Source: Oscillospiraceae bacterium (GTDB taxonomy: Bacteria; Bacillota; Clostridia; Oscillospirales; SIG519). From it: 43,093 bases of DNA. Position 1 is the first letter of the stretch. Every line of letters begins with the position of its first letter. Where the stretch lies: contig SVMS01000019.1 in assembly GCA_015067255.1 (NCBI GenBank), forward strand, positions 1-43,093, written 5' to 3'. The notes below the pieces were generated by a model. It had not been told where the DNA came from and ran no database searches. It worked only from the letters and a program-made list of their open reading frames with translations. Below are positions 1 through 43,093 of the stretch, piece by piece. Both the position numbers and the translations under genes were made by a program.

Positions 1-243
1 CACCGCTATACCTGTTTTTACATTGGTATTGAAAAACAACTCTTCAACAGCCATAGCATCAGGTCTGTATTTATTTATAATAGTAACGAGACTATCGTAA
101 ATTTGCTCCAATCTTTTAGGAAAGCTTATCCCTGCCTGCGTTATTATTGCACCGTAATCAACAGTTTCAAATCTATTCTTTTCATATTTTATAACACCGT
201 AGCCTATTGTAGCATATCCCGGGTCTATCCCTAAAATAATCAT
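1..243 (-). CDS. ruvC: Crossover junction endodeoxyribonuclease RuvC (5' part, cut by window edge)
   Basis: RuvC resolves Holliday junctions with RuvAB. Only the first 81 codons are in the window. The translation begins [16 protein letters not shown], the classic RuvC N-terminus with the first catalytic Asp (D7 in GIDPG), followed by [14 protein letters not shown], which carries the second catalytic acidic residue (the first E of VEELFF). The ATG overlaps the stop of the upstream PLP-enzyme gene in an ATGA four-base overlap, so it is the last visible gene of the operon rlmB - pseudo-ATPase - PLP enzyme - ruvC. ruvA and ruvB would be expected next, beyond the left edge. The identification is firm; only the remainder is missing. 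Confidence 0.95.
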
Positions 244-1472
244 AACTTCATAAGCTCCTGTGCCGCAAACATTACTCCTGCTTTTCCGCTTTCATAAGTA
301 AGTCCGCCTTGAAAGAATACAGTATACGGCTCTTTCATAGGTGCATCTGCAGAAAGCTCTATCGACGAACCTTGAACAAATGCGCCTGCCGCCATTATAA
401 CCTGAGCATCATATCCCGGCATATCCCACGGTTCAGGCGTTAAAAAGCTGTCGACCGGAGCTCCTTTTTGTATCCCTCTGCAAAAAGCTTTTATTTTTTC
501 GGGACAATTAAGTTCAACTGCTTCAATTATATCTGTTCTTACGCTATCCGATGCAGGATTTACTTTATATCCCATATCTTCAAATAAAGCTGCAGCAAAA
601 ACAGCTGTTTTTAAAGCCTGTGCCGTAATATGAGGAGCCATAAAAAATCCTCTAAACATATCTCTGAGAACATTTAGTGTAGCGCCTACCTCATTTCCTA
701 TTCCGGGAGCAGTAAGCCTGCAAGCACATTTTTCTACCAATTCTTTTTTTCCTGCTATATATCCGCCTGTTGGTGCAAGTCCACCGCCCGGGTTTTTTAT
801 CATTGAACCTATTATGAGGTCAGCACCGTGAGATATAGGCTCTGTTTTCTCAACAAATTCACCGTAGCAGTTATCGATTACTACGCTTACATTACTGTTT
901 ATATTTTTAACAAATAAAGCAATTTCCCCTATTTGTTCGCAAGTAAGCGAAGGTCTGTTCATATATCCCTTAGAGCGCTGAATAAAAACAATCTTAACAT
1001 CATCTGTAAGCGCTTTTCTTATACCTTCAAAATCAATTTTATTATCTTTAAAATCAACTTGACGATAATTAACTCCGAAATCCATAAGTGAGCCGTCGCA
1101 CTCTGTAATTCCTATAACGCTGTCCAAGGTATCATAGGGTTTCCCTGTAACCGAAAGAAGAGTATCTCCAGGACGCAATAATCCAAACAAAGCAACTGTT
1201 AACGTATGAGTTCCGGAAACAAAATAATGACTTACAAGAGCATCTTCGCAGTCAAATACATTTGCAAAAACAGCATTAAGCTTTTCTCTTCCTCTATCGT
1301 CATATCCATATCCTGTAGTTCCTGCAAAATCAGCTTCACATACTCTGTTTTCAGAAAAAGCCTTTAAAACCTTAAGCTGATTATATTCGGCAATCTCATC
1401 AATAATTCTAAATTGAGCACTTGCTTTTTCCTGAGCTTTTACAGCCATAGTTGATAACTGTTCGTTAAACAA
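240..1472 (-). CDS. Methionine gamma-lyase family / YnbB-type (aluminium resistance) PLP-dependent protein
   Basis: This is a fold-type I PLP enzyme of the Cys/Met-metabolism superfamily, the YnbB or 'aluminium resistance protein' family. The exact substrate is not established for most members. The [12 protein letters not shown] block near the N-terminus, the SGTHTL phosphate-cup region and the Schiff-base segment [10 protein letters not shown] with its Lys are visible. Length is about 410 residues, normal for the family. An open frame extends to a GTG at 1496, but a GGAGG site lies inside that extension, about 9 bases before the TTG at 1472, so I place the start there. It follows the pseudo-P-type ATPase gene closely and overlaps ruvC by four bases. 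The family call is secure; a catabolic lyase role is inference. Confidence 0.85.
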
Positions 1473-1505
1473 AAAACATTTCCTCCATTTCTGCACTTCT
1501 AAGCA

Positions 1506-3893
1506 TTATAACAACAATGAAATTATCAGACAAAGCAATCCCCATATTCCTTGATATGCAAGCATTTGCTGTGTTTCAACGGGGGTTTGGCTAAATACAA
1601 GAAAAGCAGTCATAGCAAGAGCAATAGCTATGCAAAGCGCACGTAAAATTATACATATTGTTACAGAGCGTTTGATTTTTCCTGCAGCCGTAATTGCATA
1701 TAAAATACCGCAAATCCCGTTTTGAGAAACAACAGTTGCGGGAGTTTTTTCTTTTTTCTCTACAACTGTATTCATTCTTACACTTTTTTTACTGCTGAAA
1801 ACAACAATATCCATATTTTTCAAACAAAAAACTTTTCTTATAAGGTTTTCTGTTATATTTTGGTCATCAGAATTTACGATTAAAGCATTTTCTTCAAAAT
1901 CAAAATCCGAAAGTTGATTGATAACACTTACCTGTGCGCTGTATCTTACAACAAACAGACCTTTAAGAATACCGTTTTTAGAATAGAATATAATGTGCTT
2001 ATTATCGCTTCCGAATTTTTTCACATAATCAGTTTCGGGTAAATCGACGTTTAAATATTCCATAAAGCTTGCATTACCTGCCGCAATTTCATCGTTACCA
2101 AGCTTTCCTGAAACACCCATTTTATCAAATACTTCTATATCTTCAACATCTTTCAAAAACTCATTTTTATTATCCATAAGCTTTAAAAAAGCATATCTTA
2201 ACGGACAATTCACAGCATTATATAAAGAAGCTACAGCTACAGCAACATCAAAAATTTCACTGTCTGCTGACATTTTCATTCCGGTAATTTCTAAATTCTT
2301 TTCAGAAAACAATTCGTGGTCTGAAATAACAAGAGCGTTAGTATCAGAAAATTCCTGAGCAACCGTATAGTTGGTGATAAAAGCTTCTTTTTTAGCAAGC
2401 TTTTTAAGCTTTAAAAAATACGGTAATGAAAAACAAAGTCCCGATATAAAGGGTGCACAAATAGCTGTTGATGCACAAAGACTTGTAAAAGCAACATAAG
2501 CACCGCTTCTTATAAAGCTTACTGCAAAAATAACAAGACATATCAAAAACAAAAACATTCCTGTCTTTTTAGAAAACTTTTCAGAAGGGTCTTTTTCAAA
2601 GCTTCTTTCAAGAAATCCTGTAAAAAAGTCACTTTTGCAAACAGCGGAAATCTTATTGTCGTCAGTATTTATTTCATAAGGCATATCATTTTTTGTTATT
2701 CTTGTAAGAGCAATTTTTTCGTTTTCATTTATCAATATGGAAGAATTGTTACAAACTGCACTTATTCTTAAATATTTGCCAAACAGACATAAGAAAAACG
2801 CAATAGACGGTGCTGCACCGTAAAATACAAATGCGTTTTCTTGAGAAACACCTGCGAGTCCCGAATATACACAAAAAGCAATAGAGATAACCATTGAAAT
2901 AGACGGCAAGGATTCGTTTGAAGGTTTAAATGTAATAAGATTTTTTATTCCCGAAACAAAGCTGCCTAATGCAGTTATTATTAAAAAGAGCATAAGCAAA
3001 ATGCAAGCGGTACAGAAAGCAAAAATATTAACTTCGGGTCTTAAAAATCCTGGTAGTAAAAATGGATAAGCAACGCCTATATTCAAATACAATAAAAGAA
3101 AGGTAAATATTCCTCCGACAAGAGTTTTAAAGGATGCATCTCGTTTTTGAAAGAGTAAATCTTTTACTACTGTTTCCTTATCCTCTATTGATTCAAACTC
3201 ATCAATTTCCACTACAGGTGCTTCTTCTTGTTCAATAGGCTCCTCATCGTCCTCAGCCTCTGCCAAAAGTTTGTTAATAAAGCCCGCCAAACCTTTTTTC
3301 TCAGCTTTTACTTCTTCTGTATTAAGATTATTTTCAAATTTATCTTTATTATCTTCTTCAATCGGATGCTCCGGACGTATTTTTGTATTTGTCTCAGGTA
3401 CCGCAGTCCAGATAGGCATACCGTAATCTTCACGATTGTAAAATTTACGTGGTAGCTCCTGTTCTTTTTCAGCTACAATGACCTTTTCAGGCTCTTCATT
3501 TGTTAAAGCAGAATCTTCTTTAATAGCTATATCTTTGCTCTCCGTAGCTTTATCCTCTTCAGAATTATCGCCATAAAACTCCTGTATGAAGTTTTTCATT
3601 TTATTGCGATTTATAGCTTCTTTTGAAGTAATAGGCTCTTCAACAGGCTTAACATACTCATTAACTCTTTTTTCAAGAGTATCTTTCTGAAGCTTAAATT
3701 CTTTTTTCTCGGATTTTATATCTTCCTTAAGATTTTCAATATTGCTATTAATTTTTTTATCATCAGACTTTTTTATATCTTTTTCGGCATTATCTGCAGA
3801 ATTTTCTTTTTTACCGTTACCAAATTCAGATAATATATCGTCAATACTTATATTTGTATCTCCGAGTCCATCAAAAATATCTTTATCCTGCAC
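1506..3893 (-). CDS. Large membrane protein resembling a catalytically degenerate P-type (P1B-like) ATPase
   Basis: The first ~250 residues are hydrophilic and Glu/Lys-rich, probably disordered. Membrane segments follow at about 257-315, 330-375 and 445-495, then a ~240-residue soluble part and two C-terminal helices (about 742-795). The order matches a heavy-metal P-type ATPase, with remnants of its motifs. ICAPFISGLCFSLP (478-491) sits where the CPC...ATP helix belongs. LVISDHELFS (521-530) sits at the DKTGTLT phosphorylation site, NCPLRYA (562-568) at the SEHPLA nucleotide motif, GNASFM (606-611) at the N-domain GN motif, and NSDDQN (674-679) at TGDN. No GDGxND hinge is present. The phosphorylatable Asp and hinge are therefore missing or displaced, suggesting a pseudoenzyme. 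The start is GTG after a GGGGGGAT site. Role unknown; co-transcription with rlmB is likely (18-base gap). Confidence 0.7.
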   Translation of the reverse strand: MQDKDIFDGLGDTNISIDDILSEFGNGKKENSADNAEKDIKKSDDKKINSNIENLKEDIKSEKKEFKLQKDTLEKRVNEYVKPVEEPITSKEAINRNKMKNFIQEFYGDNSEEDKATESKDIAIKEDSALTNEEPEKVIVAEKEQELPRKFYNREDYGMPIWTAVPETNTKIRPEHPIEEDNKDKFENNLNTEEVKAEKKGLAGFINKLLAEAEDDEEPIEQEEAPVVEIDEFESIEDKETVVKDLLFQKRDASFKTLVGGIFTFLLLYLNIGVAYPFLLPGFLRPEVNIFAFCTACILLMLFLIITALGSFVSGIKNLITFKPSNESLPSISMVISIAFCVYSGLAGVSQENAFVFYGAAPSIAFFLCLFGKYLRISAVCNNSSILINENEKIALTRITKNDMPYEINTDDNKISAVCKSDFFTGFLERSFEKDPSEKFSKKTGMFLFLICLVIFAVSFIRSGAYVAFTSLCASTAICAPFISGLCFSLPYFLKLKKLAKKEAFITNYTVAQEFSDTNALVISDHELFSEKNLEITGMKMSADSEIFDVAVAVASLYNAVNCPLRYAFLKLMDNKNEFLKDVEDIEVFDKMGVSGKLGNDEIAAGNASFMEYLNVDLPETDYVKKFGSDNKHIIFYSKNGILKGLFVVRYSAQVSVINQLSDFDFEENALIVNSDDQNITENLIRKVFCLKNMDIVVFSSKKSVRMNTVVEKKEKTPATVVSQNGICGILYAITAAGKIKRSVTICIILRALCIAIALAMTAFLVFSQTPVETQQMLAYQGIWGLLCLIISLLL

Positions 3894-3911
3894 CTTTATC
3901 CCCCCAAAATT

Positions 3912-4691
3912 TTATATGTTTTTTAATGACCTGAATTTTGCACATTCCATAAGCACTATTGCTGCAGCGCAGGAAGCATTAAGAGAATTTATTTTGCCAA
4001 ACATAGGAATTTTCAAAAGCATATCACAGCTTTCTCTCATCAATCGGCTCATTCCTTCACCTTCACTGCCTATTACTATTGCCACAGGACAATCATAATC
4101 AGTATCGTAATAGTATCTGTCACCCATACCGTCGGTCCCAAAAACAAACACACCTGCTTTTTTTAATGACCTTACTGTATCGTTAAGATTTGTAACTCTT
4201 GCTATTTTCATATGCTCAGCTGCACCTGCAGAAGATTTATACACAGTACTTGTCATTCCGCAGCTACGTCTTTTCTGAATTATAACCCCATGCGCTCCTG
4301 CACAGTCTGCGCTTCTTATTATTGCTCCTAAATTATGAGGGTCGCTTATTTCGTCTGCTATAACTAAAAACGGCTTTTGATTTTTTGAATATGCATAATC
4401 AAGAATTTCCTCTACCGTTGAATACTCTTTTTGAGTTACATATGCCGCTATACCTTGATGGGATTTTGTTGTAAACATCTTATCGAGACTTTCTCTTCTT
4501 GTAGTTACAACAGGAATTCCTTTTTCGCGTGCCATAGCTATTATTTTTAAAATCAATCCTTCTCTGCTTCCGTCAGCTATAAGAATTTTTTCTATATTTC
4601 TTTCCGCTTTTAAAGCTTCAAAAACAGGATTGCGCCCGCAAATTATTCCCTCGTCTTCAATTTCGTTATTTCTATATTCTTCTCTTCTCAT
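3912..4691 (-). CDS. rlmB: 23S rRNA 2'-O-ribose methyltransferase RlmB / TrmH family (SpoU)
   Basis: This SPOUT-class RNA methyltransferase probably methylates the 2'-OH of a guanosine in 23S rRNA. The N-terminal substrate-binding domain begins with IICGRNPVFEALKAERNIEKI (first ~75 residues). The catalytic domain shows the three SpoU motifs: DEISDPHNLGAIIRSAD (motif 1), IVIGSEGEGMSRL (motif 2) and IPMFGKINSLNASCAAAI (motif 3). Length of 259 residues is typical. It is the first gene of a minus-strand operon with an upstream promoter-like sequence at 4742-4771. The family is certain; the exact target nucleotide (G2251 equivalent) is inferred from closest architecture. Confidence 0.92.
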   Translation of the reverse strand: MRREEYRNNEIEDEGIICGRNPVFEALKAERNIEKILIADGSREGLILKIIAMAREKGIPVVTTRRESLDKMFTTKSHQGIAAYVTQKEYSTVEEILDYAYSKNQKPFLVIADEISDPHNLGAIIRSADCAGAHGVIIQKRRSCGMTSTVYKSSAGAAEHMKIARVTNLNDTVRSLKKAGVFVFGTDGMGDRYYYDTDYDCPVAIVIGSEGEGMSRLMRESCDMLLKIPMFGKINSLNASCAAAIVLMECAKFRSLKNI

Positions 4692-4741
4692 CAGTTAGTA
4701 TTTCCTTTCAAAAAGACCGTCCCGTAAAGCAAATATTACAA

Positions 4742-4771
4742 ATTGTACTAAAAAATATGCCTACAAATCAA
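4742..4771 (-). promoter_or_regulatory. Sigma-A-like promoter for the rlmB operon
   Basis: On the minus strand TTGATT and TACAAT are separated by 18 bases, about 50 bases upstream of the rlmB start. Similarity is moderate. Confidence 0.45.
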
Positions 4772-4809
4772 ATTCTCTTTATTTGTTAATTCTGCCATAT
4801 TTTTTTGAG

Positions 4810-4849
4810 TTTTCCACAGCAAAAAGGGTTTTCCACAGGGTTTTCCACA
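4810..4849 (+). promoter_or_regulatory. Cluster of three DnaA-box-like TTTTCCACA sequences
   Basis: TTTTCCACA occurs three times in the same orientation at 4810-4818, 4829-4837 and 4841-4849, in an otherwise AT-rich noncoding stretch (4692-4987). Each differs by one base from the DnaA consensus TTATCCACA. They lie about 40 bases upstream of the putative rlmB-operon promoter, so they could bind DnaA and tie the operon to the replication cycle. No dnaA or dnaN is nearby, so this is not an obvious origin. Confidence 0.5.
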
Positions 4850-4987
4850 TAAAAAAGCTTGATTTTATAGCATTTCAAGGCTATTTTAGATATTGCACAA
4901 TCAAAAATAATGTTGAAATTTATTCTCAATTTCCATTTTCCTAAAAAAGGAAAAACGAAAATATTTATTGTACAAAAATCTGAAATT

Positions 4988-6010
4988 TTATTTTTTTTGA
5001 TACGATTTTTCTATACTCATATTAGCACAAGCGTTTAAGTATTTATCACCTAAATTTTTCTCTTTAAATTCAAAGAAAGCCTGAACTCCTATCATCACAG
5101 CATTATCGCCGCAATATTTTACAGACGGTATAAAAAGCTCTATTTTATTATCTGTACACAGCTTATTTGCATATTCTCTCAAGTAAGAGTTGGCAGCCAC
5201 TCCTCCTGCTATACATAAAACGTTGACATTATTTTTAACACATGCAAGCACAGCCTTATCCATAAGAGTTTCGCAAACGGTTTTATTAAAAGAAGCAGCA
5301 ATATCTGCATCAGCAATTTCTCCGCCTTTTTGACGGATGTTATGAACCAAATTATTAACTGCTGTTTTAACACCCGAAAAGCTAAAATCAAAAGGATTGT
5401 CATCAAAACTTACCCTTGGAAGCTTTAAAGCATCAGGATTACCTTTTTTAGAAAGCTTATCAATACTCGGTCCTCCGGGATATGATAACCCTAAAATTCT
5501 CGCCGTTTTATCGTAAGCTTCTCCTGCAGCATCATCTCTTGTCTTTCCTATTATTTCAAAATCTGTATAATCCTTAACAAGAACAATATGAGAATGTCCG
5601 CCCGATGCAACCAGACACATAAACGGAGGCTTTAACTGTGGATTTTCAATATAATTTGCAGCAATATGCCCTCTGATATGATGAACAGGAATGATAGGTC
5701 GTTTTAATGAGGTTGAAAGTCCTTTAGCAAAACTGACACCTGTAAGCAACGCTCCAATTAGTCCCGGTGCATATGTAACTGCTACAGCATCTATATCTGA
5801 GTATTCAAGACCTGCTTGCTCCACAGCCTTTTCAACTACTTCGCTGATACATTTGCTATGCATTCTTGAAGCAACCTCAGGCACAACTCCACCGTAATTA
5901 CTATGAGTTTCAACTTGAGAATAAACTATATCTGACAGAATTTTTTTACCGTCTGCCACAACTGCTGCGGCTGTCTCATCACACGATGATTCTATTGCCA
6001 AAATATTCAC
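4988..6010 (-). CDS. tsaD: tRNA N6-adenosine threonylcarbamoyltransferase TsaD (Gcp/YgjD)
   Basis: TsaD transfers the threonylcarbamoyl group to A37 of ANN-decoding tRNAs, together with TsaB and TsaE (not in the window). The sequence has the ASKHA-fold N-terminus NILAIESSCDETAAAVV, the VPEVASR segment, the metal-binding HHIRGH motif, MCLVASGGHSHIV and the C-terminal CIAGGVAANSYLRE nucleotide motif. The start is ambiguous: an open frame reaches a TTG at 6031 and an ATG at 6022. The GTG at 6010 gives MNILAIESSCDETA, the usual TsaD N-terminus, and I prefer it. It appears to be a single-gene unit. Confidence 0.93.
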   Translation of the reverse strand: MNILAIESSCDETAAAVVADGKKILSDIVYSQVETHSNYGGVVPEVASRMHSKCISEVVEKAVEQAGLEYSDIDAVAVTYAPGLIGALLTGVSFAKGLSTSLKRPIIPVHHIRGHIAANYIENPQLKPPFMCLVASGGHSHIVLVKDYTDFEIIGKTRDDAAGEAYDKTARILGLSYPGGPSIDKLSKKGNPDALKLPRVSFDDNPFDFSFSGVKTAVNNLVHNIRQKGGEIADADIAASFNKTVCETLMDKAVLACVKNNVNVLCIAGGVAANSYLREYANKLCTDNKIELFIPSVKYCGDNAVMIGVQAFFEFKEKNLGDKYLNACANMSIEKSYQKK

Positions 6011-6123
6011 CTTAACGGCCATTCCTTTCAAAAATAAGCATAATAATACATCATATATTAATACATAATATATTATATACTATATATAAGATAAAAGCAA
6101 TAGTATTTTTGCGCTTTATCCAA

Positions 6124-6163
6124 TAAAAAAACAGCTCTTTATTCACATAAAAAAGCTGTTTTT
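6124..6163 (-). terminator. Rho-independent terminator after spoVAD
   Basis: AAAAACAGCT and AGCTGTTTTT form a 10-bp stem. Read on the minus strand it ends in a run of T and lies directly after the spoVAD stop. Confidence 0.75.
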
Positions 6164-6167
6164 ACAA

Positions 6168-7172
6168 TTATTCTGCTGAAAGCTCTACTAAATGAGCTAT
6201 TGATGGAATGCTTTCTCCTTGTTGAAAAGAAACGGGGCTCATAAGAGCTCCGGTTCCAATAAATAATACTTTTTTTAGCTCTCCTCTTTCCATTTTAGGC
6301 AATATATATGATGTCAGTACACTTGCAGAGCATCCGCATCCGCTACCTCCTGCGTGAACATCCTGAGCCTCTCTGTCATAAATAATAAGACCGCAATCTG
6401 TATAATTATTGTTTAAATCATATCCTTCTTTTTTGCATAAATCCTTTACTATATCATAGCCTACATACCCTAAGTCCCCTGTCGCAATAAAGTCATAATC
6501 TGAAGGAATGGTTTTAGTGTCGTTAAAAAACTCAATCAAGGTTTGTGCAGCAGCAGGAGCCATAGCAGCACCCATATTATTTATATCGTCTACCCCTAAA
6601 TCTTTTATTTTTCCAACCGTTGCTCTTTTAACCTTTACTTTTCCCCTTTCACCCATTATAACAGCACCTGCGCCGGTAACAGTCCACTGTGCCGACGGCG
6701 GACGCTGACTCCCGTATTCAAGCGGAAAACGAAACTGCCTTTCGGCAGAACAAAAATGCGATGATGACAGATTTATGGTTCTCTTAGCAACACCGCTGTC
6801 TACCGTTAAAGCACTTAAAATCATTCCCTCTGCCATAGTAGAACAAGCTCCGTAAAGTCCAAAAAATTTTATATTAAAATCACGCAAACCATAGCTTGAA
6901 CTTATACATTGATTCAAAAGGTCACCTGCAAAAATAAAATCAATATTTTCCGGCTTTAACTTAAGCTTATCCATAGCAATACAGCAAACCTTTTGTTGCA
7001 TAACACTTTCAGATTTTTCCCAGGTATCCTGCCCAAAAGTGTTATCAATATCGCAAAAATCAAAAAGCTCACCTAACGGTCCTTCTTTTTCTTTGCTTCC
7101 TGTAACAGATGCATAGCCTTCAACACAGGGCATTTTTTCAAATTCTATTGTATTAAAATTTAAAGTAGCCAT
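6168..7172 (-). CDS. spoVAD: Stage V sporulation protein AD (SpoVAD), thiolase-fold
   Basis: SpoVAD is part of the SpoVA machinery that moves dipicolinic acid into the forespore and releases it in germination; Bacillus SpoVAD binds DPA. The 334-residue protein has the thiolase-like fold signature: FAGDLLNQCISSSYGLR, GLYGACSTMAEGM near residue 110, ATGDLGYVGYDI near 230, and HAGGSGCGCSASVLTSY near 275. Length is normal. Unlike the usual spoVAC-spoVAD-spoVAE arrangement, its neighbours are tsaD and a foldase, with no spoVAC or spoVAE within the window. The ATG is preceded by an ACGGAG site. Forespore (sigma-G) expression is expected, but I could not pick out a convincing sigma-G promoter. Confidence 0.93.
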   Translation of the reverse strand: MATLNFNTIEFEKMPCVEGYASVTGSKEKEGPLGELFDFCDIDNTFGQDTWEKSESVMQQKVCCIAMDKLKLKPENIDFIFAGDLLNQCISSSYGLRDFNIKFFGLYGACSTMAEGMILSALTVDSGVAKRTINLSSSHFCSAERQFRFPLEYGSQRPPSAQWTVTGAGAVIMGERGKVKVKRATVGKIKDLGVDDINNMGAAMAPAAAQTLIEFFNDTKTIPSDYDFIATGDLGYVGYDIVKDLCKKEGYDLNNNYTDCGLIIYDREAQDVHAGGSGCGCSASVLTSYILPKMERGELKKVLFIGTGALMSPVSFQQGESIPSIAHLVELSAE

Positions 7173-7382
7173 TTTATTTTCTCCGTTAATATTTTTATTT
7201 TATTTTTTGTAAAATAAATATTTTTATTCAATTATAAAAGCTTCAATTTTTGTGCTATATATTGCAAAAAGCTTTTTTATTTAAAAAATTTTATTTATAT
7301 TTAGGCTATATATTAACGGTGTTTTTTTGTATAATATAATAAAAAGTTGTTCTCACAATAAAACTTAAAAGGAAGTGTATCA

Positions 7383-8927
7383 ATGGGAAAAGGTAAAAGA
7401 ACCCGTTTAAGTAATAGTCTCGAATCTACCAATAAAAAGCAAGCAAAAATTAAAACTTCTATTGACAAGAAAAAAAGAAAAAAAATCAATACTGTTATTT
7501 TTTTATGTATCGCTGCTATTGCAGTTGTCTCAGCTGTTACAGGAATATTTATTAACAAATTAAATGATGACGGATATTTTTTAAGAAAAACAGTTTCTGC
7601 TCAATCTGATGATTTTGAAGTAAATAATGCTATGATGAGTTATTTCTTGCATACCGAATTTTCTTCTTTTGTAAACAATTATTCCGATTCTTTGGATTCA
7701 TACGGTCTTGATATTTCCAAGCCTCTTAAATCTCAAAAAATTCCCGATTCTGAAAACACTTGGTTTGAATATTTTTCTCAAAACGCTTCATCTACCGTTA
7801 AACAGTACTTAATTTTGGCACAAAATGCAAAGAGAAATAACATATCTATTGAAGAAGATGAAATCAAATCCATCAACTCAAGCATCGATTTTCTTAAAAA
7901 TTCTGCGCAAAAGGAAAATGTTGATTTTGAAAAATATATCTCTCAAATATATGGTCACGGTGTTAAAGAGCAAGATATAAGAAAAGCCCTTGAATTAAGA
8001 GCTCTTGCAATAAAATATTATAATATTGTAAAAAATGATTTCAGTTATTCCGATGATGAAATACAAAAATATTTTGATGAAAACCCTGCAAGCTTCTTAA
8101 TGTGTGATTTCAAAAAATTTGAGTTTTCACCTACAATTCCTTCAAAAGCCACCGAAGAAGAAAAGAAAAGCATTTACGCACAAACTAAAAAATATGCTGA
8201 GGAATTGGCAGCTTGCAAAACTTCCGAAGAATTTGACGCTTATCTGACAACATATCTCAAGAACTTGTATAAAGACGACAGCAAAAAGAACAATAGTGCT
8301 ATTGAAAAAGAAGTTAATGAAACATTAAACAAAGGCTATAAATACAGTGTTTCAGACGATTTAGGTAAATGGGCATTTGAAAACGGACGCAAAATCAATG
8401 ATACAAAAGTTATTGAAAAATCCGGTATATATGCCGTTTACATTATGGTTAAGCCTTCATATTACGAAACCTATAATACAAAAAATCTTCGTCATATTAT
8501 GCTAACCTCTGATATTTACGGTAGCGACGAAAAAGCTAAGGAAAAAGCCGAAGAAATTTTGAAAAAATGGAACGACTCAGAAAAAACAGATACTGTATTT
8601 TCTGCTTTTGTAAAAGAATTCAGCGAAGATACAAACACCAGAACAAAAGACGGAAAGCTTGAAAACACATTAAAAGATGAACTTACCGGAAACTTTGATT
8701 TATGGGCATTCAGTTCAAGCAGAAAAGTCGGAGACTGTGATATTGTAAAGAGCGATTTCGGATACCATATAGCTTATTTTGACGGAGACGGAATTGAGGC
8801 TTGGAAACAAATTGCGATAAACGAATTAAAATCCAAAGACTATTCTAAAAAATATGAAACCTTCGAGAAAACAACGAAGATTATAATTGATTCAAAAAAG
8901 ATTTCTAAAATCCCTGATATCAACTAA
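7383..8927 (+). CDS. Membrane-anchored PrsA/SurA-like peptidyl-prolyl isomerase (foldase)
   Basis: A very basic cytoplasmic tail (residues 1-35) is followed by one transmembrane helix (about 36-57). There is no lipobox Cys, so the protein is probably helix-anchored rather than a lipoprotein like Bacillus PrsA. An extracellular SurA-N-like helical region covers about 75-235. A parvulin/PpiC domain from about 365 to 470 starts with LRHIMLTS and contains a KSDFGYHIAYFDG segment, both typical rotamase motifs. Between them lies a region with DLGKWAFENGR that resembles a partial second rotamase repeat. It probably folds exported proteins at the outer membrane face. The ATG follows AAAGGAAGTG. TATAAT-like sequences sit at 7330-7340, but I saw no clear -35. 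Confidence 0.85.
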   Translation: MGKGKRTRLSNSLESTNKKQAKIKTSIDKKKRKKINTVIFLCIAAIAVVSAVTGIFINKLNDDGYFLRKTVSAQSDDFEVNNAMMSYFLHTEFSSFVNNYSDSLDSYGLDISKPLKSQKIPDSENTWFEYFSQNASSTVKQYLILAQNAKRNNISIEEDEIKSINSSIDFLKNSAQKENVDFEKYISQIYGHGVKEQDIRKALELRALAIKYYNIVKNDFSYSDDEIQKYFDENPASFLMCDFKKFEFSPTIPSKATEEEKKSIYAQTKKYAEELAACKTSEEFDAYLTTYLKNLYKDDSKKNNSAIEKEVNETLNKGYKYSVSDDLGKWAFENGRKINDTKVIEKSGIYAVYIMVKPSYYETYNTKNLRHIMLTSDIYGSDEKAKEKAEEILKKWNDSEKTDTVFSAFVKEFSEDTNTRTKDGKLENTLKDELTGNFDLWAFSSSRKVGDCDIVKSDFGYHIAYFDGDGIEAWKQIAINELKSKDYSKKYETFEKTTKIIIDSKKISKIPDIN

Positions 8928-8928
8928 C

Positions 8929-8965
8929 AAAAAGTGCGGAGTATCAAACACTCCGCACTTTTTTT
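8929..8965. terminator. Bidirectional terminator between the foldase and the 209-aa membrane protein gene
   Basis: AAAAGTGCGGAGT and ACTCCGCACTTTT form a long GC-containing stem with a 7-base loop and T-runs on both strands. It serves two convergent genes. Confidence 0.88.
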
Positions 8966-8974
8966 ATATTAAGT

Positions 8975-9604
8975 TTAATCTTTTTTATCTGACTCATAAA
9001 GCGTTTTATTAAGAGAATTTACACTTACAAGCATTAGTATATAGTTAATAACATCCAATAAAAATACTGTAGAAAAAGCTATAAAAAATCTTCTTATATC
9101 AGCTTCGTCAGACAGTATAAAAATTGCTAATGAAAACAAAAGCGTAATAAGGCCAAAAATTACAATTGATATTATAGAAATTACCTTCAAAAGAGATGTG
9201 GCTTTCATTTGAATTTCTCTTGAAAGAGAAAGCATCAAGAAGCTCAGCACAAACAAAAGAAACACAAAGGAAAGTACACCGTAAAACACCGCTTTACCCG
9301 TTGTAAGCTTACCTTCAAAATTTAAGTTTGACATATTTTTTATAAATGCCGTAATTCTCAACGCATACATAAAAGAAATAGCTAATGATGAAATCTTGTA
9401 TATTATTTTATTTTTATAAAAACTTAAAATAAAAGCACAGAAAAATATTGGTATAAGCGAAACTACCAATAAGGAAAATACGCTTTCTGTATTACCGTAA
9501 TAACCGAGCATAACAAGATTTACATTAGCTTCTAAAAAATGAATACATATGCAAATACATATTGATACAAATGCGTATATGAAAGAAACTGCTTTTAATT
9601 TCAT
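8975..9604 (-). CDS. Hypothetical multi-pass membrane protein
   Basis: I do not recognise this 209-residue protein. It has about six hydrophobic helices (around residues 5-25, 40-60, 68-90, 105-127, 138-165 and 170-195) separated by short charged loops, and a charged C-terminus ESDKKD. It starts 18 bases after the pfkA stop with an AAGGAA site before the ATG, so it is likely co-transcribed with pfkA. No catalytic motif is visible. A transporter or sensor role cannot be argued from sequence. Confidence 0.7.
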   Translation of the reverse strand: MKLKAVSFIYAFVSICICICIHFLEANVNLVMLGYYGNTESVFSLLVVSLIPIFFCAFILSFYKNKIIYKISSLAISFMYALRITAFIKNMSNLNFEGKLTTGKAVFYGVLSFVFLLFVLSFLMLSLSREIQMKATSLLKVISIISIVIFGLITLLFSLAIFILSDEADIRRFFIAFSTVFLLDVINYILMLVSVNSLNKTLYESDKKD

Positions 9605-9622
9605 ATCTTTTGTTTCCTTATA

Positions 9623-10597
9623 CTATATATTGATTTCATTTGCAATATTATAGAGTTCAATATCAAAAGGCTTTTTCATAGAAAGAGCTTCTTGAATATC
9701 ATAGTCAAGTATCTCATTATTTTTAGTTACAACAACACGATTGCTGATACCCTTTGAAAGAAGTTCAACCGCATAATGTCCCATTTTAGTACCAATAATT
9801 CTATCCTTAACAGAGGGAGAGCCACCCCTTTGAACATATCCCAATACAGTTGCACGTGTTTCTATGCCGGTTTCTTTTTCAATTCGCTTTGCCATTTCAT
9901 CAACTCCGCCGACTCCTTCAGCAACAAGTATGATAAAATGTTTTTTGCCTGTCTTCAATGTTTTATTTATTTTATCAATGATATCTTTTTGGAAATCAAA
10001 CTCAATTTCAGGAACAAGAACAACGGTAGCTCCAACTGTAATTCCACTGTAAAGAGTAAGCCATCCTGCTTTTCTTCCCATAACCTCAACAACAGAGCAA
10101 CGATCGTGAGATTGAGCTGTATCACGTATTCTGTCTACCATTTTTGTAATAGTATCTAAAGCTGTATCAAAACCGATTGTATAATCACTTGCTGAAATAT
10201 CGTTATCTATTGTTCCGGGAATACCAATGCTGGGAATTCCGTGAGCAGAAAGATCAGCCGCACCTCTGAAGGAACCGTCTCCACCCATTACTACAACACC
10301 GTCAATACCGAATTTTTTACAATTTTCGACAGCTTTCTGAATTCCTGCCTCTTCCTTAAACTCAAGACATCTTGCTGTGTAAAGAAGTGTTCCGCCTCTA
10401 TGTATTATATCAGAAACACTGCGCAAATTAAGCTCTTCAATATCTCCGTTTATAAGTCCGTTATATCCTCTTTTTATACCGAATACTCTTATTCCTTTAG
10501 CAATAGCTGCTCTTGTAACCGCTCTGATTACAACATTCATTCCGGGAGCATCTCCGCCGCTGGTGAGAATACCTATTTTTTTTACCGCATTAACCAT
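9623..10597 (-). CDS. pfkA: ATP-dependent 6-phosphofructokinase
   Basis: PfkA phosphorylates fructose-6-phosphate to fructose-1,6-bisphosphate, the committed step of glycolysis. The 324-residue protein has GILTSGGDAPGMN (ATP loop), VMGGDGSFRGA, GIPGTIDND with the catalytic Asp, and VVEVMGRKAGW (substrate site), all typical of bacterial group A Pfk. The GGDGS pattern favours ATP over pyrophosphate as donor. It lies downstream of dnaE, an arrangement common in Firmicutes. It ends in a genuine TAG stop, which matters for interpreting purF. The ATG follows GGAAGGAATG. Confidence 0.95.
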   Translation of the reverse strand: MVNAVKKIGILTSGGDAPGMNVVIRAVTRAAIAKGIRVFGIKRGYNGLINGDIEELNLRSVSDIIHRGGTLLYTARCLEFKEEAGIQKAVENCKKFGIDGVVVMGGDGSFRGAADLSAHGIPSIGIPGTIDNDISASDYTIGFDTALDTITKMVDRIRDTAQSHDRCSVVEVMGRKAGWLTLYSGITVGATVVLVPEIEFDFQKDIIDKINKTLKTGKKHFIILVAEGVGGVDEMAKRIEKETGIETRATVLGYVQRGGSPSVKDRIIGTKMGHYAVELLSKGISNRVVVTKNNEILDYDIQEALSMKKPFDIELYNIANEINI

Positions 10598-10759
10598 TTA
10601 ATACATTCCTTCCGATTGGTTAGATATTTTTGTATAATGTTAGCACAAAATACCTCATTATATACTATTTTATATTTTAATACACAAACAATCTAAAATC
10701 AATTAAATATACAAAAAATGTTGCAAAAACATTTCATGGAAATTCACACTTTTTTTATG

Positions 10760-13700
10760 TTAAATCACAACAACATTGTTTTTACCTAAAATTTCGCAAA
10801 GCTCAATTTCTAATTGTTCATCAATATCCACGTTAAAGTTTGCCACAACAGCACTGCCGTCGTTTGAAAATTTTACGGTAACCTTACTTTTTCCCGGCTT
10901 TCTTTTCATAAGTTCTACTGCTTTGATAAAATCAGTATCATTTTTTGAAGCAGCTTTAACATATAATTTTTTTGAAATCATATCATTCTTCTCAAGAATA
11001 TCAATGCTGTTACATAAAAGTTTAAAGTGCTCTTCCTCACGAACATTTATTTTTCCTAAAACAAGCAAAGCGTTTGACTCGTAAAGAAACCTCGAAAATT
11101 TTTGAAAAACCTTTGGAAATATAATAAGCTCAACAACTCCCGTAAGATCTTCCATAGTTACAAAAGCCATTTGCTCATTATTCTTTGTATTTTTCAAAGT
11201 AACATTAAGTACAATTCCTGCTATCTTTACGTTATCTCCATCTTTAAAAGCTCCGTCATTTTCCTCAAGACTCTCTTGTATCTGCGCTATGCTCTTTGCG
11301 TTATACTGTTTTATTGCTCTTGTATAATCCGAAATAGGATGTCCTGAAAAATACATTCCGCCGACTTCTTTTTCCATTTTCAAAAGCTCTTCTCTTGAAA
11401 ACTCAGGCACAATTTCATAACGTTGCGCTTTTAATTCGGATATAGGTGCTTCTGAAAACAAATCAAGCTGACCTTCTACGTTTTTTCGTTGACTGTCTGT
11501 AATTTGAGTTATTATCTTATTCATAGATAATAAAAGACTTTTTCTGTTAATTTTAAGACTGTCAAAAGCGCCGCATCTGATTAGACCCTCAATAGCTCTC
11601 TTGTTTAAGTCATAAGCGCTCATTCTTTTGCAAAAATCGTAAAAATCCTCAAATTTTCCGTTTCTTTCTCTTTCTTTTACCAAAAGCTTTATAAATGCTC
11701 TGCCTACATTTTTTATTGCAACAAGTCCAAAACGGATATTTCCTCCCGAAACGGTAAAGGTATCACAGCTTTCGTTAATATCGGGCAACAACACTTTTAT
11801 ACCTAAGCTGTTACACTCTTCTATATACTCATTAACCTTATCCTGACGGTCAATAACACTGGTTAAAAGAGCTGCCATATATTCCTTTGTATAATGTTTT
11901 TTTAAAAATGCAGTTCTGTACGCTACCATAGCATATGCGGCGGCATGAGATTTGTTAAAAGCATATTCGGCAAATTTTGCCATTTCATCAAATATCTCAC
12001 CCGCTGTTTTTTCATCAACGCCGTTATTTACTGCGCCTATTATTTCAATGTTTCCGTTTTCATCTTTTTTACCGTAAATAAAGTTTTGACGTTCCTTTTC
12101 CATTACAGAGGCTTTCTTTTTGCTCATAGCACGACGAACAAGATCAGCTCTGCCATAAGAATATCCGGCAAGCTTTCTGACTATTTGCATAACCTGTTCC
12201 TGATAAACTATGCAGCCATAGGTAATGTCAAGAATATCCTTTAAAAGTGGGTGTTTATATTTCACTCTTTCAGGATTGTGAGAAAATTCAATATATGCAG
12301 GTATAGAATCCATAGGACCCGGTCGGTAAAGGGAAATAACAGCTATAATATCCTCCATACTTTTAGGCTCAAGCCCCATTATAGCTCTGCGCATTCCCGG
12401 AGATTCAAGCTGAAAAACACCTAAAGTTTTTCCGCTGGTCAGCATATCGAATGTACCTTTATCGTCATATGGAATATTCTCTATGGAAAAATCCTTTTTA
12501 TTTGCATTTATCAGCTTCTCGGCGTCACTTATAATTGTAAGATTTCTCAATGCCAAAAAGTCCATCTTTAAAAGTCCCAGCTCTTCCAATGTTCCCATCG
12601 GATACTGTGTTACTGTTAAATCATCATTTTTCTGCAAAGGCACAAAATCATATACAGGAGAAGCTGTAATAACTACTCCCGCTGCATGTGTAGAACAATG
12701 GCGGGGCATTCCTTCAAGCTTTTCAGCAGTGTCTATAAGCTCTTTTATTTCCGCTTTTTCCTCATATATAGCATTGAGCTCCGGAGAAACTAATAAAGCT
12801 TTTTTTATTGACATATCCTTTTCCATAGGAATAAGCTTTGCCACAACATCAACATCATTATACGGTATTCCTAAGGTTCTTCCTACATCTCTTATTGCAA
12901 GGCGTGCCTGCATAGTACCGAAAGTAATAATTTGTGCAACTCTGTCCTTCCCGTACTTATTTATTACATATTCTATTACCTCTCCCCTACGTTCATAACA
13001 AAAATCAATATCAATATCAGGCATTGTTACACGTTCGGGATTTAAAAATCTTTCAAAAAGCAAATTATATTTTAAAGGGTCAATATCCGTAATTTGTAAA
13101 GAATAGGCCACAATACTTCCCGCAGCACTTCCTCTACCTGGACCGACAGGAATATTATTATCTTTTGCAAACTTTATAAAATCGTGTACTATTAAAAAAT
13201 AATCTACAAATCCCATTTCTTTAATAGTATTCAACTCGTAATTCAAGCGTTCCTTTATTTCCTCGGAAATATTATTATAACGTTTTTCAATTCCCTTTTC
13301 ACAAAGTCTTTTCAGTTCATCATAGGTATTTATTCCGCTTGGAAGCTTAAATTCAGGCAAATGCCTTTCATTAAAATCAAACTCTATATTACATTTATCT
13401 ACTATTTTCTGTGTATTTTCAACAGCATGAGGACAATTTAAAAAAAGGCTTTTCATTTCCTCTTCTGATTTAAAATAAAATTCATTTGTAGGAAGCGCAA
13501 TAGCATTTTCATCGTTGATCTGTTTACCTGTTTGAATACACATCAATACTTTTTGGGTTTTAGCATCATTTTTATCTATATAATGAACGTCATTTGTTGC
13601 TACTATGGGAATATCAAGTTCTTTTGAAAGCTTTAATAATCCTGTATTTACAGCTTGCTGTTCACGCATTAAATGGTCTTGAAGTTCAAGATAATAGTCT

Positions 13701-14200
13701 TCACCAAACAATTCTTTATATTTTTTAGCACTATTTCTTGCACCCTCAATATCACCGTTGAGAATTTTAGAAGGTACTTCACCTCTCAAGCAGGCACAAA
13801 GACATACAAGACCTTCGCTGTATTTTGACAAAAGTTCAAAATCTATTCTCGGTTTAATATAAAAACCTTCAGTAAATCCTAAAGAAACAAGCTTTATAAG
13901 ATTGCTATAGCCTTTAGTATTCTTACATAAAAGAACAAGGTGATAATATCCACCTGAAATTTCACGGGTTTTATCAAATCTGGTGCCGGGAGCTACATAA
14001 ACCTCACAGCCTATTAATGGTTTAATACCGTTTGCTTTACATTCTTTATAAAAATCTATGCAACCGTTCATAACCCCATGGTCTGTTATTGCCACAGCAT
14101 TCATATTATATTCTTTTGCTTTTTTTACAATTTCTTTTATTCTGCACGCTCCGTCTAAAAGACTGTATTCACTGTGCAAATGAAGATGAGCAAACGACAT
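10760..14200 (-). CDS. dnaE: DNA polymerase III subunit alpha (DnaE type)
   Basis: This is the replicative polymerase alpha subunit of the DnaE class. It has an N-terminal PHP domain starting FAHLHLHSEYSLLDGA with ITDHGVM, then palm motifs VGPGRGSAAGS (about 352-362) and PDIDIDF (394-400) holding catalytic Asp residues. Thumb, fingers and a helix-hairpin-helix region follow. A C-terminal OB fold (KIAGIVLNVTLKN...VELIIFPKVF) lies around residues 1000-1065. Length of 1146 residues is typical. In Clostridia and Bacilli DnaE works alongside PolC, which is not in this window. It is preceded by a terminator after purF and followed by pfkA. Confidence 0.96.
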   Translation of the reverse strand: MSFAHLHLHSEYSLLDGACRIKEIVKKAKEYNMNAVAITDHGVMNGCIDFYKECKANGIKPLIGCEVYVAPGTRFDKTREISGGYYHLVLLCKNTKGYSNLIKLVSLGFTEGFYIKPRIDFELLSKYSEGLVCLCACLRGEVPSKILNGDIEGARNSAKKYKELFGEDYYLELQDHLMREQQAVNTGLLKLSKELDIPIVATNDVHYIDKNDAKTQKVLMCIQTGKQINDENAIALPTNEFYFKSEEEMKSLFLNCPHAVENTQKIVDKCNIEFDFNERHLPEFKLPSGINTYDELKRLCEKGIEKRYNNISEEIKERLNYELNTIKEMGFVDYFLIVHDFIKFAKDNNIPVGPGRGSAAGSIVAYSLQITDIDPLKYNLLFERFLNPERVTMPDIDIDFCYERRGEVIEYVINKYGKDRVAQIITFGTMQARLAIRDVGRTLGIPYNDVDVVAKLIPMEKDMSIKKALLVSPELNAIYEEKAEIKELIDTAEKLEGMPRHCSTHAAGVVITASPVYDFVPLQKNDDLTVTQYPMGTLEELGLLKMDFLALRNLTIISDAEKLINANKKDFSIENIPYDDKGTFDMLTSGKTLGVFQLESPGMRRAIMGLEPKSMEDIIAVISLYRPGPMDSIPAYIEFSHNPERVKYKHPLLKDILDITYGCIVYQEQVMQIVRKLAGYSYGRADLVRRAMSKKKASVMEKERQNFIYGKKDENGNIEIIGAVNNGVDEKTAGEIFDEMAKFAEYAFNKSHAAAYAMVAYRTAFLKKHYTKEYMAALLTSVIDRQDKVNEYIEECNSLGIKVLLPDINESCDTFTVSGGNIRFGLVAIKNVGRAFIKLLVKERERNGKFEDFYDFCKRMSAYDLNKRAIEGLIRCGAFDSLKINRKSLLLSMNKIITQITDSQRKNVEGQLDLFSEAPISELKAQRYEIVPEFSREELLKMEKEVGGMYFSGHPISDYTRAIKQYNAKSIAQIQESLEENDGAFKDGDNVKIAGIVLNVTLKNTKNNEQMAFVTMEDLTGVVELIIFPKVFQKFSRFLYESNALLVLGKINVREEEHFKLLCNSIDILEKNDMISKKLYVKAASKNDTDFIKAVELMKRKPGKSKVTVKFSNDGSAVVANFNVDIDEQLEIELCEILGKNNVVVI

Positions 14201-14225
14201 TTTTAAACCCCCTTTAATTTTGTAT

Positions 14226-14264
14226 AAAAACAGGCTCTGCCCTGCTTAAAGCACGAGCAGAGCC
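14226..14264 (-). terminator. Terminator between purF and dnaE
   Basis: GGCTCTGC and GCAGAGCC pair around a 16-base loop that can itself form a small stem. On the minus strand the hairpin is followed by TG and five T. Confidence 0.7.
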
Positions 14265-14283
14265 ATTGTGCCCTACGGTAAAA

Positions 14284-15669
14284 TTATTTAACGTCAATAG
14301 GATATTCGCCATCAAAACAGCCTGTGCAAAGCTCTAAATTACAGCCGTTGCAAGCTGTTTTCAAACCTTTTACAGAAATATATGCAAGACTGTCTGCACC
14401 TATCATCTTACAAATTTCATCACATGAATATTTATTTGCAATAAGTGATTCTTCTGAATCTATATCTGTACCAAAATAACATGTATGAATAAAAGGCGGA
14501 GATGAAATACGCAAATGAACCTCTTTAGCTCCTGCTGCACGCAAAGCTGCTATTATTTTTGCGCTTGTGGTACCTCTTACAATAGAGTCATCAACAAGAA
14601 TTACTCTTTTTCCTGCAACAGTTGCTTTTAAAGGATTAAGCTTTAATTTTACAGCAGTCTCTCTTGCTTTCTGAGTAGGATAAATAAAGCTTCTTCCTAT
14701 GTATCTGTTTTTAACAAAAGCGCTTCCTAAAGGAATTCCGCTCTGAGCACTAAATCCTTGTGCTGCTTCAAGACCGCTGTCGGGAACACCGCAAACAATG
14801 TCAGCATTAGTTGGTGTTTCCATAGCAAGTATCATACCTGCATTGAAACGAGCTTTATATACGCTCACATTATCAATGATAGAGTCAGGGCGTGCAAAAT
14901 AAACATATTCAAAAATGCACAAGCCTTCCTTGGCTTTTTTATAGCCAAACATTATAGAGCTCATCTCTCCGTTTTCATCAATGGAAAGAATTTCTCCGGG
15001 CTTTATATCACGTACAAAATTTGCATCTATACTGTCAATAGCACAGCTCTCTGAAGCAATAATTTTTTCATTGTTATATTCACCGAGACAAAGAGGACGG
15101 AAACCGTTAGGATCACGTACAGCTATAAGCTTATTTCCGCTTAAAATAACAAGAGAATATGCTCCTTTTAAATAGGAACAAGCGTTTATAATTGCCTGTT
15201 CAATATTTTCAACCTTTAGCATTTCATTAACAATAAGCATTGATATAATTTCGCTATCGCTGTTTGTTTTAAATAAAACGCCTTCATTTTCAAGAGATTT
15301 TTTTAACTCTTCTGCATTTATTATATTTCCGTTATGAGCAACTGCTATTCTTCCTTTAAAAAACTCAGTAACAATAGGCTGAGCATTTTCTTTAGAGTTA
15401 TTTCCGACTGTGGAATATCTAACATGGCCGATAGCTGTTTTAGATTTAGGCAGTTTAGAAAGAACCTAATTTTTAAAAACCTCGGAAACAAGACCACTGT
15501 TTTTATGATACAATATTGATTTTCCGGAAATAGCGGCTATTCCCGCACTTTCCTGACCTCTATGTTGTAAAGCCAAAAGTGCATTATATGTTATTCCCGC
15601 AGCTTCTTCATTTTCAGCGCACACTACACCGAAAATTCCGCATTCTTCATGTAGCTTATCGAATAGCAA
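14284..15669 (-). pseudogene. purF: Amidophosphoribosyltransferase, interrupted by one in-frame TAG
   Basis: PurF makes phosphoribosylamine from PRPP and glutamine, the first step of purine synthesis. The N-terminal piece (15466-15669) contains HEECGIFGV with the Ntn nucleophile Cys after a short propeptide, and LQHRGQESAGI. It stops at TAG (15466-15468) after SEVFKN. The same frame then continues without change through VLSKLPKSKTAIGHVRYST, VAHNGNI, RDPNGFRPL, GVPDSGLEAA and the PRPP loop VILVDDSIVRGTTS to a normal end. Ignoring the TAG, the protein is 461 residues, the normal family length, so nothing else is broken. A TTG at 15669 preceded by AAAAGAGGAG is the likely start; the ATG at 15685-15687 has no Shine-Dalgarno. 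It may be a nonsense mutation, a sequencing error or readthrough. Confidence 0.88.
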
Positions 15670-15704
15670 AAAATCTCCTCTTTTCATTGAATAATCTATT
15701 ATTT

Positions 15705-15733
15705 ATTTTATCATATAATATTTTTTTTGGCAA
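15705..15733 (-). promoter_or_regulatory. Sigma-A-like promoter for purF
   Basis: TTGCCA, a 17-base spacer and TAAAAT are present, with a TG one base upstream (extended -10), about 40 bases before the TTG start. An intact promoter argues against long-standing decay of purF. Confidence 0.6.
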
Positions 15734-15875
15734 GCAAAAATGACATATTTTTATGTTAATATATAGTATATTTTATGATTTTGTTTTACCTTATAAAAAT
15801 TATTTTTTAACAAAGATTTTTTTTGTTAAAAAAATAAATTTAAGTTTATAATAATAAATATAATAAGCTGTAAAC

Positions 15876-15904
15876 TTGACATAAAACAAAGCATATGATA
15901 TTCT
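15876..15904 (+). promoter_or_regulatory. Sigma-A-like promoter for glnN
   Basis: A perfect TTGACA lies 17 bases upstream of TATTCT. The -10 ends about 63 bases before the glnN start. No clear regulator site was recognised. Confidence 0.55.
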
Positions 15905-15967
15905 TAAAATGTTGTTTTGATATAAGCAATACGTAGCTTTAATCACAGTAAAGGATATGGTGATTTT

Positions 15968-18061
15968 ATGGATAAAACAAATGTACCTGAAATTTTTGCA
16001 AGTAACGTATTTAATGAAACTATTATGGCTATGCGTCTGCCTGCAGACATTTACAAAAGTCTGAAAGAAACAATCAATGAGGGAAAGCCTCTTGATAATG
16101 CCGTTGCTCAGGTCGTTGCAAATGAAATGAAGGATTGGGCTATCGAGAAAGGCGCTACTCACTATACTCACTGGTTTCAGCCTATGACAGGTGTTACTGC
16201 TGAAAAGCACGATGCTTTTATAGCCCCTACGCCTGACGGTAAGGTTATAATGGAATTTTCAGGAAAAGAGCTTATAAAGGGTGAGCCTGATGCTTCCTCT
16301 TTCCCCTCTGGTGGTTTGAGAGCTACATTTGAAGCACGCGGATATACTGCGTGGGACCCCACCTCTTATGCTTTTATTAAAGACCGTACTCTTTGTATTC
16401 CTACAGCATTTTGCTCATATTCGGGCGAGGTTTTAGATAAGAAAACTCCCCTTTTGCGTTCTGAAGAAGAAATAGGACGTCAGTCTGTCAGAGTACTTAA
16501 ATATTTCGGTAAAAACGTAAGCCGAGTTTCCTCTTCCGAAGGTCCTGAACAAGAATATTTCCTTGTTGACAGAGATTTATTCAAGCAAAGAAAAGACTTG
16601 ATTTTTACCGGAAGAACTCTTTTTGGCGCAAGACCTCCTAAGGGACAGGAATTGGATGACCATTATTTCGGTACTCTTAAAGAAAGAGTATCTGCTTATA
16701 TGAAAGAGCTTGACGAAGAGCTTTGGAAATTGGGCGTTTATGCAAAAACAGAGCACAACGAAGGCGCTCCTGCTCAGCACGAGCTTGCTCCTATTTATAC
16801 ACATACAAATATCGCAACAGACCATAATCAGCTCACAATGGAAATGATGAAAAAAATCGCTCCTCATCATAATCTTGTCTGTCTACTACACGAAAAGCCT
16901 TATAAAGGAGTAAACGGAAGCGGAAAGCATAATAACTGGTCTCTTTCTACCTCCGACGGAGAAAATCTTTTAAAGCCCGGTAAAAATCCTATTGAAAACA
17001 AACAGTTTCTTCTCTTCTTTGCAGCTGTTATGAAGGCTGTTGATATGTATGGTGATTTAATTCGTATTTCAGTAGCAACTGCAGGAAATGACCACCGTCT
17101 CGGAGCTAACGAAGCTCCGCCTGCTATTGTTTCTATGTTTATAGGCGAAGAGCTTGAAGATGTAGTAAATGCTGTTATTGAAGGTAAATCCTCTTTGGAA
17201 AATAAGCGTGAAATGCTTAACACAGGAGTAGAAATTCTTCCTAAGCTTCGCCGTGATACCACCGATAGAAACAGAACCTCCCCCTTTGCTTTTACAGGCA
17301 ATAAATTTGAGTTCAGAATGCCCGGTTCTTCGCAATCAATAGCAGATATAAATGTTATAATCAATACAACCGTTGCAGAAAGCTTACGTCAATTTGCTGA
17401 CAGACTTGATGCTTGTGAAAATCCTAATGATGAGATAGAAAATATCATTAGAGAAACCTTTAAAGAGCATAAACGCATCATTTTTAACGGCAATAACTAT
17501 TCAGAAGAATGGGTTGAGGAAGCAAAAAGACGAGGCTTACCTAACTACAAAACAGCCACCGAAGCTTTAGCTCATTTTATTGACAAAAAGAATATTGAGC
17601 TATTTTCAAAACACGGTATTTTCAGTGAATCGGAAATGTATTCCCGTTATGAAATATTGTTAGCTGAATATTCAAAGACGATAAATATCGAAGCTTTAAC
17701 TATGCTTGATATGGCAAAGCAAGAGATTATTCCTGCCTGCATAAAGTATACGGACAGCATTTTAGCTTCTCTTGCTTTGAAAAAGTCATCAAGCATTGGT
17801 ATTGGCGCAAAATCTCAGGAAAAGTTAGCTGTAAAGCTTTCAACCCTTACAGAAAAACTTATAGAAAGCACTGACCTTCTTGAAGAAAATCTTATTAAGA
17901 TTAAGGATATTACTGATGCTATTGAAAAAGCTCAATGTCATAAGAGCTATATTGTTCCCGCTATGGATAATGTCAGAGATGTTGCAGATGAGCTTGAGCT
18001 TATAGTAGCTAAAGAATTTTGGCCATTCCCCACTTATTCGGAATTATTATTTAATATCTGA
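15968..18061 (+). CDS. glnN: Glutamine synthetase type III
   Basis: GSIII condenses glutamate and ammonia to glutamine with ATP. At 697 residues it is far longer than type I or II enzymes and fits GSIII, which is common in anaerobes such as Bacteroides and Clostridia. Diagnostic segments include [46 protein letters not shown] (metal/glutamate site), [10 protein letters not shown] (ATP/glutamate binding) and [10 protein letters not shown], with an [16 protein letters not shown] block. The helical GSIII C-terminal extension covers about 560-697. The ATG follows GGTGA. It is monocistronic, with its own promoter and terminator, and is divergent from purF, another glutamine-handling gene. Confidence 0.95.
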
Positions 18062-18071
18062 TAAAAGCATT

Positions 18072-18111
18072 AAAAATGGTAGATACATTATTTTGTATCT
18101 ACCGTTTTTTT
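18072..18111. terminator. Terminator between glnN and the PfkB kinase gene
   Basis: AAAAATGGTAGATAC pairs with GTATCTACCGTTTTT in a long stem with T-runs on both strands. It touches the stop codon of the convergent kinase gene. Confidence 0.85.
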
Positions 18112-19042
18112 ACAATACTCTTATAAAAGAAACTTTCTTTAGCAATTCGTCGTATTTTTCTTTTTCAGGAGGTAATGTTCCTTTTGTCATTACACAGGCG
18201 CTTGCTGATGCAACCGCTGACACAGCACAGTCTTCAAACGCTTTTCCCTCAGCGTATGCACTTATAAAGCCTGCAACTACTGAATCTCCTGCTCCCGTAG
18301 TGCTTACACATTTTACATCAAGATTTTTACAATATATAACGCTATCGGCATTTGCAAAAAGACAACCGTCGCCACCCATTGAAATAACTACGTTAGTAAC
18401 ACCTGTTTTAGCGATATTATTTGCTTCTTTTGCTATTTCTTCAACTGTTTCAAGCTTTTTTGAAAGATAGTCTTCAAATTCGTGGATATTGGGCTTAATC
18501 ATAAAAGCTTTCATTTTTATTCCGTATGCAAGACGTTCTTTTTCGGTATCTACAACAAGCTTTCCACCATTAAATACAACGGCATCTATAAGTCTTTTAA
18601 AGCTTTCAAAACTGAATTTCTTAGGAACAGAACCACTGAAGGAGACGATATCACCTTTTTTTACATTTGTTTTAAGATATTCTTCAAGCTCTGTAATTTT
18701 AGATACAGGAATCTCAAAGCCACTTTCATTTACATCGGTTTGCTCCATTGTTTTTATATCAACAATTTTAATATTTACCCTTGTTGAGCCTTCCACCATA
18801 ACGAAGCCGTTTTCTACTCCGTATTTTGAAAGAGTTTCATTGTAAGGCTTTAAGTCATTACTTCCCAAAAATCCTGTCGCAATAGCCTTCTGACCTAAAA
18901 TGCAACAATCTATAGCAACATTTACCCCTTTTCCGCAGTAGTCGGTACGTGATGAGATACTTCTATTCATTCTATCAACTACAAGTCCGTCAACATCGTA
19001 GGTTTTATCAATACAAGGGTTTAAAGTTACTGTATATATCAT
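18110..19042 (-). CDS. 1-phosphofructokinase / tagatose-6-phosphate kinase-like PfkB family kinase
   Basis: This is a ribokinase-fold sugar kinase of the FruK/LacC group, which phosphorylates fructose-1-phosphate or tagatose-6-phosphate. The N-terminus MIYTVTLNPCIDKTYDV and the downstream GKGVNVAIDCCILG are signatures of the group. The C-terminal STTGAGDSVVAGFISAY contains the catalytic Asp of the GAGD motif. The frame runs upstream to 19075, but an AGAAGGAA site precedes the ATG at 19042, which overlaps the stop of the phosphatase gene as ATGA. The true protein is therefore about 310 residues. No fructose PTS or FruR is adjacent, so the physiological substrate is uncertain. Confidence 0.88.
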   Translation of the reverse strand: MIYTVTLNPCIDKTYDVDGLVVDRMNRSISSRTDYCGKGVNVAIDCCILGQKAIATGFLGSNDLKPYNETLSKYGVENGFVMVEGSTRVNIKIVDIKTMEQTDVNESGFEIPVSKITELEEYLKTNVKKGDIVSFSGSVPKKFSFESFKRLIDAVVFNGGKLVVDTEKERLAYGIKMKAFMIKPNIHEFEDYLSKKLETVEEIAKEANNIAKTGVTNVVISMGGDGCLFANADSVIYCKNLDVKCVSTTGAGDSVVAGFISAYAEGKAFEDCAVSAVASASACVMTKGTLPPEKEKYDELLKKVSFIRVL

Positions 19043-19713
19043 ACTTTTCCTTCTTTCTGACTTTTCTTCCACCATTCCTGATGAATAATAGTTTTTGTTT
19101 CGTCTGACAAGTGAGAATTATCATTCATAAAAACAACTTTTCCGTTCAAATCATCATCAAAGTCTATACAAGAAACTCCTGTATTATCGCACCAAGGAAC
19201 ATTGGAAGAATTTTTAAGACCATACCCTAAAATATATGAAAGATACATTTTTATTACTGTTCCGTGAGTTGCTGCAACTATAGTTTTACCTTTATTGTCT
19301 TTCAATATTTTTTCAAAACCCAAAACAATACGCTCAAAAAAATCACAATAGCTCTCACCTTCAGGCATTTTAAAGCTTTCGTCATTTTTCTCCCATAAAT
19401 TATATTCTTCTGGATACAGCTCTTTTATTTTTACAAAGGGTATGTTTTCCCATTTACCGCCAAATATTTCTCTTATATCCTTTGTTAAGCTGATATTAAG
19501 CTTTAAATGAGAATTTACAGCTTCTGCTGTTTTTACAGCACGGTTCAAATCACTGGAATAAATCACATCATATTTAATGTCTTTAAAGCGTTCTTTTAAC
19601 TGTTCAAGCTGTTTTTGACCGTTTTCGGTTATTTCGGAATTAAACGAGCCGTGAAATACTCTTGATTTATTTCCCGCTGCTTCACAATGCCTTACAATAT
19701 AAAGTCTTGTCAT
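19039..19713 (-). CDS. Histidine phosphatase superfamily protein (phosphoglycerate mutase-like)
   Basis: The protein starts TRLYIVRHCEAAGN, the RHG phosphohistidine motif with Cys in the usual Gly position. IYSSDLNRAVKTAEAV follows near residue 55, and VAATHGTVIKMYL near 145 carries the second catalytic His. Length is 224 residues. Members include cofactor-dependent phosphoglycerate mutases, CobC and broad-specificity phosphatases; substrate cannot be assigned. It sits 14 bases after pyrD and overlaps the PfkB-kinase gene by four bases, so the three are translationally coupled. Confidence 0.88.
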   Translation of the reverse strand: MTRLYIVRHCEAAGNKSRVFHGSFNSEITENGQKQLEQLKERFKDIKYDVIYSSDLNRAVKTAEAVNSHLKLNISLTKDIREIFGGKWENIPFVKIKELYPEEYNLWEKNDESFKMPEGESYCDFFERIVLGFEKILKDNKGKTIVAATHGTVIKMYLSYILGYGLKNSSNVPWCDNTGVSCIDFDDDLNGKVVFMNDNSHLSDETKTIIHQEWWKKSQKEGKV

Positions 19714-19727
19714 TTATAATCCTCCTA

Positions 19728-20639
19728 TCAGTAAGGCAATACCTTTCCTGTAAGTTCAGTTGCTTTTTTATAGCCGTTATTATCAAGGTATGTATTAAGT
19801 CCGTCAATTATCTCTATAGGACACATTGGATTTGCAAACATTGAGGTTCCCACTGCAACAGCATCTGCTCCTGCAAGCATAAATTCAACTGCATCATCAG
19901 CGTTTGCTATTCCGCCCATTCCAATAATAGGAAGGTCAACTGCATTTTTAACCTGCCAAACCATTCTTACCGCAACAGGCTTTACAGCAGGACCCGAAAG
20001 ACCTCCTACGTTATTATGCAAAACAGGACGTTTTGTTCTAATATCTATTTTCATTCCAAGTAAAGTATTTATAAGAGAAAGAGCATCTGCTCCGCCATCT
20101 CTTGCTGCTCTTGCAGTTTCTGTAATATCCGTTACATTTGGAGATAGCTTAACAATTAAAGGCTTTGTACAGTGTTTTTTTACTTCGTTTGTTATTTTAA
20201 ACACGGTTTCAGGAATAACGCCGAAAGCAACGCCGCCCTCTTTAACGTTAGGACAAGAAATATTCATTTCCACAAGGTCTGTATCTGTCTGTGAAATACG
20301 CTCTGCCATTTGACAGTAGTCCTCTATACAGCTTCCTGCGATATTTGCAATAACCGTACAACCCATTTCTTTCAGCTTTGGAAGATAATCGTTTGCATAT
20401 ACCTCGACACCTGGGTTTTGCAAGCCTACACTATTTAATATACCACTGCTTGTTTCTGCTATTCTTGAGGGAGGATTTCCCTGTCTTTCTTTCAAGGTAA
20501 GTCCTTTAACGCATACTGCTCCCAATTTTGAAATATCAAAAAATTTGTTGTATTCAAATCCAAAGCCAAATGTACCCGATGCTGTAACCAACGGGTTTTT
20601 TAATGTAACTCCTGCTATATTAACCGATAAATCTGCCAT
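19728..20639 (-). CDS. pyrD: Dihydroorotate dehydrogenase, class 1B catalytic subunit
   Basis: PyrD oxidises dihydroorotate to orotate in pyrimidine synthesis using FMN. The N-terminus LSVNIAGVTLKNPLVTASGTFGFG is typical. It contains GLQNPGVEVYA, EMNISCPNVKEGG with the class 1 catalytic Cys, KLSPNVTDI, SLINTLLGMKIDI and the FMN-phosphate loop GMGGIANADDAVEFMLAGA. The sequence fits the NAD-linked 1B class, which needs the PyrK iron-sulfur/FAD subunit. No pyrK or other pyr gene is adjacent in the window, so the partner must be elsewhere. It is first in an operon with a phosphatase and a sugar kinase. Confidence 0.93.
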   Translation of the reverse strand: MADLSVNIAGVTLKNPLVTASGTFGFGFEYNKFFDISKLGAVCVKGLTLKERQGNPPSRIAETSSGILNSVGLQNPGVEVYANDYLPKLKEMGCTVIANIAGSCIEDYCQMAERISQTDTDLVEMNISCPNVKEGGVAFGVIPETVFKITNEVKKHCTKPLIVKLSPNVTDITETARAARDGGADALSLINTLLGMKIDIRTKRPVLHNNVGGLSGPAVKPVAVRMVWQVKNAVDLPIIGMGGIANADDAVEFMLAGADAVAVGTSMFANPMCPIEIIDGLNTYLDNNGYKKATELTGKVLPY

Positions 20640-20674
20640 TGATATCTTCCTTTACTTTAAACTGATTATATTCT

Positions 20675-20703
20675 ATTATATCATTTTTAAAAACCAATAT
20701 CAA
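20675..20703 (-). promoter_or_regulatory. Sigma-A-like promoter for the pyrD operon
   Basis: TTGATA, 17 bases, TATAAT with an extended TGA before the -10. It is divergent from the methyltransferase promoter in the same intergenic region. Confidence 0.7.
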
Positions 20704-20736
20704 CAATTTATTGCTTTATTTTTATATTATGAAAAA

Positions 20737-20765
20737 TTGACAAATACTGTATGCTGTGATATAAT
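20737..20765 (+). promoter_or_regulatory. Consensus sigma-A promoter for the methyltransferase-ecf-truA genes
   Basis: A perfect TTGACA, exactly 17 bases, a perfect TATAAT and an extended TGA element. Transcription would start about 30 bases upstream of the ATG. Confidence 0.85.
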
Positions 20766-20801
20766 TTAACATCAATAAGTTTATGATAGGAAAATAGTAT
20801 A

Positions 20802-21665
20802 ATGTGGATTGCAGATAATTGGTTAGACTATAAAATTTTAGATACAAGCGACGGTGAAAAGTTAGAGAGCTGGGGAAAGTTTATTCTCCGCCGTCCAGAC
20901 CCTCAGATAATTTGGAAAACTCCTAAGGATAATTCTCTTTGGAACAAAGCTGATGCTGTTTACAGCCGTTCTTCCTCAGGCGGAGGAAGCTGGAATAAGC
21001 ATAACTTACCTGAAAGTTGGCAAATTAATTATAAAGAGCTGACCTTTAATATACGCCCTATGAACTTTAAGCATACGGGTCTATTCCCCGAACAAGCTGT
21101 TAACTGGGACTTTTGTGAAGAAAAAATCAAAAACGCAAACAGACATATAAATGTGCTTAATCTTTTTGCCTATACAGGCGGTGCTACCGTTGCCTGCCTT
21201 AATGCAGGAGCTTCCGTTTGCCACGTTGATGCTTCTAAAGGAATGGTTGAACAGGCAAAAGAAAATGTTGCGGCTTCGGGGCTTTCAGATGCTCCTGTTC
21301 GATATATTGTAGATGACTGCAGTAAATTTGTAGCAAGAGAAATTCGCAGAGGCAGAAGATATGATGCAATAATTATGGATCCACCGTCTTACGGAAGAGG
21401 TCCAAACGGAGAAATCTGGCATCTTGAAGACAAGCTTTATGATCTTATTGATTTATGCTGTGGAGTTATGTCCGATAATCCCCTTTTCTTTATTTTAAAT
21501 TCTTATACTACCGGTCTTTCTCCCGCTATTATGAAATATCTTTTAGAAAATATTATCAAAAAACGTTTTGGCGGTAAATGTACTGCTGATGAAATCGGTT
21601 TAAAGGTTTTATCTACCGGCGGTGTGCTTCCTTGCGGCAATACTGCAAGGTGGGAAGCATTGTAA
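20802..21665 (+). CDS. Class I SAM-dependent methyltransferase (RlmI/RlmK-like)
   Basis: The 287-residue protein has an N-terminal beta-rich part followed by a Rossmann methyltransferase domain. Motif I is VLNLFAYTGGATVACLNAG (about 118-136). An acidic residue for SAM ribose lies in CHVDASKGM, and motif IV is IIMDPPSYGRGPNGE (about 190-204). The DPPSYGRG motif resembles RlmI/RlmK-type rRNA methyltransferases. It lacks an obvious N-terminal PUA domain, so the substrate is unproven. It is preceded by an AGGAAAA site and a consensus promoter. A 53-base gap separates it from ecfA1, so co-transcription is likely. Confidence 0.85.
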   Translation: MWIADNWLDYKILDTSDGEKLESWGKFILRRPDPQIIWKTPKDNSLWNKADAVYSRSSSGGGSWNKHNLPESWQINYKELTFNIRPMNFKHTGLFPEQAVNWDFCEEKIKNANRHINVLNLFAYTGGATVACLNAGASVCHVDASKGMVEQAKENVAASGLSDAPVRYIVDDCSKFVAREIRRGRRYDAIIMDPPSYGRGPNGEIWHLEDKLYDLIDLCCGVMSDNPLFFILNSYTTGLSPAIMKYLLENIIKKRFGGKCTADEIGLKVLSTGGVLPCGNTARWEAL

Positions 21666-21718
21666 AGCTATAAGACTTTACATATATTCTTTTATTATTG
21701 AAAGGAAATTCTCAGCAA

Positions 21719-22573
21719 ATGAGTTTTATTGAAGGAAAAGATTTATTTTTTCTGTACGAAAATGAAAACAACCGTTCTCATATTGTACTTGACAACATAA
21801 ATTTCTCTGTAAATCAAGGTGAATTTGTAAGTGTTTTAGGACACAACGGTTCTGGAAAATCGACTCTTGCAAAACACCTCAACGCTATTTTGCTGCCTAT
21901 TGGCGGAAGCGTTATTGTTGACAATATGGACACAAAAAACGAAGAACTGCTCTTTGAAATCCGTCAAAGAATAGGAATGGTTTTTCAAAATCCCGATAAT
22001 CAGCTTGTTGCTACTATAGTTGAAGAGGATGTCGCATTCGGTCCTGAAAATTTAGGTATTCCTCAGAAAGAAATTCGTCAAAGAGTTGATGATGCTTTGA
22101 AGGCTGTTGGTATGTATGAATATCGCAACCACGCCCCTCACCTTCTTTCCGGCGGTCAAAAGCAAAGAATTGCCATAGCGGGAATTCTTGCTATGAAGCC
22201 TAAATGCATTATTCTTGATGAGCCTACAGCTATGCTTGACCCTGCAGGACGTGAAGAGGTTATTAAAACAATAAAAAAGCTAAACCATGAAGAAGGAATA
22301 ACTGTTATTCTTATTACTCATTACATGAATGAAGCTGCTCAAAGTGATAGAGTTATTGTAATGAATGAAGGTCAAATTCTTCTTGATGATACTCCCCACA
22401 AGGTTTTTATGAATGTGGGACTTTTAAAAAACATAGGACTTGATGTTCCTCAATCTACCGATCTTATGTTTTCACTCAGAAAGCTTGATTTAAAATTTCC
22501 TCTTGAAATTATTACGGTAGAAGAATGTGTTAATGCTATTGAAGATTATTTATCTCATAATATAACGGAGTAA
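21719..22573 (+). CDS. ecfA1: Energy-coupling factor transporter ATPase EcfA1
   Basis: This is one of two ABC ATPases of the energy-coupling factor module that powers vitamin uptake through exchangeable S components. Walker A is [12 protein letters not shown], the Q-loop is [10 protein letters not shown], the signature is LLSGGQKQR and Walker B is [19 protein letters not shown] is typical of EcfA1. The frame can begin at a TTG at 21698, but AAAGGAAA at 21701-21708 points to the ATG at 21719. Length is about 284 residues. It is followed by ecfA2 after 6 bases. Confidence 0.94.
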
Positions 22574-22579
22574 ACAAAA

Positions 22580-23446
22580 TTGGAAACTATTTTAAAGACT
22601 GAAAATTTAACACATATTTACGGCAAGGGCACACCTTTTGAAATGTGTGCTCTTGATAATGTATGTTTAGAAATAGAAAAAGGCGATTTTTTAGGTGTAA
22701 TCGGACATACCGGAAGTGGAAAATCAACTCTCATTTCTCATTTTAATGGCCTTTTAAAGCCTACTAACGGTAAAATTTATCTTGACGGTCAGGATATTTC
22801 TCAAATAAAAAACAAAAGTCAACTCAGTTTTGATGTTGGCCTTGTTTTTCAATATCCCGAATATCAGCTTTTCGAAGAAACTGTTTATAAAGATATTGCT
22901 TTCGGCCCTTCGAATATGGGACTTTCTAACGCTGAAATTACTCAGCGTGTTTATGAAAGCTTAAAATTTGTGGGTCTTGATGAAAGTGTTTTGGAAAAAT
23001 CTCCTTTTGAGCTTTCAGGCGGACAGAAACGCCGTGTTGCAATTGCAGGAGTTATTGCCATGAAGCCCAAGGTTCTTATTTTAGATGAGCCGACTGCGGG
23101 TCTTGACCCTGTTGGAAGAGATGATATATTACAGCATATAAAAGACTATCACACACAAAACAACAGCACGGTTATTCTTGTTTCTCACTCTATGGAGGAT
23201 ATAGCAAGAAATGCTAAACATATTCTTGTTATGAATAAATCTAAAGTTTATATGTATGATACAGTTGCTAATATTTTCAAAAGAGCTGAAGAATTGTATC
23301 AGGTTGGTTTGGCAATTCCTCAAATTACTCAAATTTTCTTAGAGCTTAACAAAAGAGGTATTGATGTAAACACGGGCATATACACTATAGAAGACGGTAA
23401 AAACGAGCTTTTAAAGCTGATAAAACGGAGGGGTGCCAATGTTTAA
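22580..23446 (+). CDS. ecfA2: Energy-coupling factor transporter ATPase EcfA2
   Basis: This is the second ATPase of the ECF module, which pairs with EcfA1 on EcfT. Walker A is GHTGSGKSTLISH, the Q-loop is VFQYPEYQLFE (the YPEYQ form is typical of EcfA2), the signature is ELSGGQKRR and Walker B is VLILDEPTAGLDP. It has 288 residues. The start is TTG, about 10 bases after an ACGGAG site that lies inside the end of ecfA1, suggesting translational coupling. It overlaps the ecfT start by 8 bases. Confidence 0.94.
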   Translation: METILKTENLTHIYGKGTPFEMCALDNVCLEIEKGDFLGVIGHTGSGKSTLISHFNGLLKPTNGKIYLDGQDISQIKNKSQLSFDVGLVFQYPEYQLFEETVYKDIAFGPSNMGLSNAEITQRVYESLKFVGLDESVLEKSPFELSGGQKRRVAIAGVIAMKPKVLILDEPTAGLDPVGRDDILQHIKDYHTQNNSTVILVSHSMEDIARNAKHILVMNKSKVYMYDTVANIFKRAEELYQVGLAIPQITQIFLELNKRGIDVNTGIYTIEDGKNELLKLIKRRGANV

Positions 23447-24251
23447 AGATATAACCTTCGGTCAGTTTTTTCCCGGTGATTCTGTAATTCACCGTCTTGA
23501 CCCTAAAACTAAAATTCTTATTACAATAGCTTTTATAGTTATTCTTTTTGTTCCTCAAAATATATTTGGTTATTTAATTTTAGGTATCTTTTTATTTTCA
23601 AGCATTTTTGCTTCAAAAATTCCTATTAAGCTTGTTTTAAAAAGTGTCAGACCTCTACTTATTATTATTGTTTTAACAAGCATTTTAAACCTTTTTTATA
23701 CTCAGGGTGAGCCACTTTTTGAGCCTATAAAATTTTGGTTTATAACAATTTCTATTTCTCTCAACGGAATTAAAGTTACTGTGTTTATGATACTGAGAAT
23801 TATGTTTCTTATAATGGGAACATCTATGCTGACTTATACCACTTCCCCTATCGTGCTTACAGACGGTATTGAAAGCTTGTTATCTCCTTTGAAAAAAATT
23901 CATATTCCCGTACACGAATTTTCAATGATGATGACTATTGCTCTACGCTTTATTCCTACACTTATAGAAGAAACAGAAAAAATAATAAATGCACAAAAAG
24001 CAAGAGGTGCTGATTTTTCTTCAGGCGGTCTTATAAAAAGAGCCAAATCCCTTATCCCTATTCTTGTGCCGCTTTTTGTTTCTGCCTTCAGACGTGCTGA
24101 TGAGCTTGCGGTTGCTATGGAATGTCGCTGCTACAGAGGCGATTTTAACAGAACAAAGTTTAAGATATATAAATTTTCTTCTATTGATTTTTATGCATTT
24201 TTTATTACTGTTATCGTCTTTGGAATTGTTATAATTTTAAATTTTATATGA
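23439..24251 (+). CDS. ecfT: Energy-coupling factor transporter transmembrane protein EcfT
   Basis: EcfT is the membrane scaffold that links the two ATPases to vitamin-specific S components. It has an N-terminal cytoplasmic start (FGQFFPGDSVIHRLDPKTKI), hydrophobic helices at about 25-60, 68-90, 105-135 and 245-270, and the two coupling-helix motifs with Ala-Arg-Gly character, NAQKARGADF (near 183) and the variant AMECRCYRGD (near 225). GGAGG directly precedes the overlap, with the ATG at 23439 preferred over the GTG at 23433. No S component gene is adjacent, so this is a group II ECF module shared by several S components. Confidence 0.93.
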   Translation: MFKDITFGQFFPGDSVIHRLDPKTKILITIAFIVILFVPQNIFGYLILGIFLFSSIFASKIPIKLVLKSVRPLLIIIVLTSILNLFYTQGEPLFEPIKFWFITISISLNGIKVTVFMILRIMFLIMGTSMLTYTTSPIVLTDGIESLLSPLKKIHIPVHEFSMMMTIALRFIPTLIEETEKIINAQKARGADFSSGGLIKRAKSLIPILVPLFVSAFRRADELAVAMECRCYRGDFNRTKFKIYKFSSIDFYAFFITVIVFGIVIILNFI

Positions 24252-24302
24252 AATTAGGTGACAAAGGTTAGGTTTTATATTAAGCCGTAATGCCTTATAA
24301 TT

Positions 24303-25043
24303 ATGAATAATTTCAGACTCAAGCTTTGTTTTGACGGCAGCAATTATCACGGTTTTCAAATTCAGCCTAATGCATCTACAATCCAAGGCACTCTAAACTC
24401 CGTTTTAAGCTCAATAACAGGAGAATATATAAGCATAACAGGCTGTTCCCGTACTGATGCAGGAGTACATGCAAAGGAATATTATGCTAATTTTAAATCA
24501 AACTGCGCTATACCTCCCGAAAACTTAAAAAGAGCCCTTAATTCCCTGCTTCCTTCGGATATTGCCGTTTTAGACTGCCAAATAGTTGACGATAGCTTTA
24601 ACAGCCGTTTTGATGTTGCAAAAAAAGAATATGTTTATAGATTTTTTAACGGGAGTGTTAAAAATCCTTTTTTAAAAAGCACCGCTCTTTTTTATCCATA
24701 TAAGCTTGACGAAAAGATAATGGATGAAGCTTGCAAGCATTATATAGGAGAACACGATTTCAGAGCTTTTATGGCTCAAGGTTCAGACGTTACCGATACT
24801 GTACGTACAATTTATTCTTCTAAGGTTATAAGAAACGGAGATATTGTAGAGTTTTACGTTGAAGGAAACGGATTTTTATATAATATGGTTCGTATAATGG
24901 CGGGAACTCTTCTTTATATCAACGAAGGCAAAATAAGCTTAGAAAATCTTGACAAAATAATTTTAAGCCAAGACAGAAAAAACACGGGAAAAACTTTACC
25001 TCCCCACGCTCTGTTTTTAAATAAAGTTACTTTAAAAGCATAA
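24303..25043 (+). CDS. truA: tRNA pseudouridine(38-40) synthase TruA
   Basis: TruA isomerises uridines 38-40 of the tRNA anticodon arm. The sequence has the opening FRLKLCFDGSNYHGFQIQPN, the catalytic motif GCSRTDAGVHA with Asp52, RFDVAKKEYVYRF and the late FLYNMVRIMAGTLL. Length of 246 residues is normal. It follows ecfT after about 50 bases, as in many Firmicutes where ecfA1-ecfA2-ecfT-truA is conserved next to ribosomal protein genes. Here no ribosomal protein genes are attached. Confidence 0.95.
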   Translation: MNNFRLKLCFDGSNYHGFQIQPNASTIQGTLNSVLSSITGEYISITGCSRTDAGVHAKEYYANFKSNCAIPPENLKRALNSLLPSDIAVLDCQIVDDSFNSRFDVAKKEYVYRFFNGSVKNPFLKSTALFYPYKLDEKIMDEACKHYIGEHDFRAFMAQGSDVTDTVRTIYSSKVIRNGDIVEFYVEGNGFLYNMVRIMAGTLLYINEGKISLENLDKIILSQDRKNTGKTLPPHALFLNKVTLKA

Positions 25044-25044
25044 A

Positions 25045-25074
25045 AAACTCGGTCGGCAAATACCGACCGAGTTT
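25045..25074. terminator. Bidirectional terminator between truA and the S1-domain gene
   Basis: AAACTCGGTCGG and CCGACCGAGTTT form a perfect 12-bp stem with a 6-base loop. T-rich sequence follows on both strands. Confidence 0.88.
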
Positions 25075-25084
25075 ATATTTATAT

Positions 25085-25453
25085 TTATCCTCTTGAGCCT
25101 CGACGCGCAAAGGCGCCTCTTTTTGATTCAACAGAACGCTTCAAATCAGACATTTTCTCATCACTGTCCTGCTTGAATTTGCTCATTAATTCTTCAAATG
25201 TCATTTCTTTCTTTACAGGAACTATTGCTTTGCGAATTGAAAGACTTAATCTTCCTTTATCATCTGTTCCTATAACTTTAACCTTAACAGACTGGCCTTC
25301 TTTAACATGGTCATTAATGTCCTTAACGTATTCAGTGGACACCTCTGAAATATGTACCATTCCTGTACTGCCGTTTTCAAGAGATACAAACACTCCGAAT
25401 TTTGTTATGCCTGTAACCTTACCTTCTAAAATGCTGCCGACCTCAATTGACAT
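25085..25453 (-). CDS. S1 RNA-binding domain protein (YabR / general stress protein 13-like)
   Basis: A single S1 domain fills residues 1-75 (VGSILEGKVTGITKFGVFVSL, GMVHISEVS, VKVKVIGTDDKGRLSLSIR). A basic tail ends RRGSRG. Such small S1 proteins bind RNA or ribosomes; Bacillus YabR lies next to divIC exactly as here. It is the last gene of the yabP-yabQ-divIC-yabR operon. The ATG comes a few bases after an AGAGG-type site. Confidence 0.88.
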   Translation of the reverse strand: MSIEVGSILEGKVTGITKFGVFVSLENGSTGMVHISEVSTEYVKDINDHVKEGQSVKVKVIGTDDKGRLSLSIRKAIVPVKKEMTFEELMSKFKQDSDEKMSDLKRSVESKRGAFARRGSRG

Positions 25454-25476
25454 AAATTAATACTCTTTCCTCTCGT

Positions 25477-25755
25477 TTATTTTCCGGCGATATCAATATA
25501 AACCTTTTCGTTTGGATATCCATATCCGAGTTTTTCACGTGCGTAACGCTCAATAAGTTCAAGGTCATTGGCTTCGAGCATATCATTTATCTGAGCATTT
25601 TCATATTGTTGCTCTTTAATCTGATTATCAAGCTGCTCAATTTCTTTCTTCTTTTCGTTAACCTTAACGAAACCTGCCATTGTAGTAATCAATAGGACTA
25701 CCACTATGGAAAACCGTGCCATTGATATTAGAATATTTGGTTTTCTTTTTGCCAT
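25477..25755 (-). CDS. divIC: FtsB/DivIC family septum formation initiator
   Basis: This is a short bitopic division protein: a basic cytoplasmic start MAKRKPN, one transmembrane helix (about residues 12-30), then a heptad-rich coiled coil (VNEKKKEIEQLDNQIKEQQ) and the conserved end ERYAREKLGYGYPNEKVY. It would join DivIB and FtsL at the septum. A frame extends to a GTG at 25764, but GGTGA sits before the ATG at 25755. The gene begins inside the yabQ frame, with a 92-base overlap. Position after yabQ matches Bacillus. Confidence 0.88.
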   Translation of the reverse strand: MAKRKPNILISMARFSIVVVLLITTMAGFVKVNEKKKEIEQLDNQIKEQQYENAQINDMLEANDLELIERYAREKLGYGYPNEKVYIDIAGK

Positions 25756-26257
25756 TATATTCACCGCACACTTTTTTATTTTTACATTCTTTCTTATTTA
25801 TAATAATCTTTTTTTTAATAAATTTAAAGTACTTTTTAAAAAATAATTGTACTCTTTTTAACTTTTTAAAAATTTTTTTAATTTTTCTCTGAATAATAGA
25901 ACAAATTTTCGCAAACGGTGATAGAATTTTAGATAAAATAAATTTTATTATTTTAATTATCGACTGTGCGCTTTTGAGTATTAGCTTGCCTATAGTGAAA
26001 TAATATAATATAAAACCTATTGCAGCAGCTATCAATAAAAATATTCTTATTCTGCCTGAATTAACAGTTAAAATAAATATAAAGCTAAAAAGACCTGCTG
26101 ATATTAAGAAAAGCAAATCCTCTATAAAGACAATTATTTTTCCCATTGGAAAAGCTACTCTGATTATTCTGAACAAATCGTATATAACACCTAAAGCAAC
26201 GCCAAAGCACAATGAATTTAAAAAAACTATTGCCTGTTCTGATACCGATATTTCCAA
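25664..26257 (-). CDS. yabQ: Spore cortex biosynthesis protein YabQ
   Basis: YabQ is a membrane protein needed for spore cortex formation. Residues 1-90 carry hydrophobic helices, including NSLCFGVALGVIYDLFRIIR, the most conserved YabQ segment, and EDLLFLISAGLFSFIFIL. The C-terminal half is extremely Lys/Ile-rich (KKIFKKLKRVQLFFKKYFKF and on). The last ~30 codons run over the start of divIC in another frame, which is unusual. The start is TTG at 26257 with an AAAGAGGC site. Expression in the mother cell under sigma-E is expected from Bacillus. Confidence 0.85.
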   Translation of the reverse strand: MEISVSEQAIVFLNSLCFGVALGVIYDLFRIIRVAFPMGKIIVFIEDLLFLISAGLFSFIFILTVNSGRIRIFLLIAAAIGFILYYFTIGKLILKSAQSIIKIIKFILSKILSPFAKICSIIQRKIKKIFKKLKRVQLFFKKYFKFIKKKIIINKKECKNKKVCGEYNGKKKTKYSNINGTVFHSGSPIDYYNGRFR

Positions 26258-26272
26258 CTAAAAGCCTCTTTT

Positions 26273-26554
26273 CTATTTGAAAATTCGTGTAAAAATACTT
26301 GCATTTTTTAAGTTTTCATTATCGCTGTATATAATCGAGGATATTTTACCTTCAAGGGTTAAATCTCCGCTTTCAACTGACAAATTACTTATATGAAGCT
26401 CTGTTCCGTTTATTGTCATCATTCCGTGTGTTGTGTATAAAACCACTTTTTTTTCATCAAAACTATCTACATCCTCAACACCTGAAAGATTTGCGACAGC
26501 TCTGTTTTCCATAATTACCGTATGTGCTTTTTTTATTTTCTTATCTTCTGACAA
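26273..26554 (-). CDS. yabP: Spore protein YabP
   Basis: YabP works with YabQ in cortex assembly. The ~93-residue protein has the YabP/YqfC beta fold pattern: ENRAVANLSGVEDVDSFDEK, VVLYTTHGMMTINGTELHI and SVESGDLTLEGKISSIIY. The frame could start at a GTG at 26563, but AAGAGGTG sits right there and points to the TTG at 26554. It is the first gene of the operon. The S4-domain gene yabO, which precedes yabP in Bacillus, is absent here. Confidence 0.88.
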   Translation of the reverse strand: MSEDKKIKKAHTVIMENRAVANLSGVEDVDSFDEKKVVLYTTHGMMTINGTELHISNLSVESGDLTLEGKISSIIYSDNENLKNASIFTRIFK

Positions 26555-26640
26555 TTTAAGCACCTCTTTATATTTTCATTCAAAAAAGTATATTCATTTA
26601 TTTATAAATTTATTACATTTTATTTTCTCTTAAAAAAATA

Positions 26641-26669
26641 TTGCTGTTATTAAAATTTTATGTTATAAT
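26641..26669 (+). promoter_or_regulatory. Sigma-A-like promoter for the sodium symporter gene
   Basis: TTGCTG, 17 bases, TATAAT. It lies inside the upstream extension of the open frame, which confirms the ATG at 26713 as the start. Confidence 0.7.
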
Positions 26670-26712
26670 ATTTAATCAAAGAAAAAAATCAAAAACTATT
26701 ATCGAGGTATTT

Positions 26713-28038
26713 ATGGAAAAGAAAACAAAATGGGCTTCCAATGTCGGATTTCTTCTTGCTTCTGCCGGCTCTGCTATAGGCTTGGGTAACTTATGGAAAT
26801 TTCCTTATCTTATGGGTGAAAACGGCGGATTTTGGTTTTTAATTGTATACATTATATTTATTCTGATTTTAGGTCTTCCCGTTATGATAAGCGAGTTATC
26901 TATCGGAAGAATGACTGAAAGCGGACCCGTAAAAGCTTTTGGAAAGCTTAATAAAAAGTTTAAGTTTATCGGTATAATAGGTATCAGCTGTGCTTTTATA
27001 ATTTTATCTTATTATAGTGTAATAGGCGGTTGGATTTTTAAATATATAGAAAACTATATTGTTTTCCAAGCTCCTCCCGCTGATTTTTCTCAATATATTG
27101 CTACTTCTGCAGGGCCTGTTTTCTGGCATTTTATCTTTATAGCTATTACTGCACTTGTTTGCTGTTACGGTACAAAAGGGATTGAACGTGCTTCTAAAGT
27201 AATGATGCCTGTTCTTTTTATAATGTTAATAGTTATTGCTATCCGTTCTCTTACTCTCGGTGCTGCAGATAAAGGCTTAGCATTTATGTTTACCGCTAAA
27301 GGCGGATTTTCTTTAAATACTATTGTTGCTGCTTTAGGACAGGTTTTTTATTCTCTCTCTCTTTGCATGGGTATTACAATAACCTACGGAAGCTATCTCA
27401 GCAAAAAAGAAAGTATTCCGAAAAACGTAACTATTATTGCATCTCTCGATACTTCAATTGCTCTTTTAGCAGGTTTAGCAATCTTCCCTGCTGTTTTCGC
27501 TTTTGGTTTAGAGCCTTCTCAAGGTACTACATTAACCTTCGGCACACTTCCAAAAGTTTTCGAGTCTATGCAAGGCGGTTGGATTTTCGCTATTATTTTC
27601 TTTCTGCTTATGGCCTTTGCCGCTTTAACATCTGCTATTGCTTTGCTTGAATGTGTTGTCAGCGCAATTCTTGATCGCTTTAACTGTTCAAGAAAAATTG
27701 CCACTATTTTTACTGCTTTAGGCGCTTTTCTTTTAGGTATCCCCGCCGCATTAACCTATGGCGTTCTTAAAAATTTCAAAATATTAAATTATGATTTCTT
27801 TGACTTTTTAGGTGTTATAACAGATAATATATTGATGCCTGTGGGCGGTATATTTATGTGTATCTTTATAGGCTGGATATGGGGACCTAAGCATATTGCA
27901 GAACACGTTGAAACTAATTCAAACCGCTTTCCTTTGAAAAAAGCATGGCTTATCTGTATACGCTTTATTGTTCCTATACTCATAGTTTTAGTAACTATCG
28001 TAGGATTTATAAATATATTTAATATAGTTACAAAATAA
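26713..28038 (+). CDS. Neurotransmitter:sodium symporter (NSS/SNF) family amino-acid transporter
   Basis: This is a LeuT-fold Na+-coupled transporter. The first helix contains NVGFLLASAGSAIGLGNLWKFPYL, the hallmark NSS TM1 with the unwound Na+/substrate site, and ENGGFWF follows. About 11-12 helices are seen over 441 residues. TM6-region sequence QVFYSLSLCMGITITYGSYL is also typical. Bacterial members usually carry hydrophobic amino acids, tryptophan or tyrosine; substrate cannot be read here. ATG at 26713 has a GAGG site and sits 44 bases after the promoter. Confidence 0.93.
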   Translation: MEKKTKWASNVGFLLASAGSAIGLGNLWKFPYLMGENGGFWFLIVYIIFILILGLPVMISELSIGRMTESGPVKAFGKLNKKFKFIGIIGISCAFIILSYYSVIGGWIFKYIENYIVFQAPPADFSQYIATSAGPVFWHFIFIAITALVCCYGTKGIERASKVMMPVLFIMLIVIAIRSLTLGAADKGLAFMFTAKGGFSLNTIVAALGQVFYSLSLCMGITITYGSYLSKKESIPKNVTIIASLDTSIALLAGLAIFPAVFAFGLEPSQGTTLTFGTLPKVFESMQGGWIFAIIFFLLMAFAALTSAIALLECVVSAILDRFNCSRKIATIFTALGAFLLGIPAALTYGVLKNFKILNYDFFDFLGVITDNILMPVGGIFMCIFIGWIWGPKHIAEHVETNSNRFPLKKAWLICIRFIVPILIVLVTIVGFINIFNIVTK

Positions 28039-28049
28039 TTAAAAAAATC

Positions 28050-28090
28050 AAGGCTGTTGCAAGGTGATAAAACCAAGCAACAGCCTTTTT
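28050..28090. terminator. Bidirectional terminator between symporter and activase genes
   Basis: AAGGCTGTTGC and GCAACAGCCTT form an 11-bp stem with T-runs on both sides, between convergent genes. Confidence 0.85.
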
Positions 28091-28105
28091 AATATTTTAT
28101 ATCTT

Positions 28106-29002
28106 TTAATTATTTATTATAGGAACATTTTGTTTTAAAAAGTTTTTTGCTTTCAATATTTCATCTTCAGACAAAAGCCAGTCTTTATTGATATTTTCTT
28201 TTAATCCTAACTGTATTCTTTTAGCTCCTCCGTATGTGTGATAAGCGATAAGCTCTACACCCAAGCAATTTTTTAACGACTTATATATCTTAACAATTTC
28301 TTCTAAATGCTCATAATTATAATTTACAGACTTAAGCAATATACAACGCAAAATAGTTTTTGCTCCCATTTTATCTGCCAATTTTAAATTTTCTAAAATC
28401 AGTTTATTGGATACTCCTGTATTTTTAATGTGACGGGCATCGTCTGTATCTTTTATATCCCACAAAAATAAATCTGTAGCAGAAACAAGCTTCGACAACA
28501 GAGAAGAATCAAAATATCCGCAGGTTTCAATCGCTGTATTTATATTGTGTTTTTTAAAATTATTGAGCAATTCGATTAAATTCAAGCCATAAGCTGTAGG
28601 CTCGCCGCCTGAAAAGGTTACGCCCCCGACATCTCCATAAAAAGCTTCATCTTTCATTACTTCGTTTAAAATTTGTTCTGAGGAAAGCTTTTCAGAACAA
28701 GCTTCCAAAGCGCCTGTAGGACAAGCTTCTACGCATTTCATACATTGACAGCAATTATCCCGTTGCAGAATATGTATATTTCCCGAAAACTTATGAACAT
28801 CAGCAGAGCATGCTGATAAGCAGGCACCGCAGTTAATACATAGCTGCGAAGAATAAAAGAGCTGTGGCTCTCTTGATTGTGTTTCGGGATTATGACACCA
28901 GACACATCTCAAAGGACATCCTTTTAAAAAAACAGTAGTACGAATACCCGGACCGTCTTTAGTACAAAAATGCTGGATTTTTGTTACATAAAAATCTGCC
29001 AT
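28106..29002 (-). CDS. Glycyl-radical enzyme activating protein (radical SAM activase)
   Basis: The activase installs the glycyl radical on the adjacent enzyme using SAM and a [4Fe-4S] cluster. KGCPLRCVWCHNPE (residues ~28-41) gives the CxxxCxxC radical-SAM motif. Two extra ferredoxin-type clusters follow: CINCGACLSAC and CCQCMKCVEACPTGA (about 55-100). VTFSGGEPTAYG is the SAM-binding GGE motif. Length of 298 residues matches activases of the glycyl-radical eliminase type rather than the shorter PflA of pyruvate formate-lyase. It starts 10 bases after the enzyme gene with an AAGGAG site, so they are co-expressed. Confidence 0.93.
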   Translation of the reverse strand: MADFYVTKIQHFCTKDGPGIRTTVFLKGCPLRCVWCHNPETQSREPQLFYSSQLCINCGACLSACSADVHKFSGNIHILQRDNCCQCMKCVEACPTGALEACSEKLSSEQILNEVMKDEAFYGDVGGVTFSGGEPTAYGLNLIELLNNFKKHNINTAIETCGYFDSSLLSKLVSATDLFLWDIKDTDDARHIKNTGVSNKLILENLKLADKMGAKTILRCILLKSVNYNYEHLEEIVKIYKSLKNCLGVELIAYHTYGGAKRIQLGLKENINKDWLLSEDEILKAKNFLKQNVPIINN

Positions 29003-29012
29003 ATACTGCTCC

Positions 29013-31154
29013 TTAATTTATATTTTGTGTATTTCTTTCGATTATCATATTTTGCCACTCTCTGTTAAGTGTTACAAATCGGGCATTCCAGCCGGAAACA
29101 CGTACAGAAAGAGTTTTATACTTATGCGGATTTTTTTGTGCATCTAACAAGGTTTTAGTATCTACTGCATCCAACTGCATAAAGAAGCCGCCTAATTTTA
29201 AAAATCCGTCCATTAAGGCAATAAGCGAAGCTATTCCGTTATCTCCGCTTAAGGATTCAGGAAAAATCTTAATATCCAAAGCTGCTCCGCAAGACTGTCT
29301 TACCAAATCTGTTTTACAATAGGATTTAATAACAGAGGTTGCACCATTTATATCAGTTCCGGGAGTAGGAGAATCGTTTCCTGATAAAATATCTCCTTTT
29401 TTATATCCAAATGCAGTAGCGCAACGGTTTGGCAACCATTCAATCTGACGTCCGAAGGTGCTTACACCGGGGATAAACTTTGCAGGACAATCCCCTTCCC
29501 CTTTACAGTTTTCTACAATATCTGCAAAATCATTTAGTATCCGACTATGCCATTTATCTACCTTATCTTCATCGTTACCGTAAAACAAGCTGTTGTTTTT
29601 TATGTACAAACGTAGTTCCTCGTTATCTTCCCAATTATTGCGCAAACATTCTAACAACTTTTCAAAAGAAATTCTTTTTTCTAAAAAAACAAATTTTTCA
29701 ATTGCATATAAGGAATTGGCAATATCAGGAGAACCTCCTATATGTGGAGAACGCACTAAATATTCAGGTCCGAAATCATAGTAAGCACGTGCATTTTTGA
29801 TACAACCATCTTCAAAAAGACTTATAACAGAAGTAGGAGTAACATCTTTTTTAGATTGCCAACTATTGTCCTTAAATATATAAGGCTCAAGAATTATATA
29901 CTTATATATATTTGAAATTTCTTCTTTTAAACGTTTGTAAAAAGCTGAATAAATCTCCTCTATTGATGAAAAATTATTATCAGCTTCTTTAGTTAAACCA
30001 ATAGCTTCATTAAAAATTTGCAGTCCATCAAAAGGAATATAAATAAAATCTGTTTTACCCGGTATCTGTACTTCCCAACAACCGTCATTGGCAAAATTAC
30101 AAGCTTCTTTTTCTGAATATCCGTCATTACGCAAAGCCTGTAAAATCAAATCTTCATTATATACTGCAACAATTCCCCCACCGTGACGCATAACAGCGGC
30201 AACTTTCTCCTTAAGCTCTAAAGGAGAGTTTTTATTCAGTCTGACAGTAATGGGAAAATCAGAAATCGACAACTCTTCCACTATATCTAAAGTAAGAAAA
30301 GTTACTTCGTTAGTTATTTCTTTTCCCTCGCTGTCAATTCCCGACAACACAATATTTTGATAGTGCTGGGCGTCACCGGATTCCTGCGGAGTGTTAGACT
30401 GTATCCATTCACAGCCCTTTATAAAAAATGATGCCAACAATTCTCTTGCTTGTGAAATATCCAGCTCTTTTGAATTTAAATCTTTTTTCAAGAAATCACC
30501 AAGAAGCCAATCCAATCTTCCTATACCCGGCCAATTTCCGCAAAGACGGACAAAAGAAAAGATAAACCAAAGAGATTGCAAAGCTTCATGAAAATTACGT
30601 GCCTGCGAAAAAGGCACCTGCAGTAAAAGCTTATGAAGATCAGGTCTTGTGTTTTCTGTTGCTTTTAAATATCTGCTATGCCAGATGCGTATTGCTTCAA
30701 TAACATTATCTAAGCTATTTAAAAACACTTTTTGTTTGTCCGAAAGAGATTTATCCTTCAAACGCTCTGCTATATCTTTTTTATATGAATCAAGACCTTG
30801 ATTTAACACCTTATCATAGCGTATAGTTAAATGGCTTACACTTAAAAAAACAGGCTCTTCTTTATATTTTGCAGGGATTCTATGATAAATTGCGCCTCCA
30901 AGAGTTGCAGAGCTGCATATTTTTTCCTCTTGGCATATTCTTATGGGCGCCTGTTGTGCAATAGTTTTAATAGCTATATCATATTTTTCTATATCTGACA
31001 TAGCTTCAAAGTTTTCAATATTATCCAAATTAATAAAGCCGTTGTTAATTGCTTCATCACCGTATTTGCCGTGTAACGACTCCCACGCCCAATTTCTTGT
31101 TGAAGAACTCAATCTCATCGGACGCTCAATATTAGCTGCTGTTGCAAATACCAT
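29013..31154 (-). CDS. Glycyl radical enzyme (PFL-like), substrate unknown
   Basis: This is an anaerobic radical enzyme of the pyruvate formate-lyase superfamily. Near the C-terminus LSVRVSGWNARFVTL is the glycyl radical loop; the Gly is residue 688 of 713. Family members usually read SGYxARF, so Trp replaces Tyr. Mid-protein FANDGCWEVQ (Cys359) gives a GCxE active-site motif as in the eliminases/decarboxylases, not the Cys-Cys pair of PFL, so it is not a formate acetyltransferase. The protein is shorter than typical eliminases (about 780-850). SD AGAGG points to the ATG at 31154. It pairs with its activase and a divergent AraC regulator, with no shell proteins and no transporter. Confidence 0.9.
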   Translation of the reverse strand: MVFATAANIERPMRLSSSTRNWAWESLHGKYGDEAINNGFINLDNIENFEAMSDIEKYDIAIKTIAQQAPIRICQEEKICSSATLGGAIYHRIPAKYKEEPVFLSVSHLTIRYDKVLNQGLDSYKKDIAERLKDKSLSDKQKVFLNSLDNVIEAIRIWHSRYLKATENTRPDLHKLLLQVPFSQARNFHEALQSLWFIFSFVRLCGNWPGIGRLDWLLGDFLKKDLNSKELDISQARELLASFFIKGCEWIQSNTPQESGDAQHYQNIVLSGIDSEGKEITNEVTFLTLDIVEELSISDFPITVRLNKNSPLELKEKVAAVMRHGGGIVAVYNEDLILQALRNDGYSEKEACNFANDGCWEVQIPGKTDFIYIPFDGLQIFNEAIGLTKEADNNFSSIEEIYSAFYKRLKEEISNIYKYIILEPYIFKDNSWQSKKDVTPTSVISLFEDGCIKNARAYYDFGPEYLVRSPHIGGSPDIANSLYAIEKFVFLEKRISFEKLLECLRNNWEDNEELRLYIKNNSLFYGNDEDKVDKWHSRILNDFADIVENCKGEGDCPAKFIPGVSTFGRQIEWLPNRCATAFGYKKGDILSGNDSPTPGTDINGATSVIKSYCKTDLVRQSCGAALDIKIFPESLSGDNGIASLIALMDGFLKLGGFFMQLDAVDTKTLLDAQKNPHKYKTLSVRVSGWNARFVTLNREWQNMIIERNTQNIN

Positions 31155-31188
31155 AGCTATCACCTCTGATATTATTTTATCATACTAA

Positions 31189-31217
31189 TTGCATTTTTGA
31201 ATATATTATAGTATAAT
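31189..31217 (+). promoter_or_regulatory. Sigma-A-like promoter for the araC-type gene
   Basis: TTGCAT, 17 bases, TATAAT, in the short divergent space between the glycyl radical enzyme and regulator genes. Confidence 0.65.
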
Positions 31218-31247
31218 TGATTTGTATTATATTATCAGGTGATGAAT

Positions 31248-32042
31248 ATGAAAATCAATTCAATAGAAATAAAGGATATTTCAGGCGGATATTTAAAAGC
31301 AAATATAGAAAAAGAACAGCACATAAAAACCTTACCCTGTCTATCTGTTGTTCAGTCATTGAACGGTTATTACGAAATAGCCTTAGGCAAAAATAAGCCT
31401 GTTTGTACTCAGGAGGGCGGTGTTTTTATTGCGCCTGCAGGAGTTAAACAAGATATCATTCACCATAACGGTATAAACGAATTTATGAAAGCCCAATGGG
31501 TTTTTATGAATGTTACTATAAATGATTTCTTTACTTTTGAAGACGTTTTTGATATGCCTGTTACACTGTCTTCTAAAGACAGCGAATCATTATCTGAGCT
31601 TATTTTAGCTATCAGAACTACAAACAGCACCTGCCAAAAATATATTGCCGCATATCAAATTGTAGAGTTTTTAATAGCTCATTCCAAAATTAAGGATACG
31701 ATTATGAACAATACGGCAGCACAAATAAAAAAATACATTTCTCAACATTATGCCGAAAACATAACAATAAAAGCTTTGAGCGATATTGCTTTTTGTTCTG
31801 TACCTAATTTGTATAGAATTTTTCAAAAGTATTTTCACTTATCACCACACAACTATATAAATAAATTCCGTCTTGAAAAAGCCTCTGTTCTTTTAGAAAA
31901 CAGCACCGCATCTATTTCCTCTATTGCAGAAGAAGTAGGCTTTGAAGATGCCGCATATTTTTCAAAGCTCTTTAAAAACAACTTTTCTGTTTCTCCACAA
32001 AAATATCGGGAAAATGCCTTATTACTTCAGATAAAAAAATGA
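31248..32042 (+). CDS. AraC family transcriptional regulator
   Basis: The N-terminal ~130 residues form a cupin-like sensing domain (PCLSVVQSLNGYYEIALG, GGVFIAPAGVKQDIIHHNG). The C-terminal ~100 residues hold two helix-turn-helix motifs: ITIKALSDIAFCSVPNLYRIFQKYF, then SSIAEEVGFEDAAYFSKLFKNNF and SPQKYRE. The gene is divergent from the glycyl radical enzyme with under 100 bases between starts, so it most likely controls that operon in response to its substrate (inference). The frame begins at GTG 31239, but the AGGTGA site fits the ATG at 31248. Confidence 0.92.
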   Translation: MKINSIEIKDISGGYLKANIEKEQHIKTLPCLSVVQSLNGYYEIALGKNKPVCTQEGGVFIAPAGVKQDIIHHNGINEFMKAQWVFMNVTINDFFTFEDVFDMPVTLSSKDSESLSELILAIRTTNSTCQKYIAAYQIVEFLIAHSKIKDTIMNNTAAQIKKYISQHYAENITIKALSDIAFCSVPNLYRIFQKYFHLSPHNYINKFRLEKASVLLENSTASISSIAEEVGFEDAAYFSKLFKNNFSVSPQKYRENALLLQIKK

Positions 32043-32074
32043 CTTAAAGCAAAAAGCTTTAAGTCATTTTTGTT
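32041..32074. terminator. Bidirectional terminator between the araC-type gene and hppA
   Basis: GACTTAAAGC and GCTTTAAGTC pair around AAAAA, with T-runs on both strands. The stem begins within the araC-type stop codon. Confidence 0.82.
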
Positions 32075-32077
32075 TAA

Positions 32078-34192
32078 TTAAAATATATGGAAGCTTACTA
32101 TTAAGCTTGCAAAAACAATAGAAACCATTGAAAGAAGCTTTATAAGAATGTTAATAGAAGGTCCTGATGTATCCTTGAAAGGATCTCCCACAGTATCACC
32201 TACGACCGCTGCTTTATGAGCATCTGAGCCTTTTCCTCCGTGCTCTCCGCTTTCTATGTATTTCTTTGCATTGTCCCAAGCTCCACCTGAGTTAGACATC
32301 ATAATAGCCAATACAAAGCCGGTAACTGTTGCTCCGGAAAGCATACCAACTACGCCGTCTACACCCAAAATCAAGCCTACTATAACAGGAACAACAACTC
32401 CCAAAAATGCAGGAATTATTATTTCTTTTTGAGCTGCTTTGGTGCATATATCAACACAGTTTTTATAATCGGGCTCCGCTTTACCTTCCATAAGACCGGT
32501 AATTTCTTTAAATTGACGGCGCACCTCTACAACAATGCTCTGTGCCGCACGGCCTACAGATTCCATAGTAAGTGCTGCAAAAAGGAACGGAAGCATACCG
32601 CCTATAAACAAACCTACCAAAAGAACAGGATTAGTAATATTTAAATTAAGTTCAAAATCGGGTTTAATTTCTTTTACTGTTTCAACATATGATGCTATAA
32701 GTGTAAGCGCTGTCAACGCAGCAGAGCCTATTGCAAAGCCTTTACCTGTAGCTGCTGTTGTATTTCCGAGAGAGTCAAGAGCATCTGTTCTCTTTCTGAC
32801 CTCTTCATCAAGTCCAGACATTTCAGCAATACCGCCTGCATTATCTGCTACAGGACCGTATGCATCTGTTGCAAGAGTAATACCTAAAGTAGAAAGCATA
32901 CCAACAGCCGCAAGACCTATACCGTACAATCCAGGGCTTAAGTTTGTTGTAGTTCCTCCGGCAACAAAGAATGCAACAATAATACCTGCACCGATAACAA
33001 CAACAGGAGCTGCTGTTGAAAGCATACCTAAAGACAATCCGCTTATAATAGTAGTAGCAGAACCTGTCAAAGAAGACTTTGAAAGCTTTTTAGTGGGATT
33101 ATAAGAATCAGATGTATAGTATTCAGTGATAACACCGATAATGATACCTGCAAGAAGACCTGTAATTATTGCAAAATAAGTACCTATTTTATCAGCGCCA
33201 AGAATGAAATAAACTACGGGGAAAGCTGCAGCTGCTGTAAGAATACTACTTATCCAAGTACCTCTACGCAATACACCGAGAAGCTTTTTCTGAGAAGCTC
33301 CTTCTTTTGTACGAACAAAAAATGTACCTATAATAGAAGCAATTATACCTATAGCAGCAATAATTAACGGAACGGCTATACCACCAAAGCCAAAGCCTGC
33401 TGCTACTGCAAGAGTTGTTGTTGATATAATAGAACCTATATAGCTTTCGTAAAGGTCTGCACCCATACCTGCAACGTCACCAACATTATCGCCTACATTG
33501 TCGGCAATAACTGCAGGATTTCTGGGGTCATCTTCAGGAATACCTGCTTCAACCTTACCAACAAGATCGGCGCCTACATCTGCAGCCTTTGTGAAAACAC
33601 CGCCGCCTACACGGGCAAATAACGCCATACATGAAGCACCCATTCCCGATGTAAGTAATACAGATGTAATGTTATAAAGAACCTCTTTACTTTCTATTTT
33701 TTCAAAAAGACCGCCGTCAAATAAAGCAGCTTTAAGAATAAAATACCATAAAGAAATATGTAAAAGGCCAAGACCTACCACAACAAAGCCCATAACCGCA
33801 CCTGATGAAAAAGCAACTCTCAATCCTGAGTTAAGGCTCTTATTAGCCGCACTTGCAGTTCTTGCATTTGAAGAAGTAGCTATTTTCATTCCGAAAAATC
33901 CGGAAAGTGCAGAAAATATTCCACCGCTTATAAAAGCAAAAGGAACAAAAATTGAAATATCAGTTATAAAAGAAAGGGCAAGCAATATTACAAACATAGC
34001 AATAAAGAATATGGATACAGCCTTATATTGCCTGCTTAAATAAGCATTCGCTCCTTTTTTTATATAGCCAGAAATTTGTTTCATTCTTTCTGTGCCTTCA
34101 TCGGCCTTTAAAATTTTCACTGCAAGAATTACAGAAAAAACAATAGCCAAAATAGCGCACAAAGGAACGAATAGCACTAAATCAAAATTCAT
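32078..34192 (-). CDS. hppA: Membrane-bound (K+-dependent) ion-translocating pyrophosphatase
   Basis: HppA hydrolyses pyrophosphate and pumps Na+ and/or H+. The 704-residue protein has about 16 helices. The pyrophosphate site shows [22 protein letters not shown], then [19 protein letters not shown] and later [16 protein letters not shown] and [18 protein letters not shown]. In [19 protein letters not shown] the Ala rather than Lys after GNTT marks the K+-dependent class. Such enzymes in Clostridia are often Na+ pumps, but the ion cannot be settled by eye. The ATG follows CGGAGG. Confidence 0.95.
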
Positions 34193-34224
34193 AGTTATAC
34201 CTCCGTTTTTTTTGATTTTTATAT

Positions 34225-34253
34225 ATTATAACAAAAAAAATGCTTTTCCTCAA
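34225..34253 (-). promoter_or_regulatory. Sigma-A-like promoter for hppA
   Basis: TTGAGG, 17 bases, TATAAT on the minus strand, about 30 bases upstream of the hppA ATG. Confidence 0.6.
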
Positions 34254-34351
34254 TACTTTTTTTTATTTTCGGCTTTTTTTTCTTTTATCAATATCGTCAA
34301 TTGTTATTTTTGTTAATCTTCACAAATTAACTAAAAATAATGTGAACTTAA

Positions 34352-34366
34352 CAATGTTTAACATTG
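34352..34366. repeat. Inverted repeat, possible operator
   Basis: CAATGTT and AACATTG flank one T. TTTAACATT recurs at 34369-34377. The position between two divergent promoters suggests a regulator site, but this is AT-rich sequence where such repeats arise easily. Confidence 0.35.
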
Positions 34367-34422
34367 AATTTAACATTATTTTATGTTATTTATTTTGATT
34401 TTATCTAACCAATTAAAACATC

Positions 34423-34451
34423 TTGCCTTTTTAAGCAAAATATGTTAGAAT
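34423..34451 (+). promoter_or_regulatory. Sigma-A-like promoter for the degV gene
   Basis: TTGCCT, 17 bases, TAGAAT, about 50 bases upstream of the start. Confidence 0.5.
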
Positions 34452-34503
34452 AATAAAAGTATTCTTGAGGTTATATCTATTTTATTAAGAAAGGAATATG
34501 GCT

Positions 34504-35358
34504 ATGAGCAAAAAAATCCATATTATATGCGACAGTACTTGTGACCTTCCTGAAGAAGTTATTAAAAAATACAATATAGAGATTGTTCCTCTTTTTGTTA
34601 CGTTGGGAGACAAAACTTTTAAAGACGGAGTAGACATTGTTCCCGACGATATATATGAAAATTATAATAAAACAAAGGTTCTTCCAAAAACTGCCGCTGT
34701 TTCCCCCGGAATATTTGAAGAGCTTTTCAACAAGGCTCTTGAAACCTATGACGAGGTTATTTACATCGGCATAGGCTCTGGACTTTCAACTACTTATCAA
34801 AGTGCAGTCATTGCCGCTGACGGAAATGAAAGAATCTTTGTTCTTGATTCTCAAAATCTTTCTACCGGAATAGGTTTACTTGTTTTAAAAATTATATCTT
34901 TTATAGAAGAAGGCAAATCAGGCGCTGAAATCAAAGAACAAATTGAAGCTCTTGTTCCCAAGGTTGATGCAAGCTTTGTTATAGACTCTCTTGAATATCT
35001 TTACAAGGGCGGAAGATGCTCTGCTCTTTCGGCTTTAGGTGCTAATTTCTTGAAATTAAAACCTTGTATTGAGGTTCTGAACGGAAAAATGGGTGTTGGC
35101 AAAAAATACAGAGGTCAATACGAAACTGTATTAAAGCAGTATGTTGACGAGCGTCTTGAGAATACCGATATTGACAAATCTGCTGCTTTTATTACTCACG
35201 CAGGCGTTGACAATGCTATTGTAGAGCAGCTTAAAAACCAAGTTATTGCAAAGGGAATTTTTGAAAAGATTTATGTAACACGTGCAAGCTGTACTATATC
35301 TTCCCATTGTGGCAAAAATACTCTTGGTGTTCTTTTAATCAGAAATGAAAATAAATAA
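34504..35358 (+). CDS. DegV family fatty-acid-binding protein
   Basis: DegV/FakB proteins bind fatty acids and present them to the kinase FakA, so that exogenous fatty acids enter phospholipid. The sequence starts KKIHIICDSTCDLPEEVIKKYNI and has PKTAAVSPGIFEELF, YIGIGSGLSTTYQSA and DSLEYLYKGGRCS, all DegV hallmarks. No FakA partner is adjacent. AAAGGA is too close to the ATG at 34498, so the next ATG at 34504 (MSKK) is preferred, giving 284 residues. Confidence 0.92.
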   Translation: MSKKIHIICDSTCDLPEEVIKKYNIEIVPLFVTLGDKTFKDGVDIVPDDIYENYNKTKVLPKTAAVSPGIFEELFNKALETYDEVIYIGIGSGLSTTYQSAVIAADGNERIFVLDSQNLSTGIGLLVLKIISFIEEGKSGAEIKEQIEALVPKVDASFVIDSLEYLYKGGRCSALSALGANFLKLKPCIEVLNGKMGVGKKYRGQYETVLKQYVDERLENTDIDKSAAFITHAGVDNAIVEQLKNQVIAKGIFEKIYVTRASCTISSHCGKNTLGVLLIRNENK

Positions 35359-35365
35359 TTTTTTT

Positions 35366-35394
35366 GATGCCGATTTATAAATACAATCGGCATC
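35366..35394 (+). terminator. Hairpin after the degV gene, possible terminator
   Basis: GATGCCGATT and AATCGGCATC make a 10-bp stem with a 9-base loop. The following ATTATATAATT is a poor T-tract, so it may be a weak terminator. Confidence 0.5.
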
Positions 35395-35419
35395 ATTATA
35401 TAATTAAGAGGTGTTTTTT

Positions 35420-37039
35420 TTGCAATCCGATGTAAAAAAGCAAACCTTTTTGCACGGAGCCCTTATTTTAACAATTTCGGGAATTATAGTAAAATTTATA
35501 GGTTTTATATATAAAATTCCTATGACACGTATTTTCGGCGAAGAAACTATGGGATATTATAACAGTGCCCTTTCCATATATACAACGATGTACGTGCTTT
35601 CTACCTCGGGATTACCTGTAACTGTTTCAAGAATGGTCTCCTCTGCAATTGCTTTAAAAAAATTCAGAGATACTTCCCGTATTTTAAAAATATCTTTACT
35701 TGTCTACTCTTCAATAAGCTTTCTTATTGCGATTTTTATGCTGTTTTTTTCAAAAACGATCGCTTCGTGGACAGGTAACGATCCCGCTTTTGAAGCTTTA
35801 ATTGCTGTTGCGCCTGCAATCTTTTTCGTATCTGCAGTTGCAGGCTTAAGAGGTTTTTTTCAAGGACATCAGGATATGATGTCTACGGGAATTTCAAATA
35901 TTTTAGAGTCATTTTTCAATTTAGTCGTAGGTTTTTCCTTGGCTCTTATTCTTTTGAAAGCAGGCTTTCCCTTATCTACCGTAGCTGCGGGTGCCGCAGT
36001 CGGTGTTTCTGTAAGTGCCGCTATCTCTTTACTTTATATGTTTATAATATATTTAAAAAACAGAAACTCTACAAAGCTATATCTTAATCAAGAATCTTTC
36101 CCTGCTACTCCATATAAACAAATCGCATCTGAATTTTTAAAAGCAAGCTTACCTATACTCATAGGTGCTTTGACTATGAACCTTACAAACACAATAGATG
36201 TATTTGTTCTTATGAACAGATTGATTGTTTCGGGCTATACAAGCGAATATGCAAACTTTGTTTACGGTAGCTATACAAGTATGGCGGTACTTCTTTATAA
36301 TATGCCCGCTACAATCACCGCAGCTATTTGCACAAGCGCTATTCCAGCTCTGTCAAGGTCATATACTTTACAACAGCCAGAGCGTATAAAAAGTGCTATT
36401 GACGCCTCCTTCAGAATGAATGCGCTTATTGCTTTTCCGATAGCTTTTGGTATGTCTGTTATGTCGGGCCCTATTTTAAATATCCTTTTTTCAAACCGTC
36501 CCGAAGGTGTTGCTATTGCTACTCCCCTTTTGAATATTCTCGGATTAGCTGTTATCCCTTTAAGCATTGCGACTGTTTCGACCTCAATGCTTCAAGCTAT
36601 TAAAAAGCCTCATATTCCCGTAATAAATATTTTCATTGCCGGTCTTATAAAATTCTTAATGAATTATTTTCTTATTGCTAATCCCAATATACGTATTTTC
36701 GGCGCTCCTTTTGCAACTTTTATTTGTTACCTTATAATAACTATTTTAAATTTGCATCAGCTTAAGAAAAATACGGGTGTATTTCCAAGCATCAGTTCTG
36801 CCTTTACAAAGCCTTTATTTTCTTCGGTTTTATGCGCCGCAGGAGCATTTTTACTTTATAAAGCTATAGGCAATTTTGTTCCAAATCTTGTTTCAACCGT
36901 GATTTCGGTGCTGTTTGGGATGGCAATTTATCTCATTTCCCTGTATTTTTGCAAAGGAATTACAGCAAAAGATATAGAAATTTTGCCTTTTGGTAAAAAA
37001 ATTAAAAAAATACTTGAAAAAATAAGGATAATGCGTTAA
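35420..37039 (+). CDS. Polysaccharide/lipid II flippase-like protein of the SpoVB/YabM (MOP superfamily)
   Basis: This is a MATE/MOP-fold flippase with about 14 membrane helices over 539 residues. The start QTFLHGALILTISGIIVKFIGFIYKIPMTRIFGEE is characteristic of SpoVB/YabM/YtgP-type proteins, as are GYYNSALSIYTTMYVLSTSGLPVTVSRMVS and GLRGFFQGHQDMMSTGISNILE. Such proteins export peptidoglycan or polysaccharide lipid precursors, some during spore cortex synthesis. TTG at 35420 after AGAGGTG is the likely start rather than the GTG at 35411. It directly precedes mazG, the yabM-yabN order of Bacillus. Confidence 0.9.
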   Translation: MQSDVKKQTFLHGALILTISGIIVKFIGFIYKIPMTRIFGEETMGYYNSALSIYTTMYVLSTSGLPVTVSRMVSSAIALKKFRDTSRILKISLLVYSSISFLIAIFMLFFSKTIASWTGNDPAFEALIAVAPAIFFVSAVAGLRGFFQGHQDMMSTGISNILESFFNLVVGFSLALILLKAGFPLSTVAAGAAVGVSVSAAISLLYMFIIYLKNRNSTKLYLNQESFPATPYKQIASEFLKASLPILIGALTMNLTNTIDVFVLMNRLIVSGYTSEYANFVYGSYTSMAVLLYNMPATITAAICTSAIPALSRSYTLQQPERIKSAIDASFRMNALIAFPIAFGMSVMSGPILNILFSNRPEGVAIATPLLNILGLAVIPLSIATVSTSMLQAIKKPHIPVINIFIAGLIKFLMNYFLIANPNIRIFGAPFATFICYLIITILNLHQLKKNTGVFPSISSAFTKPLFSSVLCAAGAFLLYKAIGNFVPNLVSTVISVLFGMAIYLISLYFCKGITAKDIEILPFGKKIKKILEKIRIMR

Positions 37040-37040
37040 A

Positions 37041-37850
37041 ATGTTAAATGTTGAGAGATTTAAAAGAAAAGAAAAATACTTTTTTGATGACCTTGTTGAA
37101 ATAATGGCAATTTTGCGAAGCGAAAACGGATGCCCTTGGGACAAAGAGCAAGACCATCACTCAATCAGGAATAATTTCATCGAAGAGGTTTACGAAGCTG
37201 TTGAAGCTATTGATACCGATAATGTCGAGCTGTTAAAAGAAGAATTGGGAGATGTTATGCTCCAAGTTGTTTTTCACAGCCGTATGTCACAGGAAGAAAA
37301 CAAATTTAACATAGACGATGTTTGTGACGGTGTTTGTAAAAAGCTTATTTTAAGACATCCTCATATTTTTGCCGATGCTAAGGCAGGTAATTCACAAGAA
37401 GTTCTTATGCGTTGGGATGAAATAAAGAAGGTAGAAAAAAGTCAGAAAAGCGTTACAGATACTTTAAATTCTGTTTCTAAGGCTCTTCCCTCTCTTATAA
37501 GAAGTCAAAAGGTTCAAAAGCGTGCTGCTAAAGTCGGCTTTGATTGGGAAAATACAGACGGTGCTTTAAACAAACTTCACGAGGAAATTCAAGAGCTTGA
37601 AAACGCTATTAAGAAAAACAATAAAGAGGAAATAAACGAAGAGTTGGGAGATCTTTTATTTTCTTGTGTAAACGTTGCCAGATTTGTGGATTGTGATGCT
37701 GAAAACAGCTTATATAATGCTTGTGATAAATTCATTTCTCGTTTTGAAAAGCTTGAAAATCAAGCAATTAAAGAAGGTAAAAATCTTTCGGAAATGTCTT
37801 TAGCTGAGATGGATAAGCTTTGGGATAAAATAAAGCTTGAAAATAAATGA
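37041..37850 (+). CDS. mazG: Nucleoside triphosphate pyrophosphohydrolase MazG (YabN C-terminal type)
   Basis: MazG hydrolyses NTPs to NMPs, clearing abnormal nucleotides. Two tandem MazG domains are visible. The first has SENGCPWDKEQDHHSIRNNFIEE and EEVYEAVEAID plus EELGDVMLQVVFHSRM (metal-binding EExxE and ExxD). The second has FDWENTDGALNKLHEEIQELE and NEELGDLLFSCVNVARF. Bacillus YabN also has an N-terminal methylase domain, which is missing here, so this is the short form of 269 residues. It starts one base after the flippase stop, indicating tight coupling. Confidence 0.94.
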   Translation: MLNVERFKRKEKYFFDDLVEIMAILRSENGCPWDKEQDHHSIRNNFIEEVYEAVEAIDTDNVELLKEELGDVMLQVVFHSRMSQEENKFNIDDVCDGVCKKLILRHPHIFADAKAGNSQEVLMRWDEIKKVEKSQKSVTDTLNSVSKALPSLIRSQKVQKRAAKVGFDWENTDGALNKLHEEIQELENAIKKNNKEEINEELGDLLFSCVNVARFVDCDAENSLYNACDKFISRFEKLENQAIKEGKNLSEMSLAEMDKLWDKIKLENK

Positions 37851-37904
37851 TGTAGTTAATTCCGATAGGAGTTAATATATAAAAAAATTTAGGAGGATAA
37901 AAAA

Positions 37905-38180
37905 ATGAACAAAAGCGAACTTATTGCTGCTATCGCTGCAAAATCAGAACTTTCCAAGAAGGATGCTGAAAAGGCTCTTGCTGCTGTAATCAGCTCTGTT
38001 GAGGATGCATTAAAGGCTGGAGACAAAGTTCAGTTAGTTGGTTTTGGTACATTCGAAGTTAAGTGCCGCAACGCAAGAACAGGAAGAAACCCCAGAACAA
38101 AGCAAACAATTCAGATTCCTGCTTCCAAACTTCCCGTATTCAAAGCTGGTAAAGCTTTCAAAGATGTTATTGCAAAATAA
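37905..38180 (+). CDS. hup: HU family DNA-binding protein
   Basis: HU is the histone-like nucleoid protein. The 91 residues start MNKSELIAAIAAKSELSKKDAEKAL and include VQLVGFGTFEVKCRNARTGRNPRT, the DNA-binding arm motif, and end PVFKAGKAFKDVIAK. A strong AGGAGG site lies 9 bases before the ATG. It closes the flippase-mazG-hup operon before a terminator. In many Clostridia HU occurs at this point ahead of yabO/yabP; here that continuation is missing. Confidence 0.96.
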   Translation: MNKSELIAAIAAKSELSKKDAEKALAAVISSVEDALKAGDKVQLVGFGTFEVKCRNARTGRNPRTKQTIQIPASKLPVFKAGKAFKDVIAK

Positions 38181-38196
38181 TTAAATTTGTTTTTAA

Positions 38197-38239
38197 AAAA
38201 ACTGACTTTGCTGTTTAATAATGCAAAGTCAGTTTTTTT
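38197..38239. terminator. Bidirectional terminator after hup
   Basis: AACTGACTTTGC and GCAAAGTCAGTT form a 12-bp stem flanked by A- and T-runs, so it works for hup and for the opposing TIR operon. Confidence 0.87.
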
Positions 38240-38301
38240 ATCTGATTATTCGGCTTTTTTCTTTTATAAAAAATAGATTTTGTTTGAAATTTAATTATTA
38301 T

Positions 38302-38865
38302 TTAAACAGATAAATTAAATGTTGAAATTTTCTCTCCGTACTTATTACAAAATTCTATAATAGTTTTTTCAACCTGATTATAAAGCTCTGATTTCGTTTC
38401 TATTAAAGAAGCTCTTTTATTTTCAGCTATATTTAATATATTTCCGGAAAGCTTCTTTAATTCTATAGTTGTCTCTTTAAATAAATCAAGTGCTTCTTGC
38501 AATTTATCCCCTTGCATATCTTTTACAGCAATATCTTGTGCCAATCCATAATAATAGGTTTGCAAAAAGGCAGTATACTTTGAATCGCCACTGAACACAG
38601 GATATAATCCATCTGTGTTTGAATAAATCTTGGCATTTATATATAAATAACTTTCTTTTATAGCATCTTTTGTAAATCCTTGATTTTCGGTTTTCCATGC
38701 CATATGATAAATTTCATTCCAATGATTATAATTGTGTTCTGCAACAATATGTTTCCACTGTTCTTTTTCATTATGTAATTTTAGAAATACAGAACCTAAC
38801 AAAATTATAACTACAAGAACAAACGTCAATGAAATATATATTGTTCTTTTATTAGCTGATTTCAC
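38302..38865 (-). CDS. Hypothetical single-pass membrane protein, third gene of the TIR operon
   Basis: I do not recognise the family. Residues 1-7 are basic, 8-28 form one hydrophobic helix (IYISLTFVLVVIILLGSVFL), and the remaining ~160 residues are a mostly helical soluble part. By the positive-inside rule that part lies outside the cell. It has no Cys pair or enzymatic motif. A heptad-like C-terminal stretch (LQEALDLFKETTIELKKLSG) suggests a helical bundle. The start is GTG after AAGGAG, 23 bases behind the TIR gene, so it is in the same operon. A role as effector or anchor for the TIR pair is inference only. Confidence 0.7.
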   Translation of the reverse strand: MKSANKRTIYISLTFVLVVIILLGSVFLKLHNEKEQWKHIVAEHNYNHWNEIYHMAWKTENQGFTKDAIKESYLYINAKIYSNTDGLYPVFSGDSKYTAFLQTYYYGLAQDIAVKDMQGDKLQEALDLFKETTIELKKLSGNILNIAENKRASLIETKSELYNQVEKTIIEFCNKYGEKISTFNLSV

Positions 38866-38888
38866 TCTTCAAAGTCTCCTTTCAATAT

Positions 38889-40028
38889 TCAGACGGATTT
38901 TCTTGCAGCGTGAGGACAAAGGAAATTGTTGGTGAATTCATGATTTAAGCGGAAAAGGCCTTGCATACGTCGTTCCGGCAAGGAAAGATAAATACGGCCA
39001 CCAAGCATCGAATTAGATGCGCTAGGATTCATTCCCGCTTTTTCCAAAAGAGCCATAATCAAATCATAACGTGTGTTATCCTGAACATCCATAATAAACT
39101 TGAATTCTGTTCCGTACAGCTTGTGTACAGGAACATGGAACATAATGCAGCCTTTTTCAATACGTTTACCTTGACGATTTAAATCACCCTGACGATAAAC
39201 CTTGCCATTGTACATCACATGATTTAAAAGCACACATTCCTTATTTTCCTCTCCCAAAGTTCTTGGCAGTGAAAGAGCGCAAGGGATTCCGTTTTGTGGA
39301 CAAGCTCTATCTTCCAAAGGAACACAGCGGTTTCTGGCATAGCAATGCTCCCCATCTCCGTGGTCAGCGTAAAACATTCCAAAATTAGGAATTAGTGTTC
39401 CTATCTTACATTCGGCAAAATCACTGTAATATTCATCAAAAATATTACTTTCCAAAGTAACGATTACTGTTTCTGCATATTCCTTCATTCTTTTACGGAA
39501 AGTTGTACAGTCTAAATAGGCATTTTCTTCACAAAACATATCAGCATAAGGAGAAAGGTCTCGTATAGCATCAAGAAGGCTTTCCAAGCTGTTAAATGCA
39601 GGGAGAAAACGGTTGAGATGTGCATCTGCAAATTTGCGAAAATCCACGCTATCCTCCTTAGGTGCAGTATTCAAAATACCATTTGGGTCCCAAAGATAAA
39701 CAGGAATATTCTTCCCCGAAAGTATACCAATCTCATAATTGACCCAATGGGAATGCAAGGATGCCTCGGTTATTATAATTACCGCCGCATAACAATCCAA
39801 AGTGCGCTCGATTTTGCTTTGAAAATCGTCTCCCCCGGACAAGAAATCACGATCGCAAAGAGGATAAAGTCCCATTTCAAGCATAGCATTTCGCAGAGGA
39901 TAAAGGCAATCCTCATTGTCAGCATTAGCGTGAGAAATAAATATCCCATAGAACTTTTTCTCGTCCTCTTCTAATTGTCTTGTAGTAAAATCAAAATCTC
40001 CCAAACGGGAGCCTCTCGGTTCTAACAT
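38889..40028 (-). CDS. TIR-domain protein with unknown C-terminal domain
   Basis: Residues ~26-120 form a TIR domain: FYGIFISHANADNED (first strand and loop), PLRNAMLEMGLYPLCDRDF, IERTLDCYAAVIIITEASLHSHW, then VNYEIGILSGKNIPVYLWD. Glu99 sits where TIR NADases carry their catalytic Glu. Residues ~160-379 are a domain I do not recognise, with a Cys-rich stretch (C229, C235, C243, C250) that might bind metal, and the motif VPVHKLYGTEFKF near 299. The neighbour gene has the same design. The ATG has a strong AAAGGAGG site. TIR proteins in bacteria often act in NAD+ depletion or signalling defence; that role here is inference. Confidence 0.85.
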   Translation of the reverse strand: MLEPRGSRLGDFDFTTRQLEEDEKKFYGIFISHANADNEDCLYPLRNAMLEMGLYPLCDRDFLSGGDDFQSKIERTLDCYAAVIIITEASLHSHWVNYEIGILSGKNIPVYLWDPNGILNTAPKEDSVDFRKFADAHLNRFLPAFNSLESLLDAIRDLSPYADMFCEENAYLDCTTFRKRMKEYAETVIVTLESNIFDEYYSDFAECKIGTLIPNFGMFYADHGDGEHCYARNRCVPLEDRACPQNGIPCALSLPRTLGEENKECVLLNHVMYNGKVYRQGDLNRQGKRIEKGCIMFHVPVHKLYGTEFKFIMDVQDNTRYDLIMALLEKAGMNPSASNSMLGGRIYLSLPERRMQGLFRLNHEFTNNFLCPHAARKSV

Positions 40029-40046
40029 AATATATCCTTTCCTCCT

Positions 40047-41195
40047 TTACTGTGGGAAAATAAAGTCTACCGTCTCCCCTACATTTAAAGCGGGGTCAGC
40101 TTTTAGAAGAGGTCTTAGTAATTCAAAATTCAATGAAAAATACAGACGGTTAAAACGAGTATCCACATGCGATTGCTCGGGGTAGATTCCCTTCCAATAA
40201 GAAGCGTCTTCATAGCGGTCAAAATCAAGCTCCGAAATGCTTCCTTCTGCAAAGTCAGGCTCCATCAAGGCAAGAAGCATAAACACAGGACAATCTGTAT
40301 CTCGGCAAGTCAAATAGCATTTTATATATGCTCCGAGGATTTTATGTACAGGAATCAACACATCGAATACAAATTCAGCACGAATTCCGCTTTCCTCACG
40401 TTCATTAGCAGTAAAACGACGATAAGACTTCTTTCCTACAAAGGACTTGGGATAATCCGCAATGTAAGGATGTACCTCCTCCTTATAAACCATCATCTGC
40501 GGCTCTAAGCGTTCTTCTGCACCAAAGCTGACAACACGGCATCCGCAAATAAGATGCTCTTCCAAGAAATTATCAAATTCACTGTCTGAACGGTTATAAC
40601 CTGTAATGTCATTATAATATAGCTTAGCATTTTGAAAAGCTTCTTCATAAATATTAAAGGATATACGCAGGCATTGAAAATTAATGCGACGGGCAGCATA
40701 AAAATTTGTAGTACGATTTTCATAATAATTATAACGAAGCAGTTTAGATGCAAATTTTTCCGGTATTTTAGACATAAAAGTATCTGCATCAAATATAATA
40801 TCAATTCCCTGCAAGGGTGTTCCCTTCAAATCGGGCACTCCATCATCCTGATTTTTAGGAATGTAAGGCACAATGGATTCTTGCAATTTAGAACGGATAT
40901 ATCCGATAAAATACCAAAACATAGAACAAGATACTAAATTCTCTTCTTCAAACAACTGCTTATTGAGTACTGGTATCAGACAAGCACAATGATTTAATAA
41001 TGTCACAATCTCATCAAAGGCATTTCCCTTCACCAAAAGCGACTCTCCTACAGCACGACAATGATATACGTGTCCGGAAATATCCAATCTTTCTCGCAAT
41101 GGCGCAACTAATTCCGGATATCCCTCCGGATATAGAATAATTAAATCTCCGTAATATTCTCGAATGTCAAAATGTGAATCCGAAATCAGTTTCAT
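40047..41195 (-). CDS. TIR-like paralogue of the downstream TIR protein, catalytic Glu missing
   Basis: The architecture matches the next gene: 382 versus 379 residues. YYGDLIILYPEG aligns with FYGIFISHANAD and APLRERLDISG with YPLRNAMLEMG at the same spacing, and YFIGYIRSK with YEIGILSGK. At the last site Phe replaces the candidate catalytic Glu. Shared C-terminal motif: LIPVHKILGAYIK versus VPVHKLYGTEFK, then CPVFMLLALMEP versus YDLIMALLEKAG. It therefore looks like a TIR pseudoenzyme partner. The frame extends to 41276, but that ATG lies upstream of the -10 element. AGGGAG precedes the ATG at 41195, which I take as the start. An 18-base gap separates it from the active TIR gene. Confidence 0.75.
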   Translation of the reverse strand: MKLISDSHFDIREYYGDLIILYPEGYPELVAPLRERLDISGHVYHCRAVGESLLVKGNAFDEIVTLLNHCACLIPVLNKQLFEEENLVSCSMFWYFIGYIRSKLQESIVPYIPKNQDDGVPDLKGTPLQGIDIIFDADTFMSKIPEKFASKLLRYNYYENRTTNFYAARRINFQCLRISFNIYEEAFQNAKLYYNDITGYNRSDSEFDNFLEEHLICGCRVVSFGAEERLEPQMMVYKEEVHPYIADYPKSFVGKKSYRRFTANEREESGIRAEFVFDVLIPVHKILGAYIKCYLTCRDTDCPVFMLLALMEPDFAEGSISELDFDRYEDASYWKGIYPEQSHVDTRFNRLYFSLNFELLRPLLKADPALNVGETVDFIFPQ

Positions 41196-41255
41196 ACGTT
41201 TCTCCCTATTGTAATATTTTTTATTTTCCATTACAAAAATCTTTTTTTCTTTTCT

Positions 41256-41284
41256 ATTATAAAGGCTTTGTCGCAAAATAGCAA
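41256..41284 (-). promoter_or_regulatory. Sigma-A-like promoter for the TIR operon
   Basis: On the minus strand TTGCTA, 17 bases, TATAAT, about 60 bases before the ATG at 41195. It supports transcription of the three genes as a unit and the shorter start. Confidence 0.65.
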
Positions 41285-41373
41285 TAGATTTCGAAAAAAC
41301 AATATTTTTGCCATATAAATTTTCAATTAAGCAAATTGACCCTATCCCAATCTGTTTTATAAATTAGAATTTA

Positions 41374-41961
41374 TTATTTTTTCAAGTTACCCTTTTGTAT
41401 ATTTTCTTTAATTATTTCATCAGTTACTTCAAACAATCTGTCCGAACCTAATTTGGTTTTACTTTGTCTTTTATAAACTTGTTCCGCCGTGACATTGTGT
41501 TGACGCCAATCACCACCATTATTGTTATTATTTAATATCAGCGGTTGGAGATTATCCATGGAATGAGCAAATTTAGCTTCAGCTGTTTCATATGCTTCAA
41601 ATTCATCGAACAGGTCTATTAATTCTTTTGCTTGTTCTTCTGGTAAAATAGAAAATATTCTTTGTTTTGCAATATCCTCTCTTGCTTTTTGAGATTGCAA
41701 TCTTTCCAAATCATACGCATATGTATCTCCGGAATCTATTTCAACAATGTCGTGAATCAAACACATCAGCATAACCTTTGCTATATCAATATTTTCATTT
41801 GTGTATTCCTTGAGAACATATGCCATAATTGCCATATGCCAGGAATGTTCAGCGTCGTTTTCATTTCTTCCGTTATTTGATAAATGTGTTTGTCTGAACA
41901 CGTTCTTAAGCTTATCAATTTCTAATGCAAAATCTAATTGCTTTTTAATACGAATATCCAT
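41374..41961 (-). CDS. HD-domain hydrolase (YfbR/HDDC2-like 5'-deoxynucleotidase)
   Basis: The 195-residue protein has the HD-domain pattern: ENDAEHSWHMAIMAYVL (first His), LMCLIHDIVEIDSGDTYAYD (the HD pair plus the E and D used by this family) and a later D in AHSMDNLQPLI. This resembles YfbR/HDDC2 proteins, which dephosphorylate deoxynucleoside 5'-monophosphates. A run of five Asn (LNNNNNGG) lies near residue 146. It has its own promoter, so it is probably separate from the TIR operon, although it lies directly upstream in the same direction. Nucleotide hydrolysis fits a housekeeping or a defence role. Confidence 0.85.
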   Translation of the reverse strand: MDIRIKKQLDFALEIDKLKNVFRQTHLSNNGRNENDAEHSWHMAIMAYVLKEYTNENIDIAKVMLMCLIHDIVEIDSGDTYAYDLERLQSQKAREDIAKQRIFSILPEEQAKELIDLFDEFEAYETAEAKFAHSMDNLQPLILNNNNNGGDWRQHNVTAEQVYKRQSKTKLGSDRLFEVTDEIIKENIQKGNLKK

Positions 41962-41992
41962 AACTCACCCTCGATTTTTCTTTATTGAACTG

Positions 41993-42020
41993 ATTATATC
42001 ACAAATTTATAGTATTTCAA
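41993..42020 (-). promoter_or_regulatory. Sigma-A-like promoter for the HD-domain gene
   Basis: TTGAAA, 16 bases, TATAAT with an extended TGA element, on the minus strand. GAGGGTGAG precedes the ATG. Confidence 0.65.
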
Positions 42021-42045
42021 CGATGTATTACAGAAACAAACATAT

Positions 42046-42079
42046 AAAAAAACCGACTTGTCAAAACAAGTCGGTTTTT
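42046..42079. terminator. Terminator after the four-helix-bundle gene pair
   Basis: AAAAACCGACTTG and CAAGTCGGTTTTT form a 13-bp stem with a 6-base loop and T-runs on both strands. Confidence 0.87.
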
Positions 42080-42144
42080 GTGGAAAGGTTGTACAAATTC
42101 GAAACCCTTTGAATTTTTGACCTATATGTTTGAACCACTACACA

Positions 42145-42549
42145 TTATTTCTTTTTGGATTTAAGTGCTTTTATAACTTTTTTACACAAAACTAATTCGC
42201 TTGTAAAATCCGAGCGTGCTCTAATTGTTTTGCCATCTATGTTTGTTTCAACAATTTTCTTGTGTCGCTTTTTTAACCTTTTATAATAATTTTTAATCAA
42301 AGGAATGAAACGAACATCCTTTAATTTTTCAATAACCCAAAGATAAGGAATACCATAATAATCTTTTTCTTCTTCGAAAAGTTCAAGAAACCATTCATCG
42401 ATTAATGTTTTTTCTTCATCAGAAAGATTATCAAAATCTACAGCAGCGTGCTCAGCAGCACGTCCCATAGAAATGCCGTAAGTTTCAGGAGAAAAAGCAT
42501 CATAAAATATTTTAAACTCTTTTGAAAGAGCATCAAAATCAAATATCAT
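42145..42549 (-). CDS. Hypothetical protein, second gene of the four-helix-bundle pair
   Basis: I do not recognise this 134-residue protein. The first half is acidic (FDALSKEFKIFYDAFSPETYG, DFDNLSDEEKTLIDEWFLEL). The second half is strongly basic (NYYKRLKKRHKKIVE, VIKALKSKKK), so it could bind nucleic acid. It starts in an ATGA overlap with the end of the four-helix-bundle gene, so the two are translationally coupled and likely act together. No catalytic motif is visible. Confidence 0.7.
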   Translation of the reverse strand: MIFDFDALSKEFKIFYDAFSPETYGISMGRAAEHAAVDFDNLSDEEKTLIDEWFLELFEEEKDYYGIPYLWVIEKLKDVRFIPLIKNYYKRLKKRHKKIVETNIDGKTIRARSDFTSELVLCKKVIKALKSKKK

Positions 42550-42896
42550 TTTGAATTCTCCTTTGCAGTATTCAACGATGCTATTAACATTCTTTTTATT
42601 TCTTCTGCAGGTGAAAGCAAACTATCAAAATTATAATCGATTAAGTTGGTTCTTTTTAAAAGCATAAGCCAATAAATACTTTCACCTGTTTCTTTAAGAG
42701 CAATATGTAATTTTGATATAAAATCGGCTTTACTGTTGCCGTATATTGCTTCGTTTATATTGGCACCCACACTTGTAGCAGAGCGCAGTAATTGTTTTGC
42801 AATTGTTGTATCTTTTTTTGTTTTAGAAAATTCTTCATAAAATAAGACAATTTTTGTTGCAAAATCAAGTGATTTTTCGAGTAACGGACTATTCAT
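42546..42896 (-). CDS. Four helix bundle protein (23S rRNA intervening-sequence / S23 family)
   Basis: The ~116-residue protein has the pattern LLEKSLDFATKIVLFYEEF, KQLLRSATSVGANINEA and KLHIALKETGESIYWLMLL that defines the S23/four-helix-bundle family. The family is widespread and includes the Avd proteins of diversity-generating retroelements. Function outside retroelements is unknown, and no reverse transcriptase is seen here. The frame opens at GTG 42905, but AGAGG fits the ATG at 42896. It leads a two-gene operon with a strong promoter. Confidence 0.9.
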   Translation of the reverse strand: MNSPLLEKSLDFATKIVLFYEEFSKTKKDTTIAKQLLRSATSVGANINEAIYGNSKADFISKLHIALKETGESIYWLMLLKRTNLIDYNFDSLLSPAEEIKRMLIASLNTAKENSK

Positions 42897-42909
42897 TATC
42901 TTCACCTCT

Positions 42910-42934
42910 AAGTAAATTATATCATAATTTACTT
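42910..42934. repeat. Perfect palindrome overlapping the -10 of the four-helix-bundle promoter
   Basis: AAGTAAATTAT and ATAATTTACTT (11 bp each) flank ATC. The left arm contains the -10 on the minus strand, a good place for a repressor to bind. Confidence 0.6.
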
Positions 42935-42944
42935 TTCAAATCAA
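42916..42944 (-). promoter_or_regulatory. Sigma-A-like promoter for the four-helix-bundle gene pair
   Basis: TTGATT, 17 bases, TATAAT on the minus strand, 20 bases upstream of the ATG. Confidence 0.7.
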
Positions 42945-42945
42945 C

Positions 42946-42962
42946 GCTTTGCGAAGCAAAGC
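42946..42962. repeat. Short inverted repeat near the transposase end
   Basis: GCTTTGC-GAA-GCAAAGC is a 7-bp perfect stem between the four-helix-bundle promoter and the transposase stop. It could be part of an element end or a hairpin; undecided. Confidence 0.4.
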
Positions 42963-42978
42963 ACATTTTCGAAACTTG

Positions 42979-43093
42979 TCAAGAATTTCGGACAGATAAA
43001 AGAGTGAAAAATTGATTTGGTACTGAATAATTGATACCTGAATGCAATCTTTCTGAATTGTAATACAATTCAATATATTCAACAATTTTTCTT
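42979..43093 (-). mobile_element. IS3-family transposase, C-terminal end (cut by window edge)
   Basis: Reading the minus strand from the window edge gives 37 residues and a TGA: RKIVEYIELYYNSERLHSGI, then NYSVPNQFF and ten more. The YIexYN..R.HSG..Y..P.qF pattern is the conserved end of the rve integrase domain of IS3/IS150-type transposases. The rest of the element lies beyond 43093, so I cannot tell whether it is intact or a remnant. It marks a mobile-element edge beside the accessory genes. Confidence 0.8.

Follow-up and report, generated by a model that had tools for sequence, protein, structure and literature searches.

What does a protein do when it has the layout of a P1B-type ATPase and has lost the motifs of a pump? 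The question is raised by a gene in the window (the whole 43,093-nucleotide stretch of DNA that was analysed), which a preliminary description, made from the sequence, had taken for a conserved, catalytically dead pump with a charged N-terminus, encoded in an operon with rlmB and ruvC.

Gene and local gene order

The open reading frame of this pseudo-pump (1506-3893, minus strand, 795 aa) was real in the translation of the window and had exactly the limits first proposed. It starts with a GTG codon, and a purine-rich GGGGGG stretch lies just upstream. The gene and its closest neighbours are:

240..1496, minus strand: methionine gamma-lyase-like gene, 9 bases downstream of the pseudo-pump gene; a neighbour not conserved in other genomes
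1506..3893, minus strand: pseudo-P1B-ATPase gene, 795 aa, GTG start, assigned by homologues and predicted fold
3912..4691, minus strand: rlmB, SpoU-family rRNA methyltransferase, the constant upstream partner of the pseudo-pump gene

Upstream of rlmB, across a gap of 296 bases, lies tsaD (4988-6031), followed by spoVAD. No ruvC was present at the pseudo-pump locus; the neighbour that had been given this name is tsaD. Promoter and terminator scans performed no better than chance, and Rfam gave no match.

Elsewhere in the window, a TIR-domain protein (38889-40028, minus strand) is encoded between two ORFs that both lack a Pfam match (38302-38865 and 40047-41276), a neighbourhood that is possibly a defence locus. 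A member of the 23S rRNA intervening-sequence protein family is found at 42546-42905 (minus strand), and a 209-aa membrane protein without a Pfam family (8975-9604, minus strand) adjoins phosphofructokinase and dnaE.

Predicted fold and P1B ancestry

A Pfam search with the window protein returned no P-type ATPase at any E value up to 10. The NCBIfam CopA model matched residues 478-698 (E=3e-6), and the protein alone matched Legionella CopA (LpCopA) in the PDB (E=4e-4). We built a family profile from 29 order-wide homologues, an unbiased set referred to as A1, and with this profile LpCopA was the first PDB match (E=7e-31), the other copper ATPases coming next. Profile-profile alignment (hhalign) of the family with 23 genuine pumps from the same order extended from the first helix to M5 over 517 columns (probability 99.9, E=3e-31), so that homology was traced along the full core. 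Similarly, TIGR01525 matched 33 of 73 members at E<=0.01, scores that lie below its curated cut-off.

The AlphaFold model of the window protein's core with 72 relatives reached a pLDDT of 84.8 and a pTM of 0.84, and structural comparison (Foldseek, VIA-align) placed LpCopA (3rfu), with Z=23.1 over 487 residues, and then ATP7B and HMA4 among the top matches. A second member, from Papillibacter cinnamivorans, gave Z=23.5 to LpCopA. The MA/MB pair, the six core helices and the P and N domains were all present in these predicted models. The P1B skeleton that had been read in order from the sequence is thus borne out, far beyond chance, by profiles, alignment and structure comparison, and the unrelated fold raised as a counter-possibility was not what modelling returned. 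Profiles and predicted models agree in establishing the pseudo-pump proteins as one coherent family, descended from copper-type P1B ATPases. Family and pumps formed separate groups in a tree; because this was rooted at its midpoint, it is silent on the P1B branch of origin. The predicted architecture is as follows, with MA and MB named by homology:

3180..3893, minus strand: charged N-terminal tail, probably disordered, residues 1-238, without a metal-binding CxxC
3822..3845, minus strand: tail motif IDDILSEF, residues 17-24 (family pattern [LIV][DE][DES]IL.E[FY])
2934..3179, minus strand: MA and kinked MB helices, residues 239-275 and 290-320, the P1B-type N-terminal pair (DSSP on the model, aligned to LpCopA)
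2706..2912, minus strand: M1 and M2 helices, residues 328-347 and 360-396 (model)
2589..2705, minus strand: A-domain remnant, residues 397-435, TGE loop missing (alignment gap relative to pumps; two short strands in the model)
2391..2588, minus strand: M3 and M4 helices; the CPC site reads A480-P481-F482 (alignment and model)
2307..2321, minus strand: phosphorylation-site equivalent D525-H-E-L-F529, DKTGT in pumps (profile alignment)
1929..2273, minus strand: N domain, residues 541-655; the HP site reads C563-P564; G593 and G606 invariant (alignment and model)
1851..1871, minus strand: TGDN equivalent S675-D676-D677-Q-N-I-T681; D677 nearly invariant (alignment)
1716..1823, minus strand: P-domain end, shortened; GDGxND segment deleted (alignment)
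1512..1715, minus strand: M5 and M6 helices, residues 727-767 and 774-794; W784 conserved (alignment and model)

Pump motifs and retained residues

P-type ATPases are defined by a phosphorylated Asp. DKTGT was found in 0 of 119 distinct family members and in 23 of the 23 pumps of the order, and the same counts applied to the GDGxND hinge and Mg2+ site, whose segment is deleted, as had been noticed at the outset. Among 102 aligned rows, none carried the CPC metal site in M4 (a Cys stood at either position in 6) and none carried the HP (SEHPL) motif of the N domain, which reads CP in the window protein as previously stated; M4 contained no conserved metal ligands. The A domain, whose reduction the preliminary description had missed, comprises about 40 residues, and its TGE segment is absent from both alignment and model. 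As judged from the alignments, the motifs that serve phosphoryl transfer, dephosphorylation and the binding of Mg2+ and of metal have all gone from the family. Given the established P-type mechanism, neither the cycle of phosphorylation nor the usual route of the metal could then run as in a pump.

Two motif readings required correction. The proposed equivalence of DKTGT with SDHEL was one residue out of register, since profile alignment pairs DKTGT with D525-H-E-L-F529 and the Asp is kept; KTGT is lost in all of A1, and the Asp is present in the window protein and in 20 of the 29 A1 sequences. TGDN is indeed altered: in register it corresponds to S675-D676-D677-Q678, and here too the Asp is retained, D677 being found in 28/29 and N679 in 25/29 members of A1. 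The term "catalytically dead" is right for the P-type cycle, with one or two acidic residues remaining at the old active site.

The head domains (P and N) are the most conserved part of the protein, above most transport helices: conservation in A1 was 0.40 for the N domain, 0.43 for the first part of the P domain and 0.42 for M6, compared with 0.34-0.38 from MA to M5. G593 and G606 of the N domain were invariant in A1, and G606, which belongs to the GN motif, was present in 29/29 and 73/73 sequences. Many members carry DxD[LIV]FP at the former phosphorylation site and RDFN at the former TGD site. The conservation of DxD and RDFN is inflated in sets A6-A8, because the named loci in them were recruited with these two patterns; in the unbiased A1 it is weaker and points in the same direction.

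These acidic residues bring up a reading in which some chemistry was retained, the protein working either as an altered HAD-type phosphohydrolase or phosphotransferase through the DxD at 525/527 and D677, or as a transporter with another cycle. In most members, positions 524/525 and 527 are indeed acidic, a pair of acids with this spacing is reminiscent of HAD motif I, and the near-invariance of D677 points the same way. However, Asp 525 is replaced or shifted in 9 of 29 members, and the acidic residues of HAD phosphohydrolase motif IV were not found, the corresponding segment being the deleted GDGxND with its Mg2+ ligand. Together with the missing TGE dephosphorylation loop and an M4 that lacks conserved metal ligands, this makes retained chemistry unlikely.

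Neighbouring genes

The proposed linkage to rlmB was real and extended across the order. The gene immediately upstream, in the same orientation, was rlmB in 72 of 80 named loci, and contig ends or effects of spacing or overlap explain most of the remaining eight; in a wider set rlmB was found at 113 of 123 loci, with a median gap of 25 bases. Profile match, restriction to the order and rlmB adjacency went together in the family, and no other constant neighbour was seen in the loci examined. Shared expression may by itself explain the linkage. In 42 loci the pseudo-pump is followed by an EF-G-like GTPase gene. Around rlmB, some parts of the order repeatedly have metK, a rhomboid-like gene or FtsH, names that were given by eye from the sequence. 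One family (f18) includes three genomes that encode a second motif-less P-type ATPase directly upstream of rlmB (L034:11125-13578, minus strand; L043:4740-6947, plus strand; L044:10954-13161, minus strand).

Two further readings assign the protein a partner. It could serve one of the cell's genuine P-type pumps as a regulatory subunit: real P1B pumps were present in 15 of the 15 genomes checked, and one family encodes a second dead pump in the same cluster. Since no genetic linkage to real pumps appeared in the regions examined and, to our knowledge, pairing between P1B ATPases is not usual, we give this reading a low probability. Alternatively, the protein could be a membrane anchor placing RlmB, or ribosomes and their assembly, at the membrane. 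This would suit rlmB as the one constant neighbour, at a spacing that fits one transcript, and the EF-G-like gene that comes next in many loci. RlmB is elsewhere a soluble enzyme, the support consists of linkage, and no shared motif was found, so that the anchor reading appears improbable.

Distribution and selection

A single-sequence search detected the family in 56 of 59 relatives' genomes, and at least one of the missed genomes (G041) was recovered by profile. In the survey of the order, at E<=1e-30, 292 of 297 genomes (>=95% complete) and 134 of 136 genera were positive; genuine pumps score about 1e-25 at best with the family profile, which leaves the few matches around 1e-33 uncertain. 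Among 291 genomes drawn from the class, 12 matched at 1e-45, all of them within the order, which we infer to be Oscillospirales of the GTDB. A wider distribution was rejected, as ordinary pumps alone matched outside the order. The named loci came from Oscillospiraceae, close relatives or clostridial MAGs (Flavonifractor, Pseudoflavonifractor, Papillibacter, Intestinimonas, Lawsonibacter).

Reading frames were intact across about 26 families, and in 14 pairs dN/dS was 0.04-0.20 for the core and 0.06-0.47 for the tails where measurable, showing strong purifying selection on the core. The preliminary idea of a conserved pseudo-pump is supported by these values, by the fold and by the occurrence in the order; the alternative foreseen with it, that the homologues are random, decaying and functionless copies of a real pump, would explain the lost motifs and is refuted by the intact frames, order-wide presence, low dN/dS and invariant residues, leaving it next to no probability.

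Two genomes carry the gene broken into two frames: at L068:4164-6557 (the same gene as in L007) by an in-frame TGA, and at G010:C45:25721-27438 by a break after the N-domain region. Either sequencing error or real splitting could account for these cases.

N-terminal tail

As initially described, a charged region takes the place of the metal-binding domains: residues 1-225 contain 60 D/E, 37 K/R and no Cys, and CxxC occurred in 1 of 112 tails across the family. Pfam searches on the longest tails gave no domains, a low-complexity match apart, and in the Papillibacter model the pLDDT of the tail was mostly below 50. Within the tail we found a short conserved motif that had gone unnoticed, [LIV][DE][DES]IL.E[FY] (family form SLDDILAEF), in 87 of 112 members and in 0.1% of shuffled tails. 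It is missing in some members, and was modelled with moderate confidence as a short helix (pLDDT about 64). The motif was rejected as a genome-wide short motif, since, apart from a single chance match in an HTH protein, a DNA-pattern search of 20 genomes recovered family members only. In one family (L013, L015, L019) the protein consists of the membrane core and lacks both charged tail and motif.

Proposed role and comparison with known systems

The pseudo-pump probably goes back to an ancient copy of a copper-type P1B-ATPase, which took on the role of a non-pumping scaffold or receptor in the membrane before the order had diversified. Eight helices would anchor a cytosolic head made of the N domain and the shortened P domain. 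In place of ATP turnover, the former catalytic cleft with its new conserved residues (DxDxFP, RDFN) would offer a binding site for a ligand or partner, and the flexible acidic tail, through the helix-forming SLDDILAEF, may hold a second cytosolic partner at the membrane; an anchored head, a binding cleft and a recruiting tail would together make a membrane scaffold or receptor. The protein would be made together with RlmB.

On balance, we also favour the broader view that a core gene of the whole order uses the P-type fold without pumping, the head, which has a conserved pocket of its own, serving as a membrane receptor or scaffold and the peptide tail recruiting a partner, and that this branch is absent from the literature searched. 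That search, which covered few subscription papers, returned no description of a dead P-type family. If this holds, the P-type fold can be conserved for a non-pumping use, one kept in about 98% of the genomes of a dominant gut order, and the pseudo-pump is likely an important gene of abundant commensals, represented in the window by a protein that goes unrecognised by Pfam. In short, a well-known pump fold seems to have been put to a new use.

Altered P-type sequences have been recorded before: in one survey (PMC3896382), 22 P-type ATPases had a changed DKTGT, or 0.23% of 9,634, and 99.77% kept it. These variants resemble the pseudo-pump in lacking an intact DKTGT. They are, however, single point changes, whereas the pseudo-pump is a whole orthologous family in which every one of the motifs has been lost. 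The dead ATPase of family f18 is likewise a motif-less P-type ATPase of the same gene cluster; unlike the pseudo-pump, it is P2A-like, of the Ca2+-ATPase type, keeps its A domain despite the loss of TGES and DKTGT, and was seen in three genomes only. The closest known systems are the P1B copper ATPases (Legionella CopA, PDB 3rfu/4bbj; ATP7B; HMA4), with which the pseudo-pump shares MA/MB, M1-M6, the N domain and the core of the P domain. In contrast to them, it has no DKTGT, TGE, GDGxND, CPC or HP and only a remnant of the A domain, and where they have CxxC metal-binding domains it carries a charged tail with a new motif.
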